Of a stretch of 48,344 nt of DNA, positions 1-48,344 are shown one piece after another. Numbering within the stretch: the first letter of the stretch is position 1; the number at the start of each line of letters is the position of its first letter. The stretch spans positions 1 to 48,344 of the IMG/VR virus record IMGVR_UViG_3300030117_004088; one strand, given 5' to 3'. Source of the stretch: a virus. Below the pieces are notes generated by a model. The model was not told the DNA's origin, ran no database searches, and saw only the letters and a list, made by a program, of their open reading frames with translations. A program made the position numbers and the translations under genes.

Positions 1-45
1 TGAAATAAAGATAAGTTTATCCTTAGCACTCATATCCTTACTCAT
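1..45 (-). CDS. Small protein, N-terminal part only (cut by window edge)
   Basis: Only the first 15 codons (MSKDMSAKDK...) lie inside the window; the gene continues beyond position 1. Its ATG shares one base with the stop codon of the preceding gene (TAATG at 47-43), the coupling used throughout this block. The function cannot be judged. Confidence 0.5.
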   Translation of the reverse strand, partial: MSKDMSAKDKLIFIS

Positions 46-194
46 TATACCATACCTCGCTCTTGAAGTGCATCATTGACTTTTTTTGTAATAGATGCGT
101 GTCTTCTCATGTCACCACCCATAAACATCTTACTCTTAGTCATTTGTAAGCATAGTCGGAGTTGTAGTAACTCTATATCATCTAATTCAATCAT
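45..194 (-). CDS. Hypothetical small protein, 49 aa
   Basis: A 49-residue basic protein that starts MIELDDIELL and ends ALQERGMV. The ATG (194-192) overlaps the TGA of the upstream gene as ATGA, and the stop overlaps the next ATG as TAATG. The two junctions are the main argument that it is real. The N-terminal third is acidic and leucine-rich, probably helical; the rest is rich in Lys, Arg and Met. No family recognised. Confidence 0.6.
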   Translation of the reverse strand: MIELDDIELLQLRLCLQMTKSKMFMGGDMRRHASITKKVNDALQERGMV

Positions 195-379
195 TTTACC
201 TCCACACTCCATAATGATTTATCAATGGCAGTATCACAATTAACACAGTTTAATGCACTCCAACTGAAATGATAAACCTTGTGAATTGTTTCACATTTAG
301 GGCACATAATATGTTTACCCCACTTACCTGCTCTCACTCTTGGAGTGATAGGTTTAAATGAAACTGTTGTAGTAATCAT
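191..379 (-). CDS. Small zinc-ribbon protein, 62 aa
   Basis: A 62-residue protein with two CxxC knuckles (CPKC near residue 26 and CVNC near residue 46). This is the layout of a one-zinc ribbon or rubredoxin-like knuckle. The segment between them is aromatic and the N-terminus is basic. The start overlaps the upstream stop as ATGA (379-376), and the stop overlaps the next start in the same way. A nucleic-acid-binding or protein-adaptor role is possible but is only inferred from the fold type. Confidence 0.7.
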   Translation of the reverse strand: MITTTVSFKPITPRVRAGKWGKHIMCPKCETIHKVYHFSWSALNCVNCDTAIDKSLWSVEVK

Positions 380-633
380 GGGAAAAATGGAGTTTTGGGT
401 GAATGTACTACATAAATGTTATTTGTTTCTATTTCATATCCATCCTTACCTTCTAAATCTATATCTGATGTATCAGCAACTTCATGTAACACATCAATAA
501 ACTCACTCATCATAGCAGAATAGTCCCACAATCCATGTATCTTTTCAGCAAGTAAATCCCTATCACTCTTAGATAATGCTGGATAGAGATTATCTACTGC
601 ATCATTCACATCAAGTTCAATTTTGTAAGTCAT
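376..633 (-). CDS. Hypothetical acidic protein, 85 aa
   Basis: The start is placed at the internal Met (MTYKIELDVN), not the Met 11 codons upstream. This ATG overlaps the upstream TGA as ATGA (633-630) and has a strong AGGAGG Shine-Dalgarno seven bases before it. The protein is 85 residues, acidic and probably helical, with a Pro-rich end (SPKTPFFP). No catalytic motif and no family recognised. Confidence 0.65.
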   Translation of the reverse strand: MTYKIELDVNDAVDNLYPALSKSDRDLLAEKIHGLWDYSAMMSEFIDVLHEVADTSDIDLEGKDGYEIETNNIYVVHSPKTPFFP

Positions 634-809
634 TGGATTTCCTCCTGTTGTTTTTGTGCTTGACATTCACAGGCATCTAGGATGCCCTCAAATTTTTCAA
701 AGATAACATCAATCTCTTCTACTAACTCCTCATCATCATTACCTTGAACATAACCCTCTAATACATAGAGGATTGTTGACATCTCATCTTTGGATAGGTT
801 TACTAGCAT
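630..809 (-). CDS. Hypothetical acidic small protein, 59 aa
   Basis: A 59-residue ORF in the gap between two clearer genes, starting MLVNLSKDEM and ending in a Gln-rich tail. It is strongly acidic (DDEELVEEIDV) and probably a helical hairpin. Its last codons carry the Shine-Dalgarno of the next gene, and its TGA overlaps that gene's ATG, which supports both starts. Only five bases separate its ATG from the stop of the upstream gene. Function unknown. Confidence 0.6.
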   Translation of the reverse strand: MLVNLSKDEMSTILYVLEGYVQGNDDEELVEEIDVIFEKFEGILDACECQAQKQQEEIQ

Positions 810-814
810 GGTGG

Positions 815-1342
815 TTACTTAAGGTAAAGGTAACCACCTGCCCAACCGCAGTTGTCAGGATTGTGAACAAATTCACGTTGATTAATGATTCTCATGTCAT
901 ATCTAACGTGCTTTGCTGGAGACTTCCATGATGCTGCTTTGTAAATCTCTCCTGTTTTCTTGTTTACAAATGCGTGGACACTTCCATCTCTATACTCATT
1001 TCTATCTCTGAATGTATCAAACTCTTGTGCAATGATTCTATAATACTTCCTACCATTCTCTATTCTAAACTTCATTCCCTTCCAAGTACCATTATCCATC
1101 TCATCTATCTGCTTTTGTGCATAGGCAGATAAATCTGCTCTCTTACCTTCAGCATTGAAGTATGCACTATTTCTTTCAATCATTCTTCTATGGTATCTCT
1201 TGTAGTTCTCTGCAAGTGATTCACATAGTGTCTCTGTCCACTCCAATACTCTTTCTTCCAATGTTTTCTGTGGAGAAACTCCTAAAGGTGTCATACCATC
1301 CAATGCTGGAACCTGTGGAGTTGGTCTGTAAGTAGCAGTCAT
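815..1342 (-). CDS. Conserved cyanophage hypothetical protein, 175 aa
   Basis: A 175-residue protein. Residues 25-75 are helical and charged. The C-terminal half contains SVHAFVNKKTGEIYKAASW and PAKHVRYDMR, a pattern I associate with a family of unknown function in T4-like cyanophages. The start at 1342 is supported by AAGGGAC just upstream and by a sigma70-like promoter whose -10 (TATAAT) lies 26 bases before the ATG, so this is the first gene of a transcription unit running to the left edge. A longer antisense-like frame at 1221-1418 is a shadow. Confidence 0.8.
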   Translation of the reverse strand: MTATYRPTPQVPALDGMTPLGVSPQKTLEERVLEWTETLCESLAENYKRYHRRMIERNSAYFNAEGKRADLSAYAQKQIDEMDNGTWKGMKFRIENGRKYYRIIAQEFDTFRDRNEYRDGSVHAFVNKKTGEIYKAASWKSPAKHVRYDMRIINQREFVHNPDNCGWAGGYLYLK

Positions 1343-1367
1343 AAGTCCCTTGATTGTTTACTCTTAT

Positions 1368-1395
1368 ATTATAGCAGTAAAAAACCCTCTGTGAA
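1368..1395 (-). promoter_or_regulatory. Sigma70-like promoter overlapping a terminator (element A)
   Basis: Minus strand: TTCACA (1395-1390), 16-base spacer, TATAAT (1373-1368), with TG one base before the -10 (extended -10). The -35-like hexamer lies in the terminator hairpin and the T-run is the spacer. It would drive the gene starting at 1342. Confidence 0.65.
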
Positions 1396-1400
1396 GAGGG
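1385..1400 (-). terminator. Intrinsic terminator (element A)
   Basis: Six-base stem CCCTCT/AGAGGG with loop TCAC, followed on the minus strand by TTTTTT. It ends transcription after the small gene at 1424-1537. Confidence 0.8.
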
Positions 1401-1423
1401 CTTGTACCACTTATTCAACTGTC

Positions 1424-1537
1424 TTATAGATCGGTTCCTCCTGTCTCTACTACCTCTACAATGTCCTCAAGGACTGATAGGATTTCATTCCCATTGTCTG
1501 TAGTGTCAAGAAGGAACTCTGCGAAATTAGGTGACAT
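1424..1537 (-). CDS. Hypothetical small acidic protein, 37 aa
   Basis: A 37-residue acidic ORF (MSPNFAEFLL start, ETGGTDL end) rich in Asp, Glu, Val and Leu, consistent with one amphipathic helix. It ends 23 bases before a terminator, and a likely promoter lies about 350 bases upstream. No good Shine-Dalgarno precedes this ATG. The reading frame stays open about 90 bases upstream without a start codon, so the true N-terminus could be longer if a non-AUG start is used. Confidence 0.5.
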   Translation of the reverse strand: MSPNFAEFLLDTTDNGNEILSVLEDIVEVVETGGTDL

Positions 1538-1883
1538 GATAATAATAGTGTCGGGTTTATAAAATGGTGGTTTCCTATCGCCTCCTAGTCTGAAACCACC
1601 AAAGGGACTAGCAGCAGTTGAAAGAAACGTGGGGCATCAACGCTGGTTTCACCAGTCATGCCCAAATTTACCTACTGGGAATCGCTTACACCTGAACCCC
1701 TACTGCAACTCCTAACCAAAAATGGATGTATGTTGCTATAAGGTCTTACACTCATTGTTATCCCATCCCCATATGCAAGAACAAATCCTGCTTTTTCGGG
1801 TTTAAGTATGGACTCTCACCATACCCAATGGATGCCTTAAAGTTCGGGCAGTAGAACCAACTCAGTTGTCTCTCAACTTCTAT
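1538..1883 (-). ncRNA. Candidate structured RNA or long 5' leader
   Basis: This stretch of about 350 bases downstream of the 1884-1911 promoter holds no convincing gene. It is 42-48 percent G+C by hand count per 60-base line, against roughly 28-33 percent in several neighbouring genes. It holds a hairpin AGTTG/CAACT at the predicted 5' end, GTATGG/CCATAC (1806-1811 with 1819-1824), GGGCAT/ATGCCC (1632-1637 with 1658-1663) enclosing CTGGT/ACCAG, and a pseudoknot-capable set. That set is CTAGTC/GACTAG (1606-1611 with 1585-1590) interleaved with a 10-base pair TGGTGGTTTC/GAAACCACCA (1592-1601 with 1565-1574). It could be a leader of the 37-residue gene, a stand-alone RNA, or a decayed gene. No known RNA family was recognised. 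Confidence 0.45.
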
Positions 1884-1911
1884 AGTATAGCAGTTTTACG
1901 TCATGCTTCAA
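1884..1911 (-). promoter_or_regulatory. Sigma70-like promoter with extended -10
   Basis: Minus strand: TTGAAG (1911-1906), 16-base spacer, TATACT (1889-1884), preceded by TGC (extended -10). The six bases CTGCTATA are shared with the promoter of element A. It lies just after the stop of the gene at 1927-2364 and would start the structured region below it. Confidence 0.55.
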
Positions 1912-1926
1912 GGACGAATGTGCCAG

Positions 1927-2364
1927 TTAGTTGACTGGCACTTCAGATGGGATTTCTCTTCCATCTATGTTAGTGTCTATAATATTCCAATCATCATCAT
2001 AAGTATGATTGATTGCATAGCACTCCCATGTATGATCTAAAGTGAACACATATAGAAACTCTTCACATGCGGTAGCATTAGCAGCATACTCGTCAAAGTT
2101 CAAGTCTAAACGTGGTTCAGTATTGTCTCCACGCTCATTATAGTATAATGGACGTGTCTCTCCTAATTCCTTTCTATCCCAATCATCATTTGAATCACAT
2201 GAACTCATATCTCCACCATCAATCAACTCTGCAACCTTCTCTCTTGTGTTAAACTTTGCCTTAAGAGTAACACCTAACCACTGTGGATAACCATCCCAAT
2301 GATGATACACAGATAGAATAGCATCATCCGCAAGTTGAATACCAATCCTTGAACGTGTTGCCAT
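1927..2364 (-). CDS. Conserved cyanophage hypothetical protein, 145 aa
   Basis: A 145-residue acidic protein. The N-terminus MATRSRIG followed by SVYHHWDGYPQWLG and LIDGGDMSSC is a pattern I associate with a common cyanophage protein of unknown function. It is rich in Asp, Trp and Tyr; the His-His-Trp-Asp cluster near residues 21-24 is notable but not a known active site. No strong Shine-Dalgarno is visible (only a CCCCCC-T run and AAATG), and the gene is preceded by about 265 bases of structured, apparently non-coding sequence that may control its translation. Confidence 0.8.
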   Translation of the reverse strand: MATRSRIGIQLADDAILSVYHHWDGYPQWLGVTLKAKFNTREKVAELIDGGDMSSCDSNDDWDRKELGETRPLYYNERGDNTEPRLDLNFDEYAANATACEEFLYVFTLDHTWECYAINHTYDDDWNIIDTNIDGREIPSEVPVN

Positions 2365-2629
2365 TTAAAAAAGGGGGGTAAATTGTGTGTAGGACTTACA
2401 GGGCGTAATTTCTCTGCTGAACAAAGACAACCATAGACCCTTGCCTAAATGGTGAGAGAAACAAAAAACGGGGACAGTGCATTACTCTTTCAGTCATGTC
2501 TCTGCTTCTGATTGACACCACTAATACTGTAGTACGGTTTCCTAAAGGAACAACGCTCTTGCGAGGCAGATTTACATCTAGTGTTACTTGTCAGAGTAGA
2601 AAGAAACCGTCTTTGTTTCCCATGTGCTT
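2365..2629 (-). ncRNA. Candidate structured leader upstream of the 145-aa gene
   Basis: About 265 bases with no convincing gene and about 43 percent G+C. Two perfect long-range pairings are visible: AACAAAGAC with GTCTTTGTT (9 bp, 2609-2617 with 2420-2428), which would close the whole domain, and ACGGTTTC with GAAACCGT (8 bp, 2603-2610 with 2534-2541). The pair TACTCT/AGAGTA would cross the second stem, and small hairpins such as CTC-GCAA-GAG and TTCC-TTTA-GGAA fill the interior. A TATAAT at 2635-2630 overlaps the stop of the upstream methyltransferase but lacks a clear -35. A start-less open frame in the same strand makes a decayed gene the main alternative. Confidence 0.4.
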
Positions 2630-2630
2630 A

Positions 2631-3491
2631 TTATAGTGCATCTAGCAGAGGATTCGACACCTCTTGTACCACTTCTTTCACTGGTACATGCTCCTTGAGT
2701 CTCCTTTGAGATACATTGTAGTATGATTCATCAATCTCAAATCCTATGAAGTTTCTATTAGTATCCTTAGATATAACAGCAGTAGTTCCAGCACCCATAA
2801 AAGGATCTAATACTAAATCATCCTCATTACTCCATGTCATTATATGATCTTGTGCCAACAATTCAGGATACATTGCAGGATGTTCAAATGCAAAATCATC
2901 TTTAGTTGTATAACCTTTACCTGTATTATATTTCCAAATGTTATTTCTAGGTGAGAATTTAGGTGTTGGTTTCTGTTGTCTTGTTATTAATTTACCATCT
3001 TTAGCTCTCATTGTTCCACCATCTTTTCCCCAAGGTGTATGTCCTGCCCACTTATTAGGTTTATCACATATTAAATTAGCAGTCTTTGGTTTACCATCTT
3101 TACTCAAGATAAACATGTATTCAAATAGTTGTGAATACCTATTACCATCTCTCCTAGCAGGGAAAGCAGTTCCATTCTTTTCATATATCATTGTATCATG
3201 TAACTTAAAACCTAAGTCCATGAAGTATAATGCCTGTCTGAAACTACTACCAGTCTCGCTCCCTTTAATTACAGCATCACCAACTACCCATACAATAACA
3301 CCACCAACTTTCATCACTCGGTATAAACCTTGTGCTACCTCTTTGAATACCTCAAAGTCCCATTTACTACTGTCATTATATGTTCTCAAGTCATCATACG
3401 GTGGACTCGTAACGCACAAGTCAACCATGTTCTCGTGCATGTATCGCATACCAGTAATGCAAGATTGATTGTAAATAGTGTTAATTTGCAT
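2631..3491 (-). CDS. DNA methyltransferase, beta-class (TSPPY type)
   Basis: A 286-residue S-adenosylmethionine-dependent amino-methyltransferase. The catalytic motif TSPPY is at residues 28-32 and the SAM-binding motif DPFMGAGTT at about 229-237. Catalytic motif first and SAM motif last is the beta-class order (N6-adenine or N4-cytosine; SPPY leans toward N4-cytosine). The length is normal for the family and no restriction endonuclease is adjacent. It starts 3 bases after the ParB-like gene, suggesting a functional pair. A second enzyme of the same layout lies at 10166-11032. Likely roles are protection from host restriction or epigenetic control; the target sequence cannot be predicted. Confidence 0.9.
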   Translation of the reverse strand: MQINTIYNQSCITGMRYMHENMVDLCVTSPPYDDLRTYNDSSKWDFEVFKEVAQGLYRVMKVGGVIVWVVGDAVIKGSETGSSFRQALYFMDLGFKLHDTMIYEKNGTAFPARRDGNRYSQLFEYMFILSKDGKPKTANLICDKPNKWAGHTPWGKDGGTMRAKDGKLITRQQKPTPKFSPRNNIWKYNTGKGYTTKDDFAFEHPAMYPELLAQDHIMTWSNEDDLVLDPFMGAGTTAVISKDTNRNFIGFEIDESYYNVSQRRLKEHVPVKEVVQEVSNPLLDAL

Positions 3492-3494
3492 TAC

Positions 3495-4394
3495 TTAAGG
3501 TTTGCATGAATAGAATTTACGATACCTTCCACCCTTCTTAAGATTATCATCTGTAAGAGTATCTTCATCACAATCAAATTCAATCATACCATCATCTCTC
3601 TCTAACATCCTATCTAATCCAACACATAACATTCTATACCATAATGTTATTCTTGGTGCATTTGCTAAATGTGTTGTCTTACTATCAAAATATTCTACCA
3701 TACCCTTACTTAATGTTGTTGATTCTCCATCAGCAAGAAACTCACCTGCTATCAATTCAAGTAAACTAATTGCTTCCTCTTTATTACCACTAATATATGC
3801 AAATGTTGCCCATGCACCTACAGTTTTTTGTGCAAAAGTAAAACATTGTTTGTTAGTTGATTCAAAAAATTCATCTGCAATTTGTTGTCCTTTAATAATA
3901 GACTTCTTCCATATCACCCAATGATCATAACAATTATCTTGTCTCAATGATTCACCTTGACGAGAAACTATATCAGAAAGAATAACATATTGTGCTGCTG
4001 TTGCTTCAGGATCTCTCCTTAATACTTCATCTTTAGGTGTACGATTCTTTGCTGGATGAGTCTTACTAAAACAATCAGGTTCAACACCAGTAACAACATT
4101 AAATTTAAATTTTATATCTTGTCCTTTAAACTTTACTATTGCCTTTAATGTATGTTGTTTCTCTGTTAAATTCCCATTAGTATTAAATGTAATAGGTTGC
4201 CCATCTTGATAAAACTTATCTCTTTCTATAGAATTATAAATCTTATTAACTTGAGACTGTGATTGTCTCCTATTCTCATAATTATGATTGATAAGAATAT
4301 ACTCTGCTTGTTCTGGAGTAATGTCATACATACCCGATTCATACTCCTGACAACAGGGATCGAATGGTAGAGTAGTTTTTACTGTCTCACTCAT
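3495..4394 (-). CDS. ParB/sulfiredoxin-fold-like protein
   Basis: A 299-residue protein whose first 100 residues match the pattern of phage ParB-like domains: YENRRQSQSQVNKIYNSI followed by ITFNTNGNLTEKQHTLKAIV. In the usual family the last part reads DGQHR; here it is TEKQHT (residues 77-82), so the His remains but the Gly and Arg are lost. The C-terminal 200 residues look helical and are unassigned. ParB-like domains often sit beside or are fused to DNA methyltransferases, and here the methyltransferase follows 3 bases later. It is the first gene after the promoter of the 4415-4449 repeat. A DNA-targeting role for the methyltransferase is an inference. Confidence 0.6.
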   Translation of the reverse strand: MSETVKTTLPFDPCCQEYESGMYDITPEQAEYILINHNYENRRQSQSQVNKIYNSIERDKFYQDGQPITFNTNGNLTEKQHTLKAIVKFKGQDIKFKFNVVTGVEPDCFSKTHPAKNRTPKDEVLRRDPEATAAQYVILSDIVSRQGESLRQDNCYDHWVIWKKSIIKGQQIADEFFESTNKQCFTFAQKTVGAWATFAYISGNKEEAISLLELIAGEFLADGESTTLSKGMVEYFDSKTTHLANAPRITLWYRMLCVGLDRMLERDDGMIEFDCDEDTLTDDNLKKGGRYRKFYSCKP

Positions 4395-4415
4395 TTTTTT
4401 ATAATCACTATAGGC

Positions 4416-4444
4416 ATTATAAAACCCCTCAACTAAAAAGTCAA
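4416..4444 (-). promoter_or_regulatory. Near-consensus sigma70 promoter inside the terminator (element B)
   Basis: Minus strand: TTGACT (4444-4439), exactly 17 bases, TATAAT (4421-4416). The -35 lies in the ascending arm of the hairpin and the -10 begins with the last T of the T-run. The predicted transcript would have only about 15 bases before the ATG at 4394, with no clear Shine-Dalgarno. Confidence 0.8.
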
Positions 4445-4448
4445 GGGG
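4425..4448 (-). terminator. Intrinsic terminator (element B)
   Basis: Minus strand: CCCCTTGAC, loop TTTTTA, GTTGAGGGG (9-bp stem with two G-T pairs), then TTTT. It lies just after the stop of the gene at 4463-4675. Confidence 0.8.
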
Positions 4449-4462
4449 TATTGTGTAGGTTT

Positions 4463-4675
4463 TTAAGCTGGTACTTTCCAGATGTAGATAGCGTCTCTCA
4501 TAAGTTTTAATGGATTGTCTCTCTTTCCACCCAATGATTTAATCATTTGATGTTCTGCAAGACAGGAACATAACTCAGAGACATCTAAAGCACTAAGTTT
4601 ATCCAAGTACATGGTAAGATCTTCTTTAACAGCATAATAATCTGCTTCAACTTGAGGATCTTTGAACTTTTTCAT
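4463..4675 (-). CDS. Hypothetical protein, 70 aa
   Basis: A 70-residue protein, mostly helical by composition, with the pair CSC near residue 37. It ends IYIWKVPA 15 bases before the element B terminator, so it is the last gene of its transcription unit. About 120 non-coding bases lie upstream. No family recognised. Confidence 0.65.
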   Translation of the reverse strand: MKKFKDPQVEADYYAVKEDLTMYLDKLSALDVSELCSCLAEHQMIKSLGGKRDNPLKLMRDAIYIWKVPA

Positions 4676-4690
4676 AATGTGAATGTGAAA

Positions 4691-4723
4691 CTACTCTTTT
4701 AATATACACCAGTTTGAGAGTAG
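4691..4723. other. Inverted repeat in the gap before the 70-aa gene
   Basis: CTACTCT at 4691-4697 and AGAGTAG at 4717-4723, a perfect 7-base inverted repeat with a 19-base centre. The gap 4676-4793 also repeats AAACTGG on the minus strand. It may be an operator or an RNA hairpin; no promoter is convincing here. Confidence 0.35.
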
Positions 4724-4793
4724 TGTGTGCCAGTTTGTGTAACTTCACAAGGTGACTTTTTCTTCAAGGTTTCTCTACGCTTTCTCTACACTA

Positions 4794-5096
4794 TCAATCG
4801 TCATACACTCTGCACTCTAATGAGTCAGGATGATTATCACAGTACACTTCTAAATGCTTATCCTCATGCCTAGTATGCCAATCATTGATCTTACCGTCAT
4901 TCGTATTGACTTCTGATTCATCATGTGCATGGAAAGCATCATTGTGCATTTCTAAATCTTCTTTGCTATACTCTAACATACCATGATTGATATGCTCTTT
5001 ACCATCATTAGGATCTAGATATACTTCATGTTCTAAATCGTGATTTGGAGTTTTAGTAGTCATAAGCCATCCAACTTTACTATTGAGTAATCTCAT
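4794..5096 (-). CDS. Hypothetical acidic His-rich protein, up to 100 aa
   Basis: An acidic protein with many His, Asp, Glu and Asn residues (for example HNDAFHAHDESE), with no recognised domain. Two starts are possible: the first Met at 5096, or the Met at 5063 (MTTKTPNHDL), which has GGATGG a few bases upstream and would give 89 residues. I list the longer form but find the shorter equally likely. It ends with the acidic RVYDD. Confidence 0.6.
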   Translation of the reverse strand: MRLLNSKVGWLMTTKTPNHDLEHEVYLDPNDGKEHINHGMLEYSKEDLEMHNDAFHAHDESEVNTNDGKINDWHTRHEDKHLEVYCDNHPDSLECRVYDD

Positions 5097-5108
5097 TGTT
5101 ATTTATTT

Positions 5109-5327
5109 TCAAGAGACTGTTTGAAGTTCTCGAATTGATACCTTCCTAACAAACTCTTGATTCATATTATAATACAATTTATGATTTTCTGTGGTAACAT
5201 AGTGTCCTTTTATGTCCCCATCCTGACAATGCCACCCATAAGCAATGACTTTTTCCTCTACACCATCTATTCTCATCTTTTTACTACCATCTAGGTAAGA
5301 GTGGTATCTTTCGTCTAAGTTAAGCAT
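5109..5327 (-). CDS. Hypothetical protein, 72 aa
   Basis: A 72-residue protein with many Tyr and His residues and several likely beta strands (EKVIAYGWHC, GHYVTT, KLYYNM). It is the first gene after a candidate promoter at 5351-5359, with no Shine-Dalgarno in the short leader. Family unknown. Confidence 0.6.
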   Translation of the reverse strand: MLNLDERYHSYLDGSKKMRIDGVEEKVIAYGWHCQDGDIKGHYVTTENHKLYYNMNQEFVRKVSIRELQTVS

Positions 5328-5350
5328 GAGTTTAAGAAGTATGTGTTGGT

Positions 5351-5359
5351 ATTATAACA
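5351..5359 (-). promoter_or_regulatory. Possible extended -10 promoter
   Basis: Minus strand TGTTATAAT: a full -10 with TG one base upstream. No clear -35 is visible in the AT-rich sequence before it. It lies 23 bases before the ATG at 5327. Confidence 0.4.
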
Positions 5360-5422
5360 TAGTTATATATTTTATCTATAAACTTTATATTGTCTTTAGA
5401 GTTAGATAGTATAACTTAATAC

Positions 5423-5620
5423 TTAAGTAGTCTCATTCATGTGAGCATCCACAATATCCTGTAACTTTTCAAACTCTTTTAAACTTTCAATATCATACAA
5501 TAATTTAGATATTTGATTCACAACTAAAGGTTTTTCATTCATTGCAGCAAACTTAATTGCTGCTCGGATGCTGCCCTCTGCCTCAAGTAAATAATCTATT
5601 GTTTGTTTTGATAATGCCAT
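5423..5620 (-). CDS. Hypothetical helical protein, 65 aa
   Basis: A 65-residue protein, almost entirely helix-forming (for example LLEAEGSIRAAIKFAAMNEK). The ATG at 5620 overlaps the upstream stop as TAATG. No family recognised. Confidence 0.6.
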   Translation of the reverse strand: MALSKQTIDYLLEAEGSIRAAIKFAAMNEKPLVVNQISKLLYDIESLKEFEKLQDIVDAHMNETT

Positions 5621-5820
5621 TAGACTTCATCCTCACAATGCTTTTCTACAATCTCTGTAATTATATCAGAAAAAGCATCACGCAATTCATATTCAATATC
5701 ACTCTTATCTTTCTTTAACCTAGTAACTGTAATAGGTGGAAGTGTGAGAGTAGCAGTAATATCCCATAATCCAAGTTCTTTGTTCTTGGTAGTTGTAATT
5801 TCTAGCATTTGTTTTTCCAT
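5620..5820 (-). CDS. Hypothetical protein, 66 aa
   Basis: A 66-residue protein with a beta-rich first half (MLEITTTKNK, LWDITATLTLPPITV) and an acidic helical second half. The start at 5820 lies two bases after the upstream stop; a second Met four codons in is an alternative with GGAAA before it. The stop overlaps the next start as TAATG. Function unknown. Confidence 0.6.
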   Translation of the reverse strand: MEKQMLEITTTKNKELGLWDITATLTLPPITVTRLKKDKSDIEYELRDAFSDIITEIVEKHCEDEV

Positions 5821-5822
5821 GA

Positions 5823-6203
5823 TTAATTTTCATCCTCATCATTATGTAGTTCAGGTGAATCTAGTTTAAATCTACTCTTATCAATCGGAGTATATTCAAA
5901 TCCATATTTCTCTAATGCCTCTTGAAACTCTTTCCCTGATAGTTTACCCTCCCAATAGTCATTCTCAGTATATCCACCATCAATAACTTCAATGTCTTTA
6001 TTAGTATTACTTTTTAATAAAGCTAGTAGTTTCACACTATCATTATAACATGCCCTATAATATCTCATATTATCCTTGACAGTATCAGTTATAACATCAT
6101 ATACTTCTTGTGGAGTAAATTCTCCTATCATAACTTCTCTTAGCGAATCTTGTAGATTCTCAATAGAATAGTTATGCTCCGATTTTTCTGTCATTCTTGT
6201 CAT
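5823..6203 (-). CDS. Hypothetical acidic protein, 126 aa
   Basis: A 126-residue acidic protein, helical in the first two thirds, with an Asp/Glu-rich tail (HNDEDEN). The start is either the first Met (6203) or the fourth codon. Its first 32 bases overlap the end of the small gene at 6172-6345, so its ribosome binding site lies inside that gene. No family recognised. Confidence 0.65.
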   Translation of the reverse strand: MTRMTEKSEHNYSIENLQDSLREVMIGEFTPQEVYDVITDTVKDNMRYYRACYNDSVKLLALLKSNTNKDIEVIDGGYTENDYWEGKLSGKEFQEALEKYGFEYTPIDKSRFKLDSPELHNDEDEN

Positions 6204-6345
6204 ATTGAATCGCTTGGTTAATAATAACTTGTATTTCCTTAGATGTCAAGTTGTTTAAGAATTTCCAGTTAGGATCTTTCTTATCCCATTCTAATGTAAA
6301 TGAACCATCACTATTCTGATTGACTTTTAAACTTTCGTTCTGCAT
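6172..6345 (-). CDS. Small conserved-looking phage protein, 57 aa
   Basis: A 57-residue ORF starting MQNESLKVNQ. The segment SDGSFTLEWDKKDPNWKFLN followed by TSKEIQ resembles a short family in T4-like cyanophages (pattern G-S-F/Y-T-x-E-W-D-x-x-D-P). It overlaps the upstream gene by 35 bases and the downstream gene by 32, so three genes share this short stretch. Function unknown. Confidence 0.6.
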   Translation of the reverse strand: MQNESLKVNQNSDGSFTLEWDKKDPNWKFLNNLTSKEIQVIINQAIQYDKNDRKIGA

Positions 6346-6469
6346 CCTTTTCCTCTTGTTTGATTCTTTTCTTCACCATCTTAGCATACTTTACTTCATC
6401 TTTAGTGTACCAATCAGGATGTTTCTTTGCTCTTTTTAATATAGTTTTTGCTGCTTTCTTATCATTCAT
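6311..6469 (-). CDS. Small basic helical protein, 52 aa
   Basis: A 52-residue, very basic protein (MNDKKAAKTILKRAKKHPDW start). It reads as a helix, a KHPDWYTKDEV turn and a second Lys-rich helix. Similar small proteins (pattern A-x-K-H-P-x-x-Y/F-T/S) occur in cyanophages with unknown function. It begins 31 bases after the halogenase stop. A nucleic-acid-binding role would fit the charge but is not shown. Confidence 0.6.
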   Translation of the reverse strand: MNDKKAAKTILKRAKKHPDWYTKDEVKYAKMVKKRIKQEEKDAERKFKSQSE

Positions 6470-6499
6470 GTATATTAATAGAATATTCTGAATAGGTAT

Positions 6500-7645
6500 T
6501 TATACACCATCATACCAATATCTAAAACTAGAATATGTCCATTGATCTCCATAATAATCACCATCATATCTTGGTTTTGATTCTAGTTCAAAGTAACTTT
6601 CTAGTTTACTCTTTTCTATAAACTCTTTAAAATATGAATCAGGTTTAAATGGAAGACTCTTAGCATATTCCCAAAAAGGAGTATCATACTTTGAACCAAA
6701 CTGATAATGCCACAGTATAAATGTTTCTAGTTGCTGTACAACTCTTCTAATATTATAATTAGACTCTATTTTAGTTCTATTACCTTGCATATAATCCCAT
6801 ACAAATCTACATACTGATTGATATAATCTTGTAGAAGTTGCTTCTAATGGTTCTAAGAATGAATACCTATTACCATTAAGAATAGTTCTCTCTCCAACAA
6901 ATATATTTTTAGCAACATAATTCTCGAAAGATATGTTACTGATGTTTGCAGTTAACGTACTATAATCAGTCTCAGGAAGATTAAATCTTTCTATAAAGTC
7001 ATGTCTTGCTGCTTGTGTTGATGTTATAGTATCATTATACAGATAACCATAAGATACACTATCAGAGTTAGGTATAACAAATGTCCACCCATTAGGAGTA
7101 GCAACAGTTCTAGTAAGATCTAATCCAACATCCTTACCATCCTTTCTATAAAGTAAACAAGAGTTTAAAGGATTGATAAGTGGTTCATAATCATCCTTAT
7201 TCCTATTGTGTCTACCTCTACAATCAAATATAAAATCAGCATCTATATCCTTTTCAGGATCATCTATAGTTCTCTCTACTACCTCAAATAAACCAGACTT
7301 TAATATACTATCTGATAACTTTTGAGGAACATAGTGCATAGACATTGTGTTCATTGGAAAGGAATGAAATATCTTATCCTTTTTCTTACCCCACCCCTCA
7401 TATAATATACCTTTCTTAAAGGTAGCATCTATATAATTTCTATCATACCAATTAGATTCTATTGTATGTGTTATTAATTGTGTAACAGTTACATTAGTTC
7501 CTTGTCCTACTTGTTCAATAGCAAACTCTTTAGGGTTATGGTATAAAACTATTTCATACTTATCTTTTGAATAATAATTAAAATGTAATGCAGATATACA
7601 TCCTGCATTACCAGCACCTATAATAGCAATCCTTTTCTTTTGCAT
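6500..7645 (-). CDS. Flavin-dependent halogenase (tryptophan halogenase-like)
   Basis: A 381-residue FAD-dependent halogenase-type protein. Visible landmarks: the FAD-binding GAGNAG at residues 10-15; a Lys near 77 in TFKKGILYEGW at the place of the catalytic Lys of PrnA-type enzymes; GWTFVIP at 186-192 in place of the family motif WxWxIP; and EPLEAT at 265-270, matching the conserved Glu region near chloride and substrate. Bacterial tryptophan halogenases are usually above 500 residues, so this is a compact form. A cyanophage member of this family, VirX1, has been characterised as an iodination-preferring halogenase. The substrate here is unknown. It follows the 60-residue gene with a TAATG overlap, two genes after the element C promoter. 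Confidence 0.85.
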   Translation of the reverse strand: MQKKRIAIIGAGNAGCISALHFNYYSKDKYEIVLYHNPKEFAIEQVGQGTNVTVTQLITHTIESNWYDRNYIDATFKKGILYEGWGKKKDKIFHSFPMNTMSMHYVPQKLSDSILKSGLFEVVERTIDDPEKDIDADFIFDCRGRHNRNKDDYEPLINPLNSCLLYRKDGKDVGLDLTRTVATPNGWTFVIPNSDSVSYGYLYNDTITSTQAARHDFIERFNLPETDYSTLTANISNISFENYVAKNIFVGERTILNGNRYSFLEPLEATSTRLYQSVCRFVWDYMQGNRTKIESNYNIRRVVQQLETFILWHYQFGSKYDTPFWEYAKSLPFKPDSYFKEFIEKSKLESYFELESKPRYDGDYYGDQWTYSSFRYWYDGV

Positions 7646-7827
7646 TACCTTGGTTTCTTTTGCACATCATACTCAATGACAATCTTTTTGCTAGTTCTAC
7701 CAGTACTATCGTAAGTAGTATATCTGTGCATCTCACCACCTAATAATGATGTTAATGTTAGCATCTCTGCTACTACTGTTCCTTCGTCTTCCTTCATCAT
7801 ACCATACTGTGCATGTTCTATAGACAT
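7645..7827 (-). CDS. Hypothetical protein, 60 aa
   Basis: A 60-residue protein (MSIEHAQYGM start, VQKKPR end). It is the first gene after the element C promoter, with AAAAAAGG before the ATG, and its stop overlaps the halogenase start (TAATG). The position suggests co-expression with the halogenase, for example as a small partner, but no motif shows this. Confidence 0.65.
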   Translation of the reverse strand: MSIEHAQYGMMKEDEGTVVAEMLTLTSLLGGEMHRYTTYDSTGRTSKKIVIEYDVQKKPR

Positions 7828-7846
7828 TTATAATACCTTTTTTCCC

Positions 7847-7875
7847 ATTATAAAACCCCTCAACTAAAAAGTCAA
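7847..7875 (-). promoter_or_regulatory. Near-consensus sigma70 promoter inside the terminator (element C)
   Basis: Minus strand: TTGACT (7875-7870), 17 bases, TATAAT (7852-7847). It drives the 60-residue gene and the halogenase; the predicted leader is about 13 bases. Confidence 0.8.
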
Positions 7876-7879
7876 GGGG
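7856..7879 (-). terminator. Intrinsic terminator (element C)
   Basis: Same 9-bp stem (two G-T pairs) and T-run as element B. It would stop transcripts of the pyrE-helicase block that read past the gene at 7960-8118. Confidence 0.8.
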
Positions 7880-7959
7880 TGTGATTATTAATTGAATTTA
7901 CTTTAAGGTGGATGTTGATACTTAATCATTTGTTTGTTAAGATAAACGTCTAAATTGTT

Positions 7960-8118
7960 TTAAATTAAAACCTCCTTACATATACGTTTACAAACATGTT
8001 GGTTGTCTTCACAGTCAATTAGACACTCGTAGTATTCTGTGAGTAAATCATCTTGTGAATCGTCATATTCCATATGTTTTGATCCAGCGAGTTGATTAAA
8101 TGAAATTAAGTTGTGCAT
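7960..8118 (-). CDS. Small Cys-containing protein, 52 aa
   Basis: A 52-residue protein with an excellent Shine-Dalgarno (GGAGG, 7 bases before the ATG). It starts MHNLISFNQL and its second half reads YYECLIDCEDNQHVCKRICK, with four Cys spaced C-x3-C-x6-C-x3-C. That spacing suggests a small disulfide-paired or metal-binding helical hairpin. Similar short proteins are seen in marine cyanobacterial and phage genomes; the role is unknown. About 80 bases lie between it and the element C terminator. Confidence 0.7.
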   Translation of the reverse strand: MHNLISFNQLAGSKHMEYDDSQDDLLTEYYECLIDCEDNQHVCKRICKEVLI

Positions 8119-8251
8119 AATTGCCTCCAATGAACTACAATAACGAAGAGATTTAAATCATCTTGTTATCCCTAATTCTATCATTATTTATGCAATTTAG
8201 GTCCGTATTCCCTGATACATTTTAACAAAAATTTATGCCTATTAGTATAAC

Positions 8252-8635
8252 TTATGATACCTTTCTAAGTGGTACATCAATCTCCCATGAAGATGATTTT
8301 AGTTTTACTATATCAAAGTTCTTCTTAAACTCTTTCTCTCTTTCCTTTCTTTCCTTCTCCATTGTCAGTTCAATCGTTTCAATACTTGTCTCACCATAAT
8401 GATTCTCTTTGATACCCAAGTATTCTAAAACAGCATCATCAACCATACAATAGAGTGTATCCCAAGTTAAAGTATCTCTTAACCCAGTTGCAATACGATC
8501 AATGTCACCTCCATCTAGGTACTCACCCTTACATACTTTTTCTGAATAATCATCATATTGAGAAATAAGTTTCGCTCTTGTCTCTACCAACTTATTAAGG
8601 TTGATAGTGATCTTTACATCATCATCAATTTCCAT
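8252..8635 (-). CDS. Hypothetical charged protein, 127 aa
   Basis: A 127-residue acidic protein. The start is acidic (MEIDDDVKIT) and a Glu/Lys-rich coiled-coil-like stretch (ELTMEKERKEREKEFKKNF) lies near residues 87-105. It overlaps the upstream gene by 11 bases. The 130 bases downstream (8119-8251) hold no gene; an ATAAATA at 8191-8185 could be a weak late promoter for the 52-residue gene. Confidence 0.65.
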   Translation of the reverse strand: MEIDDDVKITINLNKLVETRAKLISQYDDYSEKVCKGEYLDGGDIDRIATGLRDTLTWDTLYCMVDDAVLEYLGIKENHYGETSIETIELTMEKERKEREKEFKKNFDIVKLKSSSWEIDVPLRKVS

Positions 8636-9020
8636 TTACTACTCTCTCCGCACGTTCTCTATCTTTTGGATCTGTAAAAGGATTCTCTGCATTGGGATCA
8701 TTACGTTTGTAATCGTACCATGCGTCTGAATGTTCATAATAATTACCTAATGCTCCACTCATTAGTGTTTCACTTATTTCACCTGCTGGTGTTGTAACTG
8801 TAGGAGTTACAGAATTATTCTTCTTACCAAATGGTATTGGATCTGCATGAGGATTAGGCATTGCTCTTACTATTTCAATTACCTCATCTCTTATCTCCAT
8901 CAGTTCATGGTAACATTCTTGATTGTGGGCACATCCCCTCAATCTACTATCAGGTTTATGTAAAGACTCCAATAAAAGAGTCTTACCACGTTCCCACTTT
9001 TCTAGTTTAGTTTCGCTCAT
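8625..9020 (-). CDS. Hypothetical protein, 131 aa
   Basis: A 131-residue protein. The first 55 residues are helical, followed by a Pro/Thr-rich linker (SVTPTVTTPAGE) and a Tyr/Asp-rich tail (YYEHSDAWYDY, NPFTDPKDRE). The ATG overlaps the upstream TGA (ATGA, 9020-9017). Unknown function. Confidence 0.65.
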   Translation of the reverse strand: MSETKLEKWERGKTLLLESLHKPDSRLRGCAHNQECYHELMEIRDEVIEIVRAMPNPHADPIPFGKKNNSVTPTVTTPAGEISETLMSGALGNYYEHSDAWYDYKRNDPNAENPFTDPKDRERAERVVNGN

Positions 9021-9226
9021 TTCTTCCTCTTTTCTTTGAGTATGTATGACTTAGCAAAGTCAAAGTTTCTTGCAGTATGTACCCACTCACCATTATGGAT
9101 GATAGCAAGTTTCTTACCACCCTCCATAGTTGGTACTGCTGCCCATGCTCCATCTTTGGTAACATAACCAGTCTTTTCATCTATTGCTTTCTTATAGAAA
9201 GTTTGATAGTTAGTACATCTAGTCAT
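9017..9226 (-). CDS. Hypothetical protein, 69 aa
   Basis: The frame is open for 115 codons, but I place the start at the internal Met at 9226 ([10 protein letters not shown]), because this ATG overlaps the upstream stop as ATGA like its neighbours. The longer form would overlap the membrane-protein gene by about 140 bases. The 69-residue protein is basic with a beta-rich centre (GAWAAVPTMEGGKKLAIIHN) and a Lys-rich end. No family recognised. Confidence 0.65.
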   Translation of the reverse strand: MTRCTNYQTFYKKAIDEKTGYVTKDGAWAAVPTMEGGKKLAIIHNGEWVHTARNFDFAKSYILKEKRKK

Positions 9227-9471
9227 TCCCAGTTCACTCTCAAAACAACATAACCTGCTAATGCTAATCCAGTACCCATCAATGCAGGAAAAATCCAAGG
9301 AAGTACTGTAAGAAGATGTACAATTTGAATAGTAATTATACCGTAGAAAATGTACATAATCCACATACCAATCTTATTATGCCTACTACCACGTTTGTAG
9401 GGGTGACATCCAATAGGTCCAGAATCCCACCCATCTTGCATATAATCCTCAGTAGGGATCTCTTTACTCAC
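9223..9471 (-). CDS. Small membrane protein, 82 aa
   Basis: An 82-residue protein with a soluble N-terminal 35 residues (Gly, Pro, Asp-rich) and two likely membrane helices: [19 protein letters not shown] (about 36-54) and [19 protein letters not shown] (about 59-77), joined by a short LPW turn. It overlaps the pyrE stop by 8 bases. It probably inserts in the host inner membrane; the role is unknown. Confidence 0.7.
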
Positions 9472-10015
9472 TTGTTATATCCTCCAGTTTGAAGATACTT
9501 ACTAACTCTAAGTCTGCCTCTTTCATAGCAGCATCCGCTTCACCATCCTCTTGTCTATCTACGATAGCAGCAACACGATTAACCACATAACCAGCATCAC
9601 GTAGTCTCTGAACTGCCTGAATTGCTGAACCACCTGTGGTAATCACATCTTCAAGAACAGTTATCTTAGAACCCTTCTCAGGTAGTGGTCCCTCAATGTA
9701 TGCTCCAGTTCCATGCCCCTTTGCCTCTTTACGAACAATGAGAGCATCTATCTTTAGATTATCAAGTCCACAGACAACAGCAACACCACTAACTAGAGGA
9801 TCTGCTCCAAGTGTCAATCCTGCAACTGCAACAGCATCTTCTTCTACACTTGATAATAACATTAGACTAGCAAGTGTAAGTCCTCTTGAACTCAATGTAA
9901 CTGGTTTACAGTTTACATAATGCTCACTCTTTCTACCTGATGAGAGAGTGTAGTCACCCTTGCGGTATGCTTTCTCTCTCAACAGAGTTAGGAACTCATC
10001 TTTAAAATTTGGCAT
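9464..10015 (-). CDS. pyrE: Orotate phosphoribosyltransferase
   Basis: PyrE joins orotate to PRPP to make OMP in pyrimidine synthesis. The start is set at 10015 (MPNFKDEF), giving 183 residues; the frame extends 14 codons upstream but only through the neighbouring gene. Family marks: [13 protein letters not shown] near residues 23-35, VRKEAKGHG at 94-102 (catalytic loop region) and the PRPP-binding [12 protein letters not shown] at 120-131. The length is near the bacterial enzymes (about 180-215). A phage copy would boost UMP supply for replication. It overlaps the upstream 46-residue gene by 14 bases and the membrane-protein gene by 8. Confidence 0.9.
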
Positions 10016-10142
10016 TGACACTAATAACTTTGGCGTTTGGGTTTCTAGCAAGAGCAACTTGTCGTGCTTCTTGATAGTTTACGGCATGAACCTCTTCGCT
10101 GAACGTCTGTCCAGCAACATAGAGTTTGACTTCACACTTCAT
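10002..10142 (-). CDS. Small conserved cyanophage protein, 46 aa
   Basis: A 46-residue ORF starting [10 protein letters not shown] and ending [13 protein letters not shown]. The pattern (beta strand, [20 protein letters not shown] helix, beta strand) is one I associate with a short protein repeated in many T4-like cyanophages. Its last 14 bases overlap pyrE. Function unknown. Confidence 0.7.
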
Positions 10143-10165
10143 TAGTAATCCTCTGAATAAATGTA

Positions 10166-11032
10166 TTATACAATATCTAGGATGTTTATGGTGTCCTCTT
10201 GTGACACTTCTTCAACTGGATGATATTCTCCTACTCTCTTCTGAATTAGATTACCATAATCTTCATGCAACTCACATCCATTATAGTCTCTACCTAGTGA
10301 TTTTGCCACCATAGCAGTGGTTCCTGAACCCATGAATGGATCTAACACAATGTCACCTTTCTCACTCCCTGCCCTGATACATGGTTCAATCAACTCAGGT
10401 GGATATACTGCGAAATGTGCCCCTTTGTATGGTTTCTTAGTCACATTCCATACACTTCTCTTACGTCTTGTTGGTTCCTTAATAGAATCCACATCAAAAT
10501 AATAGTTTTGATTCTTACTAAACAAAAAGATATATTCATGTGATTTTGTGCATCTATCTCTCACACTCTCAGGCATTGGATTAGGTTTGTTCCATATAAT
10601 ATCCTGTCTTAGATACCATCCATCTGCCCTCATTGCAAACGCAAACATCCAAGGGATACCAATTAAATCTTTTTCTTTGAGTCCTCGGATTCTATTTCCT
10701 CTACGAGGACACACATCTGGTAAGTCTTGTTTAGTATTTGAGACTGTTTGTTTTGCCAGTCCTTGTCCTCTACCTGGCCTGTAATTATAGTAACTATCCC
10801 CAATATTAACCCAACAAGTTCCATCATCTGTAAGCACATTTTTCACCTCTCTGAATACTTTAACTAATTCATCAATAAACTCTTCTGGAGTTTGTTCTAA
10901 TCCTATTTGTGATTCTTCACCACCATAATCTCTTAAACCGTAGTATGGTGGAGATGTAACACACATCCTTGCCTTCTCATCAAACTCTTTAAGAGTCTCA
11001 CGACAGTCACCAAATAAAATTGTGTCTCTCAT
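10166..11032 (-). CDS. DNA methyltransferase, beta-class (second copy)
   Basis: A 288-residue enzyme with TSPPY at residues 26-30 and DPFMGSGTT at about 231-239, the beta-class order of amino-methyltransferases. It matches the enzyme at 2631-3491 in length, motif spacing and even the C-terminal pattern (PVEEV-x-QE, then a hydrophobic end), so the two are probably paralogues with different target sequences. Its ATG overlaps the 2OG oxygenase stop (ATGA). The middle part (YYNYRPGRGQGLAKQ, CPRRGNRIRG) is basic and likely contacts DNA. Confidence 0.9.
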   Translation of the reverse strand: MRDTILFGDCRETLKEFDEKARMCVTSPPYYGLRDYGGEESQIGLEQTPEEFIDELVKVFREVKNVLTDDGTCWVNIGDSYYNYRPGRGQGLAKQTVSNTKQDLPDVCPRRGNRIRGLKEKDLIGIPWMFAFAMRADGWYLRQDIIWNKPNPMPESVRDRCTKSHEYIFLFSKNQNYYFDVDSIKEPTRRKRSVWNVTKKPYKGAHFAVYPPELIEPCIRAGSEKGDIVLDPFMGSGTTAMVAKSLGRDYNGCELHEDYGNLIQKRVGEYHPVEEVSQEDTINILDIV

Positions 11033-11586
11033 TTATCTAATATGTAAGTATTTACATTGTCAGCATTTATATCAAAGTTATAGGATATAATAGTTTTCCT
11101 ATCCTTGAAATTAGGCATTGCTTTATGAATCCAATGAGAAGGGAATATTATCATATCACCTTCAACTGCATCAACTTCATGTCCTTTTAAATTATATGGT
11201 GAACATACTTTAGTTCTACCACACCCTTCAGGATATTCTAAGTAATAAACACCTGTAAAATGATTACTATGAATGTGCCAACCATGTGTTCCTCCTTCCA
11301 AATATTGTTGAAACCACATTGCATGTGTAGTATAACCAGTATATCCTAATTCTTTCATCATTTCAATTAATGCTTCAGTATAACTAGGAAGAAACAATTT
11401 AACCCAAGGTCTTTCAAAGTCAGTACAGGATTGCCAATCTACTTTTGAGAAAGAATCATAAGGACTCTGTACTGATGTATCAATGTCCTTACTATTTTCA
11501 ATCTCAAATAAGATACTATCTTTAATATCATTATGATTAGATATTTTTGTATGACATATACAGTCATCAAAGAGAATCTTTCTCAT
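11029..11586 (-). CDS. 2-oxoglutarate/Fe(II)-dependent oxygenase
   Basis: A 185-residue protein of the phage 2OG-Fe(II) oxygenase type. The centre has HGWHIHSNHFTGVYYLEYP (residues 101-119), with the His pair that starts the metal site, then GDMIIFPSHWIHKAMPN (143-159) with the distal His, and Arg163 in DRKTIISYNF as the likely 2-oxoglutarate carboxylate ligand. The substrate is unknown; protein, sugar or nucleobase hydroxylation are all possible. Starts and stops overlap both neighbours as ATGA. Confidence 0.8.
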   Translation of the reverse strand: MRKILFDDCICHTKISNHNDIKDSILFEIENSKDIDTSVQSPYDSFSKVDWQSCTDFERPWVKLFLPSYTEALIEMMKELGYTGYTTHAMWFQQYLEGGTHGWHIHSNHFTGVYYLEYPEGCGRTKVCSPYNLKGHEVDAVEGDMIIFPSHWIHKAMPNFKDRKTIISYNFDINADNVNTYILDK

Positions 11587-11816
11587 TTAGTCTGTTCAGA
11601 TACTATTGCCTTGAGTTTACCATCATCCACAGTAATGTTGACATGATGTGCAAAATCAGTTTTAGAATCTAAAATCTTAATGTCTATTGCACCACCTTCA
11701 CCATAATATGTGATATGGAATCTATCAGCACTTATGTCCCACTTGTCGGGATTCTTGGCATGTTTATATACAGGATTTGAATGTTTATCTTCGTATCCTT
11801 TTATCCAGTTAATCAT
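11583..11816 (-). CDS. Hypothetical protein, 77 aa
   Basis: The open frame is longer (to 11861), but the Met at 11816 (MINWIKGYED) overlaps the upstream TGA as ATGA and is chosen. The protein is 77 residues, with a hydrophilic N-terminal half and a beta-rich C-terminal half (GAIDIKILDS, HHVNITVDDGKLKAIV) that may form a small antiparallel sheet. No family recognised. Confidence 0.65.
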   Translation of the reverse strand: MINWIKGYEDKHSNPVYKHAKNPDKWDISADRFHITYYGEGGAIDIKILDSKTDFAHHVNITVDDGKLKAIVSEQTK

Positions 11817-12004
11817 ATTGTGTAACCCTTCTTTATACCTAATTTTTTGTTTGCTTTCCATATACCTAATGCAACCTTATGAGTTACATTCATGTCATAG
11901 ATATTTAATTTAAGAATATTGCATATATCGCCCTTAGTATAAGATGGATTAGTCAATCTTAAAACATAAGATGTTTGATATATTTGATTCGTTGTAAGTT
12001 TCAT
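11813..12004 (-). CDS. Hypothetical protein, 63 aa
   Basis: A 63-residue basic protein. Residues 20-60 alternate short helices (YTKGDICNILKLN, THKVALGIWKANKKLG), which could be a small helix-turn-helix, but the evidence is weak. Its ATG overlaps the helicase TGA and its TGA overlaps the next ATG. Confidence 0.6.
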   Translation of the reverse strand: MKLTTNQIYQTSYVLRLTNPSYTKGDICNILKLNIYDMNVTHKVALGIWKANKKLGIKKGYTI

Positions 12005-13188
12005 CTTGTGATAACGCTGGTTGCTGCCTCTCCTTTGTTAAAAATAGTATCAACAACTGCCTCTACCTTTCGTGCAGTAGAGATACCAACTTTAGAGTAA
12101 ACTGGTACACATACTAAACCGTATGCCTTATCAGTAGCACCCTTACGAATCACTCTACCGATTGTTTGACTAATACCAATGTAATCCATAGATCTTAAAA
12201 ACAAGACTGCCTCAAGTCCATTTACATTGATACCCTCAGATAAGATGCTATGATGTAGAACTACAAACTTAGTGTAATCATCCTTACCCCATGTATTTAA
12301 TACATCAAAGAACTTATCTCTACTAACCTTCTTACCATTGATAACAGCACCAGTCTTAGCAGTAATGTACATCCAATTATAACCACGTTCTCTCAACTGG
12401 CAACAGAAGTCAGTCTGAGATACTAAGTTTGTAATCTGCTTAGTTGACTTAGCACAGATAAGAACCTTGTCTTTCTCTAAGTTATCAATAGAATCAATCA
12501 TCTGCTCACAATCAACATCAGCAACTAACTCATGCTTGTTAAGTAAACGTGACTCATATACTTCTACCTTTGGTGGTAGAATATAACCTTCCTTCACTAA
12601 CTTAGGTGCAGGTACTTGACATATAACATTACCATATACATCACTATCATTCATTCCTGCCTTGAAAGGAGTAAGACTATGCTTAGGAGTAGCAGTGAAG
12701 AAAAAACTCCTGTGAGCAACCAAAGTTGCAAGATGTTCCACAGCAGGGAAAAAGTTTCGTTGTACACTATTATGTGCCTCATCAAAATAAACTACATCAA
12801 TTACAATATTACTCTCTTGTACTCTATGTAATGAATGGTATGTTGTAAAAATAATCTGATTTGAATTAGACTCATAACATAGGAAGTTATGGTATCTAAT
12901 ATCAAAAACTTTGGTTGAAGAGAAATGCTCAGTTTCACCACTGTGAACGTGCATGACTCTTACATCATTGAACTCTCCTGTTTCCAAGAACTCAGAGCAT
13001 AATTGCTCTGCTAATAAGATACGTGGAGCAACTACAACAATGGTTGAAACCTCTTGTGTACGGAATACTCTCTTGGCATCCTCTATCATACACATGGTTT
13101 TACCACCACCTGTAGGAACAATGATTTGCCCCTTAGAATGGTTTGCCATAGCATCCAGAGCATCAGTTTGGTGTGGACGTAATGGCAT
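12001..13188 (-). CDS. Superfamily 2 helicase, DEAH type (UvsW-like role possible)
   Basis: A 395-residue SF2 helicase. Motifs in order: Walker A PTGGGKT (25-31), Walker B DEAH (136-139), motif III TAT (165-167), motif V SEGIN (317-321), and motif VI QTIGRVIR (341-348). It is shorter than T4 UvsW (587 residues) and has no extra N-terminal domain; the DNA-repair helicase SSL2/type-III Res group is the closest style. Likely roles are branched-DNA unwinding, replication restart or R-loop removal. It is the first gene after the element D promoter and heads an operon that includes the 2OG oxygenase, a methyltransferase and pyrE. Confidence 0.88.
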   Translation of the reverse strand: MPLRPHQTDALDAMANHSKGQIIVPTGGGKTMCMIEDAKRVFRTQEVSTIVVVAPRILLAEQLCSEFLETGEFNDVRVMHVHSGETEHFSSTKVFDIRYHNFLCYESNSNQIIFTTYHSLHRVQESNIVIDVVYFDEAHNSVQRNFFPAVEHLATLVAHRSFFFTATPKHSLTPFKAGMNDSDVYGNVICQVPAPKLVKEGYILPPKVEVYESRLLNKHELVADVDCEQMIDSIDNLEKDKVLICAKSTKQITNLVSQTDFCCQLRERGYNWMYITAKTGAVINGKKVSRDKFFDVLNTWGKDDYTKFVVLHHSILSEGINVNGLEAVLFLRSMDYIGISQTIGRVIRKGATDKAYGLVCVPVYSKVGISTARKVEAVVDTIFNKGEAATSVITR

Positions 13189-13197
13189 TAATGAATT

Positions 13198-13347
13198 TCA
13201 ACTGAACATATTATAGCATAAAAAACCCCCTGTGAAGGGGGTGTGTGACGGTTCGTATTCTGGTTCCCTTGGATCTATACGTGGATCCCAGTAAAAGAAC
13301 TGGCATTGATGTAGTCGCATATGGACTAATGGTTTATTTAATTTCAT
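13198..13347 (-). CDS. Possible small protein overlapping a terminator, 49 aa
   Basis: A 49-residue ORF whose ATG directly follows the fibre stop (13348). It reads MKLNKPLVHM then RLHQCQFFYWDPRIDP, which looks like real protein. Its last 20 codons run through the terminator hairpin (encoding HTPFTGGF) and the -10 of element D. A transcript ending at the terminator would lack the stop codon. No Shine-Dalgarno beyond the fibre end. Confidence 0.45.
   Translation of the reverse strand: MKLNKPLVHMRLHQCQFFYWDPRIDPREPEYEPSHTPFTGGFLCYNMFS
13210..13236 (-). promoter_or_regulatory. Sigma70-like promoter overlapping a terminator (element D)
   Basis: Minus strand: TTCACA (13236-13231), 15-base spacer, TATAAT (13215-13210), with TG one base before the -10. 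Same design as element A. It would drive the helicase at 13188; the spacer is short, so the -10 extension probably matters most. Confidence 0.6.
13226..13241 (-). terminator. Intrinsic terminator (element D)
   Basis: Stem CCCCCT/AGGGGG, loop TCAC, then TTTTTT on the minus strand. It ends the late fibre transcript before the helicase operon. Confidence 0.85.
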
Positions 13348-15096
13348 TTATGCACTGGTTACAGTTTCCCACGCATCACCATTAAAGAACTGAATCTTTT
13401 TGGTGGTGCTATTAAAGACTAAAGCACCCAACGCTGTCTGTCCTACTCCCAATGGTGGTGTGGCAATAGCATCAATTAGATTTCTCTCTGCTGTAGTTAC
13501 TGTAGGTAGTAACATAAACCTATTAGTGGTTGTTCCAGCTCCAGCTCTACCTGCATGATAAAAATCAACAGGAGAAGCACCCAAAGTAGTAGTTCCTACA
13601 CCAACTGCACCAATAATCGCAGCAGTTTGTAATGCCTCAATTCCTCCAAATCCTATATCTGTAGTGTTTATTCCAACATCTCCAGTTTCATTTATATAAA
13701 CTGTGCTATCACCACTATTAATACTAATACCACCACCAGCAGGAGCATCTGTCCCTATACCAATACTACCAGTACCAGCTTTTGTTGTTATTTTAGTAAA
13801 AGTAGAAACACCAGATTGTGCATTTACATTTCCAGTTAAACTAGCAGTTAAAGATGGAATACTTATGGTTCCTGTTGCACTAAAACCATCTACAGATAAA
13901 TCACCCTTTACCTCAACATTATTTCCAAAGTATGCTAGTCCAGTTACAGTAGAAGTTCCAACAACATGTAAGTCATTAGCAGGTAAAGTAATTCCTAAAC
14001 CTAATCGACCTGCATGAGTCAGTATCATTAAGTGATCATAATTCTTTCTTCTTATCCAGTTAAAGTCTCCTGTACTAACTCCTGTAGTACCTGCCTCTAA
14101 ATGGAAATTAACATTACCAATACCATAATTGACAATATCTAATGAATTAGCATTACTATATGGGAAACTAGCACTTGTATTTCCAAATACTAATACACCA
14201 TTATTACCATCAATAGCACTAGAATTACCTATTGCGATTGTTGAAATTCCTGAATTTATTATTTGAATATCACCAATAGGATTTGCAGTACCAATACCTA
14301 TTGAATTGAAAGATCCTATACCAACAGTAATATTAGGAGTTCCAGTTAATCCTTGTGCGTTTGTTGCTGTTGTTGCAGTATCAGCATTACCATCTAAAGC
14401 ACCACTAAAAGAACTAGCAGTTACAACACCAGTAAACACTGCGGTTGAACCAGCAATGCCAGTAACACTTATACTTGGAGATCCAGTAAGTCCCTGAGAA
14501 GTTGTCGAGATCCCAGAAGTAGTTGCATATCCAGCAATAGTTGAAGATGCTGAAACAACTGAATAATCTGAGGTTGAAGCATTTCCAGATAAAGCACCAC
14601 TAAAAGTAGTAGCAGTTATAATACCACTAGATTTAATATTACCAGTCTCAGAATTTATTCCGACACCTTTTCTACCTACATCATCAGGATTATCTCCCAC
14701 TTGGAAGGTATTGCGTGGATCCGTAGTGCCCACACCAACATTTCCTGCGTTGTATATACTTGTAAAACCTAACCCAACATCCATATCTTGCCATTGGGAC
14801 GTTGGTAAATTACTTAAGGTAGAACCATCACCACTAAAACTTACAGCAGTTACTATTCCACTTAAGGACGAGATCGTAACTCCAGTTCCTAGTCTCACTT
14901 CAGCAAATGTCGAGACTCCAGTTGTTGTTGAATTACTATAATCAATGTCTCCAGTTATAGTTACTCTTCCACGAACATCAAGAACCTGTGCAGGAACAGT
15001 AGTTCCTATACCTACTCTTTGTCCAGCAACAACTAATACATTGTCGTCAACGTTTACGCCTTCACGAAACTTAAATGTCTTTCTGATATTCGCCAT
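13348..15096 (-). CDS. Tail fibre-like protein, 582 aa
   Basis: A 582-residue fibre protein, extracellular in the virion. The N-terminus MANIRKTFKFREGVNVDD is probably the attachment part. Then come repeats of the VGIGTTVPAQVLDV type (also VGVGTTDP, IGIGTDAP) alternating with Ser/Thr/Gly/Ala-rich beta stretches (ATTFSGALSGNASTSDY, SFSGALDGNADTATT), typical of trimeric fibre stalks. The C-terminus ends LVFNSTTKKIQFFNGDAWET, a pattern common at phage fibre tips. It has its own perfect T4-type late promoter. It is a likely receptor-binding or accessory fibre; the exact T4 counterpart is not clear. Confidence 0.8.
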   Translation of the reverse strand: MANIRKTFKFREGVNVDDNVLVVAGQRVGIGTTVPAQVLDVRGRVTITGDIDYSNSTTTGVSTFAEVRLGTGVTISSLSGIVTAVSFSGDGSTLSNLPTSQWQDMDVGLGFTSIYNAGNVGVGTTDPRNTFQVGDNPDDVGRKGVGINSETGNIKSSGIITATTFSGALSGNASTSDYSVVSASSTIAGYATTSGISTTSQGLTGSPSISVTGIAGSTAVFTGVVTASSFSGALDGNADTATTATNAQGLTGTPNITVGIGSFNSIGIGTANPIGDIQIINSGISTIAIGNSSAIDGNNGVLVFGNTSASFPYSNANSLDIVNYGIGNVNFHLEAGTTGVSTGDFNWIRRKNYDHLMILTHAGRLGLGITLPANDLHVVGTSTVTGLAYFGNNVEVKGDLSVDGFSATGTISIPSLTASLTGNVNAQSGVSTFTKITTKAGTGSIGIGTDAPAGGGISINSGDSTVYINETGDVGINTTDIGFGGIEALQTAAIIGAVGVGTTTLGASPVDFYHAGRAGAGTTTNRFMLLPTVTTAERNLIDAIATPPLGVGQTALGALVFNSTTKKIQFFNGDAWETVTSA

Positions 15097-15115
15097 CTAT
15101 ATGATTATTTTTAGT

Positions 15116-15123
15116 TATTTATA
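15116..15123 (-). promoter_or_regulatory. T4-type late promoter
   Basis: TATAAATA on the minus strand, 20 bases before the fibre ATG at 15096: the exact T4 late -10 box recognised by gp55-programmed polymerase. Confidence 0.75.
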
Positions 15124-15132
15124 GTCGTATAT

Positions 15133-16485
15133 TTATTGGACTCCAGATGCACCAGCATTGCCAACTGTATCTCCAATAACATTATTATTCCAAGCTCCTG
15201 TAGTATTGACAGTTACAACACTAACACTTGCAGCTTTTCTAATTGCTGCACCATCAGCACCAGCAGCACCACCATCACTATTCTTCATATTACCACTACT
15301 TGCATTTGTACCTGCTTGTGCAGTAGCAACAACATCTCCACCATCTCCACCTCTTCCACCTACACCATGTCCACTATCAGTACCATCTCCTCCGACACCA
15401 CCATCAGTTATAGTTCCAGGAGTTCCATCATCTCCATCTTTATCAGACTGCTCTCCATAATCATTATATCCACCTGGTCCAGCATCACCAATGGGGTTTC
15501 CAGCACCGCCACCGCCACCACCACCGATACCATGCCAATGGTGTCGTTGTCCACCCCAACGTCTACCAATACGTACACCACCTGACGCTCTAAGGGTAGT
15601 AGAACCTCCTCCACCTCCACCGCCGCCATAACCAGCACGAACTAATCCACCACTCATAATATTGACATAAGTAAATCCTGGAGTAGTATGTTCAATTCCT
15701 ATACCACTGGTTCCATCTCCACCATCTCCACCAGGATAATCTCCATTACCAGCACCACCTCCACCATTTCCACCAGCACCATATATTTTTCCATTAGCAC
15801 CAACATCAATAGCTAGTATAGTATCACCAGACCAATTACCAGTCTTTAATGCACAAATTTCAGGATTACCTTTTGCAGATACTATTTCTTGATTAACATG
15901 TATTCTAACTTTACATCCTGCTGTGGTTCCTGGTTTACCTCTTAAACCACCAACAACAACAAAATCCTGTCCTATTGTACCACTATCATATTTTAATTTT
16001 GCATCAACTCTAGAATTTCCTTTCTGTTCTATTTTTATTTTATATACCTTATAAGTCCCACCATCAATTACCAAATCACCAACACTATATCTCGTACTAC
16101 CCAAATCTAATGTAGTATCAGTGCTAGTTCCTATATCAGCATTGTTCGCAGTATAAGTATAAACTCCAGTAGCAACAATAAGTTCTATTCTATAGACTGG
16201 AGAAATTGTATAGGAATTAAAAACAAGACTCCAATCTGTACTAAGAGTATCATAATAATTAACAATTATATTCAGTCTTTTACCATAAAAATCACTGAAC
16301 TTAACTTCACCTGAAGTGGGAAATCTTCCAACAGAATACTCCTCATCTAAAGATAAATCAGTTATACCACCTACAGGATCAATATCCCTATATTTCTTCA
16401 TATTACTCATTGAAGTTGGAGTAGGTCCGAATTCTGTTTGAATTTCAGACCATTTAAGTGGTGTTCCTGCAGGTTTTATTGCCAT
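15133..16485 (-). CDS. Glycine-rich tail adhesin-like protein, 450 aa
   Basis: A 450-residue protein with two parts. The N-terminal 75 residues (LKWSEIQTEFGPTP, GRFPTSGEVKFSDFYGK) match a domain often found at the start of phage minor tail proteins. Residues 75-225 look beta-rich. From about 230 on it is Gly-dominated, with runs such as GAGGNGGGGAGNGD and YGGGGGGGGS and a basic aromatic island (RIGRRWGGQRHHWHG). That composition resembles the polyglycine-II sandwich of the gp38 adhesins that sit on the tip of T-even-type long fibres. A host-binding tip is inferred. It lies between two fibre genes and three bases after the big fibre. Confidence 0.7.
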   Translation of the reverse strand: MAIKPAGTPLKWSEIQTEFGPTPTSMSNMKKYRDIDPVGGITDLSLDEEYSVGRFPTSGEVKFSDFYGKRLNIIVNYYDTLSTDWSLVFNSYTISPVYRIELIVATGVYTYTANNADIGTSTDTTLDLGSTRYSVGDLVIDGGTYKVYKIKIEQKGNSRVDAKLKYDSGTIGQDFVVVGGLRGKPGTTAGCKVRIHVNQEIVSAKGNPEICALKTGNWSGDTILAIDVGANGKIYGAGGNGGGGAGNGDYPGGDGGDGTSGIGIEHTTPGFTYVNIMSGGLVRAGYGGGGGGGGSTTLRASGGVRIGRRWGGQRHHWHGIGGGGGGGAGNPIGDAGPGGYNDYGEQSDKDGDDGTPGTITDGGVGGDGTDSGHGVGGRGGDGGDVVATAQAGTNASSGNMKNSDGGAAGADGAAIRKAASVSVVTVNTTGAWNNNVIGDTVGNAGASGVQ

Positions 16486-16488
16486 TGA

Positions 16489-19400
16489 TTACTTACCTCT
16501 TTTTAGTTCATCAACTTCATTCTTAAGTTCTTTGATTGCCTCAATTAAAAGTGGAACCAATTTTTCATATCTAACTGCCTTAGTACCATCATCTCTAGTA
16601 GTGGTTACACCAGGAAGATCGAGTTTCTCAACCTCTTGTGCGATTACACCAGTGTCTCCCTGTCCTTCTTTACCAGATTTTTCATTCCAATTAAAGGTAT
16701 TACCACTAATTGAAATAACCTTATCAAGAGCATTTGGAATAGGTGTAATATTATCCTTTAATGTCTTATCAGAAGCTGAGAAAGCAGTGATGTCATCAGT
16801 TACGAACAATTCCCCTGTTATTTTAACACCATCGCTCTGAGTTGCTAATCTCTCAGCACCATTAAAGTGTAATGTTGCCCAATTAGCTTCAGGAGTACCA
16901 GCTAAAGAATGTGCTTTAATAGTATCATATCCCTCATCATCTACTTTGAGACTAATAGTTTTACCATATGGAACACTTATTTCTAAAGAATTTGTAGTTT
17001 CTTCAATATGTGAAATAACAGTAGAACTATTATGATATATTGATAAATCACCAGTTCCAGTAGTACCAAAGTTTGCTTTGGCATTATCCTTAAAGATTAA
17101 TGAATTTTCTGACTTATCCCATAGTGCATTATAGGCAGCACCAGTAAAGTTCACATCTCCATCATGAGTTGCACCATCATCTGTTGAAATTCCAGTAATA
17201 TCAATACCATCAGAGTTAACAGTTAATTTAGTGTTACCACCTGTTTGTAGTTCGAGATTACCATCACCAACATCATTAATAACACTCTTAACACTGTCAG
17301 CATCATGAAATATTCTTAAATCCGCACCAGAAGCACTGTTACCACCAAATGCAACAGCTATGCCATCTTTTAGGTGAATATCACCATTAAACGTAGCATT
17401 ACTAAATTCAGCATCATCAATCTCTAATTTACCACCTTCCTCAACTTTTAGTCCACCAACAGAGAATCCTTTGTTTAACTTAACATCACCATTAAAGGTA
17501 ACTGGACCGTCAAACTGAGATAGAATCCTATTAGATTTACCACCTTCTACAATAATTCTTTCCTTAGCAATTACCTCATCAAAGATAACACTTAAACGTG
17601 AAGGATCTTCACCTGTTACAGTTGGTATTGGAGCATCAAATGTTCTCTCTTGTCCAGTTGTAGAACTAACTCTCTTATTACCAATGAAGAAGTCACCTCT
17701 GTTGTTCATACCAGTGTAGACAACAGCACCACAAGATCTTTCTTGTGACTGAACTAAGAACTCTTCTCTTTCATTTAGTGTCTTAACTTGAACCTGAGGT
17801 AAACCAGTTGAATAGTTACCTGGACCATATCCAACATATTCAAATGTATGTCCAGATGCACGTAAAATAGATGGTCTACGGAACTCAACAGGAATTGGTT
17901 TAATCTTTCTAATTAATGAACCACTATCATGACTACTCTTAACTGAACCAAATACACCTCTAATGACACTTAATTCATTATTACCAGCTCCTGATAAAAC
18001 TGATGAAGAAACTCTCATAATCTCATCATCAATTTGAATATAACTTCCTAATGGGAACCTATTCATCTCAGAATTACTTAAATCAACTGTTAATTTTGAA
18101 CCAGTTGTAACTGTTGATTGAAGTGTCAAATAATCATTATCAAATATTGAGAATCCTCTTGAACCTAAATTCTCATCTTCTCTATCAGAAATTGCATTAT
18201 TAGCAGACATTCCATGTTTAAGAATATATCCACTATTAACATTACCAACAGTAGTTGTATTCTTAAAGGTAAATTCATTAGTTGAAGCTACGCTAACAAC
18301 AGTGTAATCACCTTTATTGTTATTACTACTATCTAATACTCTAAAATTATTTCCAGCAACTAATCCATGTCCATGACTTGCTAAAGATGTATTAACTGTT
18401 GTAATACCAGCAACAGAATTATACTCTGTGCTAACTATGGATACGGAAGGAGATATTCCTAAAAGATATTGTCCAGCATAAGGAAGAGCATCTCCACTAG
18501 TTTTCGCAACTGATACCACAGTATCATTAGGAACTGACGAGATCCTATAATAACCATCAGTTTTAGTTCCTATACCAGTAGTTTGAACTACATCTCCAAC
18601 ACTATTAACAATACCTCCAGATGCTATAGTATATGCAGCATTAGTACCAGTTAAAGTTGCACCACCAGGAGTTAATGTTGTTGTTTTATCAAACTTTAAA
18701 TCACCTGCAGAATATCCACCACCACTATTGGTAACTTCAACGCTACTAACACTATTGGATGCTACAACTACTTTTGCAGTTGCTCCTCTCCAAGTTCCAA
18801 CAGTTGGATCTGCATTACCAATGAGTAATTTTACATTCTGATATGTTCCATCTGTATAACCTGTATTAGTTCCACTAATAGTTCCTGTAGATATACCAGA
18901 GAAAGTATGTTTTTTATCTAAACTAATATCAGCAGAAGTTCCATTATCAACTACAGAAGTAATTACATCTCCAGCACCAAAATCCTTAATAAACTTATCA
19001 GCAGTCTCTCTTGTCAAACTACTCTTCTGATAGTTTGTAGTAACATCACCTATAGGATTCCTAGTTGCTTGTGATACTGTTGCTGGTGGATTATCATTTG
19101 TATTATCTCTATCAAGTTGTGGATAAAGATCTACTACATTTTGACTATATTTAAGATTAGTATATTCAGTAGGTACTTGGTTACCAGCATTTAATGCAAA
19201 TACATGGTAAATACCATCTTGCTGTCCTTCAATATATGGACTTATAGTTTCATTTCTGTAAATATAGAAATTAGTTAATAAATCACTTCTTTCAAATCTT
19301 GGAAGAGATGTATTTCTAACTCTTACATCATTTGTAAATGTACCAACATTATGAATAGTTCCAGTAGTATCTGTTGTTGAATACTTAAATGTATTACTCG

Positions 19401-22215
19401 TAATATCTGTTACAGCAAATGTTCCATTATAACCAGAGTTACCAACACCTGCAGTATTAGTAGTACTGGTTACATTCTTAACAATAACTACATCATTACT
19501 GTTTAAATTATGGGGTTGTTCTGTTGTTACTGTAACTACATTTGTACCAGATACAGTAGTAAATCCAATATAACTTGGATTCCTATTGAAAGCAAAATTA
19601 GAATTATCTATAGAAGTTATTGTAAAATCAGTATCTGCTAAAGCACCTGTGCTACTAGATGATTGAATAATAAAACTCTCTTCTGGGTTCTTTCCATTTA
19701 CAACTTCTTTAGGAACTACAACTCTTAATTTATAAATCTTATCATCTAAGGATCTATTATCCTCTATTCTCTTAATATAAGTTGCCTGACTTGTACCTTC
19801 ATCAACAAGTGGGTTAGTTCCAGCCTTAATGTTTGTATATGCACTATTACCTGCATCTACATGAATATACCATTGTCCATTAGTAGTATCATACTGAATA
19901 GGTGAACCAGCTTTACCAGCTTCTTTATCATGAACTCTACTTTCTACATGAAGTTTTGTTCCACCATAAACTGTTATTGGATCTCCGTTTTCAGCATCAG
20001 TAAATGAAGATGCTAATTGAATTTGAGTTGTGCTTAATACTACACCATCAGTTCTTGAAGTATTAACTGTGTTTGTAATAGCATAATAAAGTTCACCTGC
20101 AGTTATATTTTCAGGAAGATCTGCATCATCACTAAAAATTCTTATATTTTCACCATTTTGTAGTCCATGAGAACCAATAGTAAATTTACTATCTGTAGGT
20201 CCAGAAGTTACTTCATAAGTCTTTAATGAAACATCAGTTCCAACAGATACACCACCAACGTCACCGTTAGTCATCTGAATTATTGCTGTCTCAATTACTT
20301 CACCACCATCTGCTGGTTCCTTCCAAGGTTTACCAACAGGAACATATAACACATCACTAACTTGTTTAGCTCCAACACGATAACCTGCAACTAGAGATGG
20401 TGGAGCATCATTTTGATTCGTAAATCCATCCAAATAAAGATGACTAGAAATACCAACAGCAGAAGTTTTTGTACCATCAATCTTAAACCAATCAATATCA
20501 CTTTCGGTTGGTGTGATTGATTTTGGAGTAATTACAGAGGTAATATATGCAGTATTGTCCTTATCAAATGCTGTTTTCTTAAATCCATCAGAAGTTAATG
20601 ATAACTGTCCAAAGTTAGAGTTAGAGTTTGTTATAGAAGCATCTCCACCAGATTCTGCACTGAAATGTCTATTATATCCAATAGCAAATACAGAAACTAT
20701 CTGAAGGATAGCATCATTAGTAATCTTAACATGAGCAGTATCCCACCCATTTCTATAAATTGCATCAGAGTCTAAATGATAAACTTTATCAGGATCTAAT
20801 GAAGAAGAACCAGATGCTAATTCATTACCAGTTGCTAAAAGACTAGTTGATATGCCATCATAATTTCTATTTTCTTTATTGTATTTTACAAATGCTCTAT
20901 CATCTTTCTGCAATGAAATACCAGTAAACTGGGCAACAACCATTGAACGGAAACCAGTTGCTTTGCTACCATCAGCGTTCATTCCATTCATACCATAAAC
21001 TGAACGTAATGAACAGTTAAAGATATAAGGAGATGCACCTTCTACAGTATCAGTCTCAACAGTTACAGTTGCATTAGCAACACTAAGTCCTGTACCTGAA
21101 GTACTAGCAGGTAATCCTGTTAAAGATCCTGTTATTAAATATGTAAATTTAGTATCACTCTCTACACTTGCAACTAAAGAAGAAGCATTATATACCAATT
21201 CATCATTAGTACCTAATGTAACACCTTTAACCTTAATTGGTGTTCCTTGATTTAATCCATGCTTCTTAGAAGTTGTAACTGTAACAAGTCTGGAAGGAGT
21301 AGAACCATCACCAGATATAATATCTGATATAGAAATAGGATCAGTGGCAAATGCACCAACTATTTCATACTCAGGTCTTCTCTTAGCAAAACCATCAGGA
21401 TTAAGTGGATACTTATCAGAGTCTGGAACAGTTTTTGTATCTGCAGAAGCATTAAAAGCATTAGATAACTTCGAATAATACATGTCGAGATCTGTAATCT
21501 CATATCCACCAGGAATATTAACACCATCTGCATACTCAAAACATGTAAGTTTATGGTGAGAGAATGTAGGAGTAGCTACATCATTTGCATTTGTAAAACT
21601 CTTATTATTTGTATATACTGTTGTACTTGTATCACCATCAAAGAAAGAAAACTGCCAAAAATAGCAAGCACCAGTAACTCTAAAGATTGCTGAAGACGAT
21701 ACACTACTGTCTAATGGATTAGGAACATATTTAGGTCTAACTTTAGTCTTTCTTAAATCTAAACCAACAATAGAAGTTCCTCTAGGAATTACAACTCCAC
21801 CATTAATACTATTGAACTTATATAAAATATTATTTTCTTGCTCTATGTCAAAATTAGAAGTTAAACTTAAAGAGAAAGTATCTTGTGCGTTTGTTTCTCC
21901 ACCACCTGGTGCAACTGCAATTGCAGCAGTAGGATTTCCAGCATCAGGTTTAATTGCAAATCCTGGACGGTTATCAATCACATGTTCGCCAGGATAAACA
22001 AGGACAGTTGTTCTTTCTATATAATCGTTATTATTACCAGTTACATAAGAGAATCTTGCTGCCTCAATGAGTGCCCTCTGAATCGTCTTGAATGGTTGTG
22101 CTAACGAATTACCGTCATTGTTTATACTATCGGATGAATCAAGATCATTCGGATTAACATAAAGTATCCTTCCTTCAATGTTCTTGATAAAATTCTCTAA
22201 TCTATTAAGAGGCAT
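16489..22215 (-). CDS. Giant beta-helix tail fibre with S74 self-cleaving chaperone, 1908 aa
   Basis: A 1908-residue fibre. The N-terminus (MPLNRLENFIKNIEG, then ILYVNPNDLD and PFKTIQRALIEAARFSYV, YPGEH) is the pectate-lyase-like right-handed beta-helix start common in cyanophage fibres. The middle is a long series of Thr/Ser/Asn-rich beta modules. The C-terminal 95 residues begin SDKTLKDNI (Ser1815, with Lys/Asp nearby) and end in a helix (LIEAIKELKNEVDELK): a peptidase S74 intramolecular chaperone, which trimerises the fibre and then cuts itself off before the Ser. Module GTGDLSIYHNSS also appears in the 1044-residue fibre. A late motif CTAAATAG lies upstream. Confidence 0.88.
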   Translation of the reverse strand: MPLNRLENFIKNIEGRILYVNPNDLDSSDSINNDGNSLAQPFKTIQRALIEAARFSYVTGNNNDYIERTTVLVYPGEHVIDNRPGFAIKPDAGNPTAAIAVAPGGGETNAQDTFSLSLTSNFDIEQENNILYKFNSINGGVVIPRGTSIVGLDLRKTKVRPKYVPNPLDSSVSSSAIFRVTGACYFWQFSFFDGDTSTTVYTNNKSFTNANDVATPTFSHHKLTCFEYADGVNIPGGYEITDLDMYYSKLSNAFNASADTKTVPDSDKYPLNPDGFAKRRPEYEIVGAFATDPISISDIISGDGSTPSRLVTVTTSKKHGLNQGTPIKVKGVTLGTNDELVYNASSLVASVESDTKFTYLITGSLTGLPASTSGTGLSVANATVTVETDTVEGASPYIFNCSLRSVYGMNGMNADGSKATGFRSMVVAQFTGISLQKDDRAFVKYNKENRNYDGISTSLLATGNELASGSSSLDPDKVYHLDSDAIYRNGWDTAHVKITNDAILQIVSVFAIGYNRHFSAESGGDASITNSNSNFGQLSLTSDGFKKTAFDKDNTAYITSVITPKSITPTESDIDWFKIDGTKTSAVGISSHLYLDGFTNQNDAPPSLVAGYRVGAKQVSDVLYVPVGKPWKEPADGGEVIETAIIQMTNGDVGGVSVGTDVSLKTYEVTSGPTDSKFTIGSHGLQNGENIRIFSDDADLPENITAGELYYAITNTVNTSRTDGVVLSTTQIQLASSFTDAENGDPITVYGGTKLHVESRVHDKEAGKAGSPIQYDTTNGQWYIHVDAGNSAYTNIKAGTNPLVDEGTSQATYIKRIEDNRSLDDKIYKLRVVVPKEVVNGKNPEESFIIQSSSSTGALADTDFTITSIDNSNFAFNRNPSYIGFTTVSGTNVVTVTTEQPHNLNSNDVVIVKNVTSTTNTAGVGNSGYNGTFAVTDITSNTFKYSTTDTTGTIHNVGTFTNDVRVRNTSLPRFERSDLLTNFYIYRNETISPYIEGQQDGIYHVFALNAGNQVPTEYTNLKYSQNVVDLYPQLDRDNTNDNPPATVSQATRNPIGDVTTNYQKSSLTRETADKFIKDFGAGDVITSVVDNGTSADISLDKKHTFSGISTGTISGTNTGYTDGTYQNVKLLIGNADPTVGTWRGATAKVVVASNSVSSVEVTNSGGGYSAGDLKFDKTTTLTPGGATLTGTNAAYTIASGGIVNSVGDVVQTTGIGTKTDGYYRISSVPNDTVVSVAKTSGDALPYAGQYLLGISPSVSIVSTEYNSVAGITTVNTSLASHGHGLVAGNNFRVLDSSNNNKGDYTVVSVASTNEFTFKNTTTVGNVNSGYILKHGMSANNAISDREDENLGSRGFSIFDNDYLTLQSTVTTGSKLTVDLSNSEMNRFPLGSYIQIDDEIMRVSSSVLSGAGNNELSVIRGVFGSVKSSHDSGSLIRKIKPIPVEFRRPSILRASGHTFEYVGYGPGNYSTGLPQVQVKTLNEREEFLVQSQERSCGAVVYTGMNNRGDFFIGNKRVSSTTGQERTFDAPIPTVTGEDPSRLSVIFDEVIAKERIIVEGGKSNRILSQFDGPVTFNGDVKLNKGFSVGGLKVEEGGKLEIDDAEFSNATFNGDIHLKDGIAVAFGGNSASGADLRIFHDADSVKSVINDVGDGNLELQTGGNTKLTVNSDGIDITGISTDDGATHDGDVNFTGAAYNALWDKSENSLIFKDNAKANFGTTGTGDLSIYHNSSTVISHIEETTNSLEISVPYGKTISLKVDDEGYDTIKAHSLAGTPEANWATLHFNGAERLATQSDGVKITGELFVTDDITAFSASDKTLKDNITPIPNALDKVISISGNTFNWNEKSGKEGQGDTGVIAQEVEKLDLPGVTTTRDDGTKAVRYEKLVPLLIEAIKELKNEVDELKRGK

Positions 22216-22247
22216 CTTCTTATATTGACCAAAATATTTCTATGTTT

Positions 22248-22255
22248 CTATTTAG
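22248..22255 (-). promoter_or_regulatory. Late promoter motif
   Basis: CTAAATAG on the minus strand, 32 bases before the giant fibre start; the CTAAATA form recurs before gp54-like, gp4 and gp48. Confidence 0.5.
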
Positions 22256-22277
22256 TCACCAAAAAAGTAAGTTATTT

Positions 22278-22472
22278 TTATACTTCTCTTAAAGAAAGAT
22301 CTTCATACTTAATTTGTGACTCATCTAACTTATCAGTACATACTTTTAATACTCTCATAAACTGATCAGGATCTTCACAAGTTACTACTTTTTGTTGTCC
22401 TCCATCACTCAATAATAGAAACCTACGAGAACATAAATCAACTACAATTCCCAATACTGTATCATCGTCCAT
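22278..22472 (-). CDS. Small conserved cyanophage protein, 64 aa
   Basis: A 64-residue protein (MDDDTVLGIVVDL start). Beta strands (GIVVDLCSRRFLLLSD, KVVTCED) are followed by a helix (PDQFMRVLKVCTDKL) and an acidic end. I associate this pattern with a short cyanophage family found among late genes. It sits alone between two fibre genes; function unknown. Confidence 0.7.
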   Translation of the reverse strand: MDDDTVLGIVVDLCSRRFLLLSDGGQQKVVTCEDPDQFMRVLKVCTDKLDESQIKYEDLSLREV

Positions 22473-22523
22473 TGAATTGTACTTACACTATTTTTTTCAT
22501 TATATCATATGATATCTGATATG

Positions 22524-24182
22524 TCAACTACCACAGTATTTAATAAAGTATAATTTATAATATGGTGGTATGTTCCTTCCTGAAGGATCACTATTAAGTG
22601 CAACATTATCTCCACCTATATCAGTCCAATGACTAGGAATGCCATCAGCAGTAGGATATGGAAGATATGAATCATTATCATAAAGTTGACCCCATGTATT
22701 AATACTATGTTGGTGAGCACTTGAACCTGCCTCTCCAAGATCTAAATTGACCGTTCCACAATTACCTCTATCAGCATATCTTGAGTTAGTTGCATCCAAA
22801 TTAGGAGCTCCTCCTGATTTTGAAAATAAACCATCACAAGTTCCACCACCTTGATCAAATGCTTCGGATATACCTCTAATTGCACCAGTATGTGCACTCC
22901 ATTGTTTAATAGCATAAGTATCACCTGCATGGAAGTGTCCTAATGCACATGCATCAAATCTTCCACCAGTGTTAGCAGATACTCTACTATCAGATCCACC
23001 AGCACCCAAAATAAATCTATCTTGTAAATTTGGAGTACCTACTCCATTAGTATGAGCAGTACCATCACAAACTTTCCAGTCAGCACCAAGGTCTGAAAGA
23101 TTTTCCTTCATAACAATAGAACCACTAGGAACTGCTCCACCAGTAACTGCTCCAGTAGCACCTTTAAGTCCTTTATTTCCCTTATCACCTTTATTACCCT
23201 CTTCTTCTACATCACCTTTAATACCTTTCTGTCCTTTCTGCCCTTTAAAGTCACCTTTCTGTCCTTTATCACCTTTATCACCTTTATTACCCTTATCCTC
23301 TACAGCACCCTTATCACCCTTATCACCCTTTTCATCAGAGGGTTCACCTTTAGCACCTTTTTGTTCTACATCACCTTTAGTACCTTTTTGTCCTTTTTGT
23401 CCTTTAAATTCAGTAATACCTTTCTGTCCTTTATCACCTTTATTACCCTTCTCATCTACAGCACCTTTTTGTCCTTTCTGTCCTTTATCACCAGCTTCTC
23501 CTTTTTGTCCTTTATTACCTTCTGCCTCTACTTCACCTTTAGCACCTTTCTGCCCTTTACTTCCTTTATTATCATTTAATTCTCCCTTTTGTCCCTTATC
23601 ACCCTTATTACCCTGTGCTTCTACATCACCCTTTTCTCCTTTCTGTCCTTTAAAGTCACCTTTAACACCCTTCTGTCCCTTATCACCTTTATTACCTTTA
23701 TCCTCTACAGCACCCTTTTCACCTTTTTGTCCTTTATCACCTTCTGTTCCTTTCTCTCCTTTATTACCCTGTTGTTCTACATCACCCTTTTCACCTTTTT
23801 GTCCTTTAAAGTCACCTTTAATACCCTTCTGTCCCTTTTCACCTTTCTCTCCTTTTTCAGCCTGTTCTCCCTTCTGCCCTTTATCACCCTGTTCTCCTTT
23901 TTGCCCTTTCTCTCCTTTTTGCCCCTTTTCTGCTACTTCTCCAGCTTCCCCTTTAGTACCTTTCTCACCCTTTTGTCCTTTATCACCTTCTTGCCCCTTC
24001 TGTCCTTTCTCACCCTTAAATCCTTCAGTTCCCTTTTCACCTTTTTGTCCTTTTTCGCCCTTCTCTCCTTTCTCACCTTTTAATCCCTTTTCACCCTTTT
24101 CACCTTTTTGGCCCTTTTCTCCCTTAATGCCTGTATCGGCAATAGTTACCCAAGCACCATCTTTTCTTACCTTTAATGCCAT
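22524..24182 (-). CDS. Collagen-like fibre with phage collar domain, 552 aa
   Basis: A 552-residue fibre in three parts. Residues 1-20 are the cap (MALKVRKDGAWVTIADTG). Residues about 21-346 are collagen Gly-x-y repeats dominated by KGE, KGQ and KGD triplets, with short breaks such as DFKGQKGEKGDVEQQG, and with only one proline. Residues about 349-552 form a tail collar domain (AVPSGSIVM, WKVCDGT, TPNLQDRFILG at 383-393). It has two His-x-His pairs (GHFHAG at 415-420, AHQHS at 489-493), like the metal-binding sites in T4 short and long fibre tips. The end is IPPYYKLYFIKYCGS. It is probably a trimeric receptor-binding fibre. Confidence 0.88.
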   Translation of the reverse strand: MALKVRKDGAWVTIADTGIKGEKGQKGEKGEKGLKGEKGEKGEKGQKGEKGTEGFKGEKGQKGQEGDKGQKGEKGTKGEAGEVAEKGQKGEKGQKGEQGDKGQKGEQAEKGEKGEKGQKGIKGDFKGQKGEKGDVEQQGNKGEKGTEGDKGQKGEKGAVEDKGNKGDKGQKGVKGDFKGQKGEKGDVEAQGNKGDKGQKGELNDNKGSKGQKGAKGEVEAEGNKGQKGEAGDKGQKGQKGAVDEKGNKGDKGQKGITEFKGQKGQKGTKGDVEQKGAKGEPSDEKGDKGDKGAVEDKGNKGDKGDKGQKGDFKGQKGQKGIKGDVEEEGNKGDKGNKGLKGATGAVTGGAVPSGSIVMKENLSDLGADWKVCDGTAHTNGVGTPNLQDRFILGAGGSDSRVSANTGGRFDACALGHFHAGDTYAIKQWSAHTGAIRGISEAFDQGGGTCDGLFSKSGGAPNLDATNSRYADRGNCGTVNLDLGEAGSSAHQHSINTWGQLYDNDSYLPYPTADGIPSHWTDIGGDNVALNSDPSGRNIPPYYKLYFIKYCGS

Positions 24183-24198
24183 AATTTATATCTTTTGT

Positions 24199-24206
24199 CT
24201 ATTTAT
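24199..24206 (-). promoter_or_regulatory. Late promoter motif
   Basis: ATAAATAG on the minus strand, about 16 bases before the collagen-like fibre ATG, overlapping the stop of the upstream fibre gene. Confidence 0.5.
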
Positions 24207-27200
24207 GTTGAAGTATCATACCATATATCACCATCGCAAACAGTTAAACTACCACCTGCAACAGAAGTAGGATCATCATCCTGAACATACTTATTTCCAT
24301 AAGCATTACTAGTTTCTGCAATACCAATAGTAGCAATACCTGATGTAGTCTGATCTACAGTGATATAAGAAGTACAAACTCTCTCTACAGGAACAGGAAT
24401 AAAAGGTGCTATTGATGAACTAGATGCATTAGTAAATTGTTTAACAAATACTGTACCAATACCACCACTCTCATTATTTTCCCAAGTCCATCCACCAGAA
24501 CCATCTGCTGTTATAACTTGCTGACCAGTTCCTGATCCACCACTTGTATCCTTTATACTTGTAGGTTTTAGATTCTGAGTAGTAAGTAAATCAGTACTTG
24601 GATTCCAAGTTAAACTAGTATCATCTACACAAATTCCCTCAAAAGCTGCATCAGTATTGTTATTGACAAATGTTAGATAATATGTATCATCATTACTCTT
24701 TTGTGATATTCTAACCTGCTCTGCCTTATCTACAGACAAACCTGTAGCATTAACCCAATCTACACCAGAACCAGTTGATTGTAATAAAGAACCAGCAGCA
24801 CCCACTTGTCCATCCTTATCATGAACTGGTCCATAAAAAGTAGCAATGCCTGATACAGTCATTGAATTGATGCCAGCATTACCATAGAAAGTAACACCAA
24901 CTCCAGATGTTTCTACTCGTGCAATACCTTGAGCATGGAGAAGTGTTCTTGCATTATTACCACCATGCATTTTTAACATGGGTTGCCAATCTTGATCAAA
25001 GAATTGGACCGCTCCTGGTCCATCACCACCATTTGACTTAAATACTAATCCACCTGATCCATTCTCCTTAATTATTGAGGCTCTACCATCAACAATAGAA
25101 TCTCCATTAGAATCAGTTTGATCAGCAAGACTCCTATCATGATATATCAGTAAATCTCTACCAGTACCCCATGTTGCATATGCACCATCAATAAATTCTA
25201 ATGAATTTTGACTCTTATCCCATCTAACAGAAGTAACACCAGCATCACCATGAAACTGCACATCATTTTTAAATGTCGCAATGCCAGTTACATATAGATT
25301 TTCAATATCAACATTAGTTAATCCTTCAAGATTTCTAGCATAAACAGTATTCCATCTTTTTAAATCTGAACCCAAATTAAAAGTAGTAGTTGTATTTGGT
25401 ACGATACTTGAATTTACTTCACCTTCAAAATAAACATTATCTAAATCATCACTACCCAAGTAAATACTACTTCCATTTAATCGAGTATCTCCATTAACAG
25501 TAAGAGCACTCGTGACATATGCACTAGTTGTACTAGTAACTCCTGTTACTGTAATACCGATTCCAGAAGTTTGTAATTTATTAGCATCATTAAAAAATAA
25601 TATTGAAGATCCACTCTCAATACCTACAAAACTACTCTTACCACTATTTCCACCTATTCGTACAGTTTCACTATTGATTTTTAAATCAAAAGTTCCAATA
25701 CCACTTATGTAACTAGAACCACCACTATTGTAAATATCTACATGGTTAGAACCTGCTAAATTATCTGTACCAACTACTAATTTACTTCCAGTTAATATCT
25801 TTAATGAATCTTCATCTTTATCAAAGAAAACAGATGTAACACCTGTATTACCATGAAATTCTACATCATCTTTAAATGTTGCAATACCTGTTATAAGGAG
25901 TCTTTGGAAAACTCCATTTGCAGTATTAATACTATCATTAACATATAAATCAGCACCAACATATAAATCACCACCTGTAGTAGTAATGCCACCTGCAGAT
26001 GCTAATGTTGTAACTCCAACAGCTTTAAAATTCTCACCAACATTGAGATTCTTTTCAATACCAACACCACCCTCAATAACAACTGCACCACTATCTTTAT
26101 CGTCTGAGTATGTTGTATCAGATACAGCTAATATATCAGCAACAGTTACTGTACCTGAAGTAGAATCTAAAGTTAATCCTCCAGTTGATGTCTGTACAGT
26201 ATTTCCTGATATTTTTACATTTCCTGCAGTAGCTATACCAGTTACATTTAAATTTACAGTGGTAATAATTCCAGAAACATTTACACCAGTACTAATAAGA
26301 GAACCGTCAAATGTTAAATCAGAACTATCTACCAATTCACCAGAAGGACCAGCATAAACAACTCTACCCTGAGTTAAATCAGAAATTCTTGCAGTTGATG
26401 CTGTTACACCACCATTAGCATTAATAACATTAAGGAATGTAGATATACCAGTAACATATAATCTATCAATAGTAACACCATCAGTGAATATTGACGGACC
26501 TAAAACATCTAATAAGGTAGTAGGTTGAGTACTACCAATACCTACTCTATCGTTATTTGCAGTATAAACAAGTTTTTCTGCACCATCTACAAGTCCACCA
26601 GTATTATGATATTGAACTTGATATATTGTACCACCAGCACCAGTTACAGCAGAAGCAGAACTAATCCATTCAACACCATCTGCTCCCTTACTTAATAAAT
26701 TACTTGGATTACCAGCATCATTATTGAAATCATAAATGGTTCCTTCTAATCTAATATCACCAAGGAGATGCAATTCTTGAGTTGGTACTGTAGTTCCTAA
26801 ACCAACGTAACCTGTCTCAGATACTACAGTTAAAAATGTTCCACCAATACCTACATCTAATCCATTTCCTACAGTTAAAATACCAACTGTATTATTAAAA
26901 ACTAAATCTGTTGATGTTGCAAAATCATTTGACTCTTTAAATAATACACTTCCATTGTCGCCAGGAGGTCTAACAGTAACAGTTCCAGCAACACCTGAAG
27001 ATACACCATCAACATAAGGATCAGCAACTACATTTATCGCATTTCCTCGAAAGTCAACTTGAGTAATACTGTCAGCAGTTCCTACAAGAATTCCTTCATC
27101 ATATAAACTAATAGAACCAGGTATTATACCACCACTCTTTACAACCCAATATCTTTCTCCTGGATGATCTACAAAAGAAACCATCTCATACTGCTGCCCC

Positions 27201-27337
27201 ACAGGAACAGAAGGTAATGAAAGAGTAGGATCACCAAGATTTGGTTCAGCCTGCTCTAATCCAAGGTATGTGTATCTATCATCCGTTAATTTATTTTGCG
27301 GAGTTCTTTTTACTCTACCACTTATATACTTAGGCAT
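24203..27337 (-). CDS. Modular tail fibre, 1044 aa
   Basis: A 1044-residue fibre. The N-terminus MPKYISGRVKRTPQNKL is likely the attachment region. It has VGLGTTVPTQELHL and VGIGSTQPTTLLDV stalk repeats, one KDSGAVVIEGGVGIEKNLNV module shared with the 1178-residue fibre, and two copies of a VTGIATFKxDVxFHG then GVTS module (near residues 490 and 700). The tail is less repetitive and ends VAGGSLTVCDGDIWYDTST, a common fibre C-terminal pattern. It overlaps the upstream gene by 8 bases. Probably part of a long or side fibre. Confidence 0.8.
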   Translation of the reverse strand: MPKYISGRVKRTPQNKLTDDRYTYLGLEQAEPNLGDPTLSLPSVPVGQQYEMVSFVDHPGERYWVVKSGGIIPGSISLYDEGILVGTADSITQVDFRGNAINVVADPYVDGVSSGVAGTVTVRPPGDNGSVLFKESNDFATSTDLVFNNTVGILTVGNGLDVGIGGTFLTVVSETGYVGLGTTVPTQELHLLGDIRLEGTIYDFNNDAGNPSNLLSKGADGVEWISSASAVTGAGGTIYQVQYHNTGGLVDGAEKLVYTANNDRVGIGSTQPTTLLDVLGPSIFTDGVTIDRLYVTGISTFLNVINANGGVTASTARISDLTQGRVVYAGPSGELVDSSDLTFDGSLISTGVNVSGIITTVNLNVTGIATAGNVKISGNTVQTSTGGLTLDSTSGTVTVADILAVSDTTYSDDKDSGAVVIEGGVGIEKNLNVGENFKAVGVTTLASAGGITTTGGDLYVGADLYVNDSINTANGVFQRLLITGIATFKDDVEFHGNTGVTSVFFDKDEDSLKILTGSKLVVGTDNLAGSNHVDIYNSGGSSYISGIGTFDLKINSETVRIGGNSGKSSFVGIESGSSILFFNDANKLQTSGIGITVTGVTSTTSAYVTSALTVNGDTRLNGSSIYLGSDDLDNVYFEGEVNSSIVPNTTTTFNLGSDLKRWNTVYARNLEGLTNVDIENLYVTGIATFKNDVQFHGDAGVTSVRWDKSQNSLEFIDGAYATWGTGRDLLIYHDRSLADQTDSNGDSIVDGRASIIKENGSGGLVFKSNGGDGPGAVQFFDQDWQPMLKMHGGNNARTLLHAQGIARVETSGVGVTFYGNAGINSMTVSGIATFYGPVHDKDGQVGAAGSLLQSTGSGVDWVNATGLSVDKAEQVRISQKSNDDTYYLTFVNNNTDAAFEGICVDDTSLTWNPSTDLLTTQNLKPTSIKDTSGGSGTGQQVITADGSGGWTWENNESGGIGTVFVKQFTNASSSSIAPFIPVPVERVCTSYITVDQTTSGIATIGIAETSNAYGNKYVQDDDPTSVAGGSLTVCDGDIWYDTST

Positions 27338-29258
27338 TACTATTCTCTAGAATACTTGCAAGAAATTCCATCTGAAGTGGAGCAGCAAGTCCACCTGAAG
27401 TTGATGGTCCAACATTAACGGTAATTGTATTGGTAGTTGCCTCTATAAAATTAGTCATAATACCAACTATAGGATCTGTCACACGAGGATATGCATGTTC
27501 TGTCGCAAATCCATCTTGACTACATGTGAAGTATATGGATCCAGTATCAATACCAACAGCCTCAGTCGTTCTCTTCATAGAATTAGGTTGAGCACTAACA
27601 TAAGTATGCTCATAAGCACCACCACTTATAATTGCATTAGGATCTGCTGATGAAAATGTATGAATACCACCAGAAGTAGTTCTACCAACATTTAAAGCAA
27701 TTGTTGTGTCACTTGCATCCACAATAGGAACAGGTTTATTGTAATAAGGATCAGCTCCACCAACACAATTAGGTCCAGTACAACCACTTGCTCTTGGATA
27801 AGATTTTATAGATGCATGTGTATCTTGTGCACAAGTAAATTTAATAGATTCTGTTGCTATCTTAACTGCTGTAGTTGCTCTACTTAAAGTATTTGCATTC
27901 CATGATACAAACGTATGAGTAGTAGTATTAGTAGAAGGAGCAGAATCCAAAACCTGAATACTAAAACTATTAGCATCAATATATGTGATAGGAATCCATC
28001 TCTCAGAAATTGGATCAGTTGATCTAGGATAGTACTTAGTTCCAGCACCATGAGTACATGTAAAACCTATAGCATCATCATCAATTTTAATTAAATCTCC
28101 ATCAATAAAATTATGATTAGCAAGAGTAATTGTCATAACACCTGTTGTAGGGTTATAAACAGCATTAGTTGGACTATGTGTTGTAGGACCAGGTAAACTA
28201 TGACTACCAATAGTAAGAGTCATAATACCAACAGCACCATTATATTCACCATCAGTAGGTGTAAAATTAACAATTGGTGATGTACCAACATTCATTTCAA
28301 ATTCTGTTCCACTATTTACTGTAATTGGTTTAAAAGTACCACTAACAGGATCTGTTGAACGAGGATAAGTTTTATTACCAGAACCCATTGTACAACTGAA
28401 TGTTAATGCGTTATCATCAAACCTAATTAAATCTCCACTTGAAAACCCATGAGCTGCTGCAGTAGTTACTGTTAATATACCAGAAACAGCATCATATTCT
28501 GCACCATTTGGAGTATGTGATGATGCACTAGCAGTCATACCATGATTATCCATAGTTAAAACTAATGATCCAGTTGATGGTTCATAAGTAGCAAAACTAG
28601 GAGTAAACTTAACACCAGTGCTTTGTTGATGAATACAATTTTTATTAGCTTTTACAAATTCATGAATTGCAGCTTTATAAGTATGAATTATACCATTTGA
28701 ACTACCAACAATAGTTGTAAATTGTTTACTATCATTTACCACATCTACTGTATAAGATGCTTGTGGATCTGGAAATATTGTTGTTGTAATACCTGAATTA
28801 TTATTTGTACACTCAAATACTATTCCACCTAAAGTAATTTGATCATTAGCAGAAAAACCATGATTACCTATTGTTGTTATTGTAGCAATACCCAAGGGTT
28901 CACAATAATCAACATCTGTAATTGTACTTAAACCACTTTGAGTTCCTTGCACATATATTCTATCAACAATCAATGGTGTTTTTTCCAATACCATTCTACC
29001 ATCAACTAAGATTACACCATCATTAGGTGGAATCTCTACATCTTTTATAACTCTTATATCCCTTGTAAGTCCCGTACTTCTAGACTCTCTTCTCTGAAAA
29101 AATGTAACTGTTGGATATGTAGTTGCAGCACCAACATTTGCTACTTGAGAATACAATACCAACGCAGAAGTTCCTGTAGGAACCTCATACAATTTCTGCA
29201 ATCCTGGTGCCACAGGAACCATTACTGATATAAACTTATTTACTGGTGCTATTGCCAT
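27330..29258 (-). CDS. Repeat-rich virion structural protein, 642 aa
   Basis: A 642-residue protein. At least four modules share FTC/FSC followed 8-12 residues later by YPR, usually with TDP (for example FSCTMGSGNKTYPRSTDP, FTCTHGAGTKYYPRSTDP, FTCSQDGFATEHAYPRVTDP). They alternate with Y-x-x-x-T/S-G-x-x-T-x-T segments ending in HGF or HNF. Such modules recur in cyanophage virion proteins. The N-terminal 110 residues (KFISVMVPVAPGLQKLYEVP) differ and may anchor it. A fibre or baseplate-peripheral location is inferred from its position between two fibre genes. Confidence 0.75.
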   Translation of the reverse strand: MAIAPVNKFISVMVPVAPGLQKLYEVPTGTSALVLYSQVANVGAATTYPTVTFFQRRESRSTGLTRDIRVIKDVEIPPNDGVILVDGRMVLEKTPLIVDRIYVQGTQSGLSTITDVDYCEPLGIATITTIGNHGFSANDQITLGGIVFECTNNNSGITTTIFPDPQASYTVDVVNDSKQFTTIVGSSNGIIHTYKAAIHEFVKANKNCIHQQSTGVKFTPSFATYEPSTGSLVLTMDNHGMTASASSHTPNGAEYDAVSGILTVTTAAAHGFSSGDLIRFDDNALTFSCTMGSGNKTYPRSTDPVSGTFKPITVNSGTEFEMNVGTSPIVNFTPTDGEYNGAVGIMTLTIGSHSLPGPTTHSPTNAVYNPTTGVMTITLANHNFIDGDLIKIDDDAIGFTCTHGAGTKYYPRSTDPISERWIPITYIDANSFSIQVLDSAPSTNTTTHTFVSWNANTLSRATTAVKIATESIKFTCAQDTHASIKSYPRASGCTGPNCVGGADPYYNKPVPIVDASDTTIALNVGRTTSGGIHTFSSADPNAIISGGAYEHTYVSAQPNSMKRTTEAVGIDTGSIYFTCSQDGFATEHAYPRVTDPIVGIMTNFIEATTNTITVNVGPSTSGGLAAPLQMEFLASILENSNA

Positions 29259-29259
29259 A

Positions 29260-32200
29260 TTATCTCAACGCTAGGATTAATGGTGTTAATTGTGCTTGAA
29301 TTGCTCTGTTAAAGTCTCTTCCTCGAATAGTTGAAGTTGTTTGATCAACTGTTAAACCATCACCAATTCTAAAGTTACCTTTTTGATCCGTACTTGTAAA
29401 TGGACATTGACCTCCATTTATTGCAACTACTTCATTTTCAGGTTTAGGTTCTCCACCTTGGAAGGGGTTCGCTTTATTTATATCCGTACCAGCACCAATA
29501 TATTCAAATGAATGAGAACTGGTTATAATTCTACTTAATCTTACAAGTTCAATATCTACTCCAGAAGGAACTTCATAAGGAATAAACTGATCAAATGTTA
29601 CTGTTGTTAGTCCAACAGTTGTTGGTTCAGTAGCAACATTTACAGTATATAAAATAGGATCTGTATCTGCTTCAAGTACAGCATTTCCTGTTCCTGTTAT
29701 GTTAACAGTAAATGATTGATTTGGCAAGAAATTTCTACCACTAGCAACAACATCAACAGATGTAATTGTTCCAGCAGCACTGACATTAGCAGAAAATTCT
29801 GCTTGAATAGCTTCTGGTCCTAATGGATTTGGAACAGTAATAACTGGTGGTGCGGATGCAAAATAATCTCCTGGATTACCACCATTAACAACTCTAATAC
29901 CTCTAATTAATTGTAAAGGTTGAGTTAAAGTTCCTGTTGCAGTAGTATCATTATAATCTGCTAAATTAATCTTAAAAAATAAACCTTGTCCATCAAATGG
30001 TTTCCTAAATCTACTTAGAGAATCTTGAACATTAGTTAATTCAAAAGAATCACTATCAGCAATTGCCGATTTAAATACTGTTCCAGTAAATTCTGTATCA
30101 CCTACACCATCAGCAAATAACCCATAATTACCAAAAGATGAGTTAGAGTTTGTTAAATCACATTGTCCACCTTTACTACATGATATTCCAATATCAGAAG
30201 CAATAGTAAAAATAGAAACTAACTGAGCATATGCATTATTTGTAATTGATACTCCAATACCTGCTTCATTATATTGAGTAAATGCATCACAAACCATAGA
30301 TTTCAAATCTTGTCCTAAATTATTAGTTCCTGTAAAATCAGCATTAGCATTATCACCATCAATTTTCATACCAATACTATTACTCATAAAATTAGTACAG
30401 TTTCTAATATATGGAGACTTCCACCTACCAGTAGCACCTTCATTCGCTGGTCCTGGTTCTAAGTAACCAGTCACTGCACTTTCAGCACCTGCAGGTGGTG
30501 GGAAAGCAACTGCACCTGCACCAGTATGAGCATAAGAAACTCCACCTTTACCATCATCAGGAGGACCAGAGAAATTAATATTCTGTATTAAACATCCTCT
30601 TCTAACATGGAAGACATCCTTAGTTCTATTCTCAGGGATAATAGTTACAAGTCTTAAATCTTCACCAGATACAGAAACATCAGTTCTTAATCCAATTGGA
30701 TTATTTTCAGTATAACTACCAGAACGAATAATAATAGTATCTCCTTCTTTTGCTATAGATGCTGCAGCACCAACAGTTCTTTTTGCATCACCTTCTAAGA
30801 ATCCAGTATTAGCATCATCACCATCTACAGTAACCCAAATAGCATTTTCAGTATCTACACCAGAAGGTCTCCATGATACACCAGCACCTATAGCAGATAA
30901 TCTATAATCATTTTTTGCACGAGTAATATCATAACCAGCATCGTTTAACTTATCAATAATAGAGTTTTCTAACTCTAAAGTACCAATAATTCTTGCATTT
31001 TCACCAACATTTAAATTCTTTTCAATACCAGTACCACCTTCAACTACAAGAGCACCAGTATCTTTATCATTTGATTGAGTAATTCCATGAACGGTTGCAT
31101 CACCACAAATATTAACACTTCCACCAATACCAACACCACCTGTAACAACAGCAGCACCTGTAACACAATTTGTAGAATCTGTATCTGAATCTACCTTTAT
31201 CTCACCGCCAATATTTACATTTTCCTCAACACCAAGTCCACCTTCTTCTATAACAAGAGCACCAGTATCTTTATCAGTTGAGGAAGTATTACCACCAATA
31301 TTTAAATTTTCTTCAATACCAACACCACCTTCAACTACAAGAGAACCAGTATCTTTATCAGTAGATCCTTGAGTAGAAGCAACTCTTGCATATCCACCTA
31401 CCCATAAATTTTCTCCAATACCAGTACCACCAGTAACTACTAAAGCACCACTTGTTGTACTATTAGATGTTGTATTACTGTTTATCCTACCTAAACCACC
31501 AACATGAAGGTTTAGTCCAATACCAGCACCACCACCTACAACAAGTGCACCACTTGCTGTATTAGTAGATTGTGTAACCGACTCAATCTTAGTATCATTA
31601 CCAACAAATAATTTTTTAACAATACCTACACCACCATCAATCTGAACAGATGCACTTGTAGTACTTGTAGCCTCTGTAATATCATTAAATGTTGCCTTAC
31701 CATCCACATCTAATGTATCGTTAAGATCAGTAGCACCATCAACTTGTAACGTATCCCTAAGTCTTGTGGCAAGATCCACATCTAGTGTATTATTAAGTGT
31801 TGTAGCACCATCTACATTCAAAGTGCCATCAAGTTGCTGATTGCCATCAACATTTAACTCAGAATCAAAATCAACATTACCTGTAACATGAAGTTCTCCA
31901 GTTACATCTAATTCTTTATCTGGAAGAGCATTTTTAATACCAACCTTAGTCATCCTATAGATTGGACTATTAATATCACCAGCAGTCTGATATCCCCACA
32001 AATCACTAGTCTGTATTCTAGCAATATCAGTAGGATTATCTGGATCAGGTATAGCAACTACTGTATCAGTACCTATTCCAAGACTATTAGTTTGTACAAA
32101 ATTAATAGTAGAAAATGTTTGAGCAGTTCCAACAGTTGGAAGATAATTACCTTCATCCTGAACATATATTCCCTCCATCGCAATCGGAGATGCTTCTGCC

Positions 32201-32796
32201 CATCTTATACCTTCACCATCCCTCTTTAAATAATATCCATTAAAACCAACAGAATCAGCAGAGTCATAAATGTTTCTATCAATTTTTATACTACCAGCAG
32301 CAACCATTTTTAGTGCTCCATGACTAGCACTATAACTTGGGAAATTGAGAGGATCTGTAGTTCCTATTCCAACAGTACCATCACTTGATACTATAAAAGC
32401 TTTGTCTTCAGTTTCAAGAGGAAATCCAGGAATAGGAGTACCACTAGTATTAGGTCCTCCAACTTGGAATCTATGAATAGGAAAAGTATTAGCTATACCA
32501 ACCCTACCAATACTATTTGCATCAGCAGATAATACAGTTCCTGCAATACCAACATCTAGTCTTTGTCTAACTAATGCAAATTCAGTATCTAATTTTCCTT
32601 CAATAAAGACATCATCTCTAAATGTAGCAACACCAATAAACTCTGAGTTCTTAAGAACCTTTAGAGTATCAACCTGTAGATCTTTAAATATTCCAGTGTC
32701 TCCATCAAAATCATAGTGAAGTTTTCCATAGATAAAAACATTTTCAAATATGGAATCACCATCATGTGCGTTTTGATTACCGTAATTCTGTGTCAT
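29260..32796 (-). CDS. Modular beta-helix tail fibre, 1178 aa
   Basis: A 1178-residue fibre. Residues 1-90 include GKLHYDFDGDTGIFKDLQVD. Residues about 290-365 hold short repeats (ELNVDGNQQLDGTLNVDGAT, TLDVD). Residues about 370-610 hold roughly eight copies of T-G-A-L-V-V-x-G-G-x-G-I-x-x-N-L-x-V-G-G. From about 650 a right-handed beta-helix begins (NAIWVTVDGDDANTG, TIIIRSGSYTENNPIGL, GCLIQNINFSGPP), like pectate-lyase folds. The C-terminus has SSHSFEYIGAGTDINKA and ends LTPLILALR. It is probably the proximal or largest fibre; the T4 counterpart is unclear. Confidence 0.8.
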   Translation of the reverse strand: MTQNYGNQNAHDGDSIFENVFIYGKLHYDFDGDTGIFKDLQVDTLKVLKNSEFIGVATFRDDVFIEGKLDTEFALVRQRLDVGIAGTVLSADANSIGRVGIANTFPIHRFQVGGPNTSGTPIPGFPLETEDKAFIVSSDGTVGIGTTDPLNFPSYSASHGALKMVAAGSIKIDRNIYDSADSVGFNGYYLKRDGEGIRWAEASPIAMEGIYVQDEGNYLPTVGTAQTFSTINFVQTNSLGIGTDTVVAIPDPDNPTDIARIQTSDLWGYQTAGDINSPIYRMTKVGIKNALPDKELDVTGELHVTGNVDFDSELNVDGNQQLDGTLNVDGATTLNNTLDVDLATRLRDTLQVDGATDLNDTLDVDGKATFNDITEATSTTSASVQIDGGVGIVKKLFVGNDTKIESVTQSTNTASGALVVGGGAGIGLNLHVGGLGRINSNTTSNSTTSGALVVTGGTGIGENLWVGGYARVASTQGSTDKDTGSLVVEGGVGIEENLNIGGNTSSTDKDTGALVIEEGGLGVEENVNIGGEIKVDSDTDSTNCVTGAAVVTGGVGIGGSVNICGDATVHGITQSNDKDTGALVVEGGTGIEKNLNVGENARIIGTLELENSIIDKLNDAGYDITRAKNDYRLSAIGAGVSWRPSGVDTENAIWVTVDGDDANTGFLEGDAKRTVGAAASIAKEGDTIIIRSGSYTENNPIGLRTDVSVSGEDLRLVTIIPENRTKDVFHVRRGCLIQNINFSGPPDDGKGGVSYAHTGAGAVAFPPPAGAESAVTGYLEPGPANEGATGRWKSPYIRNCTNFMSNSIGMKIDGDNANADFTGTNNLGQDLKSMVCDAFTQYNEAGIGVSITNNAYAQLVSIFTIASDIGISCSKGGQCDLTNSNSSFGNYGLFADGVGDTEFTGTVFKSAIADSDSFELTNVQDSLSRFRKPFDGQGLFFKINLADYNDTTATGTLTQPLQLIRGIRVVNGGNPGDYFASAPPVITVPNPLGPEAIQAEFSANVSAAGTITSVDVVASGRNFLPNQSFTVNITGTGNAVLEADTDPILYTVNVATEPTTVGLTTVTFDQFIPYEVPSGVDIELVRLSRIITSSHSFEYIGAGTDINKANPFQGGEPKPENEVVAINGGQCPFTSTDQKGNFRIGDGLTVDQTTSTIRGRDFNRAIQAQLTPLILALR

Positions 32797-32804
32797 ATTA
32801 TTTC

Positions 32805-33461
32805 TTAACCTGTTAAACTATTAACTGCAGTTTCAGCAGCTATACCTGCCACAGGACCACCATATGCAGTAGCAGCAGTTTTGGCAATAGAACCAAGACT
32901 AAAACCACCAATACCACCTGATGCATATCCTGCTGCTAATTTTCCAGCAAGAGTATTGGTTACAAAACTACCAGAAAATGCTGTGAACATATTACTTGTT
33001 CTAAGTAAATCACCAATATTACCACCTTTAGTAGTTACATGAACCTTATCACCAAAAATTACAACTTCATCAGTTGCACCTGGTTCTTCATATCCAATAC
33101 GAACTTTACCACCCTGAATAACAATATCATCAGCATCAAGTGTAATTTGAGTACCTTTAATTAAAACAGCACCTTTAGAAGCAACAATATTAGCATCACC
33201 ATTATGAACTGTTAATGCATAGGCATCCTTTGCCTTTCCTTCAGATGCTCCCTTAGCACCACACTCTACCTGTAGTGTTTTATCTGCATATTGACGTGAT
33301 AAACCACTACCCTCATGAAGACTTTGATTATATTTTACACCATCTTTTGTAACTGAGCGTAGAATATACGCTGTTTTTCCAGCAGCACCTACAGCATCTG
33401 TACCAGATTCTATGAGAAATTGCTGATTTAATCCCTCTATTATACGATTCTCTTGGGCCAT
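32805..33461 (-). CDS. Baseplate spike protein (gp5 C-terminal-like)
   Basis: A 218-residue protein. Residues about 80-150 repeat short beta strands (DAYALTVHNGDANIVASKG, AVLIKGTQITLDADDIVIQG, DEVVIFGDKVHVTTKGG), the pattern of the triple-stranded beta-helix needle that forms the T4 gp5 C-terminal domain. The C-terminal 50 residues are Gly/Ala-rich and hydrophobic. No lysozyme domain is present. It starts with a TAATG overlap on the 702-residue gene. The gp5-like OB domain lies in a separate gene (35604-36644), so the membrane-piercing device seems split over several chains. Confidence 0.65.
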   Translation of the reverse strand: MAQENRIIEGLNQQFLIESGTDAVGAAGKTAYILRSVTKDGVKYNQSLHEGSGLSRQYADKTLQVECGAKGASEGKAKDAYALTVHNGDANIVASKGAVLIKGTQITLDADDIVIQGGKVRIGYEEPGATDEVVIFGDKVHVTTKGGNIGDLLRTSNMFTAFSGSFVTNTLAGKLAAGYASGGIGGFSLGSIAKTAATAYGGPVAGIAAETAVNSLTG

Positions 33462-35569
33462 TATGAATCTCCAGGATTAGGGAAATCACCAACACAATCA
33501 ATAGATTGAATAAGTTCTTGTTGAACTATTCTAGGTTGAGTACTCATAACAGGACGAAGAATAGCACCTACACCAGGATTTTTAATTATTAACTTAGGTA
33601 TATAAGTATAAGGTTTTTGGCACTTAATATCAACACTATCAATTCTACCATCTTTAATATTAAGTTCTAAACATTCATCATTATCAATATAAGCAGAATC
33701 ATAACCAACACCAGGATCTTCAACTATAATTTTATCAATATAAACTTCACCTACTTCTGCAGGAGAGTCAACTGGATAATTTTCACCTTCACTAGTGATA
33801 ATAATATCAGTAATTTGTCCATAAGTAGGAGAATTTATATTTTTATCAATAATCGCCTTACCAAAAGCACCTTTTCCTTGATTACAATTATCAGTAAATG
33901 AAACATATGGTGCTTCAGTATATCCTTCACCTGGATCATCCAACTTAACACCAACAATACTTCCAGTTCTTCTAATATCACCATATAAATCTTCTGGATC
34001 GATTTTATCTATAAATTTACCAAGAAGAACCTTTCCTGCACCACCTACACCATTTCCACCAAATAATGATATTTTAGGTGCACCACACTTAAATATATTT
34101 CCTGCATAACATTCAGCATCGAGATTAGTATCAGCATCGCCAACCTTAGAACCAAACACTTCCCATTTACCATATTTTTCTTCAAATTTATTTACTTGTT
34201 TTGTAATTCCAGAAATAGGTCCACCTTCACCTGGAATTAATGTATCAATTAAACCATCTTTCTCTATTTTGTCAAAAGCCTTATTTGCAGATCTAAAGGC
34301 ACCTTTCATAAAACCTTGTTGCTCATTAGTTCCTTTTGGTTTTTCAGAGGTTCCATCAATAATATAATTATCAGTAGCAGGACAATCTTTTTTAGAATCT
34401 GAGCAATTAAAGAAATTACCAATCTTCTTCATTATATTAACTCCCTTACTAAGTAAACCTTTAATTTTCATCGCACCACCCATTAGTTTACTTAATGGAC
34501 CTGTAAAAGGAGAAACAAACCCATCAATCATCGAAGTTATCTTATTAGTTATTGCACCTACAAATGATTGAGCAGCACAAGCAACACCATTCAATACATT
34601 CTTTGCCATACCAGTTAGCATATCAGTGATAGTATCTTTTAATGCATTTGTAACTTTATTTGCTAGACAACCAACTGCATCAAATATTTTCTTAATCGGT
34701 CCTATCAAACCTTTCTGCCATCCAACAACTGCTTTCAATGCTTTATTAAATTTAGGAATTGCATTAAATATTTTCGATGCACCCATATCTAATCCATTAC
34801 TCACCCACGAAGTTAATCCATCAGAAAGTGCATTTGACATTTGCCCAACAAATTTCTTTGCTTTACCACTAATTAATTTGGTTACTCCTTTAATTTCTCC
34901 AGCAATATCAATATTTTGAGCTCTAGATATTAAATTTATAAAATTATCTAAAGTTGTTTCTACATCACTAAAGAAATTGTTTTTACAAGGATTTGCCTTA
35001 ATAACTTTTGTACCTGTAGTATCACTATCACTTGATACACCATCACCTTTACCATCACCATTACCATTACCATTACCGTTCTTATTCCAATTAGGATTGT
35101 TATTTTTATATTGTTCCCATCTTTCATTATCAGTAAATGCACCTGATTTAGCTGCTGGACTATTCTTAGTCTTATTCAACCATTTTATCTTTGCATCTGT
35201 CTCTGCCTCAGATTCTCCAATTGCCTGTTCAAAAAAGTTTTTATTATTAAAATATAAATCTAACTTTTCACTATCAAAATCATTTATGTCCGTATTAGTA
35301 TATGCATTTACACCTCCCAATTCCGTAGAATAATTATCTGTAAGACTTTTGATTTGTTTTTCCCACCCTTTAGGATTAATCTCTATAAGATTAGTATATG
35401 CTTTAATTTGAAACTCCGATAATTTGTCTGGTGGAGCAGCAATACCATTTCCATCACCCTCTTCAGCAGTAACACCCATCAATAAAGTTGTTGTCCCACC
35501 CTCAGTAGCACCACCGTCAGTATCTTGATAAACGTTACCTTGTTCGTCTTGTCTAAAACTTGAAGTCAT
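33461..35569 (-). CDS. Large virion protein, likely hub-associated, 702 aa
   Basis: A 702-residue protein between the spike and OB-domain genes. Parts: a hydrophilic N-terminal 130 residues; an Asn/Gly/Asp linker (NGNGNGDGKGDGVSSDSD, about 155-172); a long helical, alternately hydrophobic region (about 200-385) with MLTGMAKNVLNGVACAA and SMIDGFVSPFTGPLSKL that could touch membranes; and a beta-rich end with repeated PGxGY elements (DPGEGYTEAPYVSF, DPGVGYDSAYI, NPGVGAI). No lysozyme or peptidase motif was seen. Membrane-active behaviour during DNA entry is only a guess. An AATAAATA (35596-35589) may be its late promoter. Confidence 0.6.
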   Translation of the reverse strand: MTSSFRQDEQGNVYQDTDGGATEGGTTTLLMGVTAEEGDGNGIAAPPDKLSEFQIKAYTNLIEINPKGWEKQIKSLTDNYSTELGGVNAYTNTDINDFDSEKLDLYFNNKNFFEQAIGESEAETDAKIKWLNKTKNSPAAKSGAFTDNERWEQYKNNNPNWNKNGNGNGNGDGKGDGVSSDSDTTGTKVIKANPCKNNFFSDVETTLDNFINLISRAQNIDIAGEIKGVTKLISGKAKKFVGQMSNALSDGLTSWVSNGLDMGASKIFNAIPKFNKALKAVVGWQKGLIGPIKKIFDAVGCLANKVTNALKDTITDMLTGMAKNVLNGVACAAQSFVGAITNKITSMIDGFVSPFTGPLSKLMGGAMKIKGLLSKGVNIMKKIGNFFNCSDSKKDCPATDNYIIDGTSEKPKGTNEQQGFMKGAFRSANKAFDKIEKDGLIDTLIPGEGGPISGITKQVNKFEEKYGKWEVFGSKVGDADTNLDAECYAGNIFKCGAPKISLFGGNGVGGAGKVLLGKFIDKIDPEDLYGDIRRTGSIVGVKLDDPGEGYTEAPYVSFTDNCNQGKGAFGKAIIDKNINSPTYGQITDIIITSEGENYPVDSPAEVGEVYIDKIIVEDPGVGYDSAYIDNDECLELNIKDGRIDSVDIKCQKPYTYIPKLIIKNPGVGAILRPVMSTQPRIVQQELIQSIDCVGDFPNPGDS

Positions 35570-35603
35570 GTTATTTCTATCCGTACTTTATTTATTAGAG
35601 GTA

Positions 35604-36644
35604 TTAATACATAGTAAATGCTTCATCAAGTTCTTCTTGAGTTGCGTTCATTGCATCTTCCCATGCAGCTTCATCAAAGGGATCTTCCCATTTACCTTTA
35701 TCTGCATTATATTCTTGGTTATCATATCTTTGACATTCTCTTCCAATCTTATATTGAACTTCTTTTACTTCAGATTCATCAGCACCATCAGAAGTTCCTA
35801 ATGCAACCTCTTTTGAATTACTTATATTTAAATCTCTATCAACTTTACTATAGACAAATCTTGATTTATTAATATTACGTTCTGCCTTTAATTCTTCCAT
35901 TATAGGCGAATCTGGTCTTACTCTTGTAATACCATTCTTATCAGTATAATAATCCTTTTCTTCTGCTTTCCTTCTCTTCTCAGCAGACAATCTTCGTATA
36001 TCATTTATAGTTCTTGAAGGAGTATCACTATTAACAAATTCTTCACCTACTTTTGTCAATGGTGTTTTTGGTTCTGGTATTACACCATCAACTGGTTCCT
36101 TCTCAGTACTTATACCTTGTTGTTCTAAACTATCATCTGGAGATTTTCTTTCATCATTGCCAGGTCCTTTAGATGGACCTCCCAATGTAGGAGTATCTAC
36201 TTGACCATTACCACTAAATTCTTGTGTACCTGTTATACCAGTTGGATCTATAGTTGCATCAAATCCACTCTCTATAGCAAATTTACCCTCAATTTCACTT
36301 ATCTTTTGATTTCTACCAAAAGCAGATAAAATAACTGGAAACCCTTTATTGGGTGCTAAAAAAGCACCAAGAACCATATCACCAGGAGATAATCTTATAG
36401 TTGCAAATCTACCTGCAGCACCTGTTCCACCAGTTGTTGGAATTAATGCAACTGCAGTATGAACATCTATATCTGGAACATCATCATTCTCAGAATATTC
36501 TCCTATAATACGAACCTTATATCTCCATCCCCAATATTCTTCTCCACCTGCACCAGAAAGTTGAGCCTTCTGAGCATCAAAATTTACTATCTTTCCAATC
36601 CAAAAAGATATATCTTTACCAAAAAATGTCTTCTTTAATGCCAT
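35604..36644 (-). CDS. Baseplate hub OB-fold protein (gp5 N-terminal-like)
   Basis: A 346-residue protein. Residues 1-110 (FFGKDISFWIGKIVNFDAQK, WGWRYKVRIIGEYSENDDVP, RLSPGDMVLGAFLAPNKGFP) look like the OB-fold that opens T4 gp5 and related spike proteins. The rest is hydrophilic and likely disordered (SGNGQVDTPTLGGPSKGPGN, ERKSPDD), with a charged helical end. The lysozyme and needle domains of T4 gp5 are absent. It begins two bases after the gp27-like gene, the T4-like neighbour order for hub parts. Confidence 0.65.
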   Translation of the reverse strand: MALKKTFFGKDISFWIGKIVNFDAQKAQLSGAGGEEYWGWRYKVRIIGEYSENDDVPDIDVHTAVALIPTTGGTGAAGRFATIRLSPGDMVLGAFLAPNKGFPVILSAFGRNQKISEIEGKFAIESGFDATIDPTGITGTQEFSGNGQVDTPTLGGPSKGPGNDERKSPDDSLEQQGISTEKEPVDGVIPEPKTPLTKVGEEFVNSDTPSRTINDIRRLSAEKRRKAEEKDYYTDKNGITRVRPDSPIMEELKAERNINKSRFVYSKVDRDLNISNSKEVALGTSDGADESEVKEVQYKIGRECQRYDNQEYNADKGKWEDPFDEAAWEDAMNATQEELDEAFTMY

Positions 36645-36646
36645 AT

Positions 36647-37930
36647 CTATTTGTTATTAACGTATAGTCCGTAAGTATCACGAGCAAGAGTCATAGAAGT
36701 ATATGATCTAGTAGTATCAAAATGATGACACAAATGTAATATCAAGTATTTACCACTTTGCTGTTCATCCAATGCACCCAACTCTTTAAAATCACCTTGT
36801 CTTTCAATTTCACATCTAATTACATTCCCTGCTCTTAATTTTAAATTACATGGGACTTGTATCTCCATTAACTGAGAATGAAGAAGATTATACCTCATAG
36901 GAGATTTTGCTTGCCATGCTCTTGGATCATTATTTGGATTAATATCAGTAGGATTTAAACTACCAATATCTAAAACATGATAGTTAGTTGTACTATATGA
37001 TTTAGGTTTTAATTTATTAGTATAAGGAACTCTTTTACCTAAAGTTTGTTTAGGTGGATTTGTTTTAATAGAATATATACTATCTTCTACTTCCAAAGTA
37101 TGTGGATTAAAAAATACATTACGAGAATTAGTCCACTTTAAGGCATCTTCAATATTTTGATCCTTAATAACATTTGGTGGTAACAAAATTCTAAAGTCAT
37201 TTTCATCATTATCTAAGTTTGATTTTAAACCACCATTATAAGTATAGGTTTCAACTGCATCTTGAGATATCAAAGTGTCAATAGATTTAAAATTAAATCC
37301 ATCCTGCGTTTCATAAAAGAAAAATCCAGGATCTCCACCATTCTTAGGAATAGATCTTCTACATAAATCAGTTATTAAGTCTAATCCACCAGTCGCAGCA
37401 GAAATAAATTTATAATTATTCTGAGTATCTTCTATATCTGTCTTTGATGCTGGTATATTTAAATCATTTAAGATTGACTTAACAGTAGCACTAATAGTAG
37501 GACCTTCATACTTTTTACAATCATTTTTAATATCTAAATTTTCGTATGTGGAATTAGATTTTAATGGAAGAAATACTGATTGTCGATTTGCTTCTTGTGC
37601 AATAGTTGGTACACCATTTACTGTAAATGGATTTTTTGAGAAATCTAAAGTACCAGATTTAGATGCTATTTTTACAATTAATTTTTCATATCCAGTAAGA
37701 GGTAATGAAGATTTAATACTTCCCTTTCTTTGCTGCTTATCTTGCTGTGATGATGCATCAATAGATGAACCAGCATCAAAAAATATTAAACTACCAGTTA
37801 CTTCAGGAGAATAAACACTTTCATAATAATCAAAACTTGTAGTTTTTCCTTTTATATCTGCACCTCTACCAGGTTCTTTTTGAATGAACATCTTTTCATA
37901 TATTGATGCTCTTGCTGCACTTGCTGCCAT
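36647..37930 (-). CDS. Baseplate central hub protein (gp27-like)
   Basis: A 427-residue protein. The N-terminal part has YSPEVTGSLIFFDAGSSID and SSLPLTGYEKLIVKIAS, and the C-terminal part ends with GKYLILHLCHHFDTTRSYTS then MTLARDTYGLY. The closing pattern is typical of gp27/gpD-type hub proteins (a barrel whose last strands read YLI-x-x-x-x-H-x-F...Y-x-x-x-L-x-L-x-R-D). T4 gp27 is 391 residues. Its neighbours (tape measure partner, OB-domain protein, spike) support the hub assignment. The first 20 residues may bind the tail tube or tape measure. Confidence 0.65.
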   Translation of the reverse strand: MAASAARASIYEKMFIQKEPGRGADIKGKTTSFDYYESVYSPEVTGSLIFFDAGSSIDASSQQDKQQRKGSIKSSLPLTGYEKLIVKIASKSGTLDFSKNPFTVNGVPTIAQEANRQSVFLPLKSNSTYENLDIKNDCKKYEGPTISATVKSILNDLNIPASKTDIEDTQNNYKFISAATGGLDLITDLCRRSIPKNGGDPGFFFYETQDGFNFKSIDTLISQDAVETYTYNGGLKSNLDNDENDFRILLPPNVIKDQNIEDALKWTNSRNVFFNPHTLEVEDSIYSIKTNPPKQTLGKRVPYTNKLKPKSYSTTNYHVLDIGSLNPTDINPNNDPRAWQAKSPMRYNLLHSQLMEIQVPCNLKLRAGNVIRCEIERQGDFKELGALDEQQSGKYLILHLCHHFDTTRSYTSMTLARDTYGLYVNNK

Positions 37931-37942
37931 TTATTATTCCTC

Positions 37943-38857
37943 CTATACTTCTACTTTTTGTGTTGCAATAATAACAGTGGTATCACCATCCTTACCACCA
38001 TTATTTAATGATTGAAGATCATTATTTTTATTCACTGGAGTAATACCCCCATTATAAGGTATCATCTCCAACATATCTTCATGTATCCCGTTATAGAGAC
38101 TAAAATCCCTCAAAAATTCCCACTCAGCTTTTTTATTATTAGACTTTTTTCTTACACTACCATTTTGGTCAATATAATATTTAGCTCTGGCTTCATTAAG
38201 TAATGTATTAGTCTTTGGATCATCTTTATCTACAGTATCAAAACTCTTTTCCAGTTCTTCCCAAACACTGTCTTTATCCTTATCCTTTATATTAGAATCT
38301 ATATCTGTATTGCGTAGTTTTCCGTCCTTATTGATAATTGGACTAAGTTTTTTCTGTATATCATCAGATATATTTTTTAATTGATTAAATTTATTTTTTA
38401 TATCTTCAGCATCAATTTTCTCAACCCCCTCTTTAATTTTTTTCCGTAACCCCTTACTATTATCCCAAACACTAACTAAACCTTTACCAAAACCTACAAA
38501 TATATCTGCAATTTTATTAAAGACAGGTGCATTATCTTCATAGAAATTCTTTAAAGTTTCAACAAGACCTTCCAATGCATTTACAAATATTCCACCTATA
38601 ATAATTCCAAAAAGACTTTTTGCTTTACCAAATATACCTCCTTCAGAATTTATCTTTTTCTTTTTATTTGGTGCTTTCTTAGATGGTGGAGTAGATTCTA
38701 AAGATGTCTCTTTCATTGATATTGCTTGTAATTTTATTGCATCTTCTCTTAATTTATCATTATCTTTTTTAATTTTAGATATCTTCTTACTACTACTAAG
38801 AAGAACACTCTTAATATTAGTTACAGTTAATCTTAGTTGTTTTACTTCAGTTTTCAT
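37943..38857 (-). CDS. Helical virion protein next to the tape measure, 304 aa
   Basis: The start is placed at 38857 (MKTEVKQLRL), where the ATG overlaps the upstream stop as TAATG; the frame is open three codons further. The N-terminal 60 residues form a Lys/Ser/Leu-rich coiled coil, followed by a Lys-rich linker and one hydrophobic segment (AKSLFGIIIGGIFVNALEGL, about 75-98). The rest is charged and helical. Its composition resembles the tape measure, so it may be a second core protein of the tail tube lumen or a hub plug. No enzyme motif seen. Confidence 0.6.
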   Translation of the reverse strand: MKTEVKQLRLTVTNIKSVLLSSSKKISKIKKDNDKLREDAIKLQAISMKETSLESTPPSKKAPNKKKKINSEGGIFGKAKSLFGIIIGGIFVNALEGLVETLKNFYEDNAPVFNKIADIFVGFGKGLVSVWDNSKGLRKKIKEGVEKIDAEDIKNKFNQLKNISDDIQKKLSPIINKDGKLRNTDIDSNIKDKDKDSVWEELEKSFDTVDKDDPKTNTLLNEARAKYYIDQNGSVRKKSNNKKAEWEFLRDFSLYNGIHEDMLEMIPYNGGITPVNKNNDLQSLNNGGKDGDTTVIIATQKVEV

Positions 38858-40080
38858 TATGCACAAATACCATGTAATTCTGGTGTCTTAGTCATATAAG
38901 AATTCATAGGATTAACTGAAGAAACATAAGTAACCTCAGTTGATTCTGGTAATGCCATCTGTTTTGTAGATGGTTGTTTCTTAATAGTACCCAAATCCAT
39001 TTCAATTAGATTTACCTTGGATTTTGAAAAATTAGATATATCATCTACAAATTTAGGAACATTATGATTTGCTACTATATTTGCTTTTTGTCCAAAATAA
39101 GCTAATTCTGGTCCACGTTCACCAACCAATGTCAAACCAAGAGTTTCTCCACCCATTGCCTTCTCTTTAACTTCTTCCATCGCTTCTACTCTTTCAATTT
39201 GTTCTTTAATTTCTGCTCTCATTCCTGATAAACCAAACTTAGTATTCGCCAATTGTTGTTTCAATAATCTAAGAGTTTCTTCTTTACCTAATGATGCTAC
39301 ACTAGCATCTACTCTCTTATCAGGTCCGCTTTTACCAAATAATGCTGGACCCCAAGCACCAAAAGAGAATAATAACGCACCAATTCCAAGAGGACTTGCT
39401 AAAAGTTTAGCGATAGTAAGAAGTCCACTAACTGCTCCAACAGCTCCAAGTAATTTACCACCAACAAATAAGGCACCAGCAGCTATTAAAATCTTATCAA
39501 AATTTTCCATTGTCCATTGAAATATTTCTTTCAACTTTGCTCTATTCTCATCACTCTTTAACCATTCAAATGCTGCATTAATAGCAATACCTGCACCAAG
39601 AAGTTTAACTACTTGAATAAGTTTACCTAAATTAAAAGTATTTGCTATACCAGAACCAACCTTACGTATTCCTGAACTTACGCTTTTACCTATACCCTTT
39701 ATTCCTTCTAGTCCCTTTTCAGCAAGACTCTTTCTCATCATATCTTTTTGTTTTTTCAATCTTTTAGTATCTTCCTTTTCTTCAGCAATTCTATTTGCAA
39801 AATCCAATGCTAATGCATTACCTATATCTTTAAGAACACTGTTTGTTTCTTGTATCTGTTCCTTTACACCCTCAAGAAGTGGATCTTTTACTGGTTTTAA
39901 ACTTTCACCAATGGCAATTCTTTGTGCTTGTAGAACCTTTTTGATTAAAGTAATTTTCTTAGCATTAGCAGCAACTTTTTTTGACAAAGCACTTCCTGCT
40001 GCAAAAGCAGAACCCATAAATTTAGCAGGGTTTACTTTTGGATTATTATTCTTATCGTCTGAGGTTGTTACGTTAGCCAC
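38857..40080 (-). CDS. Tail tape-measure-like protein, 407 aa
   Basis: A 407-residue protein, helical throughout. The charged first 140 residues form coiled coil. The middle (about 155-255) is strongly hydrophobic (LIQVVKLLGAGIAINAAF, ILIAAGALFVGGKLLGAVGA). Near 315-345 sits GLTLVGERGPELAYFG then ANIVANHNVPKF, the LVGE-x-GPE motif seen near the C-terminus of many tape measure proteins. T4 gp29 has 590 residues; at about 1.5 Angstrom per residue the product would fit a shorter tail or need its 304-residue neighbour. It follows gp26 and a 57-residue gene, the order of tail chaperones then tape measure. Confidence 0.75.
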   Translation of the reverse strand: MANVTTSDDKNNNPKVNPAKFMGSAFAAGSALSKKVAANAKKITLIKKVLQAQRIAIGESLKPVKDPLLEGVKEQIQETNSVLKDIGNALALDFANRIAEEKEDTKRLKKQKDMMRKSLAEKGLEGIKGIGKSVSSGIRKVGSGIANTFNLGKLIQVVKLLGAGIAINAAFEWLKSDENRAKLKEIFQWTMENFDKILIAAGALFVGGKLLGAVGAVSGLLTIAKLLASPLGIGALLFSFGAWGPALFGKSGPDKRVDASVASLGKEETLRLLKQQLANTKFGLSGMRAEIKEQIERVEAMEEVKEKAMGGETLGLTLVGERGPELAYFGQKANIVANHNVPKFVDDISNFSKSKVNLIEMDLGTIKKQPSTKQMALPESTEVTYVSSVNPMNSYMTKTPELHGICA

Positions 40081-40246
40081 TTTGTTGTGCTTTCAGATTT
40101 TCTTCTTCAATATATTGTTGTAATAAAGTAATATAGATTTCTCGTTCCCAAGGAATCATATTTTCAATCTCTGTTAATGAATATTTATGGTGTTGAACTA
40201 AAGCAAAATTTACCTTATAGTATGACTCAAGATTAGTATGAGCCAT
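40073..40246 (-). CDS. Small tail assembly protein (chaperone-like), 57 aa
   Basis: A 57-residue ORF starting MAHTNLESYY. The centre KYSLTEIENMIPWEREIY matches a short conserved protein that follows gp26 in T4-like phages; the PWERE/Y core is diagnostic for tail assembly chaperone partners. The ATG lies two bases after the gp26 stop and the end overlaps the tape measure by 8 bases. This is the same place as the T half of lambda-type G/GT chaperones, but no frameshift is needed here. It may correspond to T4 gp51, which I cannot confirm. Confidence 0.75.
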   Translation of the reverse strand: MAHTNLESYYKVNFALVQHHKYSLTEIENMIPWEREIYITLLQQYIEEENLKAQQSG

Positions 40247-40248
40247 AC

Positions 40249-40968
40249 TCAAGTGAAAAAACTTGCTAGTCCCTCCAATATCACTTCAGATTCAACTCCA
40301 GTTGCTGGATTTGTTACTTTAACTTTATGAGAAAGTTTAGGCATTGTCTCAAAAAACTTTTCAACAGATTTAAATTGTTTACTATTTAACTGTTCAATAA
40401 ATTCTTCTAGTTCTTGTTGTGTAGAATCAGAAGCATCCCAACTTTCTTCATTATCATAAATCATATCAATACATGATGTAATCATACTCAATGATTTATT
40501 TACATCACTTTCTTTATCAGATTCAAAATTATTATCAATAAATTCAACTATTGATGGATATTTAAGTTTCATAGAATATTGATTATCAAGTTTAATAATA
40601 TTCTTATGCCCTTTAGTTTTTTGAACTTTAATAGAATCAATATTAATTTCCATCTGGACTGATGTTTTATTATCATCAGGGCAAGTCACATTCACTTCAA
40701 CTGTTTCTCCAACAGATTTTGCACGAACATTCAAGAACAAATATTCAATATCAAAAGTAGAAAGTTTAGAAACATCTACTCCTTTTGTGATAATACAATC
40801 ACTTAATATTTGAACAATAGCATTTGTTATTTCTTCATTATTTTCACTCTCCAATGCCATAATAAGAATCTTCTCTTCTCTTACAAGAAAAGGACGATAT
40901 TTAATTTTCTTATTATTAGAGGGTAAAATCAACTCATAAGTTGGAGTATTAATCTTTGGTAATGGCAT
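40249..40968 (-). CDS. gp26: Baseplate hub assembly protein gp26-like
   Basis: A 239-residue protein of the T4 gp26 type. The N-terminus IKYRPFLVREEKILIMALES is the family signature, followed by TFDIEYLFLNVRAKSVGETV and a beta-rich centre. It ends EVILEGLASFFT. gp26 acts in hub assembly and, by position before the tape measure, could be a tail chaperone. It has a perfect TATAAATA late promoter 25 bases upstream. T4 gp26 is 208 residues. The next gene starts two bases after its stop. Confidence 0.8.
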   Translation of the reverse strand: MPLPKINTPTYELILPSNNKKIKYRPFLVREEKILIMALESENNEEITNAIVQILSDCIITKGVDVSKLSTFDIEYLFLNVRAKSVGETVEVNVTCPDDNKTSVQMEINIDSIKVQKTKGHKNIIKLDNQYSMKLKYPSIVEFIDNNFESDKESDVNKSLSMITSCIDMIYDNEESWDASDSTQQELEEFIEQLNSKQFKSVEKFFETMPKLSHKVKVTNPATGVESEVILEGLASFFT

Positions 40969-40992
40969 AATGTTTTCACACTTCAGTAATTT

Positions 40993-41000
40993 TATTTATA
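40993..41000 (-). promoter_or_regulatory. T4-type late promoter
   Basis: TATAAATA on the minus strand, 25 bases before the gp26 start. Confidence 0.75.
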
Positions 41001-41013
41001 GGGGTAATTTTAA

Positions 41014-41655
41014 CTATTTTAATGGCATTATAGATTTAAATGATCCACCACCTCTTGTTACAACATATCTATCATAATTAAAGGTAACTGTTACTTTCAA
41101 AAGATCTGCTGCTCCATAAGTAACAGGTAAAGATGTAATAGATTTTGGAAAAGCATTCTTAAATTGATACATCAAAGTTCTTTGAAAATTCTTTTCAAAC
41201 TTAGTAATTGTCATTGTATTAACTTTATAATCATCTGGATATCTAAATCTTCTATAAAAATTCTTAGCTTGTGGATTAATAGTTGCACCACTAGAAATAT
41301 ATTCCATCCATCCCTCAAAAATATTCAATGTATTATAATCCTCATCAACATAAAAAGTAAAATCAATATCAGTATATAAACGAGTATGAGCAAACTCTTG
41401 AGGAATACCCATAAAATTATCCTTTACTTCTCCTGTTGCAAAAGCACTTGCTGGTAATGATGCTTCCGAACATAATATACCCAAATCTCTAGATAAGAAA
41501 TTTTTAGCAGAATCAATTCCTAAATTTGAAAGATAATCAGTTATTGTCTTATTCAAAGATGAAAAGTTAACTTGATATTGATTCGATAACGACAGCTTGC
41601 CAAGTTTCTGCTTGACTTCTGACATCGTTATTCTTTGTACTATACCCTTTGCCAC
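41014..41655 (-). CDS. gp54: Baseplate tail tube initiator-like protein
   Basis: A 213-residue protein of the tail-tube fold. Telling segments: NQYQVNFSSLN, CSEASLPASAFATGEVKDNF, GIPQEFAHTRLYTDIDFTFY, FEGWMEYI and LKVTVTFNYDRYVV. These fit the gp19/gp54 group, in which a tube-like protein begins the tail tube on the baseplate. T4 gp54 is longer (320 residues), so a gp19-like minor tube protein is the alternative. It starts 38 bases from the divergent gp4 gene, with a late motif abutting the gp4 start. Confidence 0.65.
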   Translation of the reverse strand: MAKGIVQRITMSEVKQKLGKLSLSNQYQVNFSSLNKTITDYLSNLGIDSAKNFLSRDLGILCSEASLPASAFATGEVKDNFMGIPQEFAHTRLYTDIDFTFYVDEDYNTLNIFEGWMEYISSGATINPQAKNFYRRFRYPDDYKVNTMTITKFEKNFQRTLMYQFKNAFPKSITSLPVTYGAADLLKVTVTFNYDRYVVTRGGGSFKSIMPLK

Positions 41656-41656
41656 T

Positions 41657-41663
41657 CTAAATA
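41657..41663 (+). promoter_or_regulatory. Late promoter motif, rightward
   Basis: CTAAATA, 30 bases before gp4 and directly beside the start codon of the leftward gp54-like gene. Confidence 0.5.
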
Positions 41664-41685
41664 CCTTACGAGTCTTATATTATTT

Positions 41686-41693
41686 CTATTTAG
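41686..41693 (-). promoter_or_regulatory. Late promoter motif, leftward
   Basis: CTAAATAG on the minus strand, 30 bases before the gp54-like gene and touching the gp4 ATG. It mirrors the rightward motif. Confidence 0.5.
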
Positions 41694-42131
41694 ATGGCTT
41701 ATAAAGGAAAATTCAGACCAAGCGTTCCTAAGAAGTATAAAGGTGATTATACTAATATAATATACCGTTCTTTATGGGAACTAAAGTTCATGAAATATTG
41801 TGATAGTAATAAAAATATTTTAGAATGGGGAAGTGAAGAATTCTTTATTCCTTATTTGTCTCCCATAGATAATCGTGCTCATAGATACTTTCCAGACTTC
41901 TATATTAAGGTACGAGAAAATAATGGACAGGTTAAAAAATATGTAATTGAAATCAAACCAAAGAAACAATGTATAGAACCAAAAGTACAAAAAATAAAAA
42001 CTAAATCATACATTCGTGAGGTATGTGAGTATGCAAAGAATCAAGCAAAATGGGAAGCAGCAACAGAATATTGTAAAGATCGTAAATTAGAATTTAAAGT
42101 GTTAACAGAGAACGAACTAGGTATTAAGTAA
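41694..42131 (+). CDS. gp4: Head completion protein gp4
   Basis: A 145-residue protein (T4 gp4 is 150). Signature: MAYKGKFRPSVPKKYKGD, TNIIYRSLWELKFMKYCD, ILEWGSEE and HRYFPDFYIKV. The FPDF (66-69) and EIK (86-88) pair fits a PD-(D/E)xK nuclease-like core, which is known for this family. gp4 finishes the filled head so that the tail can join. It has no obvious Shine-Dalgarno; its start touches the opposing late promoter. It overlaps the next gene as TAATG. Confidence 0.88.
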   Translation: MAYKGKFRPSVPKKYKGDYTNIIYRSLWELKFMKYCDSNKNILEWGSEEFFIPYLSPIDNRAHRYFPDFYIKVRENNGQVKKYVIEIKPKKQCIEPKVQKIKTKSYIREVCEYAKNQAKWEAATEYCKDRKLEFKVLTENELGIK

Positions 42132-42478
42132 TGGATAGAATCGCAGAAATATCAGATAACTTAATTGGAGTTGAAAGTCCTGATGATTTAATGTTAGAAA
42201 TACTAGAAGCACTACCAGAAGCAGAAGGAGCTCCTGAGGCAGGTAACTATTATACTTTTGTATATCAACCAAAAACACCTGGTATTAGATATGATGAATT
42301 TCCATTGGTTGCAGTCACAGATGTATTTAATTGGGGGTTCAAAGGATTAAATTTTCATTGGGGAAATGTAAGACAATATACATGGCAAGAAATGATTGGG
42401 AACTTACATATTGTATCTTCAAATGAGATAGAATCCTTAAGGGGAATACCTTATGGAAAAATACGTCTAAATAACTAA
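42131..42478 (+). CDS. Conserved cyanophage virion-operon protein, 115 aa
   Basis: A 115-residue acidic protein. The centre YYTFVYQPKTPGIRYDEFPL followed by VTDVFNWGFKGLNFHWGNVR is strongly patterned and familiar from T4-like cyanophages between gp4 and the tube cap gene. No assigned function. Its position suggests a role in head or tail completion. The ATG overlaps the gp4 stop (TAATG), and its last codons contain a late promoter motif for the next gene. Confidence 0.75.
   Translation: MDRIAEISDNLIGVESPDDLMLEILEALPEAEGAPEAGNYYTFVYQPKTPGIRYDEFPLVAVTDVFNWGFKGLNFHWGNVRQYTWQEMIGNLHIVSSNEIESLRGIPYGKIRLNN
42467..42473 (+). promoter_or_regulatory. Late promoter motif
   Basis: CTAAATA inside the last codons of the upstream gene, 29 bases before the gp48 ATG. 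Confidence 0.5.
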
Positions 42479-42502
42479 TAATTACTAGAATAAGTCAATA
42501 TA

Positions 42503-43810
42503 ATGGCAATATTTACTTTATCTGCTCTTGCACTATTAGGGGGTACTGCATATGCTCATCAGGCAGGATGGTTTGGCGACACCTCTAAAAAACCAGGTGA
42601 TAAAGAATATGGTTTGTTAGGGCAGAAAGATAATAATAATGGTGATACTGTAGTAATAGAAGATGTAACTGAAAAAGATAAAACAGATATTAAAAATGAA
42701 AATGAGTTAACAGAATTTCTTGAAAAATCTGGAAATTGGAAAAAAGAAGATAAGGATGGTGGAACAGTACTTAGAAAGACAGACAAAAATAACAGTAAAT
42801 GGACTTCTTCAACATCATATAATATTAAAAAACCCTTCTATACAAGAGGTGGTATATTAAGATATCCGTTAGAAGCAATGACAGAATCAACGGACTATCT
42901 ACAAATTGATATTAGAAAATATGAGCCAGTTAAAGAAAGAAATGACACTTTTGCAACTATACCTGGTAATAGAAGAACTAGACGTAAATCAAATGTTCCT
43001 GGTGGATTAACTAATCATTCATTAGTTAATAAGGGAACTGTTTTATTGCAAATACCAGCAAATATTCAAGATGGTAACTCAACATCTTATGGTGAGTCTA
43101 AACTGAATACTGTAGTAGGTGCTGCACTAGGTGGTGGTGTAGATTTGATGGAAGGTATGGGTTCTGCTCTTGGTGGTGAAGGAACTACCGAACAAAAGGT
43201 TACCAACGCTCTGGCAGCAGGATCAGGAGCTCTTCAAGATGCTTTTAACAAATCTGGTGTTACTTCTGATGCAGCAAGATCATTAATTACTAAAAAATTA
43301 GCAACAAGTGCAGCAAGTATATTTGGGCAAAACGTATCAGTTAATCAACTATTAGCCAGAGAAAGTGGACAAATATTTAATCCAAATATGGAGTTGTTAT
43401 TCAACGGTCCTACCCTAAGAAACTTTAGGTTCTCATTTAAAATGATGCCAAGAAGTCAAGATGAAGCAGAACAAATAAAATTAATTATTAGAAGTTTTAA
43501 AATGAATATGGCACCTAAAGTAACTACTACAACTAATGTTGGTACTTCATTATTCCTAGATACACCTAGCGTATTTGAACTAAGATATAAATCAGGAAGA
43601 AGAAATCATCCATTCTTACATAAATTTAAACAATGCTTCTTAACTGATATTTCAGTTAATTATACAGCAGAAGGAGTATATGCAACATATGAAAATAAAG
43701 AACCAATTTCTATGATTATGGATTTAACATTCAAAGAACTTGAACCAGTCTATGATATTGATTATCTTGATGATAGCGGTTCTGATAGAGACACTACAGT
43801 AGGATACTAA
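42503..43810 (+). CDS. gp48: Baseplate tail tube cap gp48
   Basis: A 435-residue protein (T4 gp48 is 364). The C-terminal half is typical: FNPNMELLFNGPTLRNFRFS, FKMMPRSQDEAEQIKLIIRS, LFLDTPSVFELRYKSG and CFLTDISVNYTAEGVYATY. The first 20 residues (IFTLSALALLGGTAYAH) look like a short hydrophobic signal without the usual basic start. The next 70 residues are Lys/Asp-rich and probably flexible. It caps the baseplate and nucleates the tube together with gp54. It overlaps gp53 as TAATG. Confidence 0.8.
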   Translation: MAIFTLSALALLGGTAYAHQAGWFGDTSKKPGDKEYGLLGQKDNNNGDTVVIEDVTEKDKTDIKNENELTEFLEKSGNWKKEDKDGGTVLRKTDKNNSKWTSSTSYNIKKPFYTRGGILRYPLEAMTESTDYLQIDIRKYEPVKERNDTFATIPGNRRTRRKSNVPGGLTNHSLVNKGTVLLQIPANIQDGNSTSYGESKLNTVVGAALGGGVDLMEGMGSALGGEGTTEQKVTNALAAGSGALQDAFNKSGVTSDAARSLITKKLATSAASIFGQNVSVNQLLARESGQIFNPNMELLFNGPTLRNFRFSFKMMPRSQDEAEQIKLIIRSFKMNMAPKVTTTTNVGTSLFLDTPSVFELRYKSGRRNHPFLHKFKQCFLTDISVNYTAEGVYATYENKEPISMIMDLTFKELEPVYDIDYLDDSGSDRDTTVGY

Positions 43811-44490
43811 TGGCATACTTTAAAGAATTACCAAACATATTATATCAATCATTCTTAAAATCCAAAAATTCTTCTTTGGATTATGTTGAAGTAAAAAATT
43901 TATTTCGTAGAGTAAAACTAAGAGATGATTTACAAAATGTTTTCACTATGTTTGATAAGTATGAAATACCTATAGGATTTCGTCCAGAAAATGTAGCAGA
44001 AGATTACTATGGTAATGATGAATTAGATTGGGTTGTTTTAATGACTGCCAATATAGTTCACATGAGAAATGATTGGCCTTTAAGTGATCAGGAATTATAT
44101 GAGTTTGCACTTAATAAATATGGTTCTGAAGGGGGATTATCCGAAACTCATCATTATGAAACAAAAGAAATTAAAGATAGTAGAGGACATGTAATTTTAC
44201 CAGAAGGTAAAGTTGTTCAATCTGATTTTACAGTAACATACTGGAATAGTATAGATGGAGAAACAGGATCTTATGTAACTCCTTCTACTACTGATACTAG
44301 AACAGGAATTGCAAATTATGTCTATGAAACACGTTTAAATAATGAAAAAAGAAGCATTTATTTACTTAAGAGAGAATATCTACAAGATTTCTTAAATGAC
44401 TTTAGAGATATAATGGTATATGGTAGATCGTCTCAATTCGTAGATGATGAATTAATAAGAACGGAAAATACTAATATTACAATGCCATAA
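43810..44490 (+). CDS. gp53: Baseplate wedge protein gp53
   Basis: A 226-residue protein (T4 gp53 is 196). The N-terminus MAYFKELPNILYQSFLKSKN and the block PIGFRPENVAEDYYGNDELDW with VVLMTANI are the family marks; NPWP-like DWPLS follows. gp53 joins wedges around the hub and contains a LysM-like element in T4. Its start overlaps the gp48 stop. It is the last gene of the rightward operon, and its TAA runs into the convergent terminator. Confidence 0.88.
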   Translation: MAYFKELPNILYQSFLKSKNSSLDYVEVKNLFRRVKLRDDLQNVFTMFDKYEIPIGFRPENVAEDYYGNDELDWVVLMTANIVHMRNDWPLSDQELYEFALNKYGSEGGLSETHHYETKEIKDSRGHVILPEGKVVQSDFTVTYWNSIDGETGSYVTPSTTDTRTGIANYVYETRLNNEKRSIYLLKREYLQDFLNDFRDIMVYGRSSQFVDDELIRTENTNITMP

Positions 44491-44493
44491 AAA

Positions 44494-44515
44494 AAGGGGT
44501 TCGTTAGAACCCCTT
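44494..44515. terminator. Convergent terminator between gp53 and gp32
   Basis: Stem AAGGGGTTC / GAACCCCTT (9 bp) with loop GTTA. The minus strand has TTTTTTT after the stem, so it is a strong terminator for gp32; the plus strand has only TTTC, so it is weaker for gp53. Confidence 0.85.
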
Positions 44516-44522
44516 TCTTGTG

Positions 44523-45416
44523 TTATTCAGCAGCGAGTTTCGCAAAATACGAAAGTGCTTCATCATCGTCATCCGTGCTAGACGGAGTAGGTGTTGATGT
44601 AACAGCAGCAGTTACTAACTGTTCTGCTTCACCTCTATCATTATCTTCATCAATAGTCTCTACATCTTGAGTGACTTTCTTGTTACCAAGAACATAACTT
44701 AGACGAGTCTTAAGTTCATCATATGACTTAAACTGATCGTTAGCAACAAGTTCTGCAAGAGAGTTCTCTTTCTTCCAGAGTGCTTCTAGTGCATCATCGT
44801 CATCCAATAATGGAGTAACAGCAGTGAACTCAGAAGAATCATAGTTACGATAACCAGCAACGTTCTTTGCCTTCAACTTGAAGTTAGCACCTTGCCAGAA
44901 ATCAAATGGATCAATTGCTTCCTCATCCTCAAACTCAGGTTGCATTGCTGCAGTTAGTTTGTCAAAGATTTTCTTCCCATACTTGTATAAGAATACTTTA
45001 CCTTCGTTCTCAGGATTAGCAGGATCCTTTACAACATAGATGTTACTGATGTATGTAAGTTTACGTTTCTGCTTACGTGCAGTCTCTTTACCTGCATCTG
45101 TTCCATTGTTCCATAGAGTAGTATTGTACTCAGAAACTGGATCTTTCTGCCCTAAAGTAGTAAGGGAGTTTTCGATGTACCAACCACCAGGACCTTGGAA
45201 GGCATGGGAGTATAGTTTTACGAATGGTAGATCCTCACCATCTGGTGCAGGAAGGAAACGGATAACGGCATAACCATTACCACCTTTATCACATTCTAAT
45301 TTCCAAAGACGGTCATCACCTTGACCACCATTGTTATTCATTTTTTCGACTTCTTTCACAAGTTTTTGTGTAAGAGAGCCTAGTTTTGATTGCTTTTTAA
45401 GATTAGCAAACGACAT
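44523..45416 (-). CDS. gp32: Single-stranded DNA-binding protein gp32
   Basis: A 297-residue protein (T4 gp32 is 301). The core FVKLYSHAFQGPGGWYIEN, KQKRKLTYISNIYVVKDPAN and PENEGKVFLYKYGKKIFDKL match T4 gp32 almost segment by segment. The T4 zinc ligands are not kept: the His (71) remains, but the three Cys are replaced (ENSLTT, KDPVSEYN). The C-terminal tail is acidic (TDDDDEALSYF), as needed to bind partner proteins such as gp59. Good Shine-Dalgarno (GAGGT). It coats single-stranded DNA in replication, recombination and repair. Confidence 0.95.
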   Translation of the reverse strand: MSFANLKKQSKLGSLTQKLVKEVEKMNNNGGQGDDRLWKLECDKGGNGYAVIRFLPAPDGEDLPFVKLYSHAFQGPGGWYIENSLTTLGQKDPVSEYNTTLWNNGTDAGKETARKQKRKLTYISNIYVVKDPANPENEGKVFLYKYGKKIFDKLTAAMQPEFEDEEAIDPFDFWQGANFKLKAKNVAGYRNYDSSEFTAVTPLLDDDDALEALWKKENSLAELVANDQFKSYDELKTRLSYVLGNKKVTQDVETIDEDNDRGEAEQLVTAAVTSTPTPSSTDDDDEALSYFAKLAAE

Positions 45417-45458
45417 AGATTACCTCGGATTAATTTGGATTTAATTGGATTTGGTTTT

Positions 45459-45487
45459 ATTATAGCAAAGATATTCACTATAGTCAA
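45459..45487 (-). promoter_or_regulatory. Sigma70 promoter of gp32
   Basis: Minus strand: TTGACT (45487-45482), 17 bases, TATAAT (45464-45459) with TG one base before the -10. It uses the same -35 and spacing as elements B and C, but without a hairpin. Confidence 0.85.
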
Positions 45488-45490
45488 TAC

Positions 45491-46219
45491 TTAGTAGTAT
45501 TCCTTATATTTATGCACCAAAGAATATGATGAATTCTTAAAATCAGGAGTTAAGTGAGTCTCAGTAAGTATAGTATTAACACTATATTTTTTACCACAAA
45601 TAAAATAAGCTACTTGCATAAAAACATCACACCAACCAAATTGATATTCCATATTTTCAAGAATCATATCAAAATCATCATCAAAAAAATCATATATCTT
45701 ATGATAATTATCTAAGAAGGTTTTAGCATTAAATACACTTCCACCACCAGCACCATACCAATCAACATTTGGAACAATATCATATTTTTTACTTATCCAC
45801 TCTAAAAGTTTAGGGTTAAGTTTATTATCTTCAGGATAATAATGCCCTGCACATTCCCATTCTGGATTAATTATCACTTCACCTTGGGTAAGAACATCAT
45901 CTTCCATTAAAATAATATGAGAACAACCACGTTTAACAACATGTTTACATGCTTCTCTAAAATAATGTATCCATCCAAGAGCTTCAAGTTTAGACATACC
46001 ATATATTCCATCAGGATGTCCATGCAGTCGATTAGGATGGCAATTTAAATATGAATGAATATAATTTAAATCATAATATTTTGCCAATTCAGAATAATCA
46101 AAACCTCTATCTGAAATAAGAGTATATGGATTATTTGGATGATATTTTCTAAATTCTTTTACAGTATGTTCTGTTGCCTCTTTATGCTTCCAAGCTATGT
46201 GTATACAACCAAAATTCAT
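45491..46219 (-). CDS. Glycosyltransferase-like protein, 242 aa
   Basis: A 242-residue protein. HIILMEDDVL (about 101-110) is a DxD-type nucleotide-sugar and metal motif with strands before it, and WYGAGGGSVFN (about 174-184) resembles the acceptor loop of GT-A glycosyltransferases. Early segments (CIHIAWKHKE, HPNNPYTLISDRGFDYSEL) fit a Rossmann-like start. It lacks a signal or membrane helix, so it would act in the cytoplasm, on DNA bases, virion proteins or host glycans. It lies 11 bases after a 2OG oxygenase, which suggests a hydroxylate-then-glycosylate pair. Not a T4 alpha/beta-glucosyltransferase by eye. Confidence 0.6.
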   Translation of the reverse strand: MNFGCIHIAWKHKEATEHTVKEFRKYHPNNPYTLISDRGFDYSELAKYYDLNYIHSYLNCHPNRLHGHPDGIYGMSKLEALGWIHYFREACKHVVKRGCSHIILMEDDVLTQGEVIINPEWECAGHYYPEDNKLNPKLLEWISKKYDIVPNVDWYGAGGGSVFNAKTFLDNYHKIYDFFDDDFDMILENMEYQFGWCDVFMQVAYFICGKKYSVNTILTETHLTPDFKNSSYSLVHKYKEYY

Positions 46220-46230
46220 AATAATAACTC

Positions 46231-46923
46231 CTAATTAACATCTGTATATTGTGCTCTATATCTTACCTCGGCAGAAGAACTTATATCTGTCATATAATAA
46301 AGAGCAACACTTTTTCTCAATTTTCCATCTGGTAGATTTATAGGTTCTGGAAACCCATGCCAAGAATGTTGTGTTGTATCAAACAAAACAGCCCTATTAA
46401 AAATAGGTTCAACCTCCTTTATTAAATTCAATGGTTTTTTATTCTTATCATCATGAGACCAAAATTGAAGACTACCACCCCAATCAGAATCATAATCTTC
46501 TTCAAGATAGATTATAAGATTTAACTTTCTCTGAAGATTTAATTTAGGATGAATAGAATAATCTAAATGAACAGCAAGACTTCCACCATCACCACTCATA
46601 TGCCATCCACCACCATGTAACCCAATATCAGGATAAAGTGGTGATATACCAGTAACGTCAGAAAGTTTAGAAATAAAATCTACGGATAATAAGTTAGAAA
46701 ATGTACTATAAGTTAATGGTGGAAATCTATCCCATCTATTACAAGTTCTTTTTTCACCAATCCATCCATTATAATGTATAATCTCTTCAGTAGGATTATT
46801 ATAATCAATAAATTGAGAACTTAATGTTATAGCATCATTAACATCTAAAAAATCGTCCATGATCCAATGATCAAAAGGACGATTATCAAATTCAATTTTA
46901 TCAAAATTAAACAACATTTTCAA
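46231..46923 (-). CDS. 2-oxoglutarate/Fe(II)-dependent oxygenase
   Basis: A 230-residue oxygenase. The metal triad is visible: H119-x-D121 in AVHLDYS, then a distal His in TTQHSWHGFPEP (His186 or His189), with Arg203 in RKSVALYY for 2-oxoglutarate. RKLNLIIYLEEDYDSDWGGS between them is the usual strand pair of prolyl-hydroxylase-like phage enzymes. Typical length. It lies upstream of the glycosyltransferase-like gene in the replication block; the substrate is unknown. Confidence 0.85.
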   Translation of the reverse strand: MKMLFNFDKIEFDNRPFDHWIMDDFLDVNDAITLSSQFIDYNNPTEEIIHYNGWIGEKRTCNRWDRFPPLTYSTFSNLLSVDFISKLSDVTGISPLYPDIGLHGGGWHMSGDGGSLAVHLDYSIHPKLNLQRKLNLIIYLEEDYDSDWGGSLQFWSHDDKNKKPLNLIKEVEPIFNRAVLFDTTQHSWHGFPEPINLPDGKLRKSVALYYMTDISSSAEVRYRAQYTDVN

Positions 46924-46945
46924 TCACAAATTCATAAAAAAACTA

Positions 46946-47278
46946 TTAATAGTCAACAACTTCTTTAAGTTTATCAATTGTTTTTGTCATAGCATCAAAT
47001 AGAATTTGCATTTCAGTTCCTGCAGGAAACCCCATCAACTGAATTGATTTTTCTAATTGTTCTTTCATTCTAAGAGCATCTGGATCATCTGATAAAGATA
47101 ATCTAGTGTACATAACTTTTTGCTTATCTAAAAGATTATTCAACATATTAACATGTTCTATTTGCTCTTCACGTTCCATGCTACCAAAAGTTAGCATACT
47201 ACCGTAAACAGTTTCCTGTAGTTCATTGATTTCAGTTAATTCATTTCGAATAATTTCAGATTCGAAAAACTTACTCAT
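46946..47278 (-). CDS. DUF1825-type protein, 110 aa
   Basis: A 110-residue helical protein. FFESEIIRNELTEINELQE, LLDKQKVMYTRLSLSDDPDA and MKEQLEKSIQLMGFPAG match the DUF1825 pattern, a family of unknown function otherwise known from cyanobacteria. This points to a cyanobacterial host and host-derived ancestry. It overlaps the coiled-coil gene start (ATGA, 47278-47275). It is probably a phage-adapted regulator or partner in replication, by position only. Confidence 0.75.
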   Translation of the reverse strand: MSKFFESEIIRNELTEINELQETVYGSMLTFGSMEREEQIEHVNMLNNLLDKQKVMYTRLSLSDDPDALRMKEQLEKSIQLMGFPAGTEMQILFDAMTKTIDKLKEVVDY

Positions 47279-47481
47279 TCACCCTCCGTAGTTTCAGTTG
47301 ATTCTACTTCACCACCATCAACTGGTGCTTCTTCTTCAACTTTACTACCTTCAATTTGTGTAAGAACATCAATTGCACCTTGAAGTCTTAACAAGGTATT
47401 ACGACCAACTTCAAGTTGTTCTTGAACTTGAGTCAATTGATTTTGTAAGTTCTTAAGCACTTCAGCATTGTCAAGAGCCAT
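47275..47481 (-). CDS. Small coiled-coil protein, 68 aa
   Basis: A 68-residue protein. Residues 3-45 form a clear heptad coiled coil (VLKNLQNQLTQVQEQLEVGR, LLRLQGAIDVLTQIEG), followed by a disordered acidic tail (VEEEAPVDGGEVESTETTEG). It overlaps gp59 by 11 bases. A dimerisation or adaptor role for the replication block is plausible but unproven. Confidence 0.7.
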   Translation of the reverse strand: MALDNAEVLKNLQNQLTQVQEQLEVGRNTLLRLQGAIDVLTQIEGSKVEEEAPVDGGEVESTETTEGE

Positions 47482-48073
47482 TACTAATAACCTCCTTTAG
47501 AATTTTTTTGTAGTTGTATACGTTAATATTTATGAAGGGAATATATTTTTTAATTTTGAGACTTACGGTTTCCCATACAGGATCTGTAAGTTTCTTATCG
47601 AAATCTCTTACGAAAGAAAAAACTTTTTCCATAATCGTAAGTGTTTCTAGCGAAATCTCTCCACCCAGATATTTTTTTAGGATAACTGGATGTCCCTTCG
47701 AGCAATCGAATACTGTTTCTAATTCGTTCTCTGAGAGCAATTTCCCTGACTGTTCCTTGAATAAGTACGTCAAACTCTGTTTCCGTCTCATCCAGTCGGC
47801 GTAATTTCTTTCGCCAGAATTGATAATTTCTCCAATCCATAAGTTTTGTGGGTTGTCTGCAATTACAAAATTTGATAATAGAAAATCCAATACTTGTTGA
47901 TCAGAATATTTTCTAGATGTTTTTTCAAACCAATACTTATCCTTTCTTTTATTAAAGGATGTCATGGTTGCCCTTGACTTACCACCATACTTAAAAAAGT
48001 CAAATTTAGGATTAGTAAAATGACTTTTCATTGATAAGTATGTTCGATAGGTTTCAAATGGAGTCACTTTCAT
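47471..48073 (-). CDS. gp59: Helicase loader gp59
   Basis: A 200-residue protein (T4 gp59 is 217). The N-terminus TPFETYRTYLSMKSHFTNPK, YFKYGGK-like FFKYGGKSR, FNKRKDKYWFEKTSRKY and NLWIGEIINSGERNYADW are the family marks. gp59 loads the replicative helicase gp41 onto gp32-coated forks. It is helical and basic, as expected. Its start overlaps the stop of the upstream oxygenase (ATGA), and gp32 lies 2 kb downstream in the same direction. Confidence 0.9.
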   Translation of the reverse strand: MKVTPFETYRTYLSMKSHFTNPKFDFFKYGGKSRATMTSFNKRKDKYWFEKTSRKYSDQQVLDFLLSNFVIADNPQNLWIGEIINSGERNYADWMRRKQSLTYLFKEQSGKLLSENELETVFDCSKGHPVILKKYLGGEISLETLTIMEKVFSFVRDFDKKLTDPVWETVSLKIKKYIPFININVYNYKKILKEVISNGS

Positions 48074-48344
48074 TTCTTCTCATCTCTAGAACCAAAGAAG
48101 CTAGAAATGCAGTATCTTCCATAACCATCATAATAATCAGAGTCTGCTATGGACACTTTTTTAACTCCATGTGAAACCCAACTTGGCATAATTATAATCG
48201 AATTATTTTCACATGTCAACTCATAATTATATTTTGGAAACTCTAACTCACCACCAGTAAATTTTTTTGGTTCTTTATAAAAATAAGAAAATGCCAGAAA
48301 ATGAAATATTCTATCTGTATGTGTATCGTAACGATCACCATCAT
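48070..48344 (-). CDS. 2-oxoglutarate/Fe(II)-dependent oxygenase, C-terminal part
   Basis: The last 91 codons of a gene cut by the right edge. It has the HTD metal pair, FTGGELEF, a distal His in PSWVSHGVKKV and an Arg later (YGRYCISSFF), the usual ending of prolyl-hydroxylase-like oxygenases. The N-terminal part lies outside the window. Third enzyme of this type here. Confidence 0.75.
   Translation of the reverse strand, partial: DGDRYDTHTDRIFHFLAFSYFYKEPKKFTGGELEFPKYNYELTCENNSIIIMPSWVSHGVKKVSIADSDYYDGYGRYCISSFFGSRDEKK

Follow-up and report, generated by a model that had tools for sequence, protein, structure and literature searches.

Can a single short sequence end one transcription unit and start the next, and where do phage genomes place such a sequence? 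The question is raised by the window analysed here (48,344 nt of T4-like cyanophage DNA, related to AG-345-L05 and to P-SSM2/P-SSM5), whose minus strand carries two copies of the 35-mer ACCCCTTGACTTTTTAGTTGAGGGGTTTTATAATG, at 4449-4415 (element 1) and 7880-7846 (element 2), with zero mismatches between them. A third copy was absent from the window at up to 3 mismatches (100 shuffles yielded 0, with 0 expected), and the whole 48,633-base record held none beyond these two. Shuffles of the window and Markov shuffles ruled out chance as the origin of the pair.

Each copy reads TTGACT, 17 bases and TATAAT on the minus strand (-35 at 4444-4439 and -10 at 4421-4416 in element 1; 7875-7870 and 7852-7847 in element 2), and the same bases form a hairpin (element 1: stem arms 4449-4439 and 4434-4424, loop 4438-4435, T-run 4424-4421; element 2: stem arms 7880-7870 and 7865-7855, loop 7869-7866, T-run 7855-7852). 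The initial annotation had described this arrangement correctly, from the identity and position of the copies to the placement of the -35 in the ascending arm and the sharing of one T between the end of the T-run and the start of the -10, except that the stem, given there as 9 bp, comprises 11 pairs closed by a 4-nt loop (RNA fold of -15.7 kcal/mol, z -5.2, with 0 of 200 shuffles equally stable). A stable, G+C-rich stem directly followed by a U-tract is the form of an intrinsic terminator; the tract is short (4 U; in the DNA, 4 T and then ATAAT), so that the predicted terminator is probably of moderate strength and termination may be partial. The window holds 2 stems of 8 or more pairs that are fused to a promoter whose spacer is 17 nt; 200 Markov shuffles gave 0.015 on average. 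Rfam gave zero matches across window positions 2400-9200, and no tRNA genes were found near the elements in the window.

Both copies sit between co-oriented genes, after the end of one and 19-21 nt ahead of the start codon of the next (all on the minus strand). Element 1 follows a gene for 70 aa without a family match (4463-4675; stop codon 13 nt from the hairpin) and precedes a 299-aa gene of phrog_5931, function unknown (3495-4394; start codon 21 nt after the -10). Element 2 lies downstream of a small gene of about 52 aa (phrog_665, function unknown; 7960-8118), itself preceded by a late-promoter-like ATAAATA (8185-8191), and upstream of a 60-aa gene (phrog_618, function unknown; 7645-7827; start codon 19 nt after the -10), behind which comes a tryptophan halogenase gene (6500-7645). 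The stretch of about 80 nt from the phrog_665 stop codon to element 2 (7881-7959, minus strand) carries a motif, CATCCACCTTAA, that is common to many relatives with differing downstream genes. Elsewhere in the window, an ordinary terminator (ACCCCCTTCACAGGGGGT TTTTTATGCT; 13242-13225, minus strand) stands ahead of a helicase gene (12001-13188); in five relatives (for example, L276), a fused element replaces it ahead of that gene.

The initial annotation had named absence of the repeat from related phages as one outcome that would count against it; the element instead proved widespread among relatives. Stretches of viral contigs with its exact 29-mer core number 79, and those with a degenerate form 110; in wider scans for the family, a subfamily with a different stem (CCCTTGAC-N7-GTCAGGGGTTTTATAAT) was equally common among the matches listed. 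At least 192 distinct contexts were gathered, almost all of them on contigs of marine viruses, with P-SSM2, P-SSM5 and S-CREM2 in addition, and the element is also present in the single-cell phages AG-345. Genomes usually hold one or two copies (P-SSM2, S-CREM2, G001, G002 and G004; the window has two identical ones); fused elements number two in P-SSM2 and one in S-CREM2, and Markov shuffles almost never produce any. TTGAC-N-TATAAT promoters in these genomes are strand-biased, with few matches in a reversed control. The degenerate form, searched as an exact pattern, was absent from 84,980 bacterial and archaeal genomes, and a host origin of the element was rejected. Matches of 86-90% in PVP-SE1-like phages of Salmonella, Cronobacter and Klebsiella, with poor -10 sequences (TATTTT, TATTGT), were left out of the counts, and a scan of PVP-SE1 for the fused element returned none; these Seunaviruses (PVP-SE1 and SPLA5a; L085 1501-1530 and L084 1501-1530) do carry a very similar intergenic hairpin with TTGAC in one arm.

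Comparison across the family bears on whether both signals matter. Among the matches listed, subfamily A (TTGAC/GTCAG) includes 95 hairpins with a loop of 7 and a -10 within one mismatch, and its hairpins with other loop lengths mostly lack a -10; subfamily B (TTGAC/GTTGA) includes, again among the matches listed, 96 hairpins with a loop of 6 and a -10, and 8 of its 11 loop-7 hairpins have no -10. A loop of 7 in A and of 6 in B each yields the 17-nt promoter spacer. The two bases at the ends of the loop, on which the search set no constraint, can pair in 35 of 37 distinct loops of subfamily A (17.2 expected; equalled in 0 of 2000 shuffles) and in 13 of 13 of subfamily B (7.4 expected; 2 of 2000), shuffle figures that are not strict probabilities because the loops are related by descent. 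The lower stem, likewise free in the search, is fully paired (CCC/GGGG) in 105 of 109 subfamily A contexts. Since one partner of the covarying loop-closing pair is the sixth base of the -35 hexamer, that promoter base changes jointly with the hairpin. Promoter and hairpin thus both look selected, because the two loop lengths each hold the spacer at 17 and the sixth -35 base covaries with its stem partner, and this comparative pattern upholds the proposal that a terminator-like hairpin and a near-consensus promoter occupy one short sequence. Read by eye, four same-stem hairpins with a 4-nt loop (L224, L268, L258 and L337) have the -10 re-created further downstream (for example, TTTTTGCTATAAT), arriving at a spacer of 17-18 nt by another route.

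The position of downstream genes is promoter-like. A tRNA-Ala(UGC) gene follows the element in 54 of the at least 192 contexts, its first base 9-12 nt after the -10 in all 54, and an open frame follows in 133, with start codons that cluster 17-24 nt after the -10 (median 21 nt). That placement, together with the tie between loop length (6 or 7 according to subfamily), the presence of TATAAT and the 17-nt spacer, argues against a terminator that alone matters, with TTGAC and TATAAT arising from a conserved stem and an AT-rich tail; we consider such an origin highly improbable, even though the phrog_665 gene has a terminator after it in relatives with and without the promoter and a few same-stem hairpins lack a -10. 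In Syn9 and S-SM2, for instance, an ordinary intrinsic terminator, different in hairpin sequence and without a strong promoter, occupies the same position after the phrog_665 gene, so the promoter half appears dispensable in some lineages. The same placement of tRNA genes and start codons, the identity of many copies and the short U-tract would suit the converse case, in which only the promoter matters, and descent and recombination have spread a favoured sequence that happens to form a hairpin. We regard this as unlikely, given that the loop-closing pair covaries through A-T, T-A, T-G, C-G and G-C, the sixth -35 base included, that two stems with different partners (GTTGA and GTCAG) both remain fully paired, and that the orthologue in Syn9 has an ordinary terminator behind it.

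Upstream genes also end close to the element (medians of 25 and 62 nt). The phrog_665 gene precedes it in 108 protein-coding contexts, among the contexts listed, usually with about 80 nt between stop codon and element; cluster counts outside phrog_665 are rough, as the upstream protein clusters U55, U40 and U42 are likely wrong-frame readings of one gene. Behind the phrog_665-linked elements come many gene families, including heme oxygenase, a 2OG-Fe(II) oxygenase/endonuclease V-like protein and a NUMOD3 protein. For S-CREM2 gp74 (L083, 1533), the annotated start falls directly after the -10, and the likely start is an ATG after AAGGAG about 20 nt further on. At 102 phrog_665 loci, the late-promoter-like ATAAATA, which matches the motif NATAAATA described for S-PM2 (PMC2984593), stands before the gene on the sense strand 48 times and on the opposite strand once; at 50 of the 54 tRNA loci it lies no more than 45 nt from the stem. 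Cyanomyoviruses are without the T4 polymerase-modifying genes and are thought to use the unmodified host polymerase early (PMC2984593). The motif at the phrog_665 and tRNA loci suggests that late units end where early units begin, a timing that we infer. In the window as a whole, ATAAATA is rarer than chance (13 occurrences versus 30 expected), with 12 of the 13 on the minus, coding strand.

In three comparisons between relatives, homology ends either at the 3' end of the element or no more than about 10 bases from it. P-SSM2 and P-SSM5 are 98.9% identical over 2.1 kb, through the end of the element, after which P-SSM2 has one extra gene (PSSM2_054) before homology resumes. Agreement of the window with L043 and L055 ends at 4409, six bases past element 1, and resumes at 3491; the intervening segment (3492-4408, minus strand), with the 299-aa gene, is missing from both, and the DNA-methyltransferase gene (2631-3491) there directly follows the element. 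Against AG-345-L05 (L086), agreement ends at 7846, the last base of element 2, and resumes at 6503, at another late-promoter-like ATAAATA (6497-6503, minus strand), leaving 6504-7845 (minus strand) as a gene-content difference missing from that phage. Among pairs of protein-coding contexts with like upstream sequences, the probability of unlike downstream sequences was 0.86 at the element, compared with 0.15 at other shared 29-mers, and of the pairs alike on one flank only, 574 agreed upstream and 31 downstream; the pairs come from few loci and are not independent of one another, and the pooled counts overstate independence because most protein-coding copies occupy one orthologous locus. With breaks mostly on the 3' side, the pattern suits a swapping of the gene that follows, not an insertion of the element. 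Movement of the element itself as a small DNA unit, transposon-like or as a homing target, is extremely unlikely on this evidence, with neither terminal repeats, target duplications nor a linked enzyme seen at it; the two identical window copies with unrelated flanks, and the occurrence of the element at tRNA, phrog_665 and other loci, are what such movement would have explained.

Composite elements called promoter-early stem-loops (PeSLs) are reportedly known from the T4-type phages RB49 and Phi1. They combine a sigma70-like promoter and a stem-loop terminator between genes, at the borders of gene exchange. At the level of sequence, the element resembles them in having a sigma70-like promoter, predicted to be early from its host-type consensus, and a terminator-like stem-loop, and it too lies at borders of gene insertion, deletion and replacement. 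In the RB49/Phi1 composites read here, the hairpin already overlaps the promoter (for example, TTGAC[AGGGGATC]GGT[GATCCCCT]ATAAT), so that signal overlap itself is not new, and the view of the initial annotation that fusion sets the element apart from PeSLs is not supported. What differs is the geometry: in RB49/Phi1 the stem lies within the spacer between -35 and -10, the -35 is outside the stem and no T-run precedes the -10, whereas here the -35 is in the ascending arm and a T-run separates the stem from the -10. The element probably works like a PeSL, with this geometry as its new feature. A role for PeSLs in gene shuffling is cited in PMC4503421, a 2015 study of S-PM2 in which PeSL-type exchange was judged unlikely for want of such elements there. 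Overall, the initial interpretation is partly supported, and the comparisons extend it: members of the family stand ahead of tRNA-Ala genes, come after a single conserved small gene at most of their protein-coding sites, and mark exchange breakpoints.

Taken together, we favour, with a probability of roughly three in four, a reading in which each copy is at once an intrinsic terminator and a host-type, sigma70-like early promoter, closing one unit and opening the next at the border of a gene-exchange slot. RNA of the upstream unit would fold into the hairpin and be released at the short U-tract, and unmodified host polymerase would bind TTGACT-17-TATAAT on the same DNA, starting the next unit about 7 nt further on. 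The element would insulate an early unit, be it a tRNA-Ala gene or any of numerous small or accessory genes, from upstream transcription, which at most protein-coding sites would come from a small gene often preceded by the late-promoter motif. Because the element is portable and complete, homologous recombination ending at it could swap the gene behind without breaking transcription. What we infer is that both processes, termination and initiation, take place during infection, when and how efficiently they do so, and that the exchanges result from recombination at the element.

Two more elaborate versions deserve mention. Polymerase stopped at the T-run might stay on the DNA over the embedded promoter and restart there, so that termination of the upstream unit, often one with the late motif, would feed initiation of the next. 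This is conceivable because, in vitro, E. coli RNA polymerase frequently remains on the DNA once it has terminated and starts again from nearby promoters (Kang 2020, PMC6978380), and the likeness lies in a terminator so near a promoter that released polymerase can restart (PMC6978380; PMC11347151). Such recycling was demonstrated in vitro, with the E. coli enzyme and separate sites, whereas in the element the two sites share the same bases; we hold the relay to be doubtful. The initial annotation had proposed a regulated switch in which bound polymerase, hairpin folding and upstream transcription compete and so link the two operons. The physical overlap of the signals does imply that a terminating polymerase would briefly block the promoter; no regulator site, alternative RNA fold or conserved timing signal was found, and none is needed when an unregulated stop/start boundary accounts for the data, which makes the switch very unlikely.

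On the favoured reading, a stop/start boundary at an exchange slot, the element is a compact sequence mark, and one that can be counted, for the punctuation of T4-like cyanophage genomes and for the sites of gene exchange, accessory genes such as heme oxygenase and tryptophan halogenase among those exchanged. The family places composite elements at gene-exchange borders in marine cyanophages other than S-PM2. Because two phages in culture, P-SSM2 and P-SSM5, are set apart by a single gene at precisely this point, the element may also provide a natural test bed for terminator-to-promoter polymerase recycling.
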